Assembly: GCF_029590555.1 (NCBI RefSeq)
Contig: NZ_CP081002.1
Location: 1,050,501 to 1,114,500, forward strand
Source of the DNA: Sphingobium sp. V4
GTDB lineage: Bacteria > Pseudomonadota > Alphaproteobacteria > Sphingomonadales > Sphingomonadaceae
Length of the DNA stretch: 64,000 bases
Direction of reading: 5' to 3'
The notes below the pieces were generated by a model that had not been told where the DNA came from, ran no database searches, and saw only the letters and a program-made list of their open reading frames with translations. Below, in pieces: positions 1 through 64,000 of this stretch. Within the stretch, counting starts at the first letter, position 1. Each line of letters starts with the position of its first letter. Position numbers and translations under genes: made by a program.

Positions 1-717
1 TGCCTTCGCATTGCCGGTCGCGTCGAACACCGCATCAAAAAACTCACCGTCCGACAGGGCCGATAGCCGTTGCGCGACATCGTCGCCCAATATCTCGCCG
101 TGACGGGCGCCGAGTTTGTCAACGCAAAGGGCAACTCGCGCGGCATTGCTGTCGAGCACGGTGACGTCCGCTCCGTCCTGCGCGGCGAAGAAAGCGACTG
201 CCATGCCGATCGGGCCAGCTCCGACGACAAGCACCTTCTCCCCCGTGCCGACATTGGCACGCCGGACCGCATGAAGACCGATCGAAAGAAATTCGACCAT
301 CGCGATCTGATCGAGCGGAAGTCCGTCCGCCGCGATCAGATAGGCTTCTTCGATCGCCAGATATTCGGCCAGACCGCCATCCTTGTGCACGCCCAGCACG
401 CTGATATTGGTACAGCAATTGGGCTTGCCCTTCCGGCACGCCACGCAGGTGCCGCAGTTATGATAGGGCATGATGCAGACCGGCTCGCCTGCGCGCCAAC
501 GGCTCCCCGCTGCGGCGACGGCTATTTCGCCCGCTAGTTCATGGCCCATAACCCGCGGGTAAGAAAGATAGGGCTGCGTCCCGCGTACGATATGATAATC
601 GGTTCCACAGATGCCAACACGGCGGATGCGTACAAGGGCTTCGCCGGGACCGGGAACAGGCATTTCGCAGTCGTCCATGACGAGCTTGCCAGGTTCTATA
701 CAGCTGATTCTTGCCAT
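1..717 (-). CDS. Zinc-dependent alcohol dehydrogenase (MDR family), 3' end beyond window
   Basis: Medium-chain dehydrogenase that would oxidise a sugar or polyol hydroxyl with NAD(P)+ in the cytoplasm. Only the first 239 residues are inside the window. Visible in order: the catalytic-zinc segment GICGTDYHIV, the GHE motif (VMGHELAG), a structural-zinc cluster with four cysteines (CGTC-ACRKGKPNC) and the Rossmann motif VVGAGPIGMAVA. The start is the ATG at 717; no other plausible start lies upstream. It lies 247 bp downstream of the fucose/pectin operon and has its own candidate promoter. Context suggests a role in L-fucose, L-galactose or another pectin sugar; the substrate cannot be read from the sequence. 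Family call is firm, substrate is inference. Confidence 0.88.
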   Translation of the reverse strand, partial: MARISCIEPGKLVMDDCEMPVPGPGEALVRIRRVGICGTDYHIVRGTQPYLSYPRVMGHELAGEIAVAAAGSRWRAGEPVCIMPYHNCGTCVACRKGKPNCCTNISVLGVHKDGGLAEYLAIEEAYLIAADGLPLDQIAMVEFLSIGLHAVRRANVGTGEKVLVVGAGPIGMAVAFFAAQDGADVTVLDSNAARVALCVDKLGARHGEILGDDVAQRLSALSDGEFFDAVFDATGNAKA

Positions 718-779
718 GTTTGGCAAAGTCCACCCTCCTGTCGCGCGCACCTGATGCACGTTCAGGTGGCTGCACCCTC

Positions 780-808
780 GATATACGCGATTCGTGCCAT
801 ATATGCAA
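780..808 (-). promoter_or_regulatory. Candidate sigma-70-type promoter of the alcohol dehydrogenase gene
   Basis: Reading the minus strand, TTGCAT (808-803) is followed after exactly 17 bp by TATATC (785-780). This gives a leader of about 55 nt before the ATG at 717. The boxes are imperfect, so this is a prediction. Confidence 0.4.
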
Positions 809-824
809 TTGACTTTCGCATATG
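798..824. promoter_or_regulatory. Imperfect palindrome overlapping the ADH promoter, possible operator
   Basis: CATATATGC (798-806) faces GCATATG (818-824) across 11 bp. The minus-strand reading contains CATATGCGAAAG. Related strings occur at 920-935 (CACATATGAAAGTAGC) and at 7417-7429 (TATATGTGAAAGC) in the fucosidase/fucP intergenic region, so a shared regulator site is possible. Confidence 0.3.
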
Positions 825-964
825 GATGTTCAGGTGAATTGACGTGTAGAGGGCTGGGCAGTGATAGCATTTGAGCGACCGTGGGTGCAGAGCAGTGGCT
901 GCGAGAGTAGGCGCGGATGCACATATGAAAGTAGCGAAATGCCGGATGTCGGCGACTGGCCGAG

Positions 965-2080
965 TCAGATCTGCGGTCGCCAGTCCTTGAACATGGCTGC
1001 ACGCGAAAACTGACCGGCTTGTTCCTCTGTCAATTCAATGCTTCGCCTCGTCCCGATCGAACCGGGACCGCTGTTGGAGAACTCGCGGAAACGGGCGTCT
1101 TCCGGTTCGAACCATCGCCGTGGCGTGCCAAACCACATGCGGGTCCATCCTGCCGGAGCGATATGCTTGCCCATGATGCAGTGCAGATAGGCGGCCATGC
1201 CGACCGATTGCATGTCCGGCACGGAGCCGGTCGATGTCTTTGCTGATGTGCGCCACGGTCGGCCAAGGAACACACGGCCATCGGGCACGCCTGGTTCGGC
1301 GGTCAGCCTGCAACGGTCGAAGATCAGGCCGGCGGGTTGCGCGATCTGCGTGCTGGGCGCAGCGATATAGCCTTCCACCGGATCGATCCGGGGGCGGGAA
1401 AGGATTTCGCATTGTTCGAAGCGGGCCGCTCCGCCGCCGAAGATGAAGTCGTAGCTGCCCGAAATGCGACAATCGAGAAAAAGGGCGCGTCCTGTGGTGC
1501 AGAATAGGGAATCCTGATGGCTGCGGATCGCGCAGCGGAAGATCGTCGAGCGATCGGCTAAACCACTGAGCGCCAGCGCTATCGCCTGCTGACTGCCGCC
1601 CTCATCCGCTTTCAACCCGTTGGGTCGATGCATTTCAGCCCAGGCGTCGAATATGTTTTCGATGCTGATGTCCTGGGCGTGGAATCCGGGCGCACGTATG
1701 TCCAGCACTGCAGTGCGAAACGTTCCGAAGGGCTTGCCGTCCGGCGCAATCGCACCGGCATAGGCACCTGCGCGCAGAAAGGTTCGGTCCTGTCCATCAC
1801 CGATCAACCGCAGGTTCGGCCGATCCACGACGGTCTGCCCCCAATATTCCCCTGCCATGAGCCGAACCGTCACCGGCTTCGCGCTGCGGCCCATGCCCGA
1901 ATCCAGGAACGCTTCCAACGTCGGATAGGCCGGCAGGACGCCTGTCGATTTCGCCGGGCCGATGACCGCGTCGAAAGAGGGCCGCGCCTGTACCGCGCCG
2001 GTCGCGAGCATGGCCGATCCCGAAAGGCCGAGGGAAAAGTCCCGCCGCGAGAGACCGGCATGTTCTCGATATAAAGTCAT
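965..2080 (-). CDS. Pectinesterase (carbohydrate esterase family 8-like), exported via Tat
   Basis: De-esterifies methylated homogalacturonan outside the cytoplasm. The 371-aa protein begins with a twin-arginine signal (LSRRDFSLGLSGS) ending near a VQA site. The right-handed beta-helix carries the pectin methylesterase signatures: CRISGSYDFIFGGGAARFEQC, whose first Asp is the usual catalytic residue, then GYIAAPSTQ, then VFLGRPW. The ATG at 2080 was chosen because it places the Tat signal at the N-terminus; a longer reading frame upstream has no signal peptide and overlaps the SDR gene. It is the last gene of the fucosidase operon, 17 bp after the SDR stop, so pectin de-esterification is probably co-induced with fucose catabolism. 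Confidence 0.85.
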   Translation of the reverse strand: MTLYREHAGLSRRDFSLGLSGSAMLATGAVQARPSFDAVIGPAKSTGVLPAYPTLEAFLDSGMGRSAKPVTVRLMAGEYWGQTVVDRPNLRLIGDGQDRTFLRAGAYAGAIAPDGKPFGTFRTAVLDIRAPGFHAQDISIENIFDAWAEMHRPNGLKADEGGSQQAIALALSGLADRSTIFRCAIRSHQDSLFCTTGRALFLDCRISGSYDFIFGGGAARFEQCEILSRPRIDPVEGYIAAPSTQIAQPAGLIFDRCRLTAEPGVPDGRVFLGRPWRTSAKTSTGSVPDMQSVGMAAYLHCIMGKHIAPAGWTRMWFGTPRRWFEPEDARFREFSNSGPGSIGTRRSIELTEEQAGQFSRAAMFKDWRPQI

Positions 2081-2097
2081 GTCAGTCCTCCCGCCGT

Positions 2098-4144
<2,047 letters not shown>

Positions 4145-4148
<4 letters not shown>

Positions 4149-4915
4149 TCTACCGTCCATCCCCCGTCGATCACGGCGGTCGTTCCCGTTACAAAGGCGC
4201 TTTCGTCCGAAGCGAGATAGAGCGCGAGGCTGGCGATTTCCTCCGCGCGGCCAAGTCGGCCCATCGGCTGGCGCGCGGAAAAGGCGGCATGGGTCGCGTC
4301 GAAACTGTCACCCGTGGCCTTCGCCTGCACTTCCATCCGCGCGAGGAGCGACGGGCTTTCCACCGTGCCGGGACAGATGGCGTTGCAGCGGACGCGCTCG
4401 CGCGCGAAGTCGGCCGCAATCGCCTTGGTCAGGCCGATGACCGCCGCCTTGCTCGCGCCATAGGCGAAGCGGTTGCGCACGCCGATCAGCGAGGAGGCGA
4501 CCGAGGATATGTTGACGATGGAGCCACCGCCCGCCGCGATCATGTGCGGGACATGCGCTTTGGCCAGCCGGAACATCGCTGTCGCATTGAGCGCGAAAGC
4601 CGCGTCCCAATCCGCTTCCGAACAGTCGAGTAAGGTGCCCGCATGGACGATGCCTGCGCAGTTCGCCAGCACGTCGCAGGGACCGGTGGCGGCCACCAGC
4701 GCAGTGATGGCCGCGCCGTCCATCAGGTCGGCGACATGGGTCGTCGCGCCTTCCAGGGTGGCAAGGCCCGCCGCGTCCCGGTCCACGGCATTGACCTGCG
4801 CGCCTTCCGCGATGAAACGTTCGGCAACGGCCCTGCCGATGCCTGCGGCGGCGGCCGTCACCACCGCCTTCTTTCCGGCTAATCTCATGGATGCTCCGTT
4901 CAACATAAAGGTCAT
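4145..4915 (-). CDS. 2-keto-3-deoxy-L-fuconate dehydrogenase (SDR family)
   Basis: Oxidises 2-keto-3-deoxy-L-fuconate to the 2,4-diketo acid, the step after FucD. The 256-aa SDR shows [10 protein letters not shown] (cofactor), [15 protein letters not shown] with the catalytic Ser, [10 protein letters not shown] with Tyr and Lys, and [18 protein letters not shown], a stretch typical of KDF dehydrogenases and the related BDH2 group. The ATG at 4915 overlaps the fucosidase TGA (ATGA at 4912-4915). An internal ATG at codon 10 would start just before the conserved RLAGKKAVV and is an alternative start. A hydrolase for the resulting diketo acid is not in the window. Confidence 0.82.
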
Positions 4916-7284
4916 GCCGGGCTGAGCGTCGGCTCGGCGAGGATGATGGACTGGGCGGGCTTGAGCGTCACTGTCTTCCGCACGTCGCCGCAGCGTATCT
5001 CATATTTCCCGCCCATGCCCGAAACGATGCGCGCCTGCGCCAGCTTGCCGTCGCGCCAACTGACGTCCACCATGGCGGCGTTGCGAGCACGCAGGCCACG
5101 GATCGATCCGGTGGGCCAGGCATCCGGCAGGGCCGGCAGCAGCAATATCTGATCGCCAGTGCTCTGCATCAGCATTTCGGTAATGCCCGACGCGCCGCCG
5201 AAATTGCCGTCGATCTGGAAGGGCGGGTGCGCGTCGAACATGTTGGGATAGGTGCGCTCCGGCCCCAGCAGGAAGCGCAAAATCCGATGCGCATGATTGC
5301 CGTCGCGCAGCCGCGCCCAGAGGTTGATGCGCCAGGCGGTGGCCCAGCCGGTCGCCTTGTCCCCGCGTATCTCCAGCGAATTGCGGGCGGCGGCGGCGAG
5401 GTCCGGCGTGTCGTCCATGTTAATTTGATTGTCCGGGAACAGGCCGAACAAATGCGAGACATGGCGATGATGCAGGTCTTTCGCGCCTGCGTCCCAATCG
5501 TCTTTCCATTCCATCAACTGGCCCTGCGCGCCGATGCGGTTGGGCGCCAGCTTGCCGCGCATCGCATCCAGTTCGGCCACGAAGGGCGCGTCCTGACTGA
5601 GGAGGCCCGCAGCCGCGATGGTCCGCGTGAAGAGCGCGCGGATGATCTGCATGTCCATCGTCGGGCCGGCGCAGAGCGATGTTTCGCCATGGCCATGATT
5701 ATTTTCCGGCGAAAGCGAGGGGTTGGTGACCATCCATCCGCTGGCCGGATCCTTGATCAGCGTGTCGAGGAAAAATTCGCTCGCGCCCTTCAGGATTGGA
5801 TAGATGCTGGCGAGGAACTGCCGGTCGCGGCCATAATCATAGCGATCCCACAGGTGCAGGCACAGCCATGCCCCGCCCGTGGGCCAGAGGCCGAAATTGG
5901 CGCCGTCGATCGGCCCGGTCGCGCGCCACAGGTCCGTGTTATGATGGCAGACCCAGCCGCGCGCGCCATACATGGTCCGGGCGGTCTTCGCCCCGGTCTG
6001 GGCAATGTCGCGCACCATCGCGACCAGCGGCTCGGTCATTTCCGGCATGGCGGTGGGTTCCGCCGGCCAGTAGTTCATCTCCGTATTGATGTTGACGGTA
6101 TATTTCGATCCCCAGGGCGGATTGACCGAGTCATTCCAGATGCCCTGAAGGTTCGCGGGCTGCGAGCCGGGGCGCGAGGAGGTGATAAGGAGATAGCGGC
6201 CATAGTTGAAATAGAGCGCGGCCAGCGCCGGATCGGTCGCGCTTTCCGACTGGGCTATCCGCGCGTCGGTGGGCTTGTCCGCCTCCGCATTGCGGCCGAG
6301 GTCGATCGACACGCGGCGATAGATGTCGCGATGAGCCTTAGCCGTGTCGTCCGCGATGGCGCGGAAGGATTTGCGGGCGGCGGTCGCAATCTGGCCGCTC
6401 GTAATAGCTTCGGGGTCGCCACTGGTGTCGGTGAAGCTGCGGTAGCTGGTGGCCATGGCGATCAGGATCGTGACCGCATCGGCGTTCCGCACGGACAGCG
6501 TGTCGCCGGTCGCCGATCTGCTGCCGCCTTGGGCGATCAGCTTCACCCGCCCCTGGAAGGTCAGCACGCCGTCGATGCCGTGCTGGCTGTTGTTCCTGCC
6601 TGCCAGCAGCAGCGTGTCGCCCGGCAGCGCCTTTACAGCATGATCCTTCTGCGGCGAGGTCATCTTGAGGTCGAAGCTGATCTTGCCCGACTTGTCGGCG
6701 CTCAGGTGAACGGCGATGACCTGATCGTTCGGTGAGGCGACGATGCGCCGCGCATACGTGACCCCGCCGCTTCTGAAGCGGACACCGGCTTCAGCACCGT
6801 CGATGTCGAGGTCGCGGCGATAGCTGCCCGCCTCCGGCTCGGCGAGGCCGGGGAAGGACAGCAGCACATCGCCCAGCGCCTGATAGGACATCTGCCTGAT
6901 GGGCGTGGACATGACCTTTTCGGTTGCCAGCGCCTTCGCCTCGTCAAGCCGTCCCTCGAAGATCAGGCGGCGCACCTGCGGCAGGGCGTCCTTCGCCAGC
7001 GGATTGACCGGATCATAGGGGCCGCCGCCCCACAACGTATCCTCATTGAGCTGGAGCCGCTCTTCCCCAACGCCGCCGAAGACCATCGCGCCGATGCGGC
7101 CATTGCCGATCGGCAGAGCCTCCGTCCAGACCTTCGCAGGCTGGCGATACCAGAGCATGTGATCGGTGCCACCCTGAACGGTCGCCGCCTGTGCTCCCGG
7201 CACGCCCAGCATGGAGATGGCGGCGGTGGACGATCCACTGACCACAAGGTCACGGCGGGAGACAGGGAATCGATCGACAGTCAC
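4912..7284 (-). CDS. Glycoside hydrolase family 95 alpha-L-fucosidase, Tat-exported
   Basis: Releases terminal L-fucose from plant glycans such as xyloglucan or rhamnogalacturonan side chains in the periplasm. About 790 aa. The GTG at 7284 is preferred because AGAGAGGAG lies just upstream and because it places the twin-arginine signal VSRRDLVVSGSS at residues 8-19 with a cleavage site near AQA. GH95 hallmarks are WTEALPIGNGRIGAMVFGG at the start of the beta domain, NINTEMNYWPAEP in the catalytic barrel, HRHVSHLFGLFP, and QIDGNFGGASGITEML near the C-terminus. It is the first gene of the five-gene operon and is divergent from the FucP transporter. Confidence 0.9.
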   Translation of the reverse strand: MTVDRFPVSRRDLVVSGSSTAAISMLGVPGAQAATVQGGTDHMLWYRQPAKVWTEALPIGNGRIGAMVFGGVGEERLQLNEDTLWGGGPYDPVNPLAKDALPQVRRLIFEGRLDEAKALATEKVMSTPIRQMSYQALGDVLLSFPGLAEPEAGSYRRDLDIDGAEAGVRFRSGGVTYARRIVASPNDQVIAVHLSADKSGKISFDLKMTSPQKDHAVKALPGDTLLLAGRNNSQHGIDGVLTFQGRVKLIAQGGSRSATGDTLSVRNADAVTILIAMATSYRSFTDTSGDPEAITSGQIATAARKSFRAIADDTAKAHRDIYRRVSIDLGRNAEADKPTDARIAQSESATDPALAALYFNYGRYLLITSSRPGSQPANLQGIWNDSVNPPWGSKYTVNINTEMNYWPAEPTAMPEMTEPLVAMVRDIAQTGAKTARTMYGARGWVCHHNTDLWRATGPIDGANFGLWPTGGAWLCLHLWDRYDYGRDRQFLASIYPILKGASEFFLDTLIKDPASGWMVTNPSLSPENNHGHGETSLCAGPTMDMQIIRALFTRTIAAAGLLSQDAPFVAELDAMRGKLAPNRIGAQGQLMEWKDDWDAGAKDLHHRHVSHLFGLFPDNQINMDDTPDLAAAARNSLEIRGDKATGWATAWRINLWARLRDGNHAHRILRFLLGPERTYPNMFDAHPPFQIDGNFGGASGITEMLMQSTGDQILLLPALPDAWPTGSIRGLRARNAAMVDVSWRDGKLAQARIVSGMGGKYEIRCGDVRKTVTLKPAQSIILAEPTLSPA

Positions 7285-7517
7285 TGCACGGCTCCTCTCT
7301 GTTTGGCCTTTTCCCGCCAGTCGCGCCGAGACAGCAAGGCCGACATACCGACACGTATCGATCGCCCTTCCATCATCCACCCCCGACCGGCTTATATCGT
7401 ATTTGACAGCGTCTTCTATATGTGAAAGCTAACGGGAGCTGCCGCGCTACGCAAGACGCAATATCAATAAGTTTGCAAGGCGGATCGAAGCGCGGATAAC
7501 GAGGGAGAGGAGCGACA
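7285..7517. promoter_or_regulatory. Divergent promoter region between GH95 operon and fucP
   Basis: This 233-bp spacer must hold the start signals for both units. TTGACA occurs at 7403-7408 and TATATGTGAAAGC at 7417-7429, the latter resembling strings near the ADH promoter. A clear -10 at standard spacing from TTGACA is lacking, so the exact promoters are not resolved. A GGAGAGGAG-type ribosome site precedes the fucP ATG. Confidence 0.35.
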
Positions 7518-8819
7518 ATGGACAGGAACATGCCGACCATGACAGCCCCCGGCGCGAACGGTCAGCCGTCCGTGACGGAGGGAGGCGGCAGGCTCGTGAC
7601 CCCCGGCTATTTGGCGGGGTTCGTTCTCGTCACCAGCATGTTCTTCGCCTGGGCGCTTGCCAATAATCTGAACGATATCCTGATCCGCCAATTCCAGAAG
7701 GCGATGGCACTGTCGCGCGGCGAAGCGGGGTTCATCCAGTTCGTCTTCTATCTCGCCTATTTCCTCTGGGCGGTTCCGGCTGGGCTGCTGCTGCGCCGCT
7801 ATGGCTATCGCGCGGGACTGCTGCTAGGGCTTGGCCTCTATGCCGCCGGGGCGCTGCTCTTCTATCCGGCGGCCGAACTGCATCGCTATGGCGCCTTCCT
7901 GTTCGCGCTGTTCGTGTTGGCTTCAGGAGCGGCCTTTCTCGAAACCTCCGCCAACCCATTCATCGTGCGCTTCGGCGATCCCGCGCGCGCGTCGCAGCGG
8001 CTGAATCTGGCGCAGGCCTTCAACGGCCTTGGCGCGGTCGTCGCGCCGATTCTGGGCGGGCTGTTCATCTTTTCGGGCGTCGAACATAGCGCGCAGGACA
8101 TCGCGGTGATGGCCCCTGCCGATCTGCAAGCCTATCGCGCATCGGAAGCGATGATGGTGCAGATGCCCTATCTGGGGCTGGCGCTGTTCGTCATCCTGCT
8201 GGGCGTCGCCATTGCCAAGGTCCGCTTGCCGACGATCCCCAGAGACCCCAATGCGCCGACGACCTCCTTCGCGTCGGTGATAAGGAACCGGCAACTGGTC
8301 TTCGCGGTGGTGGCGCAATTTTTCTATGTCGGCGCGCAGGTGTGCATCTGGAGCTATTTCGTCGATTTCGTGAAATTTGCGATGCCGTCCACGCCGGAAA
8401 GGATGGCGGCCTATTATCTGTCGGGCAGCCTGCTGCTGTTCATGACCGGCCGGTTTATCGGCGCGGCATTGATGCACCGGGTGTCGCCGCCCCGGCTGCT
8501 CGGCCTGTTTGCGATCGCCAATATCGCGCTGATGGCGCTGGCCATGGCGCTTTCGGGCGTCGGCGCGGTCATCGCGCTGGCCTTGAGCAGCTTCTTCATG
8601 TCGGTGATGTTCCCGACCATCTTTGCAACCGGCGTCCGCGATCTTGGCGAAGGCACGGCGCTCGGTTCCTCGCTGATGATCATGTCCATCATCGGCGGGG
8701 CGATCCTTCCGCCGGTCATGGGCCTCTTTAGCGAAGCAAGCGGATTGCAGGCCGCGATTGCGATCCCACTGGTCTGCTTCATCGTTGTTGGCCTGTTTGC
8801 GCGGCAGGCGCGCGACTAG
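7518..8819 (+). CDS. fucP: L-fucose:H+ symporter, FucP subfamily of MFS
   Basis: Inner-membrane proton symporter that brings L-fucose released by the GH95 enzyme into the cell. The 433-aa protein has about 12 hydrophobic segments. The first carries the FucP family sequence FFAWALANNLNDILIRQFQK, and later segments include ASGAAFLETSANPFI and LNLAQAFNGLGAVVAPILGG, both typical of this subfamily. The start is backed by a strong GAGAGGAGC ribosome site. It is divergent from the fucosidase operon. Related FucP-like proteins can carry other deoxy sugars, so specificity is inferred from the neighbours. Confidence 0.87.
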   Translation: MDRNMPTMTAPGANGQPSVTEGGGRLVTPGYLAGFVLVTSMFFAWALANNLNDILIRQFQKAMALSRGEAGFIQFVFYLAYFLWAVPAGLLLRRYGYRAGLLLGLGLYAAGALLFYPAAELHRYGAFLFALFVLASGAAFLETSANPFIVRFGDPARASQRLNLAQAFNGLGAVVAPILGGLFIFSGVEHSAQDIAVMAPADLQAYRASEAMMVQMPYLGLALFVILLGVAIAKVRLPTIPRDPNAPTTSFASVIRNRQLVFAVVAQFFYVGAQVCIWSYFVDFVKFAMPSTPERMAAYYLSGSLLLFMTGRFIGAALMHRVSPPRLLGLFAIANIALMALAMALSGVGAVIALALSSFFMSVMFPTIFATGVRDLGEGTALGSSLMIMSIIGGAILPPVMGLFSEASGLQAAIAIPLVCFIVVGLFARQARD

Positions 8820-8852
8820 AGAATATTCCGATCCGATTGCATCGGCTCGGCT

Positions 8853-8942
8853 GCTCTAGACTTTTGTTTTGCCGCGTTTTCCGAGTCAGCAGGTGATTGG
8901 CTTGCGCCGAACTGCGTTTCACCTAATAGGAAAACGCTCTAG
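8853..8942. repeat. Stem-loop repeat bounded by GCTCTAG
   Basis: A 9-bp perfect inverted repeat (GCGTTTTCC 8874-8882 with GGAAAACGC 8929-8937) encloses a second one (AGGTGA 8891-8896 with TCACCT 8919-8924). Direct copies of GCTCTAG flank the unit at 8853-8859 and 8936-8942. The architecture resembles the palindromic dispersed repeats common in alphaproteobacterial intergenic DNA. It follows the fucP stop and may also end transcription. Confidence 0.6.
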
Positions 8943-9230
8943 CCCGGCTTGCGGTCGGGCTGCCGGAAGAAGCGCGGCGGGAATGGCGCGGCGGGCCAAA
9001 CCTTCACGCCAGCCATGGGCTACCGACCCGTGCCAGCCCGGGCCCTTCCACAACCACCAGAAGCGATCCCTCGCCTGCCCATCGATCGTACCGGATCCGG
9101 CGACTGCGATATTCTTCTGACGATAGGCATAGCTGAGCGGAAAATAGCCCATGACGTCCACACCCTCCCAGCGGGTAGCCGTCCGCTGCACAAGCTGGAG
9201 CGTTAGCTTTCTTTTATCTGCCATACCCAA
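8943..9230 (-). pseudogene. Remnant of glycoside hydrolase family 28 polygalacturonase
   Basis: The minus strand reads RWEGVDVMGYFPLSYAYRQ, then KNIAVAGSGTIDGQARDRFW, then WLWKG. This is the conserved N-terminal third of GH28 enzymes (family form: GV..M.YSPLIYA...NIAI.G.GT.DGQ...WW.WK). No start-proximal signal peptide precedes it, and the catalytic NTDG...D..D and GHG motifs are absent, so only a fragment survives. The reading frame then runs into the stem-loop repeat. The 5' side merges into sequence next to the IS1111 element. It would have degraded the pectin exposed by the pectinesterase of the same locus. Confidence 0.65.
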
Positions 9231-9407
9231 TCCGTTGTTCGGAAACGCCCAAACTGCTCTGAAATCTAAATGTCCGCTCTTAGGTGCGGCGAAACTGCCT
9301 CCGAAAGGCGTGGATGGGCGCGTCATCACCCGACAACTGTCAAACCTGCGAGTGACTGTTGCGGCGCAAGCCTCCATTCTAGCGCCGGCACCGGAATGGC
9401 TTGAGTT

Positions 9408-9453
9408 GGTCGACACCTGCCGGGATAGCGGACCTTCCGCACCTGGGGATCAA
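9408..9453. repeat. Short dispersed repeat, related copy at 33821-33866
   Basis: TGGTCGACACCTGCCGGGAT at 9408 and TGGTCGACCCCTGCCGGAAT at 33821 start two similar stretches of about 45 bp that both reach CTGGGGATC. Both copies border mobile DNA, so this may be a relic of an element end. The rest of 9231-9505 holds nothing recognisable. Confidence 0.4.
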
Positions 9454-9617
9454 GATTTGATCTCTGAGCGTCTCAGAAGGGTGTGCGCCGTGCAAAGGCG
9501 GCACTTTCTAGGCCGTATGTTCGTGCGGTGAAGTTGGCCCGCCCTCGGAGTAAGCAGGAAACGGGGGTTACGCCGGACGGACCGGCGCCTATCCCCAAGC
9601 TTAAGCGAGGGCGAACC

Positions 9618-10736
9618 ATGGACGAGTATAGCGAACTTTTCATCGGACTCGATACATCGAAAGCGAAGATCTCGGTTGCAGTCGCGGAAAAGGAACGGAA
9701 CGGCGAAGTCCGCTTTTTCGGCGACATCTCCGCCGAGCCGACGTCGGTCGCATCGATGGTGGGCAAGTTGGCGAAGCGTGGGGCGAAGCTTCACTTCTGC
9801 TATGAGGCTGGCCCGACGGGGTACGATCTGTATCTCCAGATCATCGCGCTGGGGCATGAGTGCCAGGTCGTGGCGCCCTCTCTAATTCCCAAACGCCCCG
9901 GTGATCGGGTGAAGACCAATAGGCGCGATGCCGTCAGCCTGGCACGGCTTCATCGCGCCGGCGAGTTGACTGCCGTCTGGGTTCCGGACGAAGCACATGA
10001 GGCTGTACGCGACCTTGTCCGCGCTCGTGAGTGCGCCCATGACGCGCTGAAGAAGGCTCGCCAGCAGTTGCAGTCCTTCCTCTTGCGCCATGGCCGGATT
10101 TTCCCGGGACGCACATCGTGGACACGGGCGCATTTTCGTTGGCTGGCAGCGCAGAGCTTCACCCATCCCGCCCATCACATCGTGCTCGTCGAATATATCC
10201 AGGCTATCGAGGATGCGGGTGTCCGAGAAGATAGGCTGACCAAGCAGGTCGCTGAGATAGCCGCGTCCTGGTCCATGGCACCTGTGGTTGAAGCCTACCA
10301 GGCGATGCGCGGTATCGCGTTCATCAACGCCGTCACCTTTGTCGTGGAAATCGGCGATATACGACGCTTCGAAACAGCGCCGCAGTTGATGGCGTATCTC
10401 GGGCTTGTACCATCCGAGAGTTCAACGGGCGAGCGGGTGAAGCGCGGGGGCATCACCAAGGCCGGCAACAAGCGGGCTCGCCGCGTGCTGATCGAAGGCG
10501 CATGGACCTACCGCTTTCCCGCCCGGGTGAGCCAGACGATCCAGGCACGGTTGGAAGGGCTACCACGCTCCGTTCGCGAGATCGCATGGAAAGGGCAAAT
10601 CAGGCTCTGCGCACGTTATCGAAAGCTGATCCAGGCCGGGAAGCTTAAGACCGTCGCGGTCACAGCAATCGCGCGGGAGATGGCCGCCTTCCTCTGGGCA
10701 ATCGGGCAAGAGGTGGCTCCCACCGCTGAGGCATGA
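9618..10736 (+). CDS. IS110 family (IS1111-type) DEDD transposase
   Basis: RNA-guided recombinase family. 372 aa from the ATG at 9618, which has GCGAGGGCG upstream; a longer in-frame extension begins in the element end and is unlikely. The N-terminal RuvC-like DEDD domain shows FIGLDTSKAKISVAV (Asp), CYEAGPTGYDLY (Glu) and KTNRRDAVSLARLH (Asp). The C-terminal Tnp_20 domain shows MAYLGLVPSESSTGERVKRG and ITKAGNKRARRVL, with the serine-containing segment used for strand exchange. It is about 60 percent similar by eye to element B at 39152. No frameshift is seen. Confidence 0.92.
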   Translation: MDEYSELFIGLDTSKAKISVAVAEKERNGEVRFFGDISAEPTSVASMVGKLAKRGAKLHFCYEAGPTGYDLYLQIIALGHECQVVAPSLIPKRPGDRVKTNRRDAVSLARLHRAGELTAVWVPDEAHEAVRDLVRARECAHDALKKARQQLQSFLLRHGRIFPGRTSWTRAHFRWLAAQSFTHPAHHIVLVEYIQAIEDAGVREDRLTKQVAEIAASWSMAPVVEAYQAMRGIAFINAVTFVVEIGDIRRFETAPQLMAYLGLVPSESSTGERVKRGGITKAGNKRARRVLIEGAWTYRFPARVSQTIQARLEGLPRSVREIAWKGQIRLCARYRKLIQAGKLKTVAVTAIAREMAAFLWAIGQEVAPTAEA

Positions 10737-10795
10737 AGGCTCATCATCGGTAAACGGTCACGAGAAAGGAGCAAGAACCAGCGTCATCATCTGCT

Positions 10796-10985
10796 TGATG
10801 TGCAAAGTTGGGAGCAGGGCCCCGGTGGGGAATCCTCGTACCCACTATGTGGCGGACTAAAAGTCTATGCCCGATTCTAGACAGAGGCAGCCCCAGACGA
10901 ACATACGGATATGCGGTAGCCAACCCGCGCATAAGAGTATGCCAACCGTCGTCGAAAGCCCTGCTCCCTACTCTGCACATGAGCT
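10796..10985 (+). ncRNA. Candidate bridge/seek RNA in right end of IS1111-type element A
   Basis: Downstream of the transposase, TGTGCA (10799-10804) pairs with TGCACA (10974-10979), and GGGAGCAGGGC (10810-10820) pairs perfectly with GCCCTGCTCCC (10958-10968). The interior shares CTAGACAGAGG, CCAACCCGCG and CAACCGTCGT with the equivalent region of element B, while the stems differ but stay complementary. IS1111-group elements are known to encode their guide RNA in this position. Ends are approximate. Confidence 0.72.
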
Positions 10986-11489
10986 TCACAAATTGGATTT
11001 CGTCATCTCGGGCGGAAAGGACATCATCATGCCGAAGGCTCTTGAAAACGAACATAAGAGTGGGTGAAAGGCCCACCCGGCGACGCTCCAGCCGGAAGCA
11101 ACCGGGGCAGGCATGGAGGTGACGATATGTCTGAAGCCCCCGGATGACGGTCACGTAGGTGACCGTGCGAGCGTACAGGCCGTAACGTGAGTGAACGCTG
11201 AGCAATCCTCGAAAAGGACGATGTGCAGGCCGACCCGTTAACCCTTACGGGGAAGGTTGATATGGACGGGCGAGTTTGAGCGACGTTTGAGCCCGTCTGC
11301 TGCACCGGGGTAGTGGCGACAGCATGTACGCAAGGAAAGTGCACGCAACACGGGAAGCCCCATGGCGTGCCGAGGGATCGGCAACCGGACGCCCGCGAGG
11401 GATGGGACGGGCGCGATGGGGTGGCGGAGAGGCCCGTAGTACCGAGGAAGTCGGGTAATGCCGGTGGAGGGAAGGAGCCTCAGTTCAAG

Positions 11490-12844
11490 ATGAACGCAAC
11501 AAGTGGTGAGGGGCAGGAGATTGGGAAACCTATCAACTCGGCAAAAGCGTCCAGAAACTGCAGAAGGCGTTGCACGCGAAAGCGAAGGCAGAAGCTGGCT
11601 ATCGTTTCTACGCGCTGTACGACAAGATCAGCCGCGATGACATTCTGGCCCATGCCTATGCCCAGTGTCGCTCCAACAAGGGCGCGCCGGGCGTGGATGG
11701 ACAGGATTTTGCGGACATCGAGGAATATGGCGCCGAGCGGTGGCTGGCGGAACTGGCGCTTGCGCTCAGGGAGGAGACGTACCGGCCGGAACCGATCAGA
11801 CGTGTCTACATACCAAAAGCCAACGGCAAACTCAGGCCGCTGGGCATTTCCACCGTGCGGGACCGGGTCTGCATGACAGCAGCGATGCTGGTGCTTGAGC
11901 CGATCTTTGAAGCCGACCTCCCACCGGAGATCTATGCCTATCGTGCTGGGCGCAACGCCCAGCAGGCCGTGGTTGAGGTGGAAGAGCAGCTGTTCCGTGG
12001 CCGACCGGATGTCGTGGACGCCGACCTTGCCGACTATTTCGGCAGCATCCCCCACCTTGAACTGATGAAATCAGTGTCGCGTCGGATCGTCGATCCGCGT
12101 GTGCTGCATCTAATCAAGTCCTGGCTGGAATGCGCTGTCGAGGAAACGGACGACAAGGGCCGGAAGACGCGAACGACGCAGGCGCGGGACCGGCGGCGCA
12201 GCATTCCGCAAGGTTCACCCATCTCACCGCTGCTGGCGAATATCTACATGCGCCGGTTCGTGCTGGGATGGCGGAAGCTTGGCCTTGGGAAACGCCTCGG
12301 CTCGCGGCTCATCACCTATGCTGACGACCTCGTGATCCTGTGTGAGAAGGGCAAGGCGGAAGCCGCGCTCGATCATATGCGGCAACTCATGGAGAAGCTG
12401 AAGCTGACGGTGAATGAGGACAAGACGCGCATTTGCAAGGTGCCGGAAGAGACGTTCGACTTTCTGGGATACACGTTCGGTCGGATGTACTCCGCGAAAA
12501 CCGGCAAAGCCTACATGGGCTACCGGCCATCAAAGAAAAGCATACAGCGCGTGGTCGCAACGATCCACGAGCTTACGGACCGAGCGCGTACATGGCAGGA
12601 TACCACATATCTGGTGGCCAAGATGAACCGGGTGCTGCGCGGATGGGCCAACTACTTCTCGGTTGGCACTACGAGCAGAGCATATCGGGCTGTCGACAGC
12701 TACGCAGTGGTGCGGTTGCGTCGGTGGCTGCGCGCCAAATACAAGACCAGACGACGGCGAGAGGGAGCCTATCACGACCCTGAGCTATACGAGCGCTTCG
12801 GCCTCGTGCGTCTGGCTAACGTGGCCGCGGCCCGCCGTGGGTGA
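11490..12844 (+). pseudogene. ltrA: Group II intron reverse transcriptase/maturase, frameshifted near N-terminus
   Basis: Would encode the maturase and reverse transcriptase for intron splicing and retrohoming. The ATG at 11490 starts MNATSGEG, but the family-like continuation DWETYQLGKSVQKLQKALHA lies in the next frame. One G appears missing from the GGGG run at 11510-11513. Downstream, the frame is open from a TTG at 11570 for 424 aa: RT domain with GKLRPLGIST, IPQGSPISPLLANIYM and the active-site ITYADDLVIL, then domain X (RVLRGWANYFSVGTTSRAYR). No HNH endonuclease domain is present. A homopolymer change could also be a sequencing error, in which case the protein is an intact maturase of about 451 aa. 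Confidence 0.82.
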
Positions 12845-12864
12845 AGGCGTGATGTCTTGTCCGA

Positions 12865-12898
12865 GAGCCGGATGCGGGAGATCTGCACGTCCGGTTCG
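12865..12898 (+). ncRNA. Group II intron domain V
   Basis: A 34-nt hairpin: GAGCCGGATGCGG on the 5' arm, a short GAGA-like loop, and CTGCACGTCCGGTTCG on the 3' arm. It contains the AGC catalytic triad near the 5' base and the CG bulge before TCCGG. This is the most conserved part of group II introns. Confidence 0.85.
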
Positions 12899-12986
12899 AT
12901 GAGCAGGGAGTGGAAACGGACCGTCTGGCAAGCCCCACAGGCGCGCCGCACGACACCGCGCCACTTCCTGACTCTACCGGAATTGT

Positions 12987-13023
12987 CGATCGCTGGAATG
13001 GAGTGCCTGCACCCCAGCGATCG
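12987..13023 (-). terminator. Terminator-like hairpin after the acylase gene
   Basis: CGATCGCTGG (12987-12996) and CCAGCGATCG (13014-13023) form a perfect 10-bp stem with a 17-nt loop directly after the acylase stop. No T tract follows on the minus strand, so termination is likely but not textbook. Confidence 0.5.
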
Positions 13024-13032
13024 CGACATCCC

Positions 13033-15129
13033 TCAGAACGCGGTCTTTTCTTCCAGATGCCCTTCCACGTCCGCTCGGTTGATCCACAGGGTGCGGAACT
13101 TCTTGTCGGCCAGCAATTGCAGTTGGTCGCTATTGTGCCGGGAACCGGGCTGGCTGCTATTGCCATAGCTCATCAGGCCCACGGCTTTCATCGGCGTGCC
13201 GAATTCTACCATGGAAACCCATGTCTCGCCATGGACAGGCGTGCGCTCGCCATTCTTCATTGGTCCCCAGGTGATGGTGCGGAATACGCCGGTATTGCCG
13301 AAACCGCCATTGGCCGGCACGCTGACATCGCCGATATGGAACCGCGAGACATCGCCGAACGGGCGGTCGATCGCGCCGTATAGCTGCTTCGCCTTCGCCA
13401 CCGCTTCCTTCAGCATGGCGACGGCCGCAGTCGGGTCTTTCAGCCCGCGCGGCGTTTCCAGCGGGTCGTCCAGCGTCCATTTCACGGCATAGTTCGACTG
13501 GTCGGCGAAATTCTTTGGCGCGAAGAGGCCGGCCCAGGTTTCGAACAGCAGCGCGGCGCGGCTGTCGGGTTCGAACCGATGGTCCCAGCCCTTGAGCAAT
13601 GCCGTGGCCGCCTGCACGTCGGCATCGTTCGATCCGGCAGTTGCCGCCAGCAGGTCGGGCAGCATCCGTTCCGCCATCAGCGAGGTGGTGGTCAGCTTGC
13701 GCGACACGAAATCGTCGAAGCTGATCTTGGGCGTCTGGCTCATTAGCTTGACCGACATCTGCGCCCGCTGGCTCATCGGCCCGACTGGCGCGACATAGGC
13801 GGGGAAGCTCTTGGGATCGAGCGCGCGGGGCCAGGTGGCCAGCCATGGCGGATCATTGGCGTTCTGGACGAAGCCGGTGGCCGGATCGAGCAGCTTGGGC
13901 ATGTCGTCATAGCTGTGGACATCCTTCCACAGCGTCGCCGAGGTGTCGCCCGGCACCGGCGCCGACCAATATTTGAGGTCGCCGCTCGCATGCTTGGGCA
14001 GCAGGCCGTTGTCGAGGTAGAGGATATGGCCGGCGCGGTCGGCATAGATGATGTTGAACATCACAACCTGCATCTTGCGCAGCGCCTTTTCGAACGCGCC
14101 CCAGTTGCGCGCCTTGCCCATCTCCAGATATTGCTCCAGCACGCCGGGCCGATCAAGGCCGGCGACCTTGAGCGCGACCGTCGTCTTGCCGTCGGGCAGG
14201 GTGAAGACGGGGCCGTGGACCGTGTTCTTCTGTTCGAAGCTTACGGTCTTCAGCGTGCCGTCGGCCTGCTTGACCTTGTAGCTCTTCGTCACCGTCTCGA
14301 ACGGCAGCGTCTTGCCGTCGAAGCGATAGCCATCGCCCTCCAGCGTCAGCTTGTAGCTGGTGAAGCCCAGCATCGTGTTGACGGTGTTGGTGAAACCCAG
14401 ATCATTGTTGAAGCCGAAGCGCAGGACCGGCAGGCCGACCTGTGTCGCGCCGTAGATGGCCAGGCCCGGCGCGGTGATCTGCGCCTCATAATAGGTGAGC
14501 TGGCTCGGCGCCCAGGGCAGGTGCGGGTTGGCGAGCAGCATCGCCTTGCCGCTGGCCGAGCGCGACGGGGCGACCGCCCAGGCGTTCGACCCGCCGGCCT
14601 CGTTGATCGACGGATCAGTCAGCACCTTCCGGTCGGATGCGATATAGCCGAAATTCATCAGCCGCTGGGCATGGGCGATGACGTCGACGCCCCGGAGCGG
14701 CAGCACGACCTTCACTTCCGGCGCGATTCTGTCCGGATGGGCGGCGGCATAGGCATTCACCCCGGCCGCAAAGGCTTCGAGATTCTTTTGCATCTGCTGC
14801 GTCTGCTGCCTGAACCACTTGGCGGAGCGGGCCGGCACATCATTGGCGACCAGCCATTTGTCCTGGCTCTCATATTTCTCGCTCCAATATTCGGCGGCGC
14901 GGGCGCGGCTTTCGCCGTACATGCGCAGCAGCAGATTGCCGTGGCTCTGGGCCTGGGCATAGCCAAAGCCGTAGAAGCCGCCCTCCTCGGTCTTTGCGTA
15001 GATATGGGGTACGCCGAAACTGTCCCACAATATTTCGCCGCCGCCCCACCTGGTGGAGGGTGCCGCGACCGAGGCGGTCATCGCGGAGGAGGCGGCCAGG
15101 GCCGCGAGCCAGATCGTCATGTGGCGCAT
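13033..15129 (-). CDS. Penicillin acylase family amidohydrolase (Ntn hydrolase), periplasmic
   Basis: Self-processing N-terminal-nucleophile hydrolase that cleaves an amide-linked acyl group from a small molecule; relatives act on beta-lactams, acyl-homoserine lactones or peptide-like siderophores. About 698 aa from the ATG at 15129, which has GGGAG 10 nt upstream and starts the signal peptide MTIWLAALAASSAMTASVAA. The alpha chain includes DSFGVPHIYAKTEEGGFYGFGYAQAQ. The processing site is GG/SNAWAV with nucleophile Ser181, and later segments include FGFNNDLGFTNT and SMVEFGTPMKAVGLMSYGNS. Gene order places it 70 bp after a TonB receptor, suggesting it processes the imported compound. Substrate unknown. 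Confidence 0.86.
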   Translation of the reverse strand: MRHMTIWLAALAASSAMTASVAAPSTRWGGGEILWDSFGVPHIYAKTEEGGFYGFGYAQAQSHGNLLLRMYGESRARAAEYWSEKYESQDKWLVANDVPARSAKWFRQQTQQMQKNLEAFAAGVNAYAAAHPDRIAPEVKVVLPLRGVDVIAHAQRLMNFGYIASDRKVLTDPSINEAGGSNAWAVAPSRSASGKAMLLANPHLPWAPSQLTYYEAQITAPGLAIYGATQVGLPVLRFGFNNDLGFTNTVNTMLGFTSYKLTLEGDGYRFDGKTLPFETVTKSYKVKQADGTLKTVSFEQKNTVHGPVFTLPDGKTTVALKVAGLDRPGVLEQYLEMGKARNWGAFEKALRKMQVVMFNIIYADRAGHILYLDNGLLPKHASGDLKYWSAPVPGDTSATLWKDVHSYDDMPKLLDPATGFVQNANDPPWLATWPRALDPKSFPAYVAPVGPMSQRAQMSVKLMSQTPKISFDDFVSRKLTTTSLMAERMLPDLLAATAGSNDADVQAATALLKGWDHRFEPDSRAALLFETWAGLFAPKNFADQSNYAVKWTLDDPLETPRGLKDPTAAVAMLKEAVAKAKQLYGAIDRPFGDVSRFHIGDVSVPANGGFGNTGVFRTITWGPMKNGERTPVHGETWVSMVEFGTPMKAVGLMSYGNSSQPGSRHNSDQLQLLADKKFRTLWINRADVEGHLEEKTAF

Positions 15130-15199
15130 CGCCATCATTCTCCCGTCAGTGCAGAAAATGCGCCGCCCCATGCGGAGCGGCGCCTTGGTCGGTGATGGA

Positions 15200-18031
15200 T
15201 CAGAAGCTCAGGCCGACGCGACCATAATAGAAGCCGCCGGTGAACCCGATCGGCGAGGTGCCGGCATAGAGCCCCTGGCCCAGCGTGGCGCTGACGTCGC
15301 TGGCCCGGTTCTTGTCGGGATAGACGTTGAAGATATTGTTCGCGCCGACCGCGATATTGACCAGCGGCGTGACCTGCCAGCTTGCCTCCAGGTCGGTGAT
15401 CCACTTGGCACCATAGCTGCGATCATTCGGGTAGGTGGTGACGCCATTGCTGGTGACGCCGTTCTGATAGGATTTGAAGCCGCCGAAGCGCGTCAGGCGC
15501 GACGACAGGGTGAAGTCGCCCATGGTGGCGAGGTTGCTGATCGACAGTTTGGTGCGCGGCAGGTTGTTGGTCATGTTGCTGCGGCGCGCGCGATCGAACA
15601 GAACATAGTCGCTGCCCAGCGCGGCCAGTTCGGGCGGATTGTCGATGATGTGGGTGACCTTGGTCTTGTTGTAGTTGAAGCCCAGATTCCACTGCATGTT
15701 CACCGTGTCGAACAGGCCATGCTTGTAGGATGCGACGACATCGATGCCGCGGGTGCGGGTGTCGATCGCGTTGGTATAATATTGCGCCGTCAACGTCCGC
15801 GCTTCCGCTTCGGGTACGCCGCTGGCGATCAGGATGTTGGAGATCGCCGTGCCGGTCAGCGTGCTGGTGATGGTGATGCGATCATCCACGTCGATCTGAT
15901 AGGCGTCGATCGTCAGGTTGAAATTGGGCAGTGGGGTCAGCACCACGCCGGCCGAGATGTTGAACGATGTTTCGGGCTGGAGCGGTTTGGCCCCCAGCGC
16001 GATCGCGGCCGGATCGTCGACGCCCAGCGTCTTGATCTGCAGCAACTGGTTGGGAGCGCCGTTGACGGTGCGGAACTGGTTGGTCGTCTGGGTATAGATT
16101 TGCTGGGCGACGGCGGGCGCGCGGAAGCCGGTATTGGCGGCCGCACGGAAGGCGATCCAGTCGGTCGCCGCATAGCGCCCATTGACCTTCCAGATCAGCG
16201 TGTTGCCGCTGCCATCGTCGTAATGTTCAAACCGTGCGGCGGCGCCGATCGTGATGTCCTTGTTGGGATCCCACGCCACGTCCGCATACAGTGAATAATT
16301 GTCGCGGGACATATAGGCCGCATCTTCCGGCTGGAAGCCGGCCGAGCTTTGCGCACCCGGCGTCATGCCCGACACGATCGCCGGGCCGACGGCATAGCTC
16401 GCCTCATCCCCGGCAAAGGTCTGGTAGCGTTCATGGCGCTGCTGGGCGCCCGCCGATACCTGCAGGTTGCCGCCACCCACATCATAGCCGCGGGTCACGT
16501 CGAGCGAGGTGACGAACTCCGAGGATTTGAGCGTGCCGATGTAGAATTCGGTGGGGCTGAGCGTGCCGAGCGAGGGATTGAGCGTGCCTTCCGACGACTG
16601 GCGGGCGCGATTGCGGCCATAGCCGGTGGAAAAGTCCCAGTCCCAGCCCGCGACTTCGCCCTTCGCGCCGACGGTGAGTTCGAAATCCTCCTCGTCGATC
16701 ATGATATGGGGGCGATAGCCGTTGGGGTAGATGCCCATCACATTGTTGATGTCCTTGGGGTAACGATAGCTGTACCAAAGGTCCGACCGCCGCTGGCTGT
16801 AGGTGCCGAAGGCGTAGAGTTCGACGCCGCCCAGATCATATCCGGCATTGAGCGCAGTGTTGATGCTGCGCGAGGGCATGACGCCATAGCTGGTGGTGAC
16901 GATGCGTTCGGTGCCGACCGCGGCTGCGTCGCGCGGGTCGAGCTGTCCGTTCACCAGCGGATAGAGGCAGGTGGTGGTGGCCGTGACCGAACAGTCGGCG
17001 AGCGGCAGCGCCCGGTTCGACATTTCCTGCTTCTTGAGGTTGAGCGAGAGGTTGGCGAAACCGTTCTCGCCCAGCTTCATACCGAAATTGAGGTCGGCCT
17101 GATAGAGTTCACCGTCGGACCGGTCGAAATTCTGGCCTGCGGTGAAATTGGCGGAGCCGCCGCTGCTGTCATCCTTCAGGATGATGTTGATCACGCCGGC
17201 GATGGCGTCCGACCCATATTGGGCGGCGGCACCGTCGCGCAGCACTTCGATATGATCGACCGCGGCGGTCGGGATCATGTCCAGATCGGCCGGGACCGAG
17301 CCGTTGTATAGCGTCGACACCGCGTTGATGAGCGAGGTCTTGTGGCGGCGCTTGCCGTTGACCAGGATCAGCGCCTGGTCAGGGTTGAGACCACGCAGGC
17401 CGCCGGTCGCGATGACGGTGGAGGTGGCGCCGCCAGCGCGCACCGGCAGGTTGAAGGAGGGCACCAGCGTGTTGAGCGCCTGGAACACGCCCGCCTTGCC
17501 GGTGCGGGTCAGGTCCGCACCCGAAATGACGTCGATCGGCGTCGGGCTGTCGGTCACGGTGCGTGCCTGGCCGCGTGACCCGGTCACGACGATTGCAGGG
17601 CCGGGGACTTCCTCGGCCGCTGCGGTGCGGGCCTGCGGCGCGGCGCTGGCCTGCATCGCGAAGGGAAGGGCGGTGACGCCTAGGCTCGCGACTTCGACCG
17701 CGCGACTCTTGTGCGCCTGCGCGCTCAGCGACAGGGCGATGACATTGTTGTTCGACAGCGTGATTTTCAGCCCCGATCCGGCGATCAGCCGCTGCAGCGC
17801 GACATCGGGCGCCATCTTGCCGTTAACCGACTGGGCATGCAGGCCGGCGACCTGGTCATAGGGGAAGAGAAGCTGGATGCCAGACTGTTTGGCGAAGAGC
17901 GTCAGCGCCGTCTGCATCGACTGGGCCGGAATCTTGAACTTCGCCGGCTCCGCGGCTGCCGCCGATTGAGTGCTGAGGGCAACAACTGTTGCGACCGCGC
18001 ACAGAGAAACGTTCCGAAAATTACGCGACAT
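15200..18031 (-). CDS. TonB-dependent outer-membrane receptor with STN signalling domain
   Basis: Outer-membrane transducer that imports a ligand with TonB energy and signals its presence through a periplasmic STN domain to the neighbouring FecR. About 943 aa; the second of two adjacent ATGs (18031) has a better-spaced GGGGG site. Order: signal peptide to about residue 27, STN domain (FKIPAQSMQTALTLFAKQSG, then IQLLFPYDQ), TonB-box-like GPAIVVTGSRG, plug (QALNTLVPSFNLPVRAGGAT, IEVLRDGAAAQYGSDAIAGV), and a 22-strand-type barrel ending in GGFYYGRVGLSF with terminal Phe. It is divergent from the FecI-like sigma gene and upstream of the acylase. Confidence 0.9.
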   Translation of the reverse strand: MSRNFRNVSLCAVATVVALSTQSAAAAEPAKFKIPAQSMQTALTLFAKQSGIQLLFPYDQVAGLHAQSVNGKMAPDVALQRLIAGSGLKITLSNNNVIALSLSAQAHKSRAVEVASLGVTALPFAMQASAAPQARTAAAEEVPGPAIVVTGSRGQARTVTDSPTPIDVISGADLTRTGKAGVFQALNTLVPSFNLPVRAGGATSTVIATGGLRGLNPDQALILVNGKRRHKTSLINAVSTLYNGSVPADLDMIPTAAVDHIEVLRDGAAAQYGSDAIAGVINIILKDDSSGGSANFTAGQNFDRSDGELYQADLNFGMKLGENGFANLSLNLKKQEMSNRALPLADCSVTATTTCLYPLVNGQLDPRDAAAVGTERIVTTSYGVMPSRSINTALNAGYDLGGVELYAFGTYSQRRSDLWYSYRYPKDINNVMGIYPNGYRPHIMIDEEDFELTVGAKGEVAGWDWDFSTGYGRNRARQSSEGTLNPSLGTLSPTEFYIGTLKSSEFVTSLDVTRGYDVGGGNLQVSAGAQQRHERYQTFAGDEASYAVGPAIVSGMTPGAQSSAGFQPEDAAYMSRDNYSLYADVAWDPNKDITIGAAARFEHYDDGSGNTLIWKVNGRYAATDWIAFRAAANTGFRAPAVAQQIYTQTTNQFRTVNGAPNQLLQIKTLGVDDPAAIALGAKPLQPETSFNISAGVVLTPLPNFNLTIDAYQIDVDDRITITSTLTGTAISNILIASGVPEAEARTLTAQYYTNAIDTRTRGIDVVASYKHGLFDTVNMQWNLGFNYNKTKVTHIIDNPPELAALGSDYVLFDRARRSNMTNNLPRTKLSISNLATMGDFTLSSRLTRFGGFKSYQNGVTSNGVTTYPNDRSYGAKWITDLEASWQVTPLVNIAVGANNIFNVYPDKNRASDVSATLGQGLYAGTSPIGFTGGFYYGRVGLSF

Positions 18032-18211
18032 CATATCCCCCGTGAAATGATTGGGCTGCGAAATTATTTGCCCTTCAGTGGTGGATACGGAGGCAGATCG
18101 CGTTTCTGCTAACGACGCTTAAAAATATCTCATTTTTGTCACGAGGGGGCCTTCGCTATCGGTCTGGCACTGCCTCGACGCAGCACCTTATCGGGCGCGC
18201 GGGAGAGGAGA

Positions 18212-18868
18212 ATGATAAGCACAGGGGGACGAGTGGCTGTGGACGTGGACTCGATCAGGGCAAGGCTGGATTGGTTCAAACAGGCCATCCTGCCCCATGA
18301 GGGCGCTTTGCGCTCCCGTCTGCGCCGGGTGGTTTCCCACCGCCAGGATGTGGATGACATCGTCGCCGAATGCATGACCCGCGCCTATGCGAACGGCGAC
18401 ATTCACCGCGCACACAGCGGCAAGGCCTTCCTGTTCCAGATCGCGCGCAACTTGCTGATCGACGAGGCCCGGCGCGAGAAGATCGTGTCGCTTGAGCTGG
18501 TGGCCGAACTCGACGTGCTCCAGACCGATAATTCGACCGAGGAAGCGCTGCACGCGCGCGATGAGCTGCGCCATCTCCAGGCCATTCTCGACACGCTGCC
18601 TGCGCAATGCCGACGGGCCTTCATCCTGCGCCGTGTCCATGAGAAATCGGTCAAGGAGATAGCAGAGGAGATGGAGCTATCCGTCTTTACAGTGGACAAG
18701 CATTTGACGCGCGCGGCTGTGAAGATAATGCAAGCCATCGGACAGTTTGAGGGTTCTGGATTTGGTTGGTCGCTACACAGGCGCGGAAGACATGCAGGCG
18801 ATCGAGGCCGAAGCGGCTCGTCTGTATCTCAAGGCGCGGGCGAGCGATGCCCCCGAAGACTGGAATGA
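18212..18868 (+). CDS. FecI-like ECF RNA polymerase sigma factor
   Basis: Directs transcription of the receptor/acylase unit when released by FecR. Region 2 reads DVDDIVAECMTRAYANGD and GKAFLFQIARNLLIDEARRE; region 4 reads LPAQCRRAFILRRVHEKSVK and EIAEEMELSVFTVDKHLTRA. The start ATG at 18212 has GGGAGAGGAG; an in-frame GTG at 18233 with AGGGGG is an alternative. The last 35 or so residues are Arg/Gly-rich and overlap the next gene by over 70 bp, which is longer than usual for FecI and may be a recent loss of the original stop. Forms the surface-signalling trio with FecR and the STN receptor. Confidence 0.87.
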   Translation: MISTGGRVAVDVDSIRARLDWFKQAILPHEGALRSRLRRVVSHRQDVDDIVAECMTRAYANGDIHRAHSGKAFLFQIARNLLIDEARREKIVSLELVAELDVLQTDNSTEEALHARDELRHLQAILDTLPAQCRRAFILRRVHEKSVKEIAEEMELSVFTVDKHLTRAAVKIMQAIGQFEGSGFGWSLHRRGRHAGDRGRSGSSVSQGAGERCPRRLE

Positions 18869-19793
18869 CGCCTATGCCTGGGTGGCGCTGAACCCTGCCC
18901 ATGGCTTCGCCTTTGCCAAGGCGGAGGCCGGCTGGGAGCTGACCGAGCGGCTCAATGAACTGCCCGTCAGCCAGCAGGTCGAGCCTGTTGTGCCCGCAAG
19001 CGCGCTGCCCGACGATCCCGCCCCGGTAGAACCGGTTGCCGAAATCCGGCCGCGCATGATCGGCCGGCGTGGCCTGTTCATCGGCCTGGCGACCGCTGCG
19101 GCCACGGTCGGCGTCGCGTCCACCGTCGCGCTGCGCCTGCTTGGCACGGTCGATCATTATCGCACGGCCTTGGGCGAAACCCGCACGGTGCAGCTTGCCG
19201 ACGGCTCCCGCATCCATCTCAACACCAACAGCTCGGTCGAGGTCGCGCTGCGCGACGACATCAGGTCGATCACCCTGCTGAAGGGGGAAGCGCAGTTCGA
19301 CGTTGCCCATGACGCCAAACGCCCCTTCATCGTCAATGCCGACGGGACGTTGGTGCGCGCCGTGGGCACGATGTTCAACGTCCGCCTGCGCGCCGACGTC
19401 ACCGAACTGACCGTGATCGAGGGGATCGTGGCCGTCCGCAACGGCGACTCCGCCGTCCGCCGGATCGAAAGCGGACGCAGCGCTGCCGTGCGCAGCGGCA
19501 GCATCGCCGTCACCCATCTGGAACCGGCCAAGATCAGGCAGCGCACCGCCTGGCAGGCGGGCATGGTCGAGTTTGAGGGCGACACGCTCGCCCAGGCGGT
19601 CGAGGAGTTCAACCGCTATCGCCCCACGCCCCTGGTGATCGGCGATCCTGCGATCGCCAGCCTCCGGGTCGGCGGCGCCTTCCGCCTCGACCGGTCGCAG
19701 GATTTCGTCGACGCGCTCGAAAGCGGCTTTGGCATCCGCGCCGTTCCGGGTAGCGACAATTCGATAATTTTGGTCTCTGCCGAAGGTAGTTAG
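18792..19793 (+). CDS. FecR family anti-sigma/sigma regulator
   Basis: Single-pass inner-membrane protein that couples the STN domain of the receptor to the sigma factor. The DUF4880-type cytoplasmic part begins MQAIEAEAARLYLKARASDA with WVALNPAHGFAFAKAE. The membrane segment is GLFIGLATAAATVGVASTVA. The FecR domain shows TVQLADGSRIHLNTNSSVEV and GEAQFDVAHDAKRPFIV, and a STN-like C-terminal portion includes FNRYRPTPLVIGDP. ATG 18792 precedes the family N-terminus; a TTG at 18747 in the same frame would add 15 residues. Overlaps the sigma gene. Confidence 0.87.
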   Translation: MQAIEAEAARLYLKARASDAPEDWNDAYAWVALNPAHGFAFAKAEAGWELTERLNELPVSQQVEPVVPASALPDDPAPVEPVAEIRPRMIGRRGLFIGLATAAATVGVASTVALRLLGTVDHYRTALGETRTVQLADGSRIHLNTNSSVEVALRDDIRSITLLKGEAQFDVAHDAKRPFIVNADGTLVRAVGTMFNVRLRADVTELTVIEGIVAVRNGDSAVRRIESGRSAAVRSGSIAVTHLEPAKIRQRTAWQAGMVEFEGDTLAQAVEEFNRYRPTPLVIGDPAIASLRVGGAFRLDRSQDFVDALESGFGIRAVPGSDNSIILVSAEGS

Positions 19794-19819
19794 CAGAACG
19801 CACCGGGCCGTCCGTATCA

Positions 19820-21127
19820 ATGGGGATGGAACATGTTTCGTCTCTCTCACCGGCCAGCCTTTCTCGTCAGGATCGCCTGAAATCCATCCTTGGCGGATCG
19901 ATCGGCAATCTGATCGAATGGTATGACTGGTATATCTATTCCGCCTTCACCCTCTATTTCGCGCCGGTCTTCTTCCCCTCGGACGACAGCACCGCCCAGC
20001 TGCTGAATGCGGCGGCGATCTTCGCCGTCGGCTTCCTGATGCGGCCGATCGGCGCCTGGGCGATGGGCATCTATGCCGACCGCAAGGGGCGCAAGGCAGG
20101 CCTCACCCTGTCCGTCATGATGATGGCCGGCGGATCGCTGATGATCGCCGCCATCCCCGGCTATGCCAGCATCGGCGTCGCCGCGCCGGTCCTGCTGCTG
20201 CTCGCGCGCCTGCTGCAGGGCCTGTCGATCGGCGGCGAATATGGCGCCAGCGCCACCTATCTGTCGGAAATGGCGCAGAGCAACCAGCGCGGCTTCTTCT
20301 CCAGCTTCCAATATGTGACACTGATCGCAGGCCAGCTACTGGCGCTCTGCGTGCTGTTGTTGCTGCAGCTGTTCCTCACCGAACATCAGCTGGAAAGCTG
20401 GGGCTGGCGCGTGCCGTTCGTGATCGGCGGGGTGATGGCCGTGGGCGTCTATCGCCTGCGCCGCGGCCTCAAGGAAACCGAAGCCTTCGAGGAAAGCGCG
20501 GCGGTCAGGGAACAGCCCCGCTCCAGCGGCGTCAACCTCATCCGCCGCCATCCGCGCGAAGTGCTGCTGGTCATGGCGCTGACTGCCGGCGGCACGCTCG
20601 CCTTCTATGCCTACAGCACTTACATGCAGAAATTCCTGGTCAACAGCGCTGGCTTCGGCCGCCAGACCGCAACCGCGATCATGGCGTCGGCGCTGTTCAT
20701 CTATATGCTTTTGCAGCCCATGGCCGGCTGGCTGTCCGATCGCATCGGTCGCAAGCCGCTGCTGATCGGCTTCGGCGTCAGCGGCGTCCTGTTCACCACC
20801 GCGATCTTCACGGCGCTGGAGCGCGTCACCTCCTCCTTCGGCGCCTTCCTGCTGGTCCTGGGCGGCCTGGTGATCGTCACCGGCTACACCTCGATCAACG
20901 CGATCGTGAAGGCGGAACTGTTCCCGGCCAATATCCGCGCATTGGGCGTCGCGCTTCCCTATGCGCTGGCCAATACCTTGTTCGGGGGCACCGCTGAATA
21001 TGCCGCGCTCTGGATGAAGCACGCCGGGATGGAAGGCGGCTTCTACTGGTACGTCACCGCCATGATCGCGGTGTCGCTGATCGTCTATCTGCGCATGCCC
21101 GACACGCGCAAAACCAGCCAAATCTGA
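19820..21127 (+). CDS. MFS transporter, metabolite:H+ symporter (MHS/KgtP-like) family
   Basis: Inner-membrane symporter for an organic acid or osmolyte-like metabolite. The 435-aa protein has 12 predicted segments. Family signatures are LGGSIGNLIEWYDWYIYSAF in segment 1, FLMRPIGAWAMGIYADRKGR between segments 2 and 3, LLQGLSIGGEYGASATYLSE, and SINAIVKAELFPANIRALGV in the second half. It starts 26 bp after fecR in the same direction, so it is likely co-transcribed and may move the product released by the periplasmic acylase into the cytoplasm. The substrate cannot be assigned; alpha-ketoglutarate, citrate and shikimate carriers share this fold. Confidence 0.84.
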   Translation: MGMEHVSSLSPASLSRQDRLKSILGGSIGNLIEWYDWYIYSAFTLYFAPVFFPSDDSTAQLLNAAAIFAVGFLMRPIGAWAMGIYADRKGRKAGLTLSVMMMAGGSLMIAAIPGYASIGVAAPVLLLLARLLQGLSIGGEYGASATYLSEMAQSNQRGFFSSFQYVTLIAGQLLALCVLLLLQLFLTEHQLESWGWRVPFVIGGVMAVGVYRLRRGLKETEAFEESAAVREQPRSSGVNLIRRHPREVLLVMALTAGGTLAFYAYSTYMQKFLVNSAGFGRQTATAIMASALFIYMLLQPMAGWLSDRIGRKPLLIGFGVSGVLFTTAIFTALERVTSSFGAFLLVLGGLVIVTGYTSINAIVKAELFPANIRALGVALPYALANTLFGGTAEYAALWMKHAGMEGGFYWYVTAMIAVSLIVYLRMPDTRKTSQI

Positions 21128-21146
21128 CAGAAAGAGGGGAATCTCC

Positions 21147-22655
21147 ATGCTATCGCTGAACCGGACGCTTTGCCATATCCTGCCGCTGATGCTGCTGTGC
21201 CAGCCGGCAACGGCGCAGGATGCGGCCCCGCCCGCCGAGCCGCCCTTCACCTCCATACAGCCGGGGGATTTCGCCATCGCCGGATCCTTGTCCAACAGTT
21301 GGGCGGACTTCAACAATGATGGCGAACTCGATCTCGTTGTCTCGCTCAAGGGCGGCGACATCCGCCTCTATCGGAACGACAACGGCACCTTTGTCAATGT
21401 CGGGCCGCAACTTGGCCTGCCAAGCTCCGGCCCGGAAATGCGCGGCGTCGCTTGGGGCGATTATGACGGCGACGGCTGGATCGACCTGCTGGGCGGGGCG
21501 ACCATGCCGGGCGAACTGAGCCTGGTGTTCCGCAATGAAGGCGGCAAGAAGTTTACCAATGTCGCGCCGGAACTGGGGCTGACCATCCCCAACCGCTCCG
21601 CACGTCAGACTAGCTGGGTCGACTATGACAATGACGGCGACCTCGACGTCTATGCCGCCAATCGCATCGGCCCCAACAGCCTCTATCGCAACGACAAGGG
21701 CAAGTTCGTGCAGGTCTCGGCCGGCACTGGCGTGTCGGACAGCCGGCCGACCGTGGGCGCCTGCTGGTTCGACTATGATCGCGACGGCTTTCTGGACCTG
21801 TTCCTGGCCAATCAGTCAGGCGCGGCCGATGCGCTATGGCGCAACAACGGCGACGGCAGCTTCACCGATGTCGCGCCCAAACTGGGCCTCGACAATCCGG
21901 GCCGTTCCAAGGAGGAGGGCGGGGTCGGCTGCGCCGTTGGCGACTATGACAATGACGGCAATCTCGACCTGTTCGTGCCCAACTATGGCGTGAATGCGCT
22001 CTACCATAATGATGGCGACGGTACCTTCACCAACGTCGCCAAGGAAATGGGTGTCGGCATCGACAATCACGCCGTCGGTGCGGTGTGGGGCGATTATGAC
22101 AATGACGGCTATCTCGACCTCTATGTCACCTCCTATCATGGCCCGCGCGACCAGCAGCAGCCAAAGGACAGCCTCTTTCATAATGAAGGGGCCAAGGGGT
22201 TTCGCCAGGTTCTGATCGAGACGTCGAAGCTCAACGTCGGCGACCATGGCGTGCAATGGGTCGATTATGACCGGGACGGTGCGCTCGATTTGTCGGTGAT
22301 GCGTGGCTATACCAGCCAGGGCGGCCATTTCCTGTTCCACAATGATCTGGACCGCGTAGCGGCCAGGCGCAGCCTGTCGGTCACTCTGCTCGATGCGAAG
22401 GGGCGTTTCACCCGCATGGGTGCGGAAGTGCGCCTCTATGACAAGGCCGGCAAGATATTGGCCACGCGGCAGCTCTCGACCGGCGATGGCTATAATTCGG
22501 AAAATGCGGCGCCCCTGCATTTCGGCCTGAAAACCATGGACGCGGTAAAGGTTGAAGTCAGCTGGATGAGCGCCATTGGGCGCAAGATCCAAAGCTTGTC
22601 CAATGTAAAGCCATCACTTTATGCGGGGCGATCGCTCGTGATCAAGGAGCAGTGA
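21147..22655 (+). CDS. FG-GAP/VCBS repeat protein with UnbV/ASPIC domain
   Basis: Exported beta-propeller protein of the CRTAC1/UnbV type. The 502-aa protein has a signal peptide ending near ATAQ, then at least seven calcium-binding repeats of the form D(F/Y)(N/D)xDGxxDL, for example WADFNNDGELDLVV, WGDYDGDGWIDLL, WVDYDNDGDLDVY and WGDYDNDGYLDLYV. The C-terminal ASPIC/UnbV domain reads SLSVTLLDAKGRFTRMGAEV and LHFGLKTMDAVKVEVSW. A GAAAGAGGGG ribosome site precedes the ATG. It follows the MHS transporter by 19 bp. Such proteins occur beside TonB transport genes; a glycan- or ligand-capture role is plausible but unproven. Confidence 0.82.
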   Translation: MLSLNRTLCHILPLMLLCQPATAQDAAPPAEPPFTSIQPGDFAIAGSLSNSWADFNNDGELDLVVSLKGGDIRLYRNDNGTFVNVGPQLGLPSSGPEMRGVAWGDYDGDGWIDLLGGATMPGELSLVFRNEGGKKFTNVAPELGLTIPNRSARQTSWVDYDNDGDLDVYAANRIGPNSLYRNDKGKFVQVSAGTGVSDSRPTVGACWFDYDRDGFLDLFLANQSGAADALWRNNGDGSFTDVAPKLGLDNPGRSKEEGGVGCAVGDYDNDGNLDLFVPNYGVNALYHNDGDGTFTNVAKEMGVGIDNHAVGAVWGDYDNDGYLDLYVTSYHGPRDQQQPKDSLFHNEGAKGFRQVLIETSKLNVGDHGVQWVDYDRDGALDLSVMRGYTSQGGHFLFHNDLDRVAARRSLSVTLLDAKGRFTRMGAEVRLYDKAGKILATRQLSTGDGYNSENAAPLHFGLKTMDAVKVEVSWMSAIGRKIQSLSNVKPSLYAGRSLVIKEQ

Positions 22656-22672
22656 ACTCGGTTGATTATGAA

Positions 22673-22698
22673 GGGCGATGTCCATGCTGACATCGCCC
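22673..22698 (+). terminator. Intrinsic terminator-like hairpin after the UnbV gene
   Basis: GGGCGATGTC (22673-22682) and GACATCGCCC (22689-22698) form a perfect 10-bp GC-rich stem with a 6-nt loop, followed by ATTTCCC. It closes the fecI-fecR-transporter-UnbV unit. Confidence 0.65.
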
Positions 22699-22776
22699 AT
22701 TTCCCAAACGAACAAACAGGGCGAAGCAGACTGTCCGGAATCCGTGGTGTCCAAATCGTTCTTGAGTGACTGAACA

Positions 22777-22828
22777 GGGTCGGTTTCGCCGGGTCGCAAC
22801 GCCTTGGGTTGGGACGAAGCTGCCGTTC
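22777..22828 (+). repeat. Dispersed repeat, copy at 33893
   Basis: A 39-bp stretch starting GGGTCGGTTTCGCCGGGTCG and ending GGTTGGGAC is identical at 22777-22815 and 33893-33931. Similarity continues about 13 bp more (AGC-GCCGTTC). It sits between an ended transcription unit and the metal island in one copy, and beside the IS91 end in the other. Confidence 0.6.
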
Positions 22829-22950
22829 GCGGCTTGCCGCCTGAAAGACTGCTTTTGGTAAGAGCAGACGTTGCGATACAGCAACGGATGTAATCATGGC
22901 CGGACTGACGCTAAATAGCAGTTGCCCCGGCAGTATGAGCCTCAGCGCCG

Positions 22951-23349
22951 CTACTCGTGCTGGAATGCTTCCAGTATTTGGCAGTCAGCCACGGTGCCGC
23001 CACGGCACGAAGCGATCATTGACGACAGCTGCTGACGCAACGAGGTCAGATCCGCGATCTTTCGATCCACCTCTGCGAGGTGCTCGGTCGCAAGAGCGTC
23101 GATTTCGCAACAGTCGCGATCCTGCTGAACAGAAATGTCCAGCAGCGCCCGGACCTCCTCGAGGCTGAACCCGAGATCTCGGGTTCGTTTGATGAACCGA
23201 AGCCTGGCAACGTCCTCCGGCGCATAGGATCGATAATTCCCGCCCGTGCGCAAGGGAGGCGAGATCAGGCCGGCACGCTCGTAGTAGCGAATAGTCTCGA
23301 CCTTCACGCCTGTGGCGGTCGATAGACCGCCGATTGTCACCTGGGTCAC
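22951..23349 (-). CDS. MerR family metal-responsive regulator (ZntR/CadR/PbrR-like)
   Basis: Metal-sensing activator of the divergent efflux operon. 132 aa from the GTG at 23349, which has AAGGA 7 nt upstream; an in-frame extension upstream would cross its own operator. The N-terminal winged helix shows IGGLSTATGVKVETIRYYER and GNYRSYAPEDVARLRFIKRT. A long dimerisation helix follows. The metal-binding cysteines are Cys80-Cys81 and Cys115 and Cys123 in the loop CRGGTVADC. This arrangement fits soft or borderline divalent metals (Zn, Cd, Pb) rather than Hg. The operator/promoter at 23360-23390 is visible next to it. Confidence 0.9.
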   Translation of the reverse strand: MTQVTIGGLSTATGVKVETIRYYERAGLISPPLRTGGNYRSYAPEDVARLRFIKRTRDLGFSLEEVRALLDISVQQDRDCCEIDALATEHLAEVDRKIADLTSLRQQLSSMIASCRGGTVADCQILEAFQHE

Positions 23350-23359
23350 GAGAAAGTCC

Positions 23360-23390
23360 TTGAGTCTGTAGTTGCTACAGGGTGCATATA
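23360..23390 (+). promoter_or_regulatory. MerR-type promoter of the czc operon with 19-bp spacer and operator palindrome
   Basis: TTGAGT (23360-23365) and CATATA (23385-23390) are separated by 19 bp, the over-long spacing MerR proteins correct. Inside lies the perfect dyad CTGTAG-TTG-CTACAG (23366-23380). Transcription would start near 23397, which excludes an in-frame ATG at 23382 as the CDF gene start. Confidence 0.85.
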
Positions 23391-23420
23391 GCGCTCCACA
23401 TCGCGAATCACGAGGTGGAG

Positions 23421-24062
23421 ATGGTCTGCAACAGCTGCGCATCGGCAAAGCCCGATCCGAACAATGATCCGTCTTGGCGGCGCGCTCTGTGGATCGCGCT
23501 CGGCATCAACGCCGCTATGTTCGTGGCCGAGATGGTAGTAGGCGTGGCTGGCGGCTCTAAGGCGTTGCAAGCGGATGCCCTCGATTTCCTTGGCGATAGC
23601 GCGAACTACGCGATCAGCCTCGGCGTCGCCGGCATGGCGTTCGCTTGGCGTGCCCGTGCTGCCCTGCTCAAGGGCGCTACGCTTGCTGCGCTCGGGCTCT
23701 ACGTGTTCGCGATCACCGTTTGGGCAATCTGGAACGGCAAAACGCCGCAGGCCGAAGTCATGGGGATCGTCGGCATTGTGGCACTCATCGCCAACGCGGG
23801 TGTAGCTGTCATGCTGTATCGCTACCGCAGCGGCGACGCGAACATGCGATCGGTCTGGATATGCTCGCGCAATGACGCGATCGGCAACATCGCGGTCGTC
23901 CTCGCCGCAGTTGGTGTGTTCGGCACCGGCACCGCATGGCCCGACCTGATTGTGGCCGGCATTATGGCGGGCATCGGCATTTCCGGGGGTACGCAAATCA
24001 TCATGCAGGCGCGCAGAGAGCTGACTTCGGAAAACGTCAGTTACACAGTGGCGGCGGAGTGA
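23421..24062 (+). CDS. Cation diffusion facilitator-type transporter (Co/Zn/Cd)
   Basis: Inner-membrane Zn2+/Cd2+/Co2+:H+ antiporter. About 213 aa from the ATG at 23421, which has GAGGTGGAG just before it and lies after the predicted transcript start. An N-terminal CNSCASAKPD segment may bind metal. Membrane segments include ALWIALGINAAMFVAEMVVG with the following DALDFLGDSANYAISLGVAG (Asp pair of the transport site) and later SRNDAIGNIAVVLAAVGVFG. It is shorter than typical CDF proteins (about 300 aa) because the C-terminal cytoplasmic domain is missing; this resembles the short CDF-like proteins found beside MerR genes. First gene of the metal operon. Confidence 0.82.
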   Translation: MVCNSCASAKPDPNNDPSWRRALWIALGINAAMFVAEMVVGVAGGSKALQADALDFLGDSANYAISLGVAGMAFAWRARAALLKGATLAALGLYVFAITVWAIWNGKTPQAEVMGIVGIVALIANAGVAVMLYRYRSGDANMRSVWICSRNDAIGNIAVVLAAVGVFGTGTAWPDLIVAGIMAGIGISGGTQIIMQARRELTSENVSYTVAAE

Positions 24063-24075
24063 TAGGGGGTAGATG

Positions 24076-24405
24076 ATGCGTAAGCTCCTCCCTTTGCTGG
24101 CGTGCCTGATGTTGGTACTGACCGGCCTCGCTGGCATAACGCACGCCGCTGAAGCGGCGGGCGGGAGCGTGCTCGGCATCGGATTGACTATCCATGCGCC
24201 AGGTGATGGCGACGAAGTTCCTGCAGACGGCGACAATGGCCTGCCGCACCATCACAACGCCTGCCATGGGCATGATGTCGGGACGCCAGCCACTGCCTGC
24301 GGCCCCAAGACTGCTGTGCTCATGGTAATGCCAGGGATCGGTCAGTTGAACGCCCCTGCGCCCAACGCGCATGGCAATGTTCTGCCGAGGCCACCCCAAA
24401 CCTGA
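24076..24405 (+). CDS. Small secreted His-rich protein of the metal operon
   Basis: A 109-aa protein not assigned to a known family. It has a signal peptide (MRKLLPLLACLMLVLTGLAG, cleaved near THA) and a periplasmic part with the metal-ligand-rich run GLPHHHNACHGHDVG and a further Cys. Start: of two adjacent ATGs the second (24076) has better spacing from AGGGGG. It lies 13 bp after the CDF gene and 57 bp before czcC in the same operon, so a periplasmic metal-buffering or chaperone role is a reasonable inference. Confidence 0.6.
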   Translation: MRKLLPLLACLMLVLTGLAGITHAAEAAGGSVLGIGLTIHAPGDGDEVPADGDNGLPHHHNACHGHDVGTPATACGPKTAVLMVMPGIGQLNAPAPNAHGNVLPRPPQT

Positions 24406-24462
24406 CGATTTCGCTGGTCGGCACATACCGGCCTGACGCTCATCAGTCAGGAATAGATACTC

Positions 24463-25734
24463 ATGAAGAAATTGCTCGCGGCGATGTTCGCCGCGGCGTC
24501 CTGTGCCTCTGTGGCGCAGGCGCAACAGGAGCGCATATCTGCCGATACGTCGGCACCGATATTGACGCTGGAACAGGCCGTTGCCGTCGCTGGCGGCGCG
24601 GCACCGTCAGCGGACGCAGCCAATGCCGGCATCGAGGCGGCACAGGCGAACCGGACGGTCGCCGGCCTGCGTCCTAATCCGGTGGCTCAGGCCCAGATCG
24701 AAAACGTCGCCGGCACCGGCCCCTATAGCGGCCTCAGAAGCGCCGAAACAACGATGGGTGTCGCCTTGCCCATCGAACTTGGTGGCAAACGCAGCGCCCG
24801 AGTCGCTGTCGCCAACGCCCAGCTTTCGCGAGCCGAACTGGAGGCAGCGGTCGCTGCGGCCGATGTCCGGCTTCAAGTCACCTCGCTCTATGTCGAGGCG
24901 ATCTCTGCGGAACGACGGCTCGCGATGGCGCGTGACCAACTCAAAATCGCAGATGATGCTCTGCAAGCCGCAAGAGTGCGGGTGCAGGCTGGCCGAGCAT
25001 CGCCGCTCGAAGAGCAAAGGGCCGAAGTCGCCAGGATCAACGCGGCGGCCAGCCTTGAGCGTGCGGCGCGACTTGCCGAAGTCGCCCGTCTCAATCTGGC
25101 GCGGCGTCTGGGACGTTCCATAAACGGCGCGCTTGACGTTGCGCTGCTCGATCGCCTCCCGGCCGCGACCTATGGCCCAACCGTCCTACCCGCAGCATCC
25201 GGCACGCTGACCCTGGCGGCAGCGGATGCGGATCTGGCGGTTGCCGATGCCGGCATCCGCCTAGCGCGCTCCAATCGCGTTCCCGACCTCAACATCGGTC
25301 CGGCGCTGCGGCGTCTGGAGGCGACCAACGACACCGCCGCAGTGTTCACCGTGTCGATACCGATCCCGCTGTTCAACAATGGCAATGCGGCAGTCGCCCA
25401 GGCAAGCGCCGAGCGGTCACGGGTGGAGGCGCGTAGGCGAATGACGGCGCTCGATGTCGAGCAGGCCATTGCCGAAGCACAAGCCGAGGCTGCCAACGCC
25501 GAAACGACTGCACGCGCCGCCGCCGGCCCGGCGCTCGCTGCGGCGCAGGAGGCCGCCCGCATCGCCCGTATCGGCTATCGCGAAGGAAAGTTTGGCCAAC
25601 TCGACCTGCTCGATGCCGAACGCACCCTCGCCGACACACGTGTCGCCGCGATCGATGCGCTCGCAAACTATCAAAATGCCCGCGCGCGGCTGGAGCGACT
25701 GACCGCCCCCGCGCCTGAAGGGGGGAACCAGTGA
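24463..25734 (+). CDS. czcC: Outer-membrane efflux factor, TolC/CzcC family
   Basis: Outer-membrane channel of a tripartite heavy-metal exporter. The 423-aa protein has a signal peptide (cleavage near AQAQ) and two OEP repeats of long coiled-coil helices, with LRPNPVAQAQIENVAGTGPY, FTVSIPIPLFNNGNAAVAQA, and near the end YREGKFGQLDLLDAERTLAD, the last being a signature of CzcC/CusC-like proteins. Its TGA overlaps the czcB ATG by one base (TGATG at 25732-25736), indicating coupling. Confidence 0.87.
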   Translation: MKKLLAAMFAAASCASVAQAQQERISADTSAPILTLEQAVAVAGGAAPSADAANAGIEAAQANRTVAGLRPNPVAQAQIENVAGTGPYSGLRSAETTMGVALPIELGGKRSARVAVANAQLSRAELEAAVAAADVRLQVTSLYVEAISAERRLAMARDQLKIADDALQAARVRVQAGRASPLEEQRAEVARINAAASLERAARLAEVARLNLARRLGRSINGALDVALLDRLPAATYGPTVLPAASGTLTLAAADADLAVADAGIRLARSNRVPDLNIGPALRRLEATNDTAAVFTVSIPIPLFNNGNAAVAQASAERSRVEARRRMTALDVEQAIAEAQAEAANAETTARAAAGPALAAAQEAARIARIGYREGKFGQLDLLDAERTLADTRVAAIDALANYQNARARLERLTAPAPEGGNQ

Positions 25735-26873
25735 TGAAGAATATGCAGTTGGCGGGCGCACTGTCGCTCGCGCTCGTGCTTGCTGCTTGTGGCGGGGGCA
25801 CTCCGACGAATGAGGCTACATCCGAACAGCCCAAGGAAGTCGGCCACGCGGATGAAGGCGTAATCACGCTGACGGCCGATCAGATAGCGACCGCTGGCGT
25901 GCAGGTCGCTGCGCCGTTGGTTGGCGGCGCCGGAACGATCGAACTGCCGGCAACGATCGACGGTGATCCGCAGGCTACGCAGGTCGTCTCAGCGGCGATT
26001 GCCGGGCGCGTGGTCGCGCTCAACCGCAATCTTGGCGAGGGCGTTTCGCGCGGCCAGACCCTCGCGGTCATTGAGAGCCGCGAGGCTGCGCAGCTCAAGG
26101 GTGAGGTCGAGGCGTCGCGCGCTCGGCTTGCTCTGGCCAATTCCAATCTGGCGCGCGAACAGCGGCTGTTCGACCAGCGCGTCTCGCCCGAGCAGGATCT
26201 GATCGCCGCGCAAACCGTGGCAACCGAAGCACGGATCGCACTTGCCCAGGCGCAGAGCCAGGTGTCGGCGGCCGGCGGCGGCGGCGGCGGTCTGAACCGC
26301 CTCGGCATCGTCGCCCCAATCTCCGGTCAGGTGATCGCGCGACCGGTCGTACTTGGCCAGACTGTTGCGGCGGATGCCGAGCTGTTCCGGGTCGCCAATC
26401 TCTCGAAGGTCTCGCTATCACTCAGCCTCAAGCCCGAGGATGCGGGGCGTATCCGGCCGGGAGCACAGGTCACGGTCAGCGCATCCGGTCGCTCGGCGGC
26501 CGCGAAGGTCAGCTTCGTTTCTCCCGCGCTCGATCCGCAGACCAGGCTGGTGCCGGCGATCGCGTCACTCGACAATGGCGGCAACCTCTGGCGTGTCGGC
26601 GAAGCCGTGACCGCCTCGGTGCAGCTTGCCGGCGACGGCGGCCCCTCCACGGTTCGCGTGCCATCGACAGCCGTACAGACGGTCGAAGGGCGAACGGTCG
26701 TGTTCGTGCGCACGGCGACGGGCTTCAAGGCAGCACCGGTCCAACTCGGCGACACCGCCGGCGAGACGGTGCTCATCCGTTCGGGGCTTTCGGGCCGTGA
26801 GCGGATCGCCACTGTCGGAAGTTTCACGCTCAAGGCCGAACTCGGCAAGAGCGAAGCAGCGCACGAGGACTAA
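25734..26873 (+). CDS. czcB: RND periplasmic adaptor, CzcB family lipoprotein
   Basis: Membrane-fusion protein linking CzcA to CzcC. About 379 aa starting at the ATG that overlaps the czcC stop. The N-terminus is a lipoprotein signal (ALSLALVLAACGGG, lipidated Cys). The adaptor then shows the barrel-sandwich half AAIAGRVVALNRNLGEGVSR, a coiled-coil arm (ASRARLALANSNLAREQRLF), the second half GIVAPISGQVIARPVVLGQT, and the beta-barrel and membrane-proximal domains ending VLIRSGLSGRERIATVGSF. No extra N-terminal His-rich metal-binding segment like that of Ralstonia CzcB is present. Confidence 0.88.
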   Translation: MKNMQLAGALSLALVLAACGGGTPTNEATSEQPKEVGHADEGVITLTADQIATAGVQVAAPLVGGAGTIELPATIDGDPQATQVVSAAIAGRVVALNRNLGEGVSRGQTLAVIESREAAQLKGEVEASRARLALANSNLAREQRLFDQRVSPEQDLIAAQTVATEARIALAQAQSQVSAAGGGGGGLNRLGIVAPISGQVIARPVVLGQTVAADAELFRVANLSKVSLSLSLKPEDAGRIRPGAQVTVSASGRSAAAKVSFVSPALDPQTRLVPAIASLDNGGNLWRVGEAVTASVQLAGDGGPSTVRVPSTAVQTVEGRTVVFVRTATGFKAAPVQLGDTAGETVLIRSGLSGRERIATVGSFTLKAELGKSEAAHED

Positions 26874-26876
26874 GCC

Positions 26877-30090
<3,214 letters not shown>

Positions 30091-30101
<11 letters not shown>

Positions 30102-31005
30102 CCATAATGGAGCTGGCCACAGTCACGATCATACGGCCGGCGCGAACGCGAAAATGTTGGGGTGGGCGCTTGCGCTCACCTCGACCTACCTCGTCGCCGA
30201 GGTGATCGGCGGCTTCGTATTCAACAGCTTGGCGCTACTCTCCGATGCGGCGCACATGCTGACCGATGTCGCTGCCCTCGTGATTGCAATGCTCGCGATC
30301 AAGATGGGCAAGAAGGCGCCCGACGAGAAACGCACCTTCGGCTATCGACGGTTCGAGATTCTCGCGGCCGCGTTCAACGCCGTCCTCCTGTTCTTCATCG
30401 CGATCTATGTGTTCGTCGAAGCAATCAAGCGGTTCAACGAGCCTCAGGAAATCCAATCATGGGGCATGTTGGTCGTGGCCGCCATCGGTCTCGCGGTGAA
30501 CCTCGTTTCGATGCGGCTGCTCATGGCCGGCAAGGACAACAGCTTCAATGTGAAGGGCGCCTACCTCGAAGTCTGGGCGGACATGATCGGCTCGGTAGGC
30601 GTGATCCTCGGTGCGCTGGCAATCAAGTTTACCGGATGGACATGGGTCGATCCGGTAGTCGCAGTGGCAATCGGGCTATGGGTGCTGCCGCGAACGTGGA
30701 TTCTCCTGCGCGACACCACGAATGTGCTGCTGGAAGGCGTTCCCCGCGGCCTCGAACTCGCGCAGGTGCGAAAAGAAATCGGTAGTCTCGCGGGAGTGAC
30801 GGGTCTTCATGACCTTCACATCTGGTCGACGTCCAATGATGATGTCAGTTGCACCCTCCATGTAACGTTGGGCGGCGGCGCGGATGCGGATTCAGTGCGG
30901 CAAAGCGTGAGCGCATTGCTGGAGGCGCGGTTCGAGATCCATCACACAACCATTCAGACCGAAAGCCCCGGGGAACCGTGCCATCCAGAGCAAGCGCATG
31001 AATAG
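30091..31005 (+). CDS. czcD: Cation diffusion facilitator, CzcD/ZitB-like
   Basis: Inner-membrane Zn/Co/Cd:H+ antiporter and frequent modulator of Czc systems. 304 aa from the ATG at 30091, overlapping the czcA stop by 11 bp. The N-terminus is His-rich (MAHDHNGAGHSHDHTAG). Six membrane segments follow, with transport-site motifs NSLALLSDAAHMLTDVAALV and YLEVWADMIGSVGVILGALA, and a C-terminal cytoplasmic domain (VTGLHDLHIWSTSNDDVSCT). Full length for the family, unlike the short CDF protein at the operon's start. Last gene of the metal operon. Confidence 0.9.
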
Positions 31006-31380
31006 CAAATCTGGTTGAACGATCGTGAATGTAAGGCGGTTCTCTGCCTCATTTCGGCTCCCCATAGCCTCCATGCGGATAGCGCTGCACAAAGAGCGAA
31101 GACGGCGCAAGGCAGCCAGCGGCGCGCTGAAAGGCAGTACAGAGACCGTCAGTGCTGATGCGCGAGCCCCGGCGCGGCCCTCAATGGCGGGGGACCGCGC
31201 GAGGTGAAAGTGCGTTGCTGCCAAACGGCTTCGCGTTGAGCGAATGGCTGGTTTCGGTGGAACCTGCCGTTCAGAGCCCAATCGACTAACGACGCATTCT
31301 GTGAAGGGTTTCGGGCGCTTGCGTACGAAAGCCTCCAGTGCAGGAACCCGCGGGCCCCATGCGCTGGTCTATGGGTAAAG
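31006..31380. other. Non-coding spacer between czcD and IS91
   Basis: No convincing gene, hairpin or repeat was recognised. Open frames on both strands lack family signatures and a good ribosome site. It probably holds the decayed flank of the metal island and the edge of the IS91 element. Confidence 0.4.
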
Positions 31381-31595
31381 CGGCTTAGGGGTGGTTTGGA
31401 CGGGTAAGCGATGCCGATCCGGAAGTGTTGGTTCTGGCCGGATCAACGTGACTTTGTGCGGCGTCAGAGTGCCGACGGTGGCGGTTTTGCTGGTCGGTGT
31501 GCCCTGCGCTGGGCTCGATTGCGGAATGGGCATACACTGGGTCATCGGCCAGGCCGCCATGGGCGTGACCGTCGTGCAGTCTGAGCCATGCCGCA

Positions 31596-32789
31596 TCATG
31601 GCGCATTCCCCCGGATTGGCGATGCCGATGATGGTGGCGCGCGGGGCTGGCACCAGCGGGCGAAGGCCTCGATGATGGTCATGTGCCCGCCGCAACATGG
31701 GCATGGTGGGCGATGGTCGGGAGGTTCGTCGGGTTCGGGCTCCTCGACCGGTACAGCAACGCCCAGCAGGCTGCGGGCCAGCGCCATGGTGTCGTTGTGG
31801 GTCGAACTGGCGAGCAGGCCGTAATGCCGGATGCGGTGGAAGCCGCGCGGCAGAACGTGGATCAGGAAGCGGCGGACGAACTCGTCGGTCGCCAGCGTCA
31901 TGACCTGCTGGCGTTCAGCAGCAGGGCGGCGATAGTCCTTGTAGCGGAACGTCACGCCGGTCTCGTCGAAGCCGAGGAGCCGCCGGTTCGAGATGGCAAC
32001 CCGGTGCGTGTAGCGCGAGAGATAGGCCAGTACCGCCTGCGGCCCGGCGAAGGGCGGCTTGGCATAGACCACCCAGCGCTTCTTCCGGATCGGCGAGAGA
32101 TGCCGCAGGAAGGCCTTGCGTATCTCGAGGCCAGCCAAGGTGCTGAAGAAGACCAGCTTGCCGGCATCGAACAATGCCAACAGGCGAGTGAGGAACAGAC
32201 GGCGGAACAAGGCGCCAAGCACACGCACCGGCAGCAGGAATGCGGGGCGCGACGAGATCCAGCGCGTGCCGTCGCGCGCGATGCCACCGCCAGGCACGAT
32301 CATGTGCACGTGCGGATGGTGGGTCAGTGCCGATCCCCAGGTGTGCAGCACGGCGGTGATGCCGATCCGCGCGCCAAGGTGCCTGGGATCGGCGGCGATG
32401 ATCAGCATCGTGTCCGCGGCTGCGCGGAACAGCAGGTCATAGACCACCGCCTTGTTCTGGAAGGCGATGTCTGCGACCTCGTTAGGCAGGGTGAACACGA
32501 CGTGGAAGTAGCCAACCGGCAACAGGTCGGCCTCGCGCGCGGCCAGCCAGGTGCGCGCGGCGGCGCCCTGGCACTTGGGGCAGTGCCGGTTGCGACACGA
32601 GTTGTAGGCGACCCGCCAGTGCCCGCAGTCGTCGCAGGCCTCGACGTGACCGCCCAGCGCGGCGGTGCGGCAGTTCTCGATGGCCGTCATGACCTTGAGC
32701 TGGCCGAGGCTGAGATGCCCGGCATGGGCCGCGCGATAGGCCGGCCCGCTGCTCCGGAAGATATCGGCGACCTCGAGTGAGGTGCGCAC
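31596..32789 (-). CDS. IS91 family transposase (HUH, Y2-type)
   Basis: Rolling-circle transposase of 397 aa. The N-terminal zinc-binding domain shows CDDCGHWRVAYNSCRNRHCP with KCQ; the HUH metal-binding motif is in LTHHPHVHMIVPGGGIARDG; the tyrosine region shows YLSRYTHRVAISNRRL and FRYKDYR. A Cys-rich patch (PCPCCGGHM) lies near the C-terminus. Starts 4 bp after the integrase stop, indicating one transcript. The family is known for one-ended transposition that can mobilise adjacent DNA. Confidence 0.92.
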   Translation of the reverse strand: MRTSLEVADIFRSSGPAYRAAHAGHLSLGQLKVMTAIENCRTAALGGHVEACDDCGHWRVAYNSCRNRHCPKCQGAAARTWLAAREADLLPVGYFHVVFTLPNEVADIAFQNKAVVYDLLFRAAADTMLIIAADPRHLGARIGITAVLHTWGSALTHHPHVHMIVPGGGIARDGTRWISSRPAFLLPVRVLGALFRRLFLTRLLALFDAGKLVFFSTLAGLEIRKAFLRHLSPIRKKRWVVYAKPPFAGPQAVLAYLSRYTHRVAISNRRLLGFDETGVTFRYKDYRRPAAERQQVMTLATDEFVRRFLIHVLPRGFHRIRHYGLLASSTHNDTMALARSLLGVAVPVEEPEPDEPPDHRPPCPCCGGHMTIIEAFARWCQPRAPPSSASPIRGNAP

Positions 32790-32793
32790 CGGC

Positions 32794-33699
32794 TCAACCG
32801 GGAGGTGCCCTGCCTTCCATCACGGCCACGATCTGGTCGAGCGGGCTGGCCACCGCCCGCATCGTCTTGCTCGAGACCTGGGTATAGATGCCGGTCGTGT
32901 TGATGTTCACGTGTCCCAGCAGCACCTGGATGACCCGGATATCGACGCCTTGCTCGAGCAGGTGAGTGGCAAACGAGTGGCGCAATGTATGCGGGCTTAC
33001 CCGCTTGTGGATCTCGGCGCGCTCGGCCGCTTCCTGCACGACGCGGTGCAACTGGCGAGCCGAGACCGGATCTGTGCCGCTGCGGCCGGGGAACAGCCAG
33101 CCATGAGGTAGCATCACTCCGCGCCGCTTGCCTTCGCGCCACCATTGACGGAGCAAGTCCAGCAGGTGCGGTGAGAGCATGGCGTTGCGGTCCTTGCGTC
33201 CCTTGCCCTGCTCGACGCGGATCATCATCCGGGTGCTGTCGATGTCATCGACCTTGAGGTGGGCAACCTCCGAAACCCGCAGGCCCGCGCCATAGGCCAC
33301 GCTGAGGGCCGCCTTGTACTTGATGCCTGGCGCAGCCTCGAGCAGCCGCGCTGTCTCCTCGACGCTCAAAACCACCCGCAGTTTGGGTGTGAAGCGAACG
33401 ACGACCAGCGCTAGGGCCATCTCCGGCCGCCTGAGGGTTATCCCGAAGAGGAACCGCAGTGCCGATACCGCGCCATTGATCGTAGCTGGACCAACGGCGC
33501 GCTCGTGCTGGTCAACCTGAAAACGCCGAAGGTCTTCCACCGTGGCCGTGTCCGGGGGGCGGCCGAGAAACGCGGCGAAGTTCCGGACATGTCGGATATA
33601 GTCATTCTGCGTGTGCGCCCCGAAGCCACGCATCGTCATGTCCTGCAGCATCCGCTCACGCAGCGAATGGGTCGGGGCAGCGGTCGTGATAGCATCCAT
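32794..33699 (-). CDS. Tyrosine recombinase associated with IS91
   Basis: Site-specific integrase-like protein of 301 aa. The SAM-like N-terminal core-binding domain reads MRGFGAHTQNDYIRHVRNFA with AFLGRPPDTATVEDL. The catalytic domain carries Arg in AYGAGLRVSEVAHLKVDDID, the HxLRHSFATHLLEQG motif, LLGHVNINTTGIYTQVSS with His and the nucleophile Tyr. It commonly precedes the transposase gene in this IS91 subgroup. A 43-residue fragment of a second copy occurs at 38079. Confidence 0.92.
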   Translation of the reverse strand: MDAITTAAPTHSLRERMLQDMTMRGFGAHTQNDYIRHVRNFAAFLGRPPDTATVEDLRRFQVDQHERAVGPATINGAVSALRFLFGITLRRPEMALALVVVRFTPKLRVVLSVEETARLLEAAPGIKYKAALSVAYGAGLRVSEVAHLKVDDIDSTRMMIRVEQGKGRKDRNAMLSPHLLDLLRQWWREGKRRGVMLPHGWLFPGRSGTDPVSARQLHRVVQEAAERAEIHKRVSPHTLRHSFATHLLEQGVDIRVIQVLLGHVNINTTGIYTQVSSKTMRAVASPLDQIVAVMEGRAPPG

Positions 33700-33817
33700 G
33701 GTAAGTTCCTCTCCGTTGAAGGAACTCCACCGTCGGCGGGCGACGCCGCCCCACCGAAAGCCTCACCAATACTACGCTACGTCACCCCAAGCGACCCTCC
33801 CGCGGAGCGGGTTCGTG
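33596..33817 (-). repeat. IS91 end, inverted repeat with 37961-38182
   Basis: About 222 bp covering the element terminus and the first codons of the integrase are duplicated in opposite orientation at 37961-38182. The copies are nearly identical (for example Thr to Lys at integrase codon 22), so they stem from separate insertions rather than assembly error. The pair brackets hipBA and IS1182. Confidence 0.8.
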
Positions 33818-34110
33818 CTCTGGTCGACCCCTGCCGGAATAGCGGACGGACCGCTGCTGGGGATCGATAATCGGCGGCTGAACGGCAAGAATGGGTCGGT
33901 TTCGCCGGGTCGCAACGCCTTGGGTTGGGACTTAGCCGCCGTTCCGCATTGCAACTGGGTATGTCCGCGTATGCCGAAAACGGTCACTCCTAAAGCGCCT
34001 TTAGCCCCGCGCTACCAATGCCGCCGCGTCGGGAGCCAAGTCGTCTCGGCCGGCTTTTACTTCTTCCCGGATCATTGGTCAGGCGGGGCAATATCCTCGC
34101 GAAACTGCAA
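33818..34110. other. Spacer upstream of hipBA with dispersed repeats
   Basis: Contains relatives of the repeats at 9408 (here 33821-33866) and 22777 (here 33893-33941). No gene is supported. The remainder leads into the AT-rich operator region of hipBA. Confidence 0.5.
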
Positions 34111-34114
34111 GATG

Positions 34115-34207
34115 TATATGCTGAAACATATAATTGTTACCATGAATATGCTTGGACATATTTCCGATTGAGTTCATCGCGCTATTTGATATGCTCAAGC
34201 ATATAAT
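34115..34207 (+). promoter_or_regulatory. hipBA promoter with three HipB-type operator palindromes
   Basis: Three ATATG-N6-CATAT palindromes: O1 34115-34132 (TATATGCTGAAACATATA), O2 34145-34162 (AATATGCTTGGACATATT) and O3 34188-34205 (GATATGCTCAAGCATATA). Centres are 30 and 43 bp apart, about three and four helical turns. O3 overlaps a perfect TATAAT at 34202-34207, so binding there would block the promoter. The AT-rich run contrasts sharply with the surrounding GC-rich DNA. Confidence 0.8.
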
Positions 34208-34236
34208 ATTAACAAAATATATGCCAGGATAGATAA

Positions 34237-34842
34237 ATGAGCGCGGGAAATGAAGGGATAGCGGCGAGTGTCCGTGAAGCACGTATCGCAAAGGCACTGA
34301 CCCAGAAGGAGCTGGGGCAGCGCGTTGGCTTGCCCCAAAGCCATATCTCCAAAATCGAAAAAGGCACGGTTGATCTCAAACTTTCAAGCCTTGTCGAGAT
34401 CGCGCGCGCGCTCGACCTTGAGATCACGCTGGTGCCGCGCAAGGCTTTGCCTGCCGTCGAGGGAGCGGTGCGCGCGCATGGCGCGACCGTTGAAACAAGC
34501 CGCGCAGTGAGCCTGCTCAACGAACAGGCGCAAATCGCAGAACGGATCAAAGCAAACTTCCCAGACCTCTCTCAGGTTGAAGGCTTCCAGAATGCGATCC
34601 GGAGCATCCCCAGACTGCAATTCGATGCAGCTCAACTCAAAGCCCTCGACGAGGCCTTGCAGCCAGCAAAACGGCTGAAGACGATCATCGAGGCGCAGGG
34701 CGGGGCGGCGGCTCTCGCCAAACGCATTGAGGAGGCGACTTCGGCTCTCCGGCATTTCCGCAACATTCAGGTGCATCATGCGCCGTTGATCGAGGCCGCA
34801 CGCCAGCTTCCCGCTTACCGGCTGGAGGAGGATGACGCATGA
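34237..34842 (+). CDS. hipB: HipB-like antitoxin/operator-binding protein, XRE family
   Basis: DNA-binding antitoxin that would repress hipBA and neutralise HipA. The 201-aa protein begins with an XRE helix-turn-helix (IAASVREARIAKALTQKELG with QRVGLPQSHISKIEKGTVDL). The remaining 130 residues are mostly helical (EALQPAKRLKTIIEAQGGAA); typical HipB is about 90 aa, so this one has a long extra C-terminal domain of unknown role. AGGATAG precedes the ATG. Its stop overlaps the hipA start (ATGA at 34839-34842). Three operators lie directly upstream. Confidence 0.85.
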   Translation: MSAGNEGIAASVREARIAKALTQKELGQRVGLPQSHISKIEKGTVDLKLSSLVEIARALDLEITLVPRKALPAVEGAVRAHGATVETSRAVSLLNEQAQIAERIKANFPDLSQVEGFQNAIRSIPRLQFDAAQLKALDEALQPAKRLKTIIEAQGGAAALAKRIEEATSALRHFRNIQVHHAPLIEAARQLPAYRLEEDDA

Positions 34843-36053
34843 TTGACGCAGCCGCTCTCGACATACTCCTGCATGATCGCCGCATCGGGACGCTCGCGCG
34901 CCTCGATGGCGATCGTAGCATCTTCACGTTCGACGAGGCCTACCTCGCCGACGAAGAGCGCCTGACGCTCTCGCTTGCCTATCGTGACCAATATGGCGCG
35001 ATCATCAATGCGCCTCGCGCCTATCAAACACAGATCGAGCCGTTCTTCTCGAACCTTTTGCCCGAAGGAACCCTGCGCGATTATCTTGCGCGGCGTGCAG
35101 GCGTTAAGTCCGTGCGCGAATATCTCCTTCTCGCGCAGCTTGGCAGAGACTTGCCAGGCGCGGTCAAGGCCGTGCCCGTCGAGGCGCGTGACGTGCAGCC
35201 TGAAGACGCAGGCGAAGAAGGCGTTGCAGCTGAAGCCAAGCGCGCACTGCGCTTCTCACTCGCCGGCGTTCAACTCAAATTTTCAGCCCTGAAGAACAGG
35301 GGCAAGAATGGTGGCCTCACCATTCCGGTGAGCGGCACGGGCGGCGACTGGATCGTCAAACTGCCGTCAGCCCGTCATCCCGATATTCCGGAAAACGAAT
35401 TCGCCGCCATGAGCTTGGCCTCCAAGCTCGGGATCGATGTCCCCGAAATCGATCTTCTGCCGCTCGAAACAATCGACGGATTGCCCGACGGGATCACCCG
35501 ATACGGGGCGTCGGCATATGCTATACGCCGTTTCGACCGGACCGAGGCCGGACCCGTCCACATCGAGGATTTCGCGCAAGTCTACGGCGTCTATGCCGAC
35601 GACAAATATGAGAACGCGAGCTACCGCCAAATTTTGTCGGTGCTCGCGATCGAAGCCGATGAGGCAAGCTCGGTCGAATTCATCCGCCGGCTCACCTACT
35701 GCGTGCTGATCGGCAATGGTGACATGCATCTGAAGAACTGGTCACTGACCTATCCCGATCAGCGCCGACCTATCTTGGCGCCAGCATATGATCTTCTCTC
35801 GACCGTCGCCTATATCCCTGAGGAGGATGCTGCCCTCAAATTTCATCGGTCACGCGAATGGGAGTCCTTCACCTACCGCGAACTGGAGACGATCGCCGAC
35901 AAAGCGCGGCTGCCGTCGCATCTGGTTATCTCGACAGCGAAGGAAACAGTAGAGCGGTTTGACGGGCTTTGGGAGCAGGAAAAGACGCATCTCCCCTTCT
36001 CGGGTGAGGTCATTGCCGCAATCGAAAAGCACAGAAAGCGCCTCGCAGTCTGA
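34839..36053 (+). CDS. hipA: HipA-like serine/threonine kinase toxin
   Basis: Toxin kinase; E. coli HipA phosphorylates glutamyl-tRNA synthetase and induces dormancy. The 404-aa protein has the N-subdomain 1 (DRSIFTFDEAYLADEERLTL, then FFSNLLPEGTLRDYLARRAG), a glycine-rich loop region RFSLAGVQLKFSALKN, the beta-strand lysine in DWIVKLP, catalytic loop IGNGDMHLKNWSL with Asp and Asn, and the metal-binding APAYDLLST. All key kinase residues look intact. Translationally coupled to hipB. The target is not predictable from sequence. Confidence 0.88.
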   Translation: MIDAAALDILLHDRRIGTLARLDGDRSIFTFDEAYLADEERLTLSLAYRDQYGAIINAPRAYQTQIEPFFSNLLPEGTLRDYLARRAGVKSVREYLLLAQLGRDLPGAVKAVPVEARDVQPEDAGEEGVAAEAKRALRFSLAGVQLKFSALKNRGKNGGLTIPVSGTGGDWIVKLPSARHPDIPENEFAAMSLASKLGIDVPEIDLLPLETIDGLPDGITRYGASAYAIRRFDRTEAGPVHIEDFAQVYGVYADDKYENASYRQILSVLAIEADEASSVEFIRRLTYCVLIGNGDMHLKNWSLTYPDQRRPILAPAYDLLSTVAYIPEEDAALKFHRSREWESFTYRELETIADKARLPSHLVISTAKETVERFDGLWEQEKTHLPFSGEVIAAIEKHRKRLAV

Positions 36054-36335
36054 ACCAACTGCAACAGAATGCGCTTGCATCGAAACATTTGGCGCGCTGC
36101 AGCGGGAGGGCCTAATGGGGACAGCGGCGCGACGATACTGCAATGAGCACAATGATCTTCGGCGCAGCACCCTATTCCGAAGCCGTGGTCGAAAGTGTGG
36201 CAGCGCTGCAGTAGAAGCTGAATGAGACGCCTTCGCGAGACTGAGGGCGTAGCGCCAAGATACATTGATCGCGAAGCGTAACCGCGGCGGTATCCGAGAG
36301 TGAACGCACCGCCCAAATCGCGTCTGATCTTGGGA

Positions 36336-37905
36336 CAGGCCGTGTAAAAACGCGTCGGCAGACGAACGGCGCTGATTTCGGACTGGCGCGGAAGGTTGCC
36401 GTTCACGCTCAGGTCTGGATTGCGGCGATCATCGCCGGGACACCGAGGATGGCGACCAGCCTTTTGAAGTTATAGGCCAGGATGTGGAGACTGGCTTCCG
36501 TTCTGACGTGTTTTAGCGTCTTCATTTGGAAGTGGGTCGAGCCCATCCAGGATTTCAGCGTGCCGAACGGATGCTCGACCGTCTGTCGGCGGATTCGCAT
36601 CGCTTCTGGCCTACGATCGAGGCGACGCTCCATTGCCTCTACGACTGCCTCATGCTCCCATCGTCTGACCCGCCGTTCCTTGCCGGTCGTGCATTGGTCG
36701 TGGAGCGCGCATGTCTGGCAGTTCGAGCTCCAGTAGCTATGCATCGTTAACCCGTCCTCGACCGAGGTGTAACGGTAGATAAGATTTTCGCCGGCGGGGC
36801 ATCGATAAACGTTTTCGTGCTCCAGGTAGACGAAGTCCGGTTTGCCAAAGCGGCCTTGTGCCTTTGCCCCCGAGGTAAGCGGTCTGGGCACGAATGCGGT
36901 GACGCCCATGCCCTCGCAGGTCCGGATATCCTCGCCCTTGAAGTAGCCCTTGTCGGCAATGGCATCCAGAGCCTCCACGCCCATCGCATCCTTGGCCTTT
37001 GCCGCCATGGGTGAGAGCTGTCCGCGATCATACCCAGTGTTCAAAAGCTCGTGCGCGACAATGAGGTGGTGCTCGGCATCGACGGCCGCTTGGAGATTGT
37101 AGCCGACGATGCTTGTGCCGCGGCCCGCGCTCGCCATGGCGCGCGCGTCCGGATCGGTCAGCGACACCTGCTGGTCCGGTGCATTCCGGACTTCGTCTTC
37201 ACGCGCTGCCAGGTCCCGCATCTGTGCACGCAACCGAGCGATCTTCTCCCTCAGTCGCTTCGCCTTCGGCTCGGCAATGTCGCTTTCTTCGCGGTCGGCA
37301 CGATCAAGCGCGTCGAGATACCGGTCGATATTGTCCTGCACCTGCTTCATCCGCGAGGCGACTTTCGCGGCGGTGTAATTCTTGTCGCGGTTGTTGACCG
37401 CCTTCATCTTGCTCCCGTCGATCGCGACGACTGCCCGCGTAAACAGGCTCAATCGCCGGCACAGAACAATGAACTGGCTGCACACAGACTGGATTGCAGC
37501 GCTGTTTGCCTGGCGGAAGTTGGCGATCGTCTTGAAGTCGGGCGTCAATCGCCCCGTCAGCCACATCAACTCGACGTTCCGCTGGACTTCACGCTCGAGC
37601 CGCCGGCTCGACTGGACCCGGTTCAGATAGCCGTAGAGATAGATCTTGAGCATCGTTGCTGGATGATAGGCAGGACGGCCCGTCTCAGCCGGCGTCATTC
37701 CAGCGAACTGCAGCGCCTTCAAATCGAGCGCATCAATGAAGGCCTCGATTGCCCGAACCGGGTTGTCTTCTGACACGTAATCATCCAGCGAAGCTGGCAG
37801 CAAATAGTCCTGCCGACGGTCTTCCCCTTGGACGAAACGAGCCATTCCAAAGCCTCCCGAAACGCGAGAGAACCATAGCATATTCGGGCGTTTTTACACA
37901 GCCTC
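36336..37905 (-). mobile_element. IS1182 family element, copy 1, intact
   Basis: Terminal inverted repeats CAGGCCGTGTAAAAACGC (from 36336) and its near-complement ending at 37905 (GCGTTTTTACACAGCCTC). A 4-bp target duplication GGGA lies at 36332-36335 and 37906-37909. It was inserted between the hipBA flank and the truncated IS91 end; the 280 bp between hipA and the element hold no gene. Confidence 0.88.
36409..37845 (-). CDS. IS1182 family transposase
   Basis: DDE transposase of 478 aa. Starts MARFVQGEDRRQDYLLPASL at the ATG 37845; an upstream in-frame ATG would begin in the inverted repeat region. It has the N-terminal DUF772-type domain (AYHPATMLKIYLYGYLNRVQ with SSRRLEREVQRNVELMWLTG), DDE segments VAIDGSKMKAVNNRDKNY and DAIADKGYFKGEDI, a Cys-rich C-terminal insertion (CQTCALHDQC) and the end motif RRQTVEHPFGTLKSWMG. 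Uninterrupted, unlike copy 2 at 45090. Confidence 0.92.
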   Translation of the reverse strand: MARFVQGEDRRQDYLLPASLDDYVSEDNPVRAIEAFIDALDLKALQFAGMTPAETGRPAYHPATMLKIYLYGYLNRVQSSRRLEREVQRNVELMWLTGRLTPDFKTIANFRQANSAAIQSVCSQFIVLCRRLSLFTRAVVAIDGSKMKAVNNRDKNYTAAKVASRMKQVQDNIDRYLDALDRADREESDIAEPKAKRLREKIARLRAQMRDLAAREDEVRNAPDQQVSLTDPDARAMASAGRGTSIVGYNLQAAVDAEHHLIVAHELLNTGYDRGQLSPMAAKAKDAMGVEALDAIADKGYFKGEDIRTCEGMGVTAFVPRPLTSGAKAQGRFGKPDFVYLEHENVYRCPAGENLIYRYTSVEDGLTMHSYWSSNCQTCALHDQCTTGKERRVRRWEHEAVVEAMERRLDRRPEAMRIRRQTVEHPFGTLKSWMGSTHFQMKTLKHVRTEASLHILAYNFKRLVAILGVPAMIAAIQT

Positions 37906-38078
37906 GGGACAAAGCGGTCATTCCTTGGGACCCAACTGTGTGGCGGCATTGGGGACAACGCACGAACCCGCTCCGCGGGAGGGTCGCTTGGGGTGACGTA
38001 GCGTAGTATTTGTGAGGCTTTCGGCGGGGCGGCGTCGCCCGCCGACGGTGGAGTTCCTTCAACGGAGAGGAACTTACC

Positions 38079-38210
38079 ATGGATGCTATCACGACCGCTG
38101 CCCCGACCCATTCGCTGCGTGAGCGGATGCTGCAGGACATGAAGATGCGTGGCTTCGGGGCGCACACGCAGAATGACTATATGTGGAGCGGCGTGCAAAA
38201 TTGGCTCTGA
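38079..38210 (+). pseudogene. Truncated IS91-associated integrase, first 35 codons
   Basis: MDAITTAAPTHSLRERMLQD then MKMRGFGAHTQNDY matches the start of the intact integrase at 33699. The frame then runs into foreign sequence (MWSGVQNWL, stop). The preceding IS91 end with its hairpin (37967-37979) is intact, so this is the 5' stub of a second IS91 cut by the ISL3 element. Confidence 0.85.
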
Positions 38211-38230
38211 CGCGAATTTGGTGACCGAGT

Positions 38231-39048
38231 TCATGTTGCGGCGGCGATGAGCCTTGCCTCAAGGAGATCGAGTTTGGCGCGGCCGTACATTTGCCGTTTG
38301 ACGAGCTTCAGCTTGGTGATTTGGCCTTCAGTCTGCCCGTTTGACCAGCTCGATGCGATCGCGGCGCGAACGGCATTGATGTCCCTGGCCATGCCGCGGG
38401 CGAAGGAGTTCACCAAACTCTGATGGGCTTTCTCAAGCCAGGCATCGAGAGAGGATACCGCCTTCTTTCGTAGCATGACGTGGAAGGCGTCAGTGATGTC
38501 GTGCGCTTCGACAAGCTGCGGCACGGATTGCTCGATCGCCGCGACGGTGATGGTTTCAGCTCTGGACAGAGCTTCGCGCTCCGCTGTCATCAGTCGCGCG
38601 ATGGTTCGAGCCGAAGGAACCCGGTGCAGACCCTCCGCCCTTTCCGCCCGCCGCTTCCGCGTTGCCCATTCGGTCACGACCCGAAGTGAGCCGCCAAATC
38701 CTTGCTGCCGCATCTGTCGCCAGAGCTCGGCGCCGTTGCGCCGGCCCTCGGCCCATTCACCATCCAGCCAGGGTAGCCAGGCTTCAAGCGAATTTTCCCG
38801 TGTCCGAAAGATGTCGGTCCGCTGGCCCCGCAGCACAGCCCGTACATAGCCGCGACTGTGCCCCGTCCGGCGAACGATCTCCTTGATAGCGAGCCCAGAT
38901 CCAGCCTGCTTAAGAATGACCTCATTGGCCTCTTGCCGGCGAAGATAGCCCTCATATTGTAACCGCTCGGCGGCCGTGAGCAGATCCGGATTGACTATGG
39001 TCGTGCCGATCGCGGTGCGGATTTCGCGCATTGAGCAACGAACGGCAT
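38231..39048 (-). pseudogene. ISL3 family transposase, N-terminus missing
   Basis: About 270 residues of the C-terminal part of an ISL3 transposase: helix-turn-helix-like IKEIVRRTGHSRGYVRAVLR, then LEAWLPWLDGEWAEGRRNGA, and the DDE C-terminal region AVRAAIASSWSNGQTEGQIT with KLKLVKRQMYGRAKLDLLEA. The N-terminal zinc-finger and most of the DDE core are absent. The 5' side is cut by IS1111-type element B. The left element end lies near 38181, where it interrupts the IS91 stub. Confidence 0.82.
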
Positions 39049-39151
39049 CTAGACCACATGTTCGCCTGAGGCGGGGCAAGCCCGTCTCGTAATATGCAGT
39101 GGTGAGGTCGCGCCGAGCTGGTCCGCGCGATCTCCTGCATGGAGGCGAACG

Positions 39152-40261
39152 ATGACCAAGGCAGTGAAGTATGTCGGCTTGGACGTGCACAAGAACACGA
39201 TAGCGGTTGCGGTTGCGGAGGACGGCAAGCGCGGGGAGGTGCGCGAGCATGGGGAGATCGCCAACACGCCGGCGGCGCTTACGAAGTTGCTCGGCAAGCT
39301 CGGCGGCTCAGAAGTCGAGCTGCACGTTTGCTACGAGGCCGGACCATGCGGTTACGGCATTCAGCGTCAGGCAGCCGCTGCTGGCCACAGGTGCGTTGTG
39401 GTCGCGCCATCGCTGATCCCCAGTCGACCTGGCGATCGGATAAAAACAGATCGCCGGGACGCGGTGAAGCTTGCCCGCTTACATCGTGCTGGCGAGCTCA
39501 CGTCGGTATGGATCCCTGACCGTGCTCACGAAGCAATGCGAGACCTTGTCCGAGCCCGACTGGCCGCCGTGCGTAGCCTGCGTCATGCCCGCCAGCAACT
39601 GTCTGGCTTTCTGCTCCGGCACGGTCATCACTATCACCGCCCGGCGTGGACCCAGATGCACCGGCGCTGGCTGTCTGGCCTGCGCTTTGCCGAAGATGCG
39701 CATCATATCGTACTGGAAGACTACATAGCGACGGTCGATGCAGCCAAGGAGCGGCGCGACCGCCTGACGGTTCAGATCGAGAAGCGCCTGGCGGACTGGA
39801 CGCTGGCGCCGGTCGTGGAAGCTCTGCAGGCGCTCCGGGGCATGGCGATGGTGGCAGCAGCCACCATTGTAGCTGAACTGGGCGACATCAGCCGGTTTTC
39901 GAAAGCTGAGCAGCTGATGTCCTACCTGGGGCTGGTACCGTCAGAGGATTCCAGTGGGAAGCGGCGCCGACAAGGGGGCATCACCAAGGCGGGGAACGGT
40001 GCGGCCCGGCGCATGCTGGTCGAGGCGGCATGGAGCTACCGTTTCCCGGCACGGATCAGCAGAGAACAGCTCCTGCGTCAGGAGCAGCTCACCGCATCGA
40101 TCCGTGCGATCGCCTGGAAGGCACAGGAGCGGCTCTGCCTTCAATATCGCAAGCTCAGCCGGGCCGGCAAACCGGTCACAACGGTCACCACGGCGATCGC
40201 CCGTCAGCTCGCCGGCTTTGTCTGGGCAATCGCTCATGAGGTCAGCATGCCGAAGGCGTAA
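39152..40261 (+). CDS. IS110 family (IS1111-type) DEDD transposase
   Basis: 369 aa with GGAGGCGAACG before the ATG. RuvC-like DEDD domain: YVGLDVHKNTIAVAVAEDGK, CYEAGPCGYGIQ, KTDRRDAVKLARLHRAGEL. C-terminal Tnp_20: LQALRGMAMVAAATIVAELG, MSYLGLVPSEDSSGKRRRQG with the serine and ITKAGNGAARRMLVEAAW. Clearly related to the element A protein but diverged, consistent with the similar but distinct RNA downstream. Confidence 0.92.
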   Translation: MTKAVKYVGLDVHKNTIAVAVAEDGKRGEVREHGEIANTPAALTKLLGKLGGSEVELHVCYEAGPCGYGIQRQAAAAGHRCVVVAPSLIPSRPGDRIKTDRRDAVKLARLHRAGELTSVWIPDRAHEAMRDLVRARLAAVRSLRHARQQLSGFLLRHGHHYHRPAWTQMHRRWLSGLRFAEDAHHIVLEDYIATVDAAKERRDRLTVQIEKRLADWTLAPVVEALQALRGMAMVAAATIVAELGDISRFSKAEQLMSYLGLVPSEDSSGKRRRQGGITKAGNGAARRMLVEAAWSYRFPARISREQLLRQEQLTASIRAIAWKAQERLCLQYRKLSRAGKPVTTVTTAIARQLAGFVWAIAHEVSMPKA

Positions 40262-40309
40262 TGGTCGCCATCGCGAGAGAAAAGGAGACCACCCCTGCAT
40301 AACCCCCTT

Positions 40310-40505
40310 TCTGTATTTGGACAAAGTTGGGGGCACGACACGGTAGGAGAACCCTCGTTACCACTAACAGCCGGACCTCGGTCCGACGCTGGTTCCTAGA
40401 CAGAGGAAGCTCCGCGACGCATCAGGTCCGGCGGTATCCAACCCGCGTATCAGAGCATGATCAACCGTCGTTTCGAGGCCGTGCCTCCTACTTTGTCCAT
40501 CTACG
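40310..40505 (+). ncRNA. Candidate bridge/seek RNA in right end of IS1111-type element B
   Basis: GGACAAAGT (40319-40327) pairs with ACTTTGTCC (40490-40498), and GGGGGCACG (40329-40337) pairs with CGTGCCTCC (40480-40488, one G-U). These are the same helices as in element A, but with different bases kept complementary. Internal CTAGACAGAGG, CCAACCCGCG and CAACCGTCGT blocks are conserved. Ends approximate. Confidence 0.74.
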
Positions 40506-40557
40506 GACCCGTTCGATTGCTTCTTGCCGCTTAGCGCCAGGAAGCAATTTGCCGTGC

Positions 40558-41661
40558 TCAATTCTTGAAAAGGCGAACATGAGAGTGGATTGATTCCAAC
40601 ACTTGGTGCCCGCGCCGCACAGCGCCGATAATTTCGTCCGGATCGGCCCTCCAGACGAAGGGGCGCGGGTCCTGGTTATGCTCCTTGATAAATCGGTTGA
40701 TAGCGGCCTGTAGATCGACGACGGAATGAAAGATGCCGTTTTTCAACCGCCGCCTCGTGAGCTTGGCAAAAAAGCCTTCGACGGCATTGAGCCACGAGCA
40801 GGACGTCGGGACAAAGTGGAAGGTCCAACGCGGATGCCTGGCCAGCCAGGCACGGACTTTGGGCTGCTTGTGGGTCGCATAATTGTCCAGGATGACGTGG
40901 ATGGCCTTATCGGCGGGCATTTCGGCTTCGATGGCGTTCAGGAAGCGGATGAACTCCTGATGCCGGTGCCGCTGCATGTTGCGGCCGATCACGGAGCCAT
41001 CCAGGATATTGAGAGCAGCGAACAGGGTGGTGGTCCCGTTGCGCTTGTAATCGTGCGTCATGGTTGCCCCGCGACCGCGCTTGAGCGGCAAGCCCGGTTG
41101 AGTGCGGTCGAGCGCCTGGATCTGGCTCTTTTCGTCGACTGACAACACGATGGCGTGGGCAGGCGGCGAGACATAAAGCCCGACGACATCGTGCAGCTTC
41201 TCGGCAAAAGCCTTGTCGTTGGACAGCTTGAAACTGCGCCACCGATGGGGCGCCAGACCGTGGTCGTGCCAGATCTTCACAACTGATGATGCCGCGATAC
41301 CAATGGCTTTGGCCATCGCGCGCACCGTCCAATGCGTAGCTTCATGGCTGGGCGGTTCCAGCGTCAGCGCGACGACCTTGTCGACCAGAGCCGCATCGAG
41401 AGGAGCGATCCCGGGAGGCCGGGTCTTATCGCGCAGCAGCCCATCCACGCCTTCGGCCATGTACCGTTCCTGCCAGCGCCAAACGCATGTCTTCGATTTT
41501 CCTGTCGCCGCCATGATCGCCTGGGTGCCCAGGCCCTGAGCTGTCAGGAGAATAATCCGTGCCCGCCAGACATGCTTCTGCGGCGAACCGCGCGCAGCAA
41601 CAATCGCTTCAAGCCGCTTCGTGTCCGCTGCAGTGACCTCGATCTCGATACCCGTTCTCAT
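40558..41661 (-). CDS. IS630 family transposase with read-through C-terminus
   Basis: Tc1/mariner-like DDE transposase of 367 aa. N-terminal helix-turn-helix (QAIMAATGKSKTCVWRWQER) and a DDE core with HAIVLSVDEKSQIQALDRTQ, HVILDNYATHKQPKVRAWLA and PTSCSWLNAVEGFFAKLTRR. ATG 41661 is preferred over an in-frame start nearer the repeat. The product would normally end ..LESIH, with the stop formed by the adjacent TA target. That TA is absent here, so the frame adds SHVRLFKN from the IS1111-type element end. Confidence 0.88.
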   Translation of the reverse strand: MRTGIEIEVTAADTKRLEAIVAARGSPQKHVWRARIILLTAQGLGTQAIMAATGKSKTCVWRWQERYMAEGVDGLLRDKTRPPGIAPLDAALVDKVVALTLEPPSHEATHWTVRAMAKAIGIAASSVVKIWHDHGLAPHRWRSFKLSNDKAFAEKLHDVVGLYVSPPAHAIVLSVDEKSQIQALDRTQPGLPLKRGRGATMTHDYKRNGTTTLFAALNILDGSVIGRNMQRHRHQEFIRFLNAIEAEMPADKAIHVILDNYATHKQPKVRAWLARHPRWTFHFVPTSCSWLNAVEGFFAKLTRRRLKNGIFHSVVDLQAAINRFIKEHNQDPRPFVWRADPDEIIGAVRRGHQVLESIHSHVRLFKN

Positions 41662-41731
41662 GCCGCATCGTCGCACGACACCAACAGCATGGGAATCCCT
41701 CAAATGGACTCATTCGTTCCGATCAATCCAC
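40585..41731 (-). mobile_element. IS630 family element
   Basis: Perfect 10-bp terminal repeats GTGGATTGAT (40585-40594) and ATCAATCCAC (41722-41731). The right flank is TA (41732-41733), the canonical target dinucleotide. The left flank is GA, so the target duplication is broken where element B abuts. Confidence 0.8.
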
Positions 41732-41825
41732 TAGGGCCTGCCGATAGCCGACCTGCAGGTTGCCCAGCGCGCTGGGAACAGGCCGTACTCCGCATTGCGA
41801 ATCCTGCGCCCAGTTGGTTTACGGA

Positions 41826-43388
41826 TCAGGTCCGGGCCGCCTCCGCCGTTTGCACGGCGATGAAGCGCGCTAGTGGAATCTCGGTAAGAGGTCGTTCCGA
41901 AGCCATCTCACGAGCGACGAGCGCCATTTCTATCCATTCCGAACCGTGTTCTTCAGCTCGCTGTGCGAAGGCGCTCCAAGCGACGACGTTGGCCCAAAAG
42001 GCCCGCTTCGGCTCCAGCACGTTCTTGATTATCGCTGCGATCCGGTCTTCGATCTTGCGCGTGCCCTTGATCGCTGCGGCGACGTCGTCGCCAGTCTCAA
42101 ACCAGGAATCTAGCTGAGGGTTAGTCGCCAGCCAGCGGCCAGACGCGCGCACTGCCTTCTCCACCGCCTTGGCATCGATCGCTGCAGTGTCGGCGCCCGC
42201 GAGCATTGAGGCAACGAGATCGTCCACAGAGACAGGCTTGGGCGCGACATCCGAGAGCCCAATCAGGTTGATTGCCTGAACGAGGCCAAACGGGGGGGCA
42301 GAGCCAAGCGGCCCATCCGCTAAGGCGCTGCTCAAGAGTAAGGACGTGTCCTCGGCCGTCGTTTCATGGACCGACATCTCGAACGCAATATGGTCAAGCA
42401 TGTCATCGATCTCGGGCCTGGTTAGCGAGCTTGCCACCCAAGCATCCCGAACACCATGACCCTGCTTGACCAGAATCGATACGAGTGCATTCTTTCTTCC
42501 CTGCTTGATCGAAGCAAACATGCTCTGGGCTCCCGCCCCATCGCGCTCGGATATTAGAAGTTCCCTGACCTGAATTGCGGGGCGCTTCTCCGGCACTGTT
42601 TCGACAGTCCGCGCTGCTTTGATGATCGCGTCGATCGCACGGCGTCGATCTTCCGACACCCAGTTGCGCATCAGCATAAGGTTCGTAATCGACGTTGCTG
42701 ACACAAGCCCTCGACTGGCAGCCTCTGCTATCATCAAAGCCAACGGTGTAGCGATCGCGGGGGGGGCAAGAAGCCAACCGATTGCGGCCTCGCGCAGACT
42801 GGAATCGTCCGCGAAGACGAGCCCTTCCAACAAGCTGAGTTGCAGTTCGGCAGGCATGGCCGCCGTCAGTTCGGCGAATTGGCGCTGGATCAGGAACGGG
42901 TCGCCCTCGCAGGATTTCACCAATTCCTTCAGCATCTCGTCAACATCAGGCGTCGGGAGATTCTGCTGGCCAGCGCCGGTCTGGACCATCGCGTTGCGTA
43001 TATCTTCTCCCACCTCAATCCCAGCCCGTGAAAATGCCGATACAAGAGCCATGGCTGCGGTGGGCACGAGCTTGCCGGCAAGCATTTGCTGAGCGATGGT
43101 GACTCGGACATTCTCCATAGCCATAGTCGCATGGCCGTCGCCGGCTTCACTTCTCTGGCGTAGCTGCTCGAGAGTCTGGCCAAGCATGAACGAATATGCG
43201 TGATGCATCATTACGTCGGGCCGCTTTTTACGCCCTTCTGCGCCGGTGAGATCAACGATCAGCAATAGCGCTTCGGGTTGCGCTGCCAGCATATCTCCGA
43301 CGCTGTGGGCACCGGGCGACAATTCGCCCGTCCGGATATCCTCCCGAACCATGCGTGCAATCTGCTGGATGGCGGCACGTGGCGTCAC
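41826..43388 (-). CDS. Uncharacterised 520-aa helical protein
   Basis: No family recognised. The GTG at 43388 has AAAGGA nine bases upstream; the longer frame starts in low-complexity sequence. The protein is largely alpha-helical with no signal peptide or membrane segment. The N-terminal part includes LLLIVDLTGAEGRKKRPDVM and MAMENVRVTIAQQMLAGKLV; the middle has stretches of short paired helices (LREAAIGWLLAPPAIATPLA) suggestive of a HEAT-like solenoid; the C-terminus ends with IPLARFIAVQTAEA. It stands alone between IS630 and an IS1111-type element and may be cargo carried with mobile DNA. Codon use looks like a real gene. Confidence 0.65.
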   Translation of the reverse strand: MTPRAAIQQIARMVREDIRTGELSPGAHSVGDMLAAQPEALLLIVDLTGAEGRKKRPDVMMHHAYSFMLGQTLEQLRQRSEAGDGHATMAMENVRVTIAQQMLAGKLVPTAAMALVSAFSRAGIEVGEDIRNAMVQTGAGQQNLPTPDVDEMLKELVKSCEGDPFLIQRQFAELTAAMPAELQLSLLEGLVFADDSSLREAAIGWLLAPPAIATPLALMIAEAASRGLVSATSITNLMLMRNWVSEDRRRAIDAIIKAARTVETVPEKRPAIQVRELLISERDGAGAQSMFASIKQGRKNALVSILVKQGHGVRDAWVASSLTRPEIDDMLDHIAFEMSVHETTAEDTSLLLSSALADGPLGSAPPFGLVQAINLIGLSDVAPKPVSVDDLVASMLAGADTAAIDAKAVEKAVRASGRWLATNPQLDSWFETGDDVAAAIKGTRKIEDRIAAIIKNVLEPKRAFWANVVAWSAFAQRAEEHGSEWIEMALVAREMASERPLTEIPLARFIAVQTAEAART

Positions 43389-43676
43389 GATTGATGTTCC
43401 TTTCTCGCACGGCAATTGCGTGTTCGGTACAACTAGAGGTGGCGCGGCAGCAACCCCATGGTGCCCGTAGGATACATAATGCCCGAGCCCCAAGCCGTCA
43501 TGCCAAAAGCCGATTGACGCATCCTTTTGTGGAATGCTTTGTAGCTGCCGGCCGGTTAGCGTTCAGTCCTGCGACAGTCGGCTGGGAAACCGGATAGGGT
43601 GGATGGCTCCCGCTCACGGCATCTAAGTGCCAAGATGGGTTGCTGTCATGCAAACCCGAGCCAGGAGCCACCCGCC

Positions 43677-44717
43677 ATGGAGATTAGCACGATCGGCCTG
43701 GATTTGGCCAAGAACGTTTTTCAGGTTCACGGTATTAGCACGACCGGAGAGGTCGTAATACGCAAGGCGCTGCGGCGATCGCAGATGCTGCCGTTCTTCG
43801 AGAAGTTGCCGCCGTGCCTGGTAGGCGCCGAAGCTTGCGGGACGTCGCATCACTGGGCGCGCGAACTGACCAAGCTGGGTCATGAGGTTCGGCTGATGCC
43901 GGTGGCTTATGTGAAGCCCTATGTGAAGCGCGGCAAGAATGATGCCGCCGACGCCGAGGCGATCTGCGAAGCGGTCACACGTCAGACGATGCGGTTCGTG
44001 CCCATCAAGTCGCGCGAGCAGCAAGCGGCGTTGTCGCTGCATCGCGTGCGCAGCCTGTTGATCAAGCAGCGCACGCAGTTGGTCAACATGATGCGCAGCG
44101 TGCTTGCCGAGCTGGGGATCGCCATCCCCGTCGGGATTGTGAAGGCGCTGCAGATGGCGCGAGAGATCGTCGGCGAGGAGTCTGAACTCGATTTACCGGC
44201 CGAAGCGTCGAACGTCGTCGCAGTGCTGGCAGGGCAACTGCTCCAGCTTCACGCCCAGTTGCGCAAGCTCGACCTGCGTCTCGCCGCTCTGCAGCGGAGC
44301 GACGACAGGGCCCGGCGCCTGGCGACGATCCCTGGTATCGGGCCGATCGGCGCGACGGCGCTCGCGGCATCGGTCACCGATCCCACGCAGTTCGCTTCGG
44401 GACGCCAGTTCGCCGCTTGGCTGGGGCTGACCCCGCGGCAGAGTTCGAGCGGCGGCAAGGAACGCTTGGGGCGCATCACCAAGATGGGCGACAGATATCT
44501 GCGGCAGCTTCTGATCGTCGGTGCAACCGCGCTGGTCCGATACGCCAAGCAGAAACCCAGCACGGTCGATCCGCGCTTTGTTGCCCTGCTTGCCAGAAAG
44601 CCTGCACGCGTCGCCTCGGTCGCCATCGCCAACAAGATGGCGCGGATCGCATGGGCAGTCATGGCGCGCGGCGGCGTCTTCGAACGAGGGCATGCGCCTA
44701 TGCTGACGGCAGCATAG
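43677..44717 (+). CDS. IS110 family (IS1111 group) DEDD transposase
   Basis: 346 aa from the ATG at 43677 with CCAGGAG upstream. DEDD domain: TIGLDLAKNVFQVHGISTTG, GAEACGTSHHWARELTKLGH, KRGKNDAADAEAICEAVTRQ. C-terminal Tnp_20: ARRLATIPGIGPIGATALAA, AAWLGLTPRQSSSGGKERLG with the serine run and ITKMGDRYLRQLLIVGATAL. The FQVHG motif is typical of classical IS1111 members. Intact. Confidence 0.92.
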   Translation: MEISTIGLDLAKNVFQVHGISTTGEVVIRKALRRSQMLPFFEKLPPCLVGAEACGTSHHWARELTKLGHEVRLMPVAYVKPYVKRGKNDAADAEAICEAVTRQTMRFVPIKSREQQAALSLHRVRSLLIKQRTQLVNMMRSVLAELGIAIPVGIVKALQMAREIVGEESELDLPAEASNVVAVLAGQLLQLHAQLRKLDLRLAALQRSDDRARRLATIPGIGPIGATALAASVTDPTQFASGRQFAAWLGLTPRQSSSGGKERLGRITKMGDRYLRQLLIVGATALVRYAKQKPSTVDPRFVALLARKPARVASVAIANKMARIAWAVMARGGVFERGHAPMLTAA

Positions 44718-44761
44718 ATCAAGAGTTAGCTGAGGAGATCAGCTTCACGAGGTTGTGAGCG

Positions 44762-44950
44762 CAAAGGATTTGATGGCAATACCGGTCGGACCGGGAACAA
44801 GGACAACCCAAGGACTGTCATAGGCGTAATAGCCTGCAAACCCGATCGGACCTTGTTCGTGGACCCCATCAGGGCCAGCAGTCTACACCGGCTGCATCAA
44901 CAGGCCGGACAGACGACTGCACCCGACGGAACATCAGATCATCACTTTAT
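44762..44950 (+). ncRNA. Candidate guide RNA region of IS1111 element C
   Basis: The right end downstream of the transposase contains GAACAAGG (44795-44802) pairing with CCTTGTTC (44851-44858), enclosing a small hairpin AGGC-GCCT (44822-44825 with 44832-44835). Position and structure fit the guide RNA of this IS group. No second copy is available here for covariation. Confidence 0.55.
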
Positions 44951-45031
44951 GCTTGCAACGCGGGAGTCATCCATCGAGGTCGGTCCGCACTTGGCCAGAG
45001 GAAATCGGTGCCTGAGCGGCAATAAAGGGTC

Positions 45032-46601
45032 CAGACTGTGTGAAAACGCTGCAGATATGGTATGATGCTCTAACGGTTTGGGGGATCATATGGGTCGCTT
45101 CATTTCTGGTGCTGATCGCAAGCAGACGACGTTATTTCCGCCCTGCGTAGATGATTGGATCGGGGATGATAATCCGGTTCGAGTGATCGACGCGTTTGTA
45201 GATGCGCTCGATCTTTTGGGGCTTGGATTTGACGGTGCGCAGCCTGCCGCGACAGGGCGGCCTTCGTATCACCCGTCGGTCCTCCTCAAGCTTTACATCT
45301 ACGGATATCTCAATCGGGTTCAGTCGAGCCGACGCCTGGAGCGGGAGGCTGACCGCAATGTCGAGCTGATGTGGCTGGTGGGCCGGCTTGTACCCGATCA
45401 CAAGACGATTGCCGACTCCGGCGGGATAATGGTGTTGCGATCCGCCAGGTTTGTGGCCGTTTTGTCCTTCTCTGCCGGGAGATGGCCCTGCTCACGAGTG
45501 GCAGCGTTGCCATTGACGGCAGCAAGTTCAAAGCGGTCAATAATCGCGACCGCAACTTCACCACAGCCAAGCTGGCGCGGCGTCGGGAGCAGATCGAAGA
45601 AAGCGTTGCACGCTATCTCTCGCAACTGGACACGGCGGACCGGCAGGAGCCGACAGACGTCCTGGCCTCAAAAACGGATCGCCTGAAGGAGAAGATTGCC
45701 AGGCTTGAGGAGGAGATGAAACGTCTCGACGGGCTGGAGGCGCAGATGCTGGCTGCGCCGGATCAGCAGATTTCACTGACTGATCCTGACGCTCGGTCCA
45801 TGGCGACAAGCGGTCGTGGGACCGGAATGGTGGGGTATAACGTCCAGGTCGCGGTCGATACAGAGCACCACATCATCGTTGCCCATGAAGTGACGAATGT
45901 GGGTAGCGACCGGGCTCAACTGAGCGGCATGGCGACAACGACCAAGATGGTCCTGGGTGTGGATCGGCTCGATGTAGTGGCAGATCGTGGCTATTTCTCG
46001 AGCGAGCAGATCCTCGCCAGCGAACAGGCTGGCGTCACGGTCACCCTGCCAAAACCACTGACCTCAAGAGCCAGATATGAAGGTCGCTTTGGCAAGCCGG
46101 ATTTTGTCTACGTGCCCGAGCAGGATGTATATCGCTGTCCCGCAGGCGAACTGCTGAAAAACCGCCTCCAGAGTGAGGAAAGAGGTCTAAAGATAAATCG
46201 ATACTGGGCCAGCACCTGTCAAACCTGCACGATCAAATCGCGCTGCACACCTGGCAAGGAGCGGCGTGTCTCCCGATGGGAGCATGAAGATATGATCGAG
46301 GCGATGCAGCACCGGCTCGATGCCAATCCGGACGCCATGCGCATCCGGCGCCAGACCGTCGAGCATCCCTTTGGCACCCTCAAGTCGCGAATGGGATACA
46401 CACATTTCCTCACCAGAACCAAGCCACGCGTTTCTACTGAAATGGCCCTCCACGTCCTCGCCTATAACCTCACTCGCGTCCTCAACATCATGGGAAGCCG
46501 TAACCTGCTGAATGCCATCACCGGCTAAGACAACGCCGTGCAAAACTCAGCACGGCCAATATTTATCAATCATGTCAACGAAGACGTTTCCACACAGACT
46601 G
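45032..46601 (+). mobile_element. IS1182 family element, copy 2, with frameshifted transposase
   Basis: Terminal repeats CAGACTGTGTGAAAACG (45032) and its near-complement ending at 46601 (CGTTTCCACACAGACTG). A GGTC target duplication lies at 45028-45031 and 46602-46605. It lies just upstream of the cellulose operon. Confidence 0.88.
45090..46528 (+). pseudogene. IS1182 transposase interrupted by one-base deletion
   Basis: The first frame runs MGRFISGADRKQTTLFPPCV to PDHKTIAD and then fails. The expected FRRDNGVAIRQVCGRFVLLC is in the next frame. Comparison with GDFKTIANFRQAN-type sequence of copy 1 shows one T missing near 45416-45418 (GACTCC for GACTTCC). The second frame continues intact through VAIDGSKFKAVNNRDRNF, VVADRGYFSSEQI, CQTCTIKSRC and RRQTVEHPFGTLKSRMG. 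Probably inactive. Confidence 0.88.
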
Positions 46602-46797
46602 GGTCGATGGCCGACCGAAGCAGAAACATAATTCATGGGGTGCGGCTCCGCTGTCGATTGATCCTTGTCATCGCTGAATAGGACCGCCATCGAAATAAAG
46701 GCCATGGAATATCTTAACGTTATAGCCTTCAGCTGATCGCAAACGGCTTTTTAACCATCGATACATATAGCATGCTGCAATGCAAAAGGGGAATGTG

Positions 46798-47148
46798 ATG
46801 CGAGCAGATGCTGCCAACCTTCTGGCCCGCCTGGGAAGGAAGGATTTCCGTTATCGGGAGTTCACCGACAATTTCGCCGATATGGAGCTCTGGCCAATCT
46901 TCGAGGCGTTGCTGACGGACGAGCGCGTGGTCGGCAAGCCGCTGTCCGCGCTTGCCTCGCGGCATGTTGAGGACATTCTGCCTTCCAGCAAGGCCAGCCC
47001 GGCACGGCCGTCGGTGCCTGCGTCCACGGGCGAATTGTTCGACCGTTATGGCGAAGGCGCCCGCACCTCTTCTGCCAGTCAGGAGGCCGGAGAATTGCGG
47101 TCTTATCTGCAACGCCTCTCAAAAGGCTCGCAGGAGGGGCGCGACTGA
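46798..47148 (+). CDS. Small cellulose-operon protein (BcsR/BcsP-like)
   Basis: A 116-aa cytoplasmic protein at the head of the cellulose operon. ATG 46798 is preferred because AGGGG precedes it by 6 nt; an ATG at 46780 lacks a site. The N-terminal RADAANLLARLGRKDFRYRE resembles the short BcsR-type motif seen before bcsQ in other bacteria, followed by a helical WPIFEALLTDERVV and a Pro/Ser-rich tail. Its TGA overlaps the bcsQ ATG (TGATG). Assignment rests mainly on position. Confidence 0.6.
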   Translation: MRADAANLLARLGRKDFRYREFTDNFADMELWPIFEALLTDERVVGKPLSALASRHVEDILPSSKASPARPSVPASTGELFDRYGEGARTSSASQEAGELRSYLQRLSKGSQEGRD

Positions 47149-47861
47149 TGCCGCTGATCCTATGTCACTCAGCCAAGGGCGGCACCGGCACCAGCTTCAT
47201 CGCCGCGCACCTTGCCATGCATCTCGCCCAGCAGGGGCATGAAGTCGTCGCTCTGGACTTCACCTATCAGGATGCGCTCAAGCTCTATTTCGGCCTGCTT
47301 CCGACACAGTCTCTGGTCGAGTTGCGCGGGTCCGGCTCCTCACCACTCGCGGTTGCGGGCGTCGAGCTGTTTTCCGGCTACGCCCTTAGCCGCGAGAGCG
47401 ATTCCATCGAGGCGATGCGGGCCGGTCGATCACCCTTCGCCGATCGGAAGATCTATATCGCTGACGTAGCCGCCGGTGATCGTGAAACAAAAGACCTGTT
47501 GCTGCCCTTCGCGCAACTGCATCTCTGCGCGCTGTTGCCGCATCCGGTGTCGCTGGCCGCTCTGACGAAGGTGCAGGCAGGAACCCCAGCGATCGAGTTG
47601 ACCAAGACGGCCTTCATCCTCAACCAGCTTGACGACACGCACCGCTTTTCCCGCCACGCCCACATATTCTTGCGGGAACTGCTGGGCGAACGGCTGATCG
47701 GCACCATTCGGCGTGACGAGGCGGTCAACGAGGCCGCCGCCATGTTCGAGCCGATCAACAAATATTCAGCGGCCAGCGCAGCTCTGGCTGACATTCGTGA
47801 GGTCGCGCGTGCGGTAGAGCAACGTGCGGGGCTGGTGGCGGAGGCCGATCAACTCTCATGA
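47148..47861 (+). CDS. bcsQ: Cellulose biosynthesis ParA/MinD-like ATPase BcsQ
   Basis: Membrane-associated ATPase thought to localise or assemble the cellulose synthase. The 237-aa protein has a deviant Walker A (HSAKGGTGTSFIAAHLAMHL, residues 7-26), switch-like ALDFTYQDALKLYF, and IYIADVAAGDRETKDLLLPF. Shorter than some BcsQ (about 250 aa) but complete. Its TGA overlaps the start of bcsAB (ATGA at 47858-47861). Confidence 0.82.
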   Translation: MPLILCHSAKGGTGTSFIAAHLAMHLAQQGHEVVALDFTYQDALKLYFGLLPTQSLVELRGSGSSPLAVAGVELFSGYALSRESDSIEAMRAGRSPFADRKIYIADVAAGDRETKDLLLPFAQLHLCALLPHPVSLAALTKVQAGTPAIELTKTAFILNQLDDTHRFSRHAHIFLRELLGERLIGTIRRDEAVNEAAAMFEPINKYSAASAALADIREVARAVEQRAGLVAEADQLS

Positions 47862-50800
47862 AGTTCTTGTCTTCACAGCCCGCAAAATGGCTGGCTTTGC
47901 TGTGCGTGGCGCCCCTGACCCTGCTTGTGATCGGCGTTCCGCTCGATCTGGACGCTCAATGGCTGTTCACGGGCATCACCATCGTGGGCGCGATCGGGCT
48001 GGGCCGCTCGCCCACGCGAAAGGCGACGTTGACGCTGGGCATCCTGTCGCTGCTGGTTTCGACCCGCTATATGTTCTGGCGCACCACCCAGACGCTGGAA
48101 TTCGGCACCTTGCCGGAATTCCTGCTGGGGAGTGGCCTTTATCTTGCGGAAATCTATGCCTGGGTCATTTTGTTGCTGGGCTTTCTGCAAACCAGCTGGC
48201 CGCTTAACCGGCCGGTGGTTGAGATTGCGGGTGAGCCTGAGCATTGGCCCGTCGTCGACGTTTTCATTCCCACCTACAATGAAAGCCTGTCGATCGTGCG
48301 CAACACGGTGTTCGCGGCGCTGGACATGGATTACCCCGCCGACCGCTTTCGCGTTTTCATCCTCGACGACGGCCGCCGCCCCGAATTTCGCGCCTTCGCC
48401 CGGCAGGTGGGCTGCGGATATCTGACCCGCGCGGACAATCTTCATGCCAAGGCGGGCAATCTGAACGCGGCGATGAACAAAACCCGCGGCGAACTGATCG
48501 CGATCTTCGATTGCGACCATGTGCCCACGCGTGCCTTCCTCCAAATGACCGTCGGCTGGTTCCAAAAGGATCCCAAGCTGGCGCTGATGCAGACGCCGCA
48601 CCATTTCTATTCGCCCGATCCTGCCCAGCGCAACCTGCGCACGGTGGACGATCTGCCGGGCGAAGGCGACCTTTTCTACGGCAATGTGCAGGGTGGCAAT
48701 GACCTGTGGAACGCCGCCTTTTTCTGCGGCTCCTGCGCCATCATCCGGCGCGAGGCGCTGACCCAGACCAACGGTTTTGCCGGCGAGACGGTGACGGAGG
48801 ACGCGCACACCGCACTGAAGCTCCAGCGCATGGGGTGGAACACCGCCTATATCAGCGCGCGCCTGTCCGCCGGACTGGCCACCGAGCGGCTGGTGCTGCA
48901 CATCGGCCAGCGCATCCGCTGGGCGCGCGGCATGACGCAGATCATGCGGATCGACAATCCGCTGCTGGGGCCGGGCCTGAAATGGCAGCAACGCCTTTGT
49001 TACCTGAACGCGATGCTGCACTTTCAGTTTCCTCTGCCCAGGATTGTGTTCCTGACCAGCCCGCTTGCATATCTCATCTTCGGCCAGAACATCATCCATG
49101 CCTCCGCATCGCTGATCTTTGCCTATGCCGCACCCCACCTCTATTGCTCGATGGTGTGGGGCGCTCGATCGCAGGGCGGCGAACGCCGACCATTTTGGGG
49201 CGAGATATACGAGACCATCCTGGCCTTTCACCTGATCCCCGCAACTGTCCTGACGCTGTTCAACCCCCGCAAGGGCAAGTTCAACGTCACCGACAAGGGC
49301 AGCCTGCTGGACCGCACCTATTTCGACCTTGGCACGGTGAAGCCGCACCTGATTTGCATCGCGCTGATGCTGTTGGGGGTGACGCTGGGCTTCGTGAAGT
49401 GGCTATTCTTCCCACATCTGTTCAACATTCAGTCCGACACGTTGATATTGAACACCCTGTGGGCGGGCTTCAGCCTCATAATCCTGCTCGCGGCCGTATC
49501 CGTCGCGCGCGAAACACGGCAGGCGCGCGAACATATCCGCATCGAAACGCAGGTGCCCGTCACCATCTATCTTCGGGACGGCCATGTGTTTGATGCGATG
49601 ACCACCGACCTTTCCATGGGCGGCGCCGCGATCCTCCTGCCGCCCGACGTGTCTCTGCGCGACCGGATGGTGACGCACATCTCACTGCCCATGGGCGACG
49701 AGAAGCTGACGCTGCCGGTCGACAATATCCGCAGCGAGCGAACTCGGGCGTTCCTGAGCTTCCAGCCGCTCGACGTGACTCTCTCGCGCCATCTCGTCCG
49801 CGCCATATTGGGCCGCGCCGATGCCTGGCAGCCCGTTGCCTCTCCGCGCCCGGTATCGGGTCTGCGATCCTTGTGGGATATCATTGTGGTTGATTTCACT
49901 ACGCTCAAGCGCCTGTTCCGCCTGAACCGCACGGAACGGCGCACCCTGAAGCGCGAACAGGCAAAGCTGCCCGGCGCCCCCGCCACCAAGGCGGCCGCTG
50001 GCCTGCTGCTGGCTGCTGGCGCGCTGTTTGCCATGCAACAGTCATCCCGGGCGCAGACCCCTGGGGTAGCAAGGATCGCCGCAACGCCCGCGTCGGCCGC
50101 TGGCGCGCGCCAACAGCGGCTGAACTTCCGCGATCTCCAGATCCGCTCGCCCATCCGCCTTCAGGGGACACGGGGCGAAATCGGCATCCCCTTTGGCATG
50201 CGCCGCAACGACGTGGTCACCAACGCCAGCCTGACGCTGAACCTAGCTTGGTCGCCTGCCATGCTGGGGGACCTCAGTCAACTGGTCGTGCTGCTGAACG
50301 GCGAGGTCGTGGGCACCCTGCCTTTGCATCCCGGCGACGCAGCGGGCCAGATCGTCAAGATACCGGTAAACCCCGCGCTGTTCCTGCCGGGCGACAACCG
50401 CCTGAACCTGCGCCTGTTGGGCCATTATACCCGCGATTGCGAGGATCCGTTCCACAGCTCGCTCTGGGCCAATATCAGCAATGTGCGGTCCTGGTTCGAC
50501 CTGACAATTCAGTCGCTGCCGTTGGCTCCCGACCTCGCTCGCCTTCCCGGTCCCTTCTTCGACCGTCATGACAATCTGCCGTTGCGCTTGCCCTTCGTCT
50601 TTGCCGGGCGTCCCGGCAATGGCGAACTGGAGGCGGCGGCCAGCGTCGCATCCTGGTTCGGCGGAATGGCCAGCTATCGGGGCTTTTCCTTCAAGCCGCT
50701 CCTGAATCAGCTGCCGCAAGGCAATGGCGTCGTTTTCCTGCTGGGCAATCGATCGGTCGCGGGCCTTACAATGCAGGCGCGCGGGCCTTCTGTAGCGGTA

Positions 50801-52225
50801 GTCCGCAATCCGCGCGACAATTTTGGCGAATTGCTGGTCGTCATGGGCCGCAATGTGCAGGAGCTGAAACTCGCCGCCGCGGGCATCGCCAGCGGCCGGG
50901 GCGTCTTTGGTGGAGCGCAGATGTCCTTCGACAATGTGCGCATTCCGACCTACCCGCGCTATTCGGCGCCGCGCTGGATCAGCACAGACCGTCCGGTACG
51001 CCTGGGCGAGTTGACCAACGCCTATGCGCTTCAAGGCCTGGGCCTTCCGCCCGGTCCGCTCAGCACCCGGTTCCGCATCACGCCCGACCTTTTCTTCTGG
51101 CCGCGCCAGGGGGGCAGGCTGGACCTGCGCTATCGCTATCCCACGGCGGACTGGCTGGACAAGCGCGGTTCCCGGCTCGACGTGTCGATAAACAACCAAT
51201 ATCTGCGCACCCTGCCGGTCGCGGGCGGCGACTGGTGGGATCAGATCATCGCGGGCAAGGGCGCCGTATCCCAGGACAGCCACGCATCGGTGGTCCTGCC
51301 GCGTTATAATCTGTTCGGTCAGAACGAGCTAGTCTTCGACTATAATCTGATGCTGGCCAACAAGAAGAAGTGCAAGGGCACGCTGCCGGACAATGTGCGG
51401 GTCAGCATCAGCCCGACCAGCACGATCGACTTCAGCCATGCCTATCACGCACTGCAGATGCCCGATCTCGCCACCTTCGCAGGCGCAGGCTATCCCTTCA
51501 CCATCCGCCCTGATCTGGCCGAGACGGTCATCGTCATGGGCCGCGATCCCTCGTTGGGAGCGATCGAAGCGTTTCTGGCGCTGATGGGGCGCTTTGCAGA
51601 CTCTACCGGACTTCCAGCCACACATGTAACCGTCGCCAGCACGATCGAGCCATCGGCCATGGAGGGTAAGGACATATTGGTTCTGGGCTCCAGCAGCGTC
51701 GCCAGTTCAGAGCAGCTGTTCGGCTCCGCGCCCGTACGCTTCTATGACGGGGCATTGCATGTGGCCGAACGGTCGGCGTTGCAGAGTATCCAGACCATAT
51801 TCGCGCTTGGTGAACGATCCTCGCTGGAGGAGGCGGAACAGACCATCTACAATGCCACCGGCTTTTCCGGCATCGTAGGCTTCCGTTCACCCTTCGACAG
51901 TGGCCGCAGCGTGGTGGCCCTGCTGGCAAACGACCCGAATGCCCTGCCCCAACTGGTGAACGGCATGGCCGATACCAAGATCAATGCGCAGATACAGGGC
52001 GACCTGGCGGTGACGGACGGCGAAGGCATGACCAGCTTCGCGGTCGGCCCGACCTACTGGGTGGGATCGCTGCCGGTCTGGATGAGGATCGCCTACTGGT
52101 TCAGCCAGCGCCCCATCCTGATGGCGGCGAGCGGCCTGCTTCTGGCGCTGTTCCTGGCGGGCCCCGCCTATCTTTACCTTAACCGGCAGGCCAAGCGCCG
52201 CCTCGCAGCGGCGGACGAAGCATGA
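47858..52225 (+). CDS. bcsAB: Cellulose synthase fusion BcsA-BcsB
   Basis: Single 1455-aa polypeptide joining the catalytic and periplasmic subunits of cellulose synthase. The BcsA part has membrane segments, then the GT2 core with DDG at 170-172, DCD at 218-220, TED at 313-315 and QRIRW at 351-355, followed by a PilZ domain with RQAREHIR and TDLSMGG for c-di-GMP binding. From about residue 700 the BcsB part follows: LNFRDLQIRSPIRLQGTRGE, carbohydrate-binding modules such as LGHYTRDCEDPFHSSLWANI, and a C-terminal membrane anchor. Fusions like this are known as AcsAB in acetic acid bacteria. No frameshift or internal start separates the halves. Confidence 0.93.
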   Translation: MKFLSSQPAKWLALLCVAPLTLLVIGVPLDLDAQWLFTGITIVGAIGLGRSPTRKATLTLGILSLLVSTRYMFWRTTQTLEFGTLPEFLLGSGLYLAEIYAWVILLLGFLQTSWPLNRPVVEIAGEPEHWPVVDVFIPTYNESLSIVRNTVFAALDMDYPADRFRVFILDDGRRPEFRAFARQVGCGYLTRADNLHAKAGNLNAAMNKTRGELIAIFDCDHVPTRAFLQMTVGWFQKDPKLALMQTPHHFYSPDPAQRNLRTVDDLPGEGDLFYGNVQGGNDLWNAAFFCGSCAIIRREALTQTNGFAGETVTEDAHTALKLQRMGWNTAYISARLSAGLATERLVLHIGQRIRWARGMTQIMRIDNPLLGPGLKWQQRLCYLNAMLHFQFPLPRIVFLTSPLAYLIFGQNIIHASASLIFAYAAPHLYCSMVWGARSQGGERRPFWGEIYETILAFHLIPATVLTLFNPRKGKFNVTDKGSLLDRTYFDLGTVKPHLICIALMLLGVTLGFVKWLFFPHLFNIQSDTLILNTLWAGFSLIILLAAVSVARETRQAREHIRIETQVPVTIYLRDGHVFDAMTTDLSMGGAAILLPPDVSLRDRMVTHISLPMGDEKLTLPVDNIRSERTRAFLSFQPLDVTLSRHLVRAILGRADAWQPVASPRPVSGLRSLWDIIVVDFTTLKRLFRLNRTERRTLKREQAKLPGAPATKAAAGLLLAAGALFAMQQSSRAQTPGVARIAATPASAAGARQQRLNFRDLQIRSPIRLQGTRGEIGIPFGMRRNDVVTNASLTLNLAWSPAMLGDLSQLVVLLNGEVVGTLPLHPGDAAGQIVKIPVNPALFLPGDNRLNLRLLGHYTRDCEDPFHSSLWANISNVRSWFDLTIQSLPLAPDLARLPGPFFDRHDNLPLRLPFVFAGRPGNGELEAAASVASWFGGMASYRGFSFKPLLNQLPQGNGVVFLLGNRSVAGLTMQARGPSVAVVRNPRDNFGELLVVMGRNVQELKLAAAGIASGRGVFGGAQMSFDNVRIPTYPRYSAPRWISTDRPVRLGELTNAYALQGLGLPPGPLSTRFRITPDLFFWPRQGGRLDLRYRYPTADWLDKRGSRLDVSINNQYLRTLPVAGGDWWDQIIAGKGAVSQDSHASVVLPRYNLFGQNELVFDYNLMLANKKKCKGTLPDNVRVSISPTSTIDFSHAYHALQMPDLATFAGAGYPFTIRPDLAETVIVMGRDPSLGAIEAFLALMGRFADSTGLPATHVTVASTIEPSAMEGKDILVLGSSSVASSEQLFGSAPVRFYDGALHVAERSALQSIQTIFALGERSSLEEAEQTIYNATGFSGIVGFRSPFDSGRSVVALLANDPNALPQLVNGMADTKINAQIQGDLAVTDGEGMTSFAVGPTYWVGSLPVWMRIAYWFSQRPILMAASGLLLALFLAGPAYLYLNRQAKRRLAAADEA

Positions 52226-55200
52226 GCAGGACCATTATGATGCGTAAATTGCTGATCGCGGTCCTGGTCGGATCGACCGCCGTCCCGTGCATCGTCCAGG
52301 CAGAGGTGCCGGGCGTCGCCGCCCTGGTCCAGCAGGGTCGCTACTGGCAGGGCAAGGGGCGGCAGGATCTGGCCAACCAGGCCTTTCGCCGTGCGCTGGT
52401 GCTCGACCCGTCCAATGGAGAGGCGCGGCGCGGCCTGAACGGCGGCGGCTCGCGGACTCCAGCGCGTCCCCCTGCCGCTGCAAAACCGGCTGCTGCGCCT
52501 ACGCCAGCGCGCCAGGCTCGCTCCGCCGGCCAGCCGACGCCCCGGACGCGCAGCGACACCGGCGGGGACGCGCGGGCTGCCGGTTTTCGCGCGCTGGAAC
52601 GTAGCGATCTGGCCGAGGCTTCCACTCTGTTCGAGCGCGCACTGTCGCGCAATGGTGCCGATGCCAGCGCACTGGGCGGCCTTGGAATCGTAAGACTGCG
52701 CCAGAGCCGCTTCAGTGAGGCGCGCGACCTGTTGGAGCGGGCATCGCGAACGGGGTCGGCGGCGCAATGGGCGGAGGCACTGGCCAGCGCCCGCTTTTAC
52801 GGCGACCTTGCCGACGCACAGGCGGCATTGTCGGCAGGCCGTCTTGCCCAGGCGCAGGCAAAAGCAGAGGGTCTGGTCCGATCAGGCTACATCGATCGCC
52901 AACCCGCGCTGGAACTGCTGGCGAACATTTATGAACGGCAGGGCCGCTACGCCGATGCCGCAGACATGTTCCGCCAGGCGTCGACCCAAGGGGCCAGCGA
53001 CAGCCAGTCGGAAGCTCGCCTGAAGAGTCGGGCCGCGCGCGGCCGCGCGTTGGCCGCCGTGGCGCAGGGCGATCCGGTGACCGCTGAGCGGGAATTCCAG
53101 TCGGGCCTGTTGCTCGACCAGAGCGATCCTTGGATCCGCTACGAATATGCGCGGTTCATGATCGATCGCGGCCGGACATCCGACGCCGACTCTCTTGTCC
53201 GGTCGCTTTCTGCCTCCTCCAGTACCGACGCGCTCTATGCCGCCGCGCTCATCAACGCTGAGCTTGCCCGCCCCGCTGCCGCCGATGAGCTGATCAGCCG
53301 GATTCCCGATGTGCAGCGCACGACGCAGATGCGGAACTTCGCTCTGGGCCTCAAGACCGATCAGGCAATCCGCCGCGCCCGCGAGATCGGCGCAATGGGG
53401 CGTCAGGCGGAGGCTCGCGCGGCATTGCAGCAGCTGAGCGGCACGCCCGGCATGACCGCTGCCAAGCAGGCGGCGATTGCCGACGCGCTTTATGATCTGG
53501 GTGACCTCGACGGGGCGGCAGGGCTGGCGCAGCAGGCACTGGCGGGCGACATCAGCGATGTGGAAGGCTATGAGCCCGTCGTCCGTGTGTTGGCCAAGAC
53601 CGGCCGCGATGACCTCGCCGCAGCCGCGCTTCAGCGAGCCAACCAGATGGCAGGCGGATCGGCCGATGGCCAGCGGGCTCTGGCACGGATCAGCGGCGGC
53701 ATGGCGGCCGCCCAGGCGGACCGGCTGCGCCTGGCGCAGCAATATGCGCCAGCGTTCGACTTACTCCAATCGGCCTGGAATGCCGCGCCCGGCAACCGAG
53801 AGGTCCTGTCCGCGCTCGCCCGGCTCTATCAGTCCGGCGGCATGCCTGCGCGTGCGGCGCAGAGCTATCAAATGATCCTGGCGCAATCGCCCAAGGATCG
53901 CGACGCCACGCTGGGCCTGATCGAAACAGCAGGCGCGGCGGGGGACACTGCGCTCTCCCGTCAGGCCATCGACCAGGCAGCCCAGCAGTGGCCGAACGAT
54001 CATGAGGTCTATCTGGCCGCTGCCCGGATGGAGCAGGCGCGCGGCAACGAAGGGGCGGCCATCCGCTACCTGAAGCGAGCGCGCGAAATCTATGCAAGGC
54101 AGGCAGGCATCGCGCCGACGCTAACCGCGGCCAATCCCTTTGGCACGGCGGCGATAGGCGAAAATCCGTTTCGTTCGCAGGCTGTCGCGCCTGCCCCAGC
54201 CCCTATCAACCCCTTCGCGCTCAGCGGGGGCGCGCGGCTTCCTTCGCCCGCCAGCTATGGATCGGGCTATGGCGGGCCTGCTCAGACTGCGGTCCCGCAG
54301 CAGAGCAGCTTCGCCGCTGGGACGCCGGGGTTCGCGAGCAACGCGCTCGCCTCCGCCGCTTTCACTTCCTCCTCATCCTTCGAAACGCCCCAGGGCGGCA
54401 GCGGCATCGGCGATCCCGTGCTGGCACGCCTCGAATCCGACATCCGCTCCCTGTCCAGGGACAGCGGCCCGCGCGCCGAGGTGGAAACCGGCTATCGCGA
54501 GCGGTCCGGGGAACCGGGCTTGAGCGAGCTCAAGGAACTGACCGGCTCAGCCGCCATTTCCACCAGCATCGGCAATGGCCGTCTATCGGCCAAGGCGGAA
54601 GCGGTGGTGCTCGATGCCGGTGCGCCCAGCCAGTCCGGGCAAGCGCGCTTCGGTGGCAATGGCCTGCCGGAGGCTGCCGCCATCGTCGGACAGGTGGACG
54701 AGGCAAACATCCCGGTCGGGACGCAGCATGCGTCCGGCGTGGCGTTGTCGGCATCCTACAAGAGCCCGCTGTTGCAGCTGGAGGCGGGCACCACGCCGCT
54801 CGGATTCGGCAACACACGGGCGACCTGGCATGCGGCGGTGACGCCGCAATTCTCCTCTGTGGCGTCAGGCGAGATCTGGTTCGAGCGCCAGCCTGTCAAG
54901 GACAGCATCATATCCTATGCCGGTGCCCGCAATCCGGCCAGCGATGCCGCTGTCGGCGCGGCCATGGCGCAGATCGCCAATGCGGCGCGAGACCCCGTGA
55001 CGGGCCTGTCCCCGGTCGACTATGCCACTGGTGGCGCCTATGGGCTGGACGAACGCTGGGGCCAAGTGATGAAGACCGGCGGCGGCATATCGTTCAGCTA
55101 TGATCGGAACGGCACCGGCTTCTACGGTGATGCCACCTACCACCAGTATCGCGGCGAGAATGTCCGGAACAACTATGGCATCCAGCTGAACGCGGGCGGC

Positions 55201-55680
55201 TATATGCGGGTCTATCAAGGCAATGGCTCGACCGTGACTGGTGGCATCAACGTCAATTATCAGGATTTTGCCAACAACCAGAACTTCTTCACATTCGGAC
55301 ATGGCGGCTATTTCAGCCCGCAAAGCTTCCTCAGCGTGGCCTTCCCGTTGCGCTACACCTATGACAGCAGTCGCTGGGAAGTGCGGGGTAATTTTGCGCC
55401 CGGCTACCAGAGCTTCGATCAGGACGCCGCCAATCTCTATCCGACCAGTGACGCCGCGCAGGGGCTTCTTAACGATTTGAAGCTACAGGATAGCGATGTG
55501 CGTTCTAGATATGATGGCCTTAGCAAGACCGGCTTCGCCCTTTCCGCTGATGGAGCCATCTATTACCGCGTTAGCCCCTCGACACGGGTTGGAGGACAGA
55601 TGGGCATGAACACATTCGGCACGTACGACGAATTCCACTCGCTGATCGGCATTCGCCAGTCGCTGGGAGCCGGGCGATGA
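52222..55680 (+). CDS. bcsC: Cellulose export protein BcsC (TPR plus outer-membrane barrel)
   Basis: Periplasmic TPR scaffold and outer-membrane porin for glucan export. The 1152-aa protein has a signal peptide (MMRKLLIAVLVGSTAVPCIV), an Ala-rich linker, about 15 or more TPR units to roughly residue 650 (QGRYWQGKGRQDLANQAFRR), then a Pro/Ser-rich link. The BCSC_C barrel domain occupies the last 350 or so residues (LQLEAGTTPLGFGNTRATWH, GFYGDATYHQYRGENVRNNY, FGTYDEFHSLIGIRQSL). Starts in the ATGA overlap with bcsAB; an ATG five codons later is an alternative. Confidence 0.9.
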   Translation: MSRTIMMRKLLIAVLVGSTAVPCIVQAEVPGVAALVQQGRYWQGKGRQDLANQAFRRALVLDPSNGEARRGLNGGGSRTPARPPAAAKPAAAPTPARQARSAGQPTPRTRSDTGGDARAAGFRALERSDLAEASTLFERALSRNGADASALGGLGIVRLRQSRFSEARDLLERASRTGSAAQWAEALASARFYGDLADAQAALSAGRLAQAQAKAEGLVRSGYIDRQPALELLANIYERQGRYADAADMFRQASTQGASDSQSEARLKSRAARGRALAAVAQGDPVTAEREFQSGLLLDQSDPWIRYEYARFMIDRGRTSDADSLVRSLSASSSTDALYAAALINAELARPAAADELISRIPDVQRTTQMRNFALGLKTDQAIRRAREIGAMGRQAEARAALQQLSGTPGMTAAKQAAIADALYDLGDLDGAAGLAQQALAGDISDVEGYEPVVRVLAKTGRDDLAAAALQRANQMAGGSADGQRALARISGGMAAAQADRLRLAQQYAPAFDLLQSAWNAAPGNREVLSALARLYQSGGMPARAAQSYQMILAQSPKDRDATLGLIETAGAAGDTALSRQAIDQAAQQWPNDHEVYLAAARMEQARGNEGAAIRYLKRAREIYARQAGIAPTLTAANPFGTAAIGENPFRSQAVAPAPAPINPFALSGGARLPSPASYGSGYGGPAQTAVPQQSSFAAGTPGFASNALASAAFTSSSSFETPQGGSGIGDPVLARLESDIRSLSRDSGPRAEVETGYRERSGEPGLSELKELTGSAAISTSIGNGRLSAKAEAVVLDAGAPSQSGQARFGGNGLPEAAAIVGQVDEANIPVGTQHASGVALSASYKSPLLQLEAGTTPLGFGNTRATWHAAVTPQFSSVASGEIWFERQPVKDSIISYAGARNPASDAAVGAAMAQIANAARDPVTGLSPVDYATGGAYGLDERWGQVMKTGGGISFSYDRNGTGFYGDATYHQYRGENVRNNYGIQLNAGGYMRVYQGNGSTVTGGINVNYQDFANNQNFFTFGHGGYFSPQSFLSVAFPLRYTYDSSRWEVRGNFAPGYQSFDQDAANLYPTSDAAQGLLNDLKLQDSDVRSRYDGLSKTGFALSADGAIYYRVSPSTRVGGQMGMNTFGTYDEFHSLIGIRQSLGAGR

Positions 55681-56141
55681 ACGAAACCACTCACCGCTTC
55701 ATGGCGGCCGGACCCGTTGCTGCGGATCCCAAGGGGCTTGCCCTTCTCAGTGCGATTACCGCCGCTGAAATCTGGGCGAGCGCCTCTCCTGCACAGGCGC
55801 GCGGCTTTTATATGGCGGTCGGGCGCAGGCTCGCCGCGGCTCAGCCGATGGACGAGGCCACCGATCTGGCGCTGCTCGCCACCCGCGCCAACATGCTGTG
55901 GGCGGCGCTCGATTGGGGCCATGTCGACCTGCATATGGAAGATCAGGGCATTGCCATCCGGCATGAGGGGCTGCCCCAGGCACTGGACGGGGACGTCGAC
56001 GGCCACTGGCGCGAGATCGTCAGCAGCGTGCTCGAGGGCGTCTATGACGCATGGTTCCGTGCGCTGGGAAGCGGTGCGACGCTGATGACGCGAACGGTCG
56101 ATTTCAATGGCGGAACGCTGGACCTCTGGCATGGTCATTGA
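55677..56141 (+). CDS. bcsD: Cellulose synthase subunit BcsD
   Basis: Periplasmic or cytoskeletal-like octameric subunit that orders glucan chains in crystalline cellulose producers. 154 aa, the usual family length, with VGRRLAAAQPMDEATDLALL, MLWAALDWGHVDLHMEDQGI and a C-terminal WFRALGSGATLMTRTVDFNG. The start overlaps bcsC (ATGA at 55677-55680) and the 3' end overlaps bcsZ by 11 bp. Presence of bcsD defines a type I operon. Confidence 0.85.
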   Translation: MNETTHRFMAAGPVAADPKGLALLSAITAAEIWASASPAQARGFYMAVGRRLAAAQPMDEATDLALLATRANMLWAALDWGHVDLHMEDQGIAIRHEGLPQALDGDVDGHWREIVSSVLEGVYDAWFRALGSGATLMTRTVDFNGGTLDLWHGH

Positions 56142-57156
56142 CCGCCGCAGTTTTGCATTGGGCGCGTTAGCGGTGATGACGGGATCATGCGCCCGCGCTG
56201 GCAGTCCGAGGAGCCGGAGCGGCCGGAGCAGCAGTCCGGCCGCCAAGGCGCTGTGGGCTCAGTTCAAGGCAAGATTTCTGGACCCGTCCGGTCGGATCGT
56301 CGACACCGGCAACAACAATGTCAGCCATAGCGAAGGACAGGGCTATGGTTTGTGGCTTGCTCAGATGGCTGACGACAAGACGGCCTTCACCAGCATGTTC
56401 GAATGGACGGAAAAGACGCTGGCCCTGCCAGATTTGGCCCTCTACGCGTGGCGATACGACCCGCGCCAGACTGACAAGGTGGCCGACAGAAACAATGCCA
56501 CCGATGGCGACATATTCATCGCCTGGGCGTTGGCCCGGGCGGGAGAACAGTGGAAGGAACCTTTGTTTACCTCGCGATCGGAGGAGATAAGGGCTGCCAT
56601 ATTGACGCATCTGGTGACAGAGCGTTTTGGCAGGCGGCTGCTTTTGCCTGGGCTGGACGGCTTTTCGACACCGAATAAGGTGACGGTAAACCCATCCTAT
56701 CTGGTCTGGCCGGCCTTCGACAAATTCCTCTCTCTGGATGGGCGCGGCGTCTGGGGACCATTGGTGACCGACAGCGAAAAGCTGCTTCTGGGCGCCCGGT
56801 TCGGACCAAATCGCCTGCCAACCGACTGGGTGGACGTGACCGCCGACGCTGCGTTGGCGCCTGCCACCGGCAAGCCGCCACGCTTCGGCTTCGACGCCGT
56901 CCGCGTGCCGCTCTATGCCATGGCCGGCGGCCGCAGGACGTTGGTCGATCCCGTCATTTCTTTCTGGCGCCAATATGCGCGACTGGGAAAGACGATCCCC
57001 GCCTGGATCGACGTGCAGTCCGGGCAACTCGCCGACTATCCCCTTTCAGCCGGGGGGATGGCTGTCGTCGATCGAAGCCTGGATCGCGCAACGACGCTTG
57101 CGATGCCGACAGACTATTATTCCGCCGCGCTCCAGAGTCTCTCGACGGCCCTCTGA
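56131..57156 (+). CDS. bcsZ: GH8 endo-1,4-beta-glucanase BcsZ
   Basis: Periplasmic cellulase that trims glucan during synthesis. 341 aa from ATG 56131 in the bcsD overlap. The N-terminus combines a twin-arginine-like DRRSFALGALAVMTGSCARA with a possible lipobox Cys. GH8 catalytic acid is in VSHSEGQGYGLWLAQM and the conserved Asp in NNATDGDIFIAWALARA. Other family residues include LYAWRYDP, NPSYLVWPAF and RFGFDAVRVPLY. Last gene of the operon. Confidence 0.9.
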   Translation: MVIDRRSFALGALAVMTGSCARAGSPRSRSGRSSSPAAKALWAQFKARFLDPSGRIVDTGNNNVSHSEGQGYGLWLAQMADDKTAFTSMFEWTEKTLALPDLALYAWRYDPRQTDKVADRNNATDGDIFIAWALARAGEQWKEPLFTSRSEEIRAAILTHLVTERFGRRLLLPGLDGFSTPNKVTVNPSYLVWPAFDKFLSLDGRGVWGPLVTDSEKLLLGARFGPNRLPTDWVDVTADAALAPATGKPPRFGFDAVRVPLYAMAGGRRTLVDPVISFWRQYARLGKTIPAWIDVQSGQLADYPLSAGGMAVVDRSLDRATTLAMPTDYYSAALQSLSTAL

Positions 57157-57756
57157 CTATGTTTGGTTCGGCAAAAGCGCAGATGTACAGGTTGCGTCAT
57201 TCGATCTGTCCGTTTTCCAACAGCGTTGAAACTACGCCTGGACACATCGGAAGTAAGGCAGATCAGGCCTTACCCATCGACTGATCTCGCCCTTCCTCTC
57301 CCCTGCAGCGGCATTTGGTCGCGACAAGAAAGCGTAGAGCGTTCTCACCGGCATGTCGTTGTCGCGAATGGCAGCTCGCGAGATACACGAACTGCTGACA
57401 AAATAGCTGGCATTATCGCGCGCTTCCCCGCCAACCTTCGAACTTGAGAATGACCGATTCCGACTTGTACCCAGATTCACGTAGCCGGATGGGAAGGGCG
57501 TAAGCTGGTCGACGGCCGTAGGAATAGCTGCCCTTCCGGACTTGGAATCGAAATTGGCCCCCACGGTAACAAAGGGTCGGTTGTGATGCACACGACTGCC
57601 TTCCCATGAGAACCTGCCGCTGTCCCAAATGGCTTGGGCCAACGACAGGTCTTGATGCAATTTTGGCGTCCGCGGCCGGCCCTTCGAAACCGGCCTTCCC
57701 AAAACACGGGTCGGGACAATATCGGGCGCGGTCAGGCAGGACTCTGTTGACGGTCG
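57157..57756. other. Spacer between bcsZ and doxX
   Basis: 600 bp without a recognised gene. GTAAGGC (57253-57259) and GCCTTAC (57267-57273) make a 7-bp hairpin that may end the cellulose transcript. GGCCGG (57674-57679) and CCGGCC (57690-57695) make another after doxX. A 156-codon open frame on the minus strand (57232-57702) has no family signature and weak start support, so it is not annotated as a gene. Confidence 0.45.
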
Positions 57757-58206
57757 CTACGCCTTCGATCGGGAAAAAATGAGTGCATCCATCGACCATT
57801 CACCGCCGCCGCGGGCGACAAGGGGAAGCAGGATCGCGGCCCAGCTGAGATGCGTCGGCCAGGCATCGGGATAGACGAAGGTCTGGATGACCATGGTCAT
57901 GCCGAGCAGGGCGAACCCCGAAAGCCGCGTGAACAGGCCCAGCACCAGCAATATCGGAAACAGATGTTCCGACCAGGTCGCCATCGTCGCCGCAAGGTCG
58001 GACGGCACGAGCGGCAGGGCATATTCGATGCGGAACAGTTCATATGCGCTGTCGGTGATGGTGATGACGCCCTCCACCTTCGTGCGTCCCGACAGGAAGA
58101 ATATGGCCGCAATGCCGAGCCGCGCGATCAGCAGCAGCAGGGCGTCGGGCAGCAGCGTTTCGATCCGCCGGATGACGGCGTCGCGCATTGGCAAGGACAG
58201 GGTCAT
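57757..58206 (-). CDS. DoxX family membrane protein linked to bufferin BufA1
   Basis: Inner-membrane protein of about 149 aa with four hydrophobic helices. ATG 58206 has GGAGA six bases upstream; longer in-frame starts overlap bufA1. Family sequence: [20 protein letters not shown] with [20 protein letters not shown] and [20 protein letters not shown]. DoxX proteins are often found with DUF2282 (BufA1) genes in metal-stress loci; the role is probably in redox or quinone-linked handling in the membrane. Follows bufA1 by 53 bp with a stem-loop between. Confidence 0.83.
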
Positions 58207-58226
58207 CGTTCGTCTCCAGAAAGGAT

Positions 58227-58252
58227 GGCCGGGACGGAATCGCGCCCCGGCC
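58227..58252 (-). promoter_or_regulatory. GC-rich stem-loop between bufA1 and doxX
   Basis: GGCCGGG (58227-58233) pairs with CCCGGCC (58246-58252) with further pairing inside the loop. No T tract follows. It may partially terminate or stabilise the bufA1 mRNA, giving more precursor than DoxX. A comparable hairpin follows bufA2. Confidence 0.5.
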
Positions 58253-58259
58253 GTCATGG

Positions 58260-58535
58260 TCAGGCCTTGGGGGAAAGCGCGCCGTTGCCCTTGGGCGTCT
58301 TGATCGACGTACATGTGCCGGCCTTCACCAGTTTCCAGGCATTGCCCTGATAATCGACCTTCGAGGTACCCGCGCAGCTCGTGCCGGGACCGGCCGCGCA
58401 GTCATTCTTGCCGGCGAGCGAGACGCCGTAGCATTTTTCCATCTTCGGCTTCGTCTCGGCATGGGCGGAAGTGGCGAGTGCGGTCGCCGAAGCGATGGCG
58501 ATGCTGGCGGCAAGCGCCGCATGAGTGGTACGCAT
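58260..58535 (-). CDS. bufA1: Bufferin precursor BufA1 (DUF2282)
   Basis: Ribosomally made, exported precursor peptide of the bufferin family, which is post-translationally modified on cysteines and buffers copper in the periplasm. 91 aa: signal peptide to AHA (residue 26), then a core with cysteines at 35, 46, 54 and 75. DUF2282 motif: [20 protein letters not shown] then [27 protein letters not shown] precedes the ATG. Preceded by its own SigF-type promoter at 58639-58664 and followed by doxX. Modification presumably uses the BufB/BufC pair encoded 2 kb away on the other strand. Confidence 0.87.
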
Positions 58536-58638
58536 GTTGATGTCCTCTTCGATCCGTTGCCTCTGCGCGCGGCCCGGACAGGGGCGGGACCGCGCGGTGA
58601 CCGGGGATGAGGCGTGAAGCCCGTGTCACATCGGTGGG

Positions 58639-58664
58639 TTCGGGGAACGTCAAGTTGTGGTTAC
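58639..58664 (-). promoter_or_regulatory. SigF-type promoter of bufA1
   Basis: Minus strand GTAACC (58664-58659), 16 bp, CGAA (58642-58639): an exact match to the Caulobacter SigF motif GTAACC-N16-CGAA. Leader to the ATG about 98 nt. Confidence 0.82.
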
Positions 58665-58697
58665 AATCGAACAGCGCAAAAAATTTCCGTCGATGAT

Positions 58698-58723
58698 GTA
58701 ACCGATGGCCGGTCCGGTCCGAA
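58698..58723 (+). promoter_or_regulatory. SigF-type promoter of sigF-nrsF
   Basis: GTAACC (58698-58703), 16 bp, CGAA (58720-58723), identical in form to the sites before bufA1 and bufA2. Transcription would begin about 14 nt before the sigF ATG, implying autoregulation. Confidence 0.82.
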
Positions 58724-58743
58724 CATGCGGGCGAGGAGATTGA

Positions 58744-59283
58744 ATGCAGACCACAGAGGAGCATCTGCGCGCGTTGATGATCGATGGGCTGGACGGTGAT
58801 GCCGCGGCCCATGCGGCATTGCTGCGCCTGCTTGTTCCGCTGCTGCGGGGTTTCTATCGGCGCCGTGTTCGCGGCGCCGACGACGATGTCGAGGATATGG
58901 TGCAGGACACCCTTATTGCCGTTCATACCCGCCGCGCGACCTATGACCGCGGGCGCGCCTTCACCGCCTGGCTCTATGCGGTCGCCCGGTACAAGATGAT
59001 CGACCATTTTCGCCGCGTCGGCCGGTTGCGGCCGATCGACGATCTGGAAGACCCTCTGGTCGCCGACGCATTTGAGGAAAGCAGCATCGCGAAGCTCGAC
59101 ATCGACGATCTGCTGGAGCATCTGCCGCCCAAACAGGCGCGGATGATCCGCGCGACCCGGCTGGACGGGCTGAGCGTCGCCGAAGCGGCAAGCGCGGAAG
59201 GCATAGGCGAATCCGACGTGAAGGTGTCGGTGCATCGCGGGCTGAAGGCGCTGATGGCGCGGGTGCAGGGGGCGATGCGATGA
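58744..59283 (+). CDS. sigF: ECF sigma factor, SigF type
   Basis: Extracytoplasmic-function sigma factor of 179 aa that would recognise GTAACC-N16-CGAA. AGGAG precedes the ATG. Region 2: DDDVEDMVQDTLIAVHTRRA with FTAWLYAVARYKMIDHFRRV. Region 4: LPPKQARMIRATRLDGLSVA with EAASAEGIGESDVKVSVHRG. The stop overlaps the nrsF ATG (ATGA at 59280-59283), as in Caulobacter sigF-nrsF. In Caulobacter this pair responds to heavy-metal and oxidative stress. Central gene of the bufferin island. Confidence 0.9.
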   Translation: MQTTEEHLRALMIDGLDGDAAAHAALLRLLVPLLRGFYRRRVRGADDDVEDMVQDTLIAVHTRRATYDRGRAFTAWLYAVARYKMIDHFRRVGRLRPIDDLEDPLVADAFEESSIAKLDIDDLLEHLPPKQARMIRATRLDGLSVAEAASAEGIGESDVKVSVHRGLKALMARVQGAMR

Positions 59284-59921
59284 ATACCGACGATCTGATC
59301 CGGCAGCTTGCCAGTGATACGCGCCCGGTGGGCAGAAACAGCGTCGCGTGGCGGTTGGCCATCGGGATCGTCGCTGGCGGTATCGCATCTGCGCTTCTTA
59401 TCCTGGCGTCGATCGGCGTCCGCCCGGATTTGGGCACGGCCATGCAGGGCACGTCCTTCTGGGTGAAATGGGGCTATACCTTCTCCCTTTCGATCGCCGC
59501 GCTGATGATGACGGCCCAGCTCGCGCGGCCAGACAGCGGTCGATTGCGGGGCCTGTGGGCGCTTGCGATACCCGTCCTGCTTCTCGCGGCGGTCGGCCTA
59601 CTGGAATTGGCGCGCACGCCCTCGTCGCAATGGCTGGCGATGTGGCTCGGCCATAGCTGGAAGAGCTGCCCGTGGCTGGTGCTGTCGCTGTCGGCGCCAA
59701 TCTTTGCCGGCCTGCTATGGTCGTTTCGCAGGCTCGCCCCGACCCGGCTCCGCGCGGCCGGAGCGGCCGCCGGCCTGTCGGCGGGAGCCTTCGCGGCGAC
59801 GGTCTACTGCATCCATTGTCCCGAAGTGTCGGCGATCTTCGTCCTGACCTGGTATTCGCTGGGGATATCGCTCGCGACCCTGATCGGGATGCTGATCGGG
59901 CCGAGGCTGCTGCGCTGGTGA
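59280..59921 (+). CDS. nrsF: NrsF-type anti-sigma factor (DUF1109)
   Basis: Inner-membrane anti-sigma factor of 213 aa with six predicted helices that holds SigF until a metal signal acts on periplasmic cysteines. Key residues known from Caulobacter NrsF are present: Cys in GHSWKSCPWLVLSLS and the pair in VYCIHCPEVSAIF. The cytoplasmic N-terminus MNTDDLIRQLASDTRPVGRN is typical. Translationally coupled to sigF. Confidence 0.88.
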   Translation: MNTDDLIRQLASDTRPVGRNSVAWRLAIGIVAGGIASALLILASIGVRPDLGTAMQGTSFWVKWGYTFSLSIAALMMTAQLARPDSGRLRGLWALAIPVLLLAAVGLLELARTPSSQWLAMWLGHSWKSCPWLVLSLSAPIFAGLLWSFRRLAPTRLRAAGAAAGLSAGAFAATVYCIHCPEVSAIFVLTWYSLGISLATLIGMLIGPRLLRW

Positions 59922-59982
59922 GGCGCGATCCGCGGCGTCTCGCGGGATGTTTCCGCCGGCCGCGTAAATTTCTGCCGCCCCT

Positions 59983-60008
59983 GTAACCGCGCGCCGCTCC
60001 GAACCGAA
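59983..60008 (+). promoter_or_regulatory. SigF-type promoter of bufA2-bufB-bufC
   Basis: GTAACC (59983-59988), 16 bp, CGAA (60005-60008), the third exact copy of the motif. Leader to the bufA2 ATG about 37 nt. Confidence 0.82.
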
Positions 60009-60050
60009 TGACAGGGGCCATATGGCTCAACATATTTCGGAGAGATCATC

Positions 60051-60320
60051 ATGCTCACCTATAACAGCGGCATCGGCATGGCCGCTTCCGCCGCCGCCAT
60101 CGCCATCGTATCGGCAGCAGCGGCCCCGGCCGTGGCGCAGGACGGCGCGGATACGAAGGTCGTCCGTTGCTACGGCGTCAACAGCTGCAAGGGCACGTCC
60201 GACTGCAAGACCGCCAGCAACGAGTGCAAGGGGCAGAATGTCTGCAAGGGGCATGGTTTCAAGGCCATGACCGTCAAGGCGTGCAAGGCGGCCGGAGGCA
60301 GCCTCACCGAGCCGAAATGA
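60051..60320 (+). CDS. bufA2: Bufferin precursor BufA2-type, six cysteines
   Basis: Exported precursor peptide of 89 aa. The signal peptide ends near AVAQ (residue 30). The core is Lys/Gly/Cys-rich with cysteines at 40, 46, 52, 59, 65 and 78: RCYGVNSCKGTSDCKTASNE then CKGQNVCKGHGFKAMTVKAC. It shares the CYGV opening with BufA1 but is otherwise different. GGAGAG precedes the ATG. It is the natural substrate candidate for BufB encoded 61 bp downstream, which in this family forms cysteine-derived heterocycles that bind copper. Confidence 0.85.
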   Translation: MLTYNSGIGMAASAAAIAIVSAAAAPAVAQDGADTKVVRCYGVNSCKGTSDCKTASNECKGQNVCKGHGFKAMTVKACKAAGGSLTEPK

Positions 60321-60329
60321 CGTTCCCAT

Positions 60330-60355
60330 GCCCGGCGCGACCATTCGCGCCGGGC
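60330..60355 (+). promoter_or_regulatory. Strong stem-loop between bufA2 and bufB
   Basis: GCCCGGCGCG (60330-60339) and CGCGCCGGGC (60346-60355) form a perfect 10-bp stem with a 6-nt loop and no T tract. Likely attenuates or protects the bufA2 transcript so that precursor exceeds enzyme. Confidence 0.6.
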
Positions 60356-60381
60356 AGTCCTCATGAGCAGGGAGTATGCCC

Positions 60382-61212
60382 ATGATCCCGTCCTTTCCCG
60401 GTTTCGGACTTGGCCTGCGCAAAGAACATTATGCCGGCTTTTTGGACCATCACGTCGCGGTCGATTTTCTTGAGGTGATCTCGGAGAATTTCATGGTCGA
60501 GGGCGGTCGGCCGCGGCGCATCCTGCGCGATATCCGCGCCCGCTACCCCGTCGCCCTGCATGGCGTGTCCATGTCCATCGGCTCGGCCGACGGCCTCGAT
60601 CGGGCCTATCTTGCCCGGCTTCGCGCGCTGGTGGACGACATCGAGCCGCTGTTCGTGTCGGATCATCTCAGCTGGTCGCGGATCGAAGGGTTCAGTTCCC
60701 ACGATCTGCTGCCATTGCCTTACACGCAGGAAGCACTGGACATCGTCAGCGCGAACATCGACCGCGCGCAGAATGCGCTGGGCCGTGCGATGCTGATCGA
60801 AAACCCGTCGACCTATATCGATTTCGCTCCGGCGGACATGACCGAATGGCAGTTTATCGACGCGCTGTGCGCGCGGACGGGCTGCGGCCTGCTGCTCGAC
60901 GTTAACAATGTGTTCGTCAGCGCCTGCAACCATTGCTTCGACCCTGTTGCCTATCTCGACGCCGTGCCCCATCGCCACGTGCGCCAGATTCATCTCGCCG
61001 GGCACAGCCAGGGCGACCATCTGCTGATCGACACGCACGACCAGCCGGTGCCTTCGTCCGTGTGGCAGCTCTTTGCGCATGTCCTGCCGAAGCTCGGGCC
61101 GGTCGCGACGATGATCGAGCGCGACGACGCCATCCCGCCGCTGGTCGACCTGCTGGCCGAATTGTCCACCGCACGGCGGATCGCCGCGGGAACCATGGAG
61201 GAAGCGGCATGA
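60382..61212 (+). CDS. bufB: Multinuclear non-heme iron oxidase BufB (DUF692, MNIO)
   Basis: Iron enzyme that modifies cysteines of bufferin precursors. About 276 aa; the second ATG (60382) has GGGAG at good spacing. TIM-barrel with the MNIO metal ligands: VALHGVSMSIGS (His), FVSDHLSWS (Asp, His), LIENPSTYI (Glu), LLLDVNNVFVSACNH (Asp, Asn, His), IHLAGHSQGDHLLIDTHDQP (His, Asp) and MIERDDAIPP (Glu). All look intact. The bufC ATG overlaps its stop (ATGA at 61209-61212). Confidence 0.9.
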   Translation: MIPSFPGFGLGLRKEHYAGFLDHHVAVDFLEVISENFMVEGGRPRRILRDIRARYPVALHGVSMSIGSADGLDRAYLARLRALVDDIEPLFVSDHLSWSRIEGFSSHDLLPLPYTQEALDIVSANIDRAQNALGRAMLIENPSTYIDFAPADMTEWQFIDALCARTGCGLLLDVNNVFVSACNHCFDPVAYLDAVPHRHVRQIHLAGHSQGDHLLIDTHDQPVPSSVWQLFAHVLPKLGPVATMIERDDAIPPLVDLLAELSTARRIAAGTMEEAA

Positions 61213-61973
61213 GCCTGCTGGCGTTTCAGCGCGACATGCGGGACTGGCTGGTGCGAGAAGACATGGCTGCTGCCGATCGCATCGGAGCAGAGGCGGGGCC
61301 GGGCCTTGCCGTCTATCAGAATAATTACCGCACCCAGCTTGTCGCCTGTCTGGAAAGCAGCTTTCCGCGAACCCGTGCGTGGATCGGCGAGGGCATGTTT
61401 CTTCACGCAACCGTTCACCATATCGACAGTGTCCCGCCGAGCAGCTGGACGCTTGACGCCTATGCGCGCGATTTTCCGGCGACGCTTGCACAGCTTCACG
61501 CTACCGATCCCGAGATCGCGGAAATCGCTGGCATCGAGCTTGCGCTTGAAGACCTGTTCGTTGCAGCCGACAGCCCTGCTGTTGGGGTGGAGGGTTTGGG
61601 CGATGTCGATTGGGATCGCGCGGTGCTGACGTTCGCCCCGTCGATCGACTTTCTGCACCTCAACACCAACGGCTTTGCCATTTGGTCAGCGCTGGCTGAT
61701 CAAAAGGAACCGCCCGCGCCGCAATATCTGGGCACGCCCGACGTCGCGCTCCTGTGGCGCCAGGGCGAACAATGCCGCATCAGGATTATCGACGATACCG
61801 AATTGCTGGCGCTGCTCAACATGCGCTGCGGCATGGTATTTGGCGCGTTGTGCCGCGACGTTGCAACGTTGCTCGGAGAAGAAGCAGGCATGAGGCTTGT
61901 CGGACGATGGCTGGGCGTATGGCTTTCCGATCAAATGGTTGTCGCCATAGACGGCCGCGAGGAAGCAGCGTAG
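61209..61973 (+). CDS. bufC: Bufferin partner protein BufC (DUF2063)
   Basis: 254-aa partner of BufB that likely presents the precursor peptide, analogous to the second subunit of other MNIO systems. N-terminal DUF2063 domain: LLAFQRDMRDWLVREDMAAA with LAVYQNNYRTQLVACLESSF and PRTRAWIGEGMF. The C-terminal half (VLTFAPSIDFLHLNTNGFAI) resembles a peptide-binding domain. The start in the ATGA overlap is chosen over a longer open frame upstream, which is a shadow of bufB. Confidence 0.87.
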   Translation: MSLLAFQRDMRDWLVREDMAAADRIGAEAGPGLAVYQNNYRTQLVACLESSFPRTRAWIGEGMFLHATVHHIDSVPPSSWTLDAYARDFPATLAQLHATDPEIAEIAGIELALEDLFVAADSPAVGVEGLGDVDWDRAVLTFAPSIDFLHLNTNGFAIWSALADQKEPPAPQYLGTPDVALLWRQGEQCRIRIIDDTELLALLNMRCGMVFGALCRDVATLLGEEAGMRLVGRWLGVWLSDQMVVAIDGREEAA

Positions 61974-62123
61974 CCTTGCTTATAGTCAGCTGTGAAGTGA
62001 GGTCCGGTGCCGACCGTTTCCATTGACTGGCCAAAACAATCGGCACCCTTGTTCCGGCCAGCGACCGAGCTTTTCACGACCTGGGCTTGGACAAGTGCCA
62101 ACCTCGCTGTCGGACATGATGCG

Positions 62124-63995
62124 TCAGTTCAGCGATTTCGCCATCAGCCGCTCCAGCCGTTCTGCAAAGGCGCGAGGATCGGCGGGTGGCTGACCTTCGG
62201 CGATGCGCGCTTCATCGAGCAGCAGGAAGGCGAGGTCGCTCCGCTCTTTGTCGCTGGCCACGGTCTGGCCGAGCTTGGCGATTAGCGCATGGCCGGCATT
62301 GATTTCCAGCACAGGCTTTGCCCGATTGGGTGCCTGCCCCGCCGCTGCCAGCATCCGCTCAAGCTGAAGGTCCATCGCGCTTTCCGACGCGACGATGCAG
62401 ACGGCGCTGGTCGTCAACCGGTCGGACACCCGGACGTCGGACACCTGGTCGGCCAAAGCTTCCTTGGCAAAGCTGATGAAGCTGCTCACATCCTCGTTCG
62501 GGGCATCCGTCGCTGCGCTGCCCTCAGCCAGCGGGATCAGGCTAAGGTCGGTCGCACCCTGGGTTACCGACTTGAAGGGCTTGCCGTCATAATCCACACC
62601 AACGGTCGTCCAGAAGCTGTCAACCTGGTCGGGGAGCAACAGAACCTCAATCCCACGCGCCTTGAAACCCTCGAGCTGCGGCGATTGGAAGATCCGATCG
62701 AGATCGGTCCCGGTCACATAATAGATCGCAGTCTGGTTGTCCTTGAGGGAGGCCGCATAGTCCTTGAGCGAGCGCCACTCGCCGTTCGACGTGCTGGTCT
62801 TGAACCGGGCAAGGTCCAACAACTGTGCGCGCCGCTCGAAATCCTCATAGAGGCCTTCCTTGAGCACCGCCCCGAAATTCTCCCAGATCGCGCCATAGCG
62901 GTCAGGATCGCTGGTTGCGATCTTGTCCAGTTCCGACAGGATGCGGTTGCTCACGCCCTTCTGAATCGCGGACAAGACTGGGCTGTCCTGGATCATTTCG
63001 CGCGACATGTTGAGCGGCAGGTCGGCGGAGTCCACAAGACCCCGCACGAAGCGCAGGTAGCGAGGCAGAATTTCCGCCTCGTCGGTGATGAAGACGCGGC
63101 GGACATAGAGCTTGATCCGACCCTTGCGGTCGGGATCGAACAGGTCGAACGGCTTGGTTTCCGGAATGAAGGTCAGAACAGAATATTCGTGCCGCCCCTC
63201 CGCGCGATAGTGGAGCGTCAATGCGGGCTTGTCGAATTGGCCCGCGACGCTGCGGTAGAAGTCGGCATAATCCCCTTCGCTGATATCCGACTTCGCCTTG
63301 GTCCAAAGTGCCGCCCCATCAGCGACCTGGCGCTCTTGCTCCTCGCTGCCCATCTCCTTGATGAAGATAGGCACGGGGACATGGCCTGACTGCGCCTTCA
63401 CGATCCGCTCGACCGTGTAACGCTCGGCATAGGTCTTTGCATCATCCAGCAGATGCAGGGTCACCCGCGTGCCGCGCGCTGGCGCCTCTGCGGTGTCGAC
63501 TGGCGCGATCGTATATGTTCCCAGGCCATCCGACGACCAGCTGGCGGCCTGATCCGTTCCCGCACGCCGCGACACGACATCGACATTCCCCGCCACCATG
63601 AACGCGGAATAGAAGCCGACGCCGAACTGGCCGATCAACTGCTGGCCCTCGCCATTCTTGTCAGCGGTCAGCCTGTCCATGAAGGCCTTGGTCCCCGAAC
63701 GCGCGATCGTGCCCAGCGTCTCCCCCATGTCGGCAGCGCTCATGCCGATACCATTGTCCTCGACGACGATTGTCGCGGCTTCTCTGTCAAGCGTCAGCGT
63801 GATGCGCGGCTGCGGATCGTCGCCGAACAGGGCCGGATCGGAAATTGCCTCATAGCGCAGCTTCTCGCAGGCGTCGGCCGCGTTGGAGATCAACTCGCGC
63901 AGGAATACGTCCTTGTCGGAATAGACCGAGTGGACCATCATGTGCAGCAACTTTGAAACATCCGCCTCGAAGGCATGAGTTTCAGGGGCGCTCAC
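62124..63995 (-). CDS. htpG: Hsp90-family chaperone HtpG
   Basis: Cytoplasmic ATP-dependent chaperone, complete at 623 aa. The N-terminal GHKL ATPase domain shows HSVYSDKDVFLRELISNAAD, VEDNGIGMSAADM, LIGQFGVGFYSAFMV. The middle domain has LYVRRVFITDEAEILPRYLR with VDSADLPLNMSREMIQDSPV. The C-terminal dimerisation domain ends with AERLERLMAKSLN. The ATG at 63995 leaves only 5 bp to the window edge, so its promoter is outside. The 150 bp toward bufC contain no evident gene. Confidence 0.95.
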   Translation of the reverse strand: MSAPETHAFEADVSKLLHMMVHSVYSDKDVFLRELISNAADACEKLRYEAISDPALFGDDPQPRITLTLDREAATIVVEDNGIGMSAADMGETLGTIARSGTKAFMDRLTADKNGEGQQLIGQFGVGFYSAFMVAGNVDVVSRRAGTDQAASWSSDGLGTYTIAPVDTAEAPARGTRVTLHLLDDAKTYAERYTVERIVKAQSGHVPVPIFIKEMGSEEQERQVADGAALWTKAKSDISEGDYADFYRSVAGQFDKPALTLHYRAEGRHEYSVLTFIPETKPFDLFDPDRKGRIKLYVRRVFITDEAEILPRYLRFVRGLVDSADLPLNMSREMIQDSPVLSAIQKGVSNRILSELDKIATSDPDRYGAIWENFGAVLKEGLYEDFERRAQLLDLARFKTSTSNGEWRSLKDYAASLKDNQTAIYYVTGTDLDRIFQSPQLEGFKARGIEVLLLPDQVDSFWTTVGVDYDGKPFKSVTQGATDLSLIPLAEGSAATDAPNEDVSSFISFAKEALADQVSDVRVSDRLTTSAVCIVASESAMDLQLERMLAAAGQAPNRAKPVLEINAGHALIAKLGQTVASDKERSDLAFLLLDEARIAEGQPPADPRAFAERLERLMAKSLN

Positions 63996-64000
63996 GGTGT

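Follow-up and report, generated by a model that had tools for sequence, protein, structure and literature searches.

A SigF/NrsF bufferin island of Sphingobium sp. V4 with two precursor classes and a single maturase gene

The DNA analysed here, called the window, is a stretch of 64,000 nucleotides of Sphingobium sp. V4 (assembly GCF_029590555.1, contig NZ_CP081002.1, positions 1,050,501 to 1,114,500 of the forward strand). It carries an island in which the genes of an ECF sigma factor and of an NrsF-family protein lie between those of two bufferin precursors of different classes, only one of which is followed by a maturase gene. The features, in window coordinates, are the following:

57757..58206, minus strand: doxX, DoxX/HvfX-like membrane protein (PF07681, 59.5 bits)
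58227..58252, minus strand: stem-loop directly after bufA1 and before doxX (z -2.9)
58260..58535, minus strand: bufA1, Buf1-class bufferin precursor, DUF2282, four cysteines (PF10048, 87.4 bits)
58639..58664, minus strand: SigF-type promoter of bufA1-doxX, exact motif, -35 GTAACC at 58664-58659 and -10 CGAA at 58642-58639
58698..58723, plus strand: SigF-type promoter of sigF-nrsF, exact motif, kept in relatives
58744..59283, plus strand: sigF, ECF sigma factor (PF04542, PF08281)
59280..59921, plus strand: nrsF, anti-sigma factor family, with Cys130 and Cys180 (PF06532, 254.6 bits)
59983..60008, plus strand: SigF-type promoter of bufA2-bufB-bufC, exact motif, kept in relatives
60051..60320, plus strand: bufA2, Buf2-class bufferin precursor (NF050166, 106.8 bits, cut-off 60)
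60329..60356, plus strand: stem-loop directly after bufA2 and before bufB (z -4.3)
60376..61212, plus strand: bufB, MNIO bufferin maturase, PF05114 (NF050167, 376 bits, cut-off 310)
61209..61973, plus strand: bufC, DUF2063 partner protein of the MNIO (PF09836, 61 bits)

The view of the initial annotation that two bufferin types coexist in the island proved true here, BufA1 belonging to PF10048 (DUF2282) and BufA2 to NF050166. BufA1, encoded by the one DUF2282 gene that the genome was found to have, has its cysteines at positions 35, 46, 54 and 75 and a Sec signal judged by eye, and its gene presumably shares a transcript with doxX, which follows on the same strand after a 53-base gap. BufA2 has six cysteines, five of them followed by lysine, and its gene heads a Buf2 cluster made up of this precursor, a Buf2-type MNIO and the DUF2063 partner. 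No Buf1-type MNIO and DUF2063 partner genes adjoin bufA1, which is followed by doxX only. A glycosyl hydrolase family 8 gene (PF01270, 56107-57156) lies upstream of the island.

The motif GTAACC-N16-CGAA occurs exactly three times in the 64-kb window, against a mean of 0.04 in 100 dinucleotide shuffles, none of which contained three, and all copies fall within 1.4 kb. The coordinates and the constant 16-bp spacer given in the initial annotation were confirmed, and gene calls place one copy before the start of each of bufA1-doxX, sigF-nrsF and bufA2-bufB-bufC, that is, before both sets of targets and before sigF itself. The motif had also been rightly equated with the published one of Caulobacter SigF, mapped by 5'RACE for CC2907 and CC3254 (PMC3511200). 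In the whole 4.54-Mb genome there are six exact copies (three in the island and three elsewhere) against eight of a reversed control pattern, while the degenerate form GTAACS-N16-CGWA, seen in relatives, has 11 matches against 34 for the control, most of the eight matches outside the island lying inside genes or facing away from them. Since these counts are below those of the control, the motif is not in excess beyond the island, the one part of the genome in which it is clearly conspicuous, and a genome-wide SigF regulon was rejected. The scan for other members that had been suggested at the outset nevertheless gave one promoter-like candidate, the clearest besides those of the island: GTAACG-N16-CGAA (L176:1501-1526, G000:C1:166560), 49 bases before a DUF1176 gene (PF06674).

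A query with NrsF gave 53 loci from named genomes. Moreover, 199 genomes of the same family were sampled, 70 of which have an MNIO gene (89 MNIO genes found); the surroundings of all of these genes but one were fetched and annotated with profiles from the window proteins and their relatives. The MNIO at G189:C67:23937 (in the 3.8-kb locus L069) is missing from the gene-order, catalytic-residue, MNIO-number and both tree datasets. Mixed islands, defined as bufA2-bufB plus a nearby bufA1 without its own bufB, were found at 60 loci, or 58, the window included, after removal of the duplicates L104 and L172, which are absent from the promoter, first-tree, cysteine-core and hairpin counts. With at most one mismatch, all 58 islands have a SigF-type site before bufA1 (35 exact), 57 of the 58 have one before bufA2 (44 exact) and 39 of 56 have one before sigF (29 exact), whereas 200 permuted motifs reached on average 0.23-0.34 islands and at most 4. 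bufA1 and bufB are divergent in all 58; sigF shares the strand of bufA2 in 35 islands and that of bufA1 in 21, and no sigF was seen in the remaining two. Such conservation supports a promoter function of the sites, and the claim that all three transcripts have SigF-type sites was thereby borne out in relatives as well.

The island resembles the Caulobacter regulon described by Kohler et al. 2012 (PMC3511200) in its sigma/anti-sigma pair, promoter motif and spacer, and also in joining two bufferin-type operons to sigF-nrsF, with a DoxX gene accompanying a DUF2282 precursor. According to that paper, Caulobacter SigF controls sigF-nrsF, CC3254-3257 (DUF2282, DUF692, DUF2063, DoxX) and CC2907-2905 (DUF2282, DUF692, DUF2063), the starts of CC3254 and CC2907 having been mapped by 5'RACE and the CC3254 and sigF sites tested with lacZ fusions. 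The two Caulobacter operons are separate, and a DUF692 and a DUF2063 gene are present in both, whereas the window has a 4-kb island with one bufB-bufC pair. In addition, both Caulobacter precursors are listed there as DUF2282, while the window has one DUF2282 and one NF050166 precursor, the latter family giving no match in the Caulobacter control genome. A sulfoxide reductase of the Oxidored_molyb (msrP) type is among the SigF targets listed for Caulobacter (PMC3511200), in contrast to the present genome, whose only Oxidored_molyb gene (msrP-like) has no upstream site at two or fewer mismatches within the stretch fetched. From the Caulobacter SigF operons and their induction by copper, the control of two bufferin-type operons by one SigF/NrsF switch can be taken as already known; what is new here is the island with a single maturase and two precursor classes. 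No description of such an island was found in the literature searched, which excluded the original bufferin paper (PNAS 2024, PMC11626156).

A comparison with the Buf1 and Buf2 clusters surveyed by Antoine et al. 2025 (PMC12452194) leads to the same elements, namely a DUF2282 BufA1, a six-cysteine BufA2, MNIO, DUF2063 and DoxX proteins. The cluster descriptions of that survey assign genes for sigma factors and NrsF to Buf1 clusters and not to Buf2 clusters, whereas in the window sigF-nrsF adjoins bufA2, within a mixed island that has a Buf2-type MNIO only. The corresponding passages also state that MNIO groups match precursor families, note tandem precursors and suggest that some MNIOs may take more than one substrate.

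A single NrsF was found in the genome, the product of nrsF; its score of 166.8 falls short of the NCBIfam equivalog cut-off (300), and it is thus a diverged NrsF. In line with the initial annotation, which credited NrsF with its sensing cysteines, this PF06532 protein encoded next to sigF has two conserved ones: the 56 island NrsF proteins all carry Cys130 and Cys180, which, judging from a one-position offset to the profile, would correspond to C131 and C181 of Caulobacter. SigF and NrsF had been read as an autoregulated metal/oxidant switch. Precedent supports the metal part, since the copper experiments of PMC8224329 report that the Caulobacter SigF regulon, sigF and nrsF included, rises by 1.8-4.7 log2 units with copper and that a mutant in sigF is copper-sensitive and grows poorly in copper. 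The same source mentions a homologous set, the Gig (gold-induced genes) cluster of Cupriavidus metallidurans, that is induced by Au, Ag and Cu. Autoregulation is conditional, as copper induces Caulobacter sigF but the gene is described as 'not strongly auto-regulated' under dichromate in PMC3511200. Besides the 39 of 56 islands that have a sigF site, there are 17 without one, and in 16 of these sigF-nrsF lies behind bufA1-doxX on the same strand.

Two readings would undo this picture of a copper-responsive SigF switch. One holds that the three motifs are chance look-alikes and that transcription starts elsewhere, to which the genome-wide counts, no higher than those of the reversed control, lend some colour. 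It is nonetheless scarcely credible given three sites in 1.4 kb, their retention across 58 islands at a spacing of 16 bp (any other length gave only 0 to 3 islands at no more than one mismatch) and the identity of the motif with that mapped by 5'RACE in Caulobacter. The other, in which the main signal is an oxidant or some metal besides copper (chromate, cadmium), draws on the response of Caulobacter SigF to dichromate and cadmium, reported in the stress assays of PMC3511200, and on the poor resistance to oxidative stress in stationary phase that PMC8224329 cites for a sigF mutant. It appears improbable to us, because H2O2, tBOOH, paraquat and diamide gave no more than twofold induction in Caulobacter in the same assays (PMC3511200), leaving oxidants unsupported as inducers, whereas copper did induce, and because among the metals named in the relevant passage of PMC8224329 only copper gave a sigF growth defect.

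The single maturase raises a different question. bufB is the one MNIO gene found in the genome, and BufA1 has no maturase of its own there. Mixed islands occur in 32 of the 70 family genomes with an MNIO, and 24 of these 32 have exactly one MNIO. A tree of 123 BufB proteins has one branch that parts 38 of the 39 BufA1-partnered enzymes from 84 others (58 from mixed islands, 10 from BufA2 loci with no called bufA1 neighbour, three from islands without bufA2 and 13 from other families). The window BufB is among the 84, on the BufA2-serving side, where L103, the one exception among the 39, lies too, and the same split was obtained in the other BufB tree (SH-aLRT 99). The first tree left out L147, whose MNIO has fewer than 200 residues, and included nine rows without a called precursor that were left out of the 123-BufB tree; in the latter, the precursors of L140 and L141 are labelled as DUF2282 after matches at G039:C10 and G117:C2. 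Among the 'A2only' loci, L151, L157 and L054 are cut by contig ends, and in L020 bufA1 lies beyond the 4.5-kb limit. The window BufB has an ERDD motif, which agrees, within the family, with the 'Cys-Lys' class as defined in the relevant part of PMC13097082, where captophorins are described as thiooxazole RiPPs with a 5-thiooxazole on modified cysteines. The Asp after the catalytic Asp is absent in five of the 58 mixed-island enzymes, and eight of the 13 Buf2-type BufB outside the family have Ala there. The residue is thus a useful class marker within the family and not a clean one outside, for which reason classes were assigned by tree. At three loci, L095, L100 and L108, it is E, D and I, respectively.

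Maturation of both BufA1 and BufA2 by BufB-BufC would be the best explanation of this arrangement. All 58 mixed-island BufA1 keep the four cysteines, and 56 of the 58 fit a strict core pattern, the other two differing by one flanking residue each; among BufA1 with their own maturase, 42 of 44 fit, the other two rows being halves of one broken gene. The cysteine core is nearly identical in the two settings. Three genomes of one genus (G037, G115, G169; loci L095, L100, L108) have two DUF2282 genes each, a single MNIO and no BufA2 match at E 0.001 in a search with the curated families, which were used for presence and absence since our own BufA1 and BufA2 profiles cross-react. Their MNIO is on the Buf2 side of the tree and its gene, divergent from bufA1, lies directly behind a SigF-type site, with no bufA2 in between. 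This loss of bufA2 beside bufA1 is a natural test, in one lineage only. A second substrate swap is possible in G181 (L103), where the operon of a Buf2-side MNIO includes two DUF2282 precursors and no BufA2 exceeded the cut-off, the position of this enzyme inside the Buf2 side having an SH-aLRT below 95. Among genomes with an orphan bufA1, 30 of 35 are devoid of a Buf1-type MNIO, against three of seven with a bufA1-less Buf2-type island (p 0.028, kinship ignored, G181 and G189 outside the test); two of those three genomes are cut by contig ends, and p is 0.006, again ignoring kinship, when they are set aside. Five mixed-island genomes also carry a Buf1-type MNIO.

The alternative is that BufA1 works with DoxX as an unmodified four-cysteine periplasmic protein and that BufB-BufC serves BufA2 only. 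It would account for the position of BufB on the BufA2-serving side of the trees and for a separate bufA1-doxX transcript without bufB or bufC, and 'not modified' is named as an option for precursors without a nearby MNIO in the relevant passage of PMC12452194. It is harder to reconcile with a central cysteine core as conserved as that of BufA1 with their own maturase, and with the retention of an MNIO and its partner beside BufA1 in the three genomes without a BufA2 match. We regard it as unlikely, though deserving of some weight. Dual maturation, on the contrary, would mean that BufB-BufC took over BufA1, and we lean towards a history in which a sphingomonad Buf2-type MNIO and its partner assumed Buf1 maturation after loss of the Buf1-type maturase, BufA2 being later lost in at least one genus.

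The stem-loops after the two precursor genes are also recurrent. Stems of at least 8 were found in 48 of 57 bufA2-bufB gaps (3.8 expected from shuffles) and in 28 of 55 bufA1-doxX gaps (5.5 expected), whereas only two of 34 nrsF-bufA2 gaps have one (3.3 expected). The bufA1 stem-loop fits a loose terminator pattern, of a kind found three times against 2.9 expected in shuffles. The stem-loops after both precursor genes likely serve to yield more precursor than downstream mRNA.

Beyond the family, 241 genomes of the class were sampled, 13 of which, besides the own genome, have a BufA2 over the cut-off. The 15 BufA2 loci fetched from 13 genomes of other families showed no orphan bufA1 and no NrsF match within the 10-15 kb retrieved for each, and the two of them with a nearby four-cysteine precursor carry a further bufB-bufC for that precursor. 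A SigF-type site with at most one mismatch stands before five of 17 six-cysteine precursor genes of other families, where permutations give an expectation of 0.18 over all 19 precursors; the five genomes with a site have an NrsF gene elsewhere, and a sixth NrsF genome has no site. These Buf2-class genes with SigF-type sites (L213, L214, L216, L217, L219) belong to two other families. SigF control of Buf2-class genes would thus not be confined to sphingomonads, while the one-MNIO mixed island was seen only in these bacteria and in the metagenome contig L045, which is labelled Gammaproteobacteria.

Other gene contents were observed around NrsF. In five of 16 bufferin-less sigF-nrsF loci, a DUF1223 gene (PF06764) adjoins sigF-nrsF near a SigF-type site (L025:7522-8244, L028:7557-8381, L040:2829-3566, L044:3495-4271, L048:9723-10463), a sixth case in L051 looks alike by sequence, and DUF1223 is a possible second kind of SigF cargo. 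A dense bufferin locus lies on one contig of G189 (L122, L069): bufA1-bufB-bufC is present twice, together with a bufA2 in divergent orientation, sigF-nrsF and several SigF-type motifs, and an additional bufB-bufC pair neighbours an nrsF; in the L069 part, NrsF and SigF-type sites are present and no precursor was called.

In the model proposed for the window, NrsF would hold SigF inactive, as in Caulobacter, until metal stress, most likely by copper, acts at its two conserved cysteines and frees the sigma factor. SigF would then transcribe bufA1-doxX, sigF-nrsF and bufA2-bufB-bufC from promoters of one type, the hairpins after each precursor gene probably keeping precursor mRNA above that of the downstream genes. 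The four-cysteine BufA1 and the six-cysteine BufA2 would be exported, both modified by the single Buf2-type pair BufB-BufC, and both modified peptides would bind copper in the periplasm. This explanation of the island as a condensed SigF/NrsF bufferin regulon, dual maturation included, is in our judgement probable.

In summary, two kinds of copper-binding peptides appear to be turned on jointly by one sigma factor, in a bufferin regulon that has been condensed to one locus and has kept its promoter motif unchanged. MNIOs are reported to group by precursor family, and here one enzyme is left with two frameworks in a conserved island; together with the lineage in which one precursor was lost, the island offers a comparative and biochemical test of how an MNIO chooses its cysteines. 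If the proposed take-over is true, sphingomonads would possess a dual-substrate thiooxazole synthase within a single SigF-controlled island, and one genus would have been left with the borrowed substrate alone after losing BufA2.
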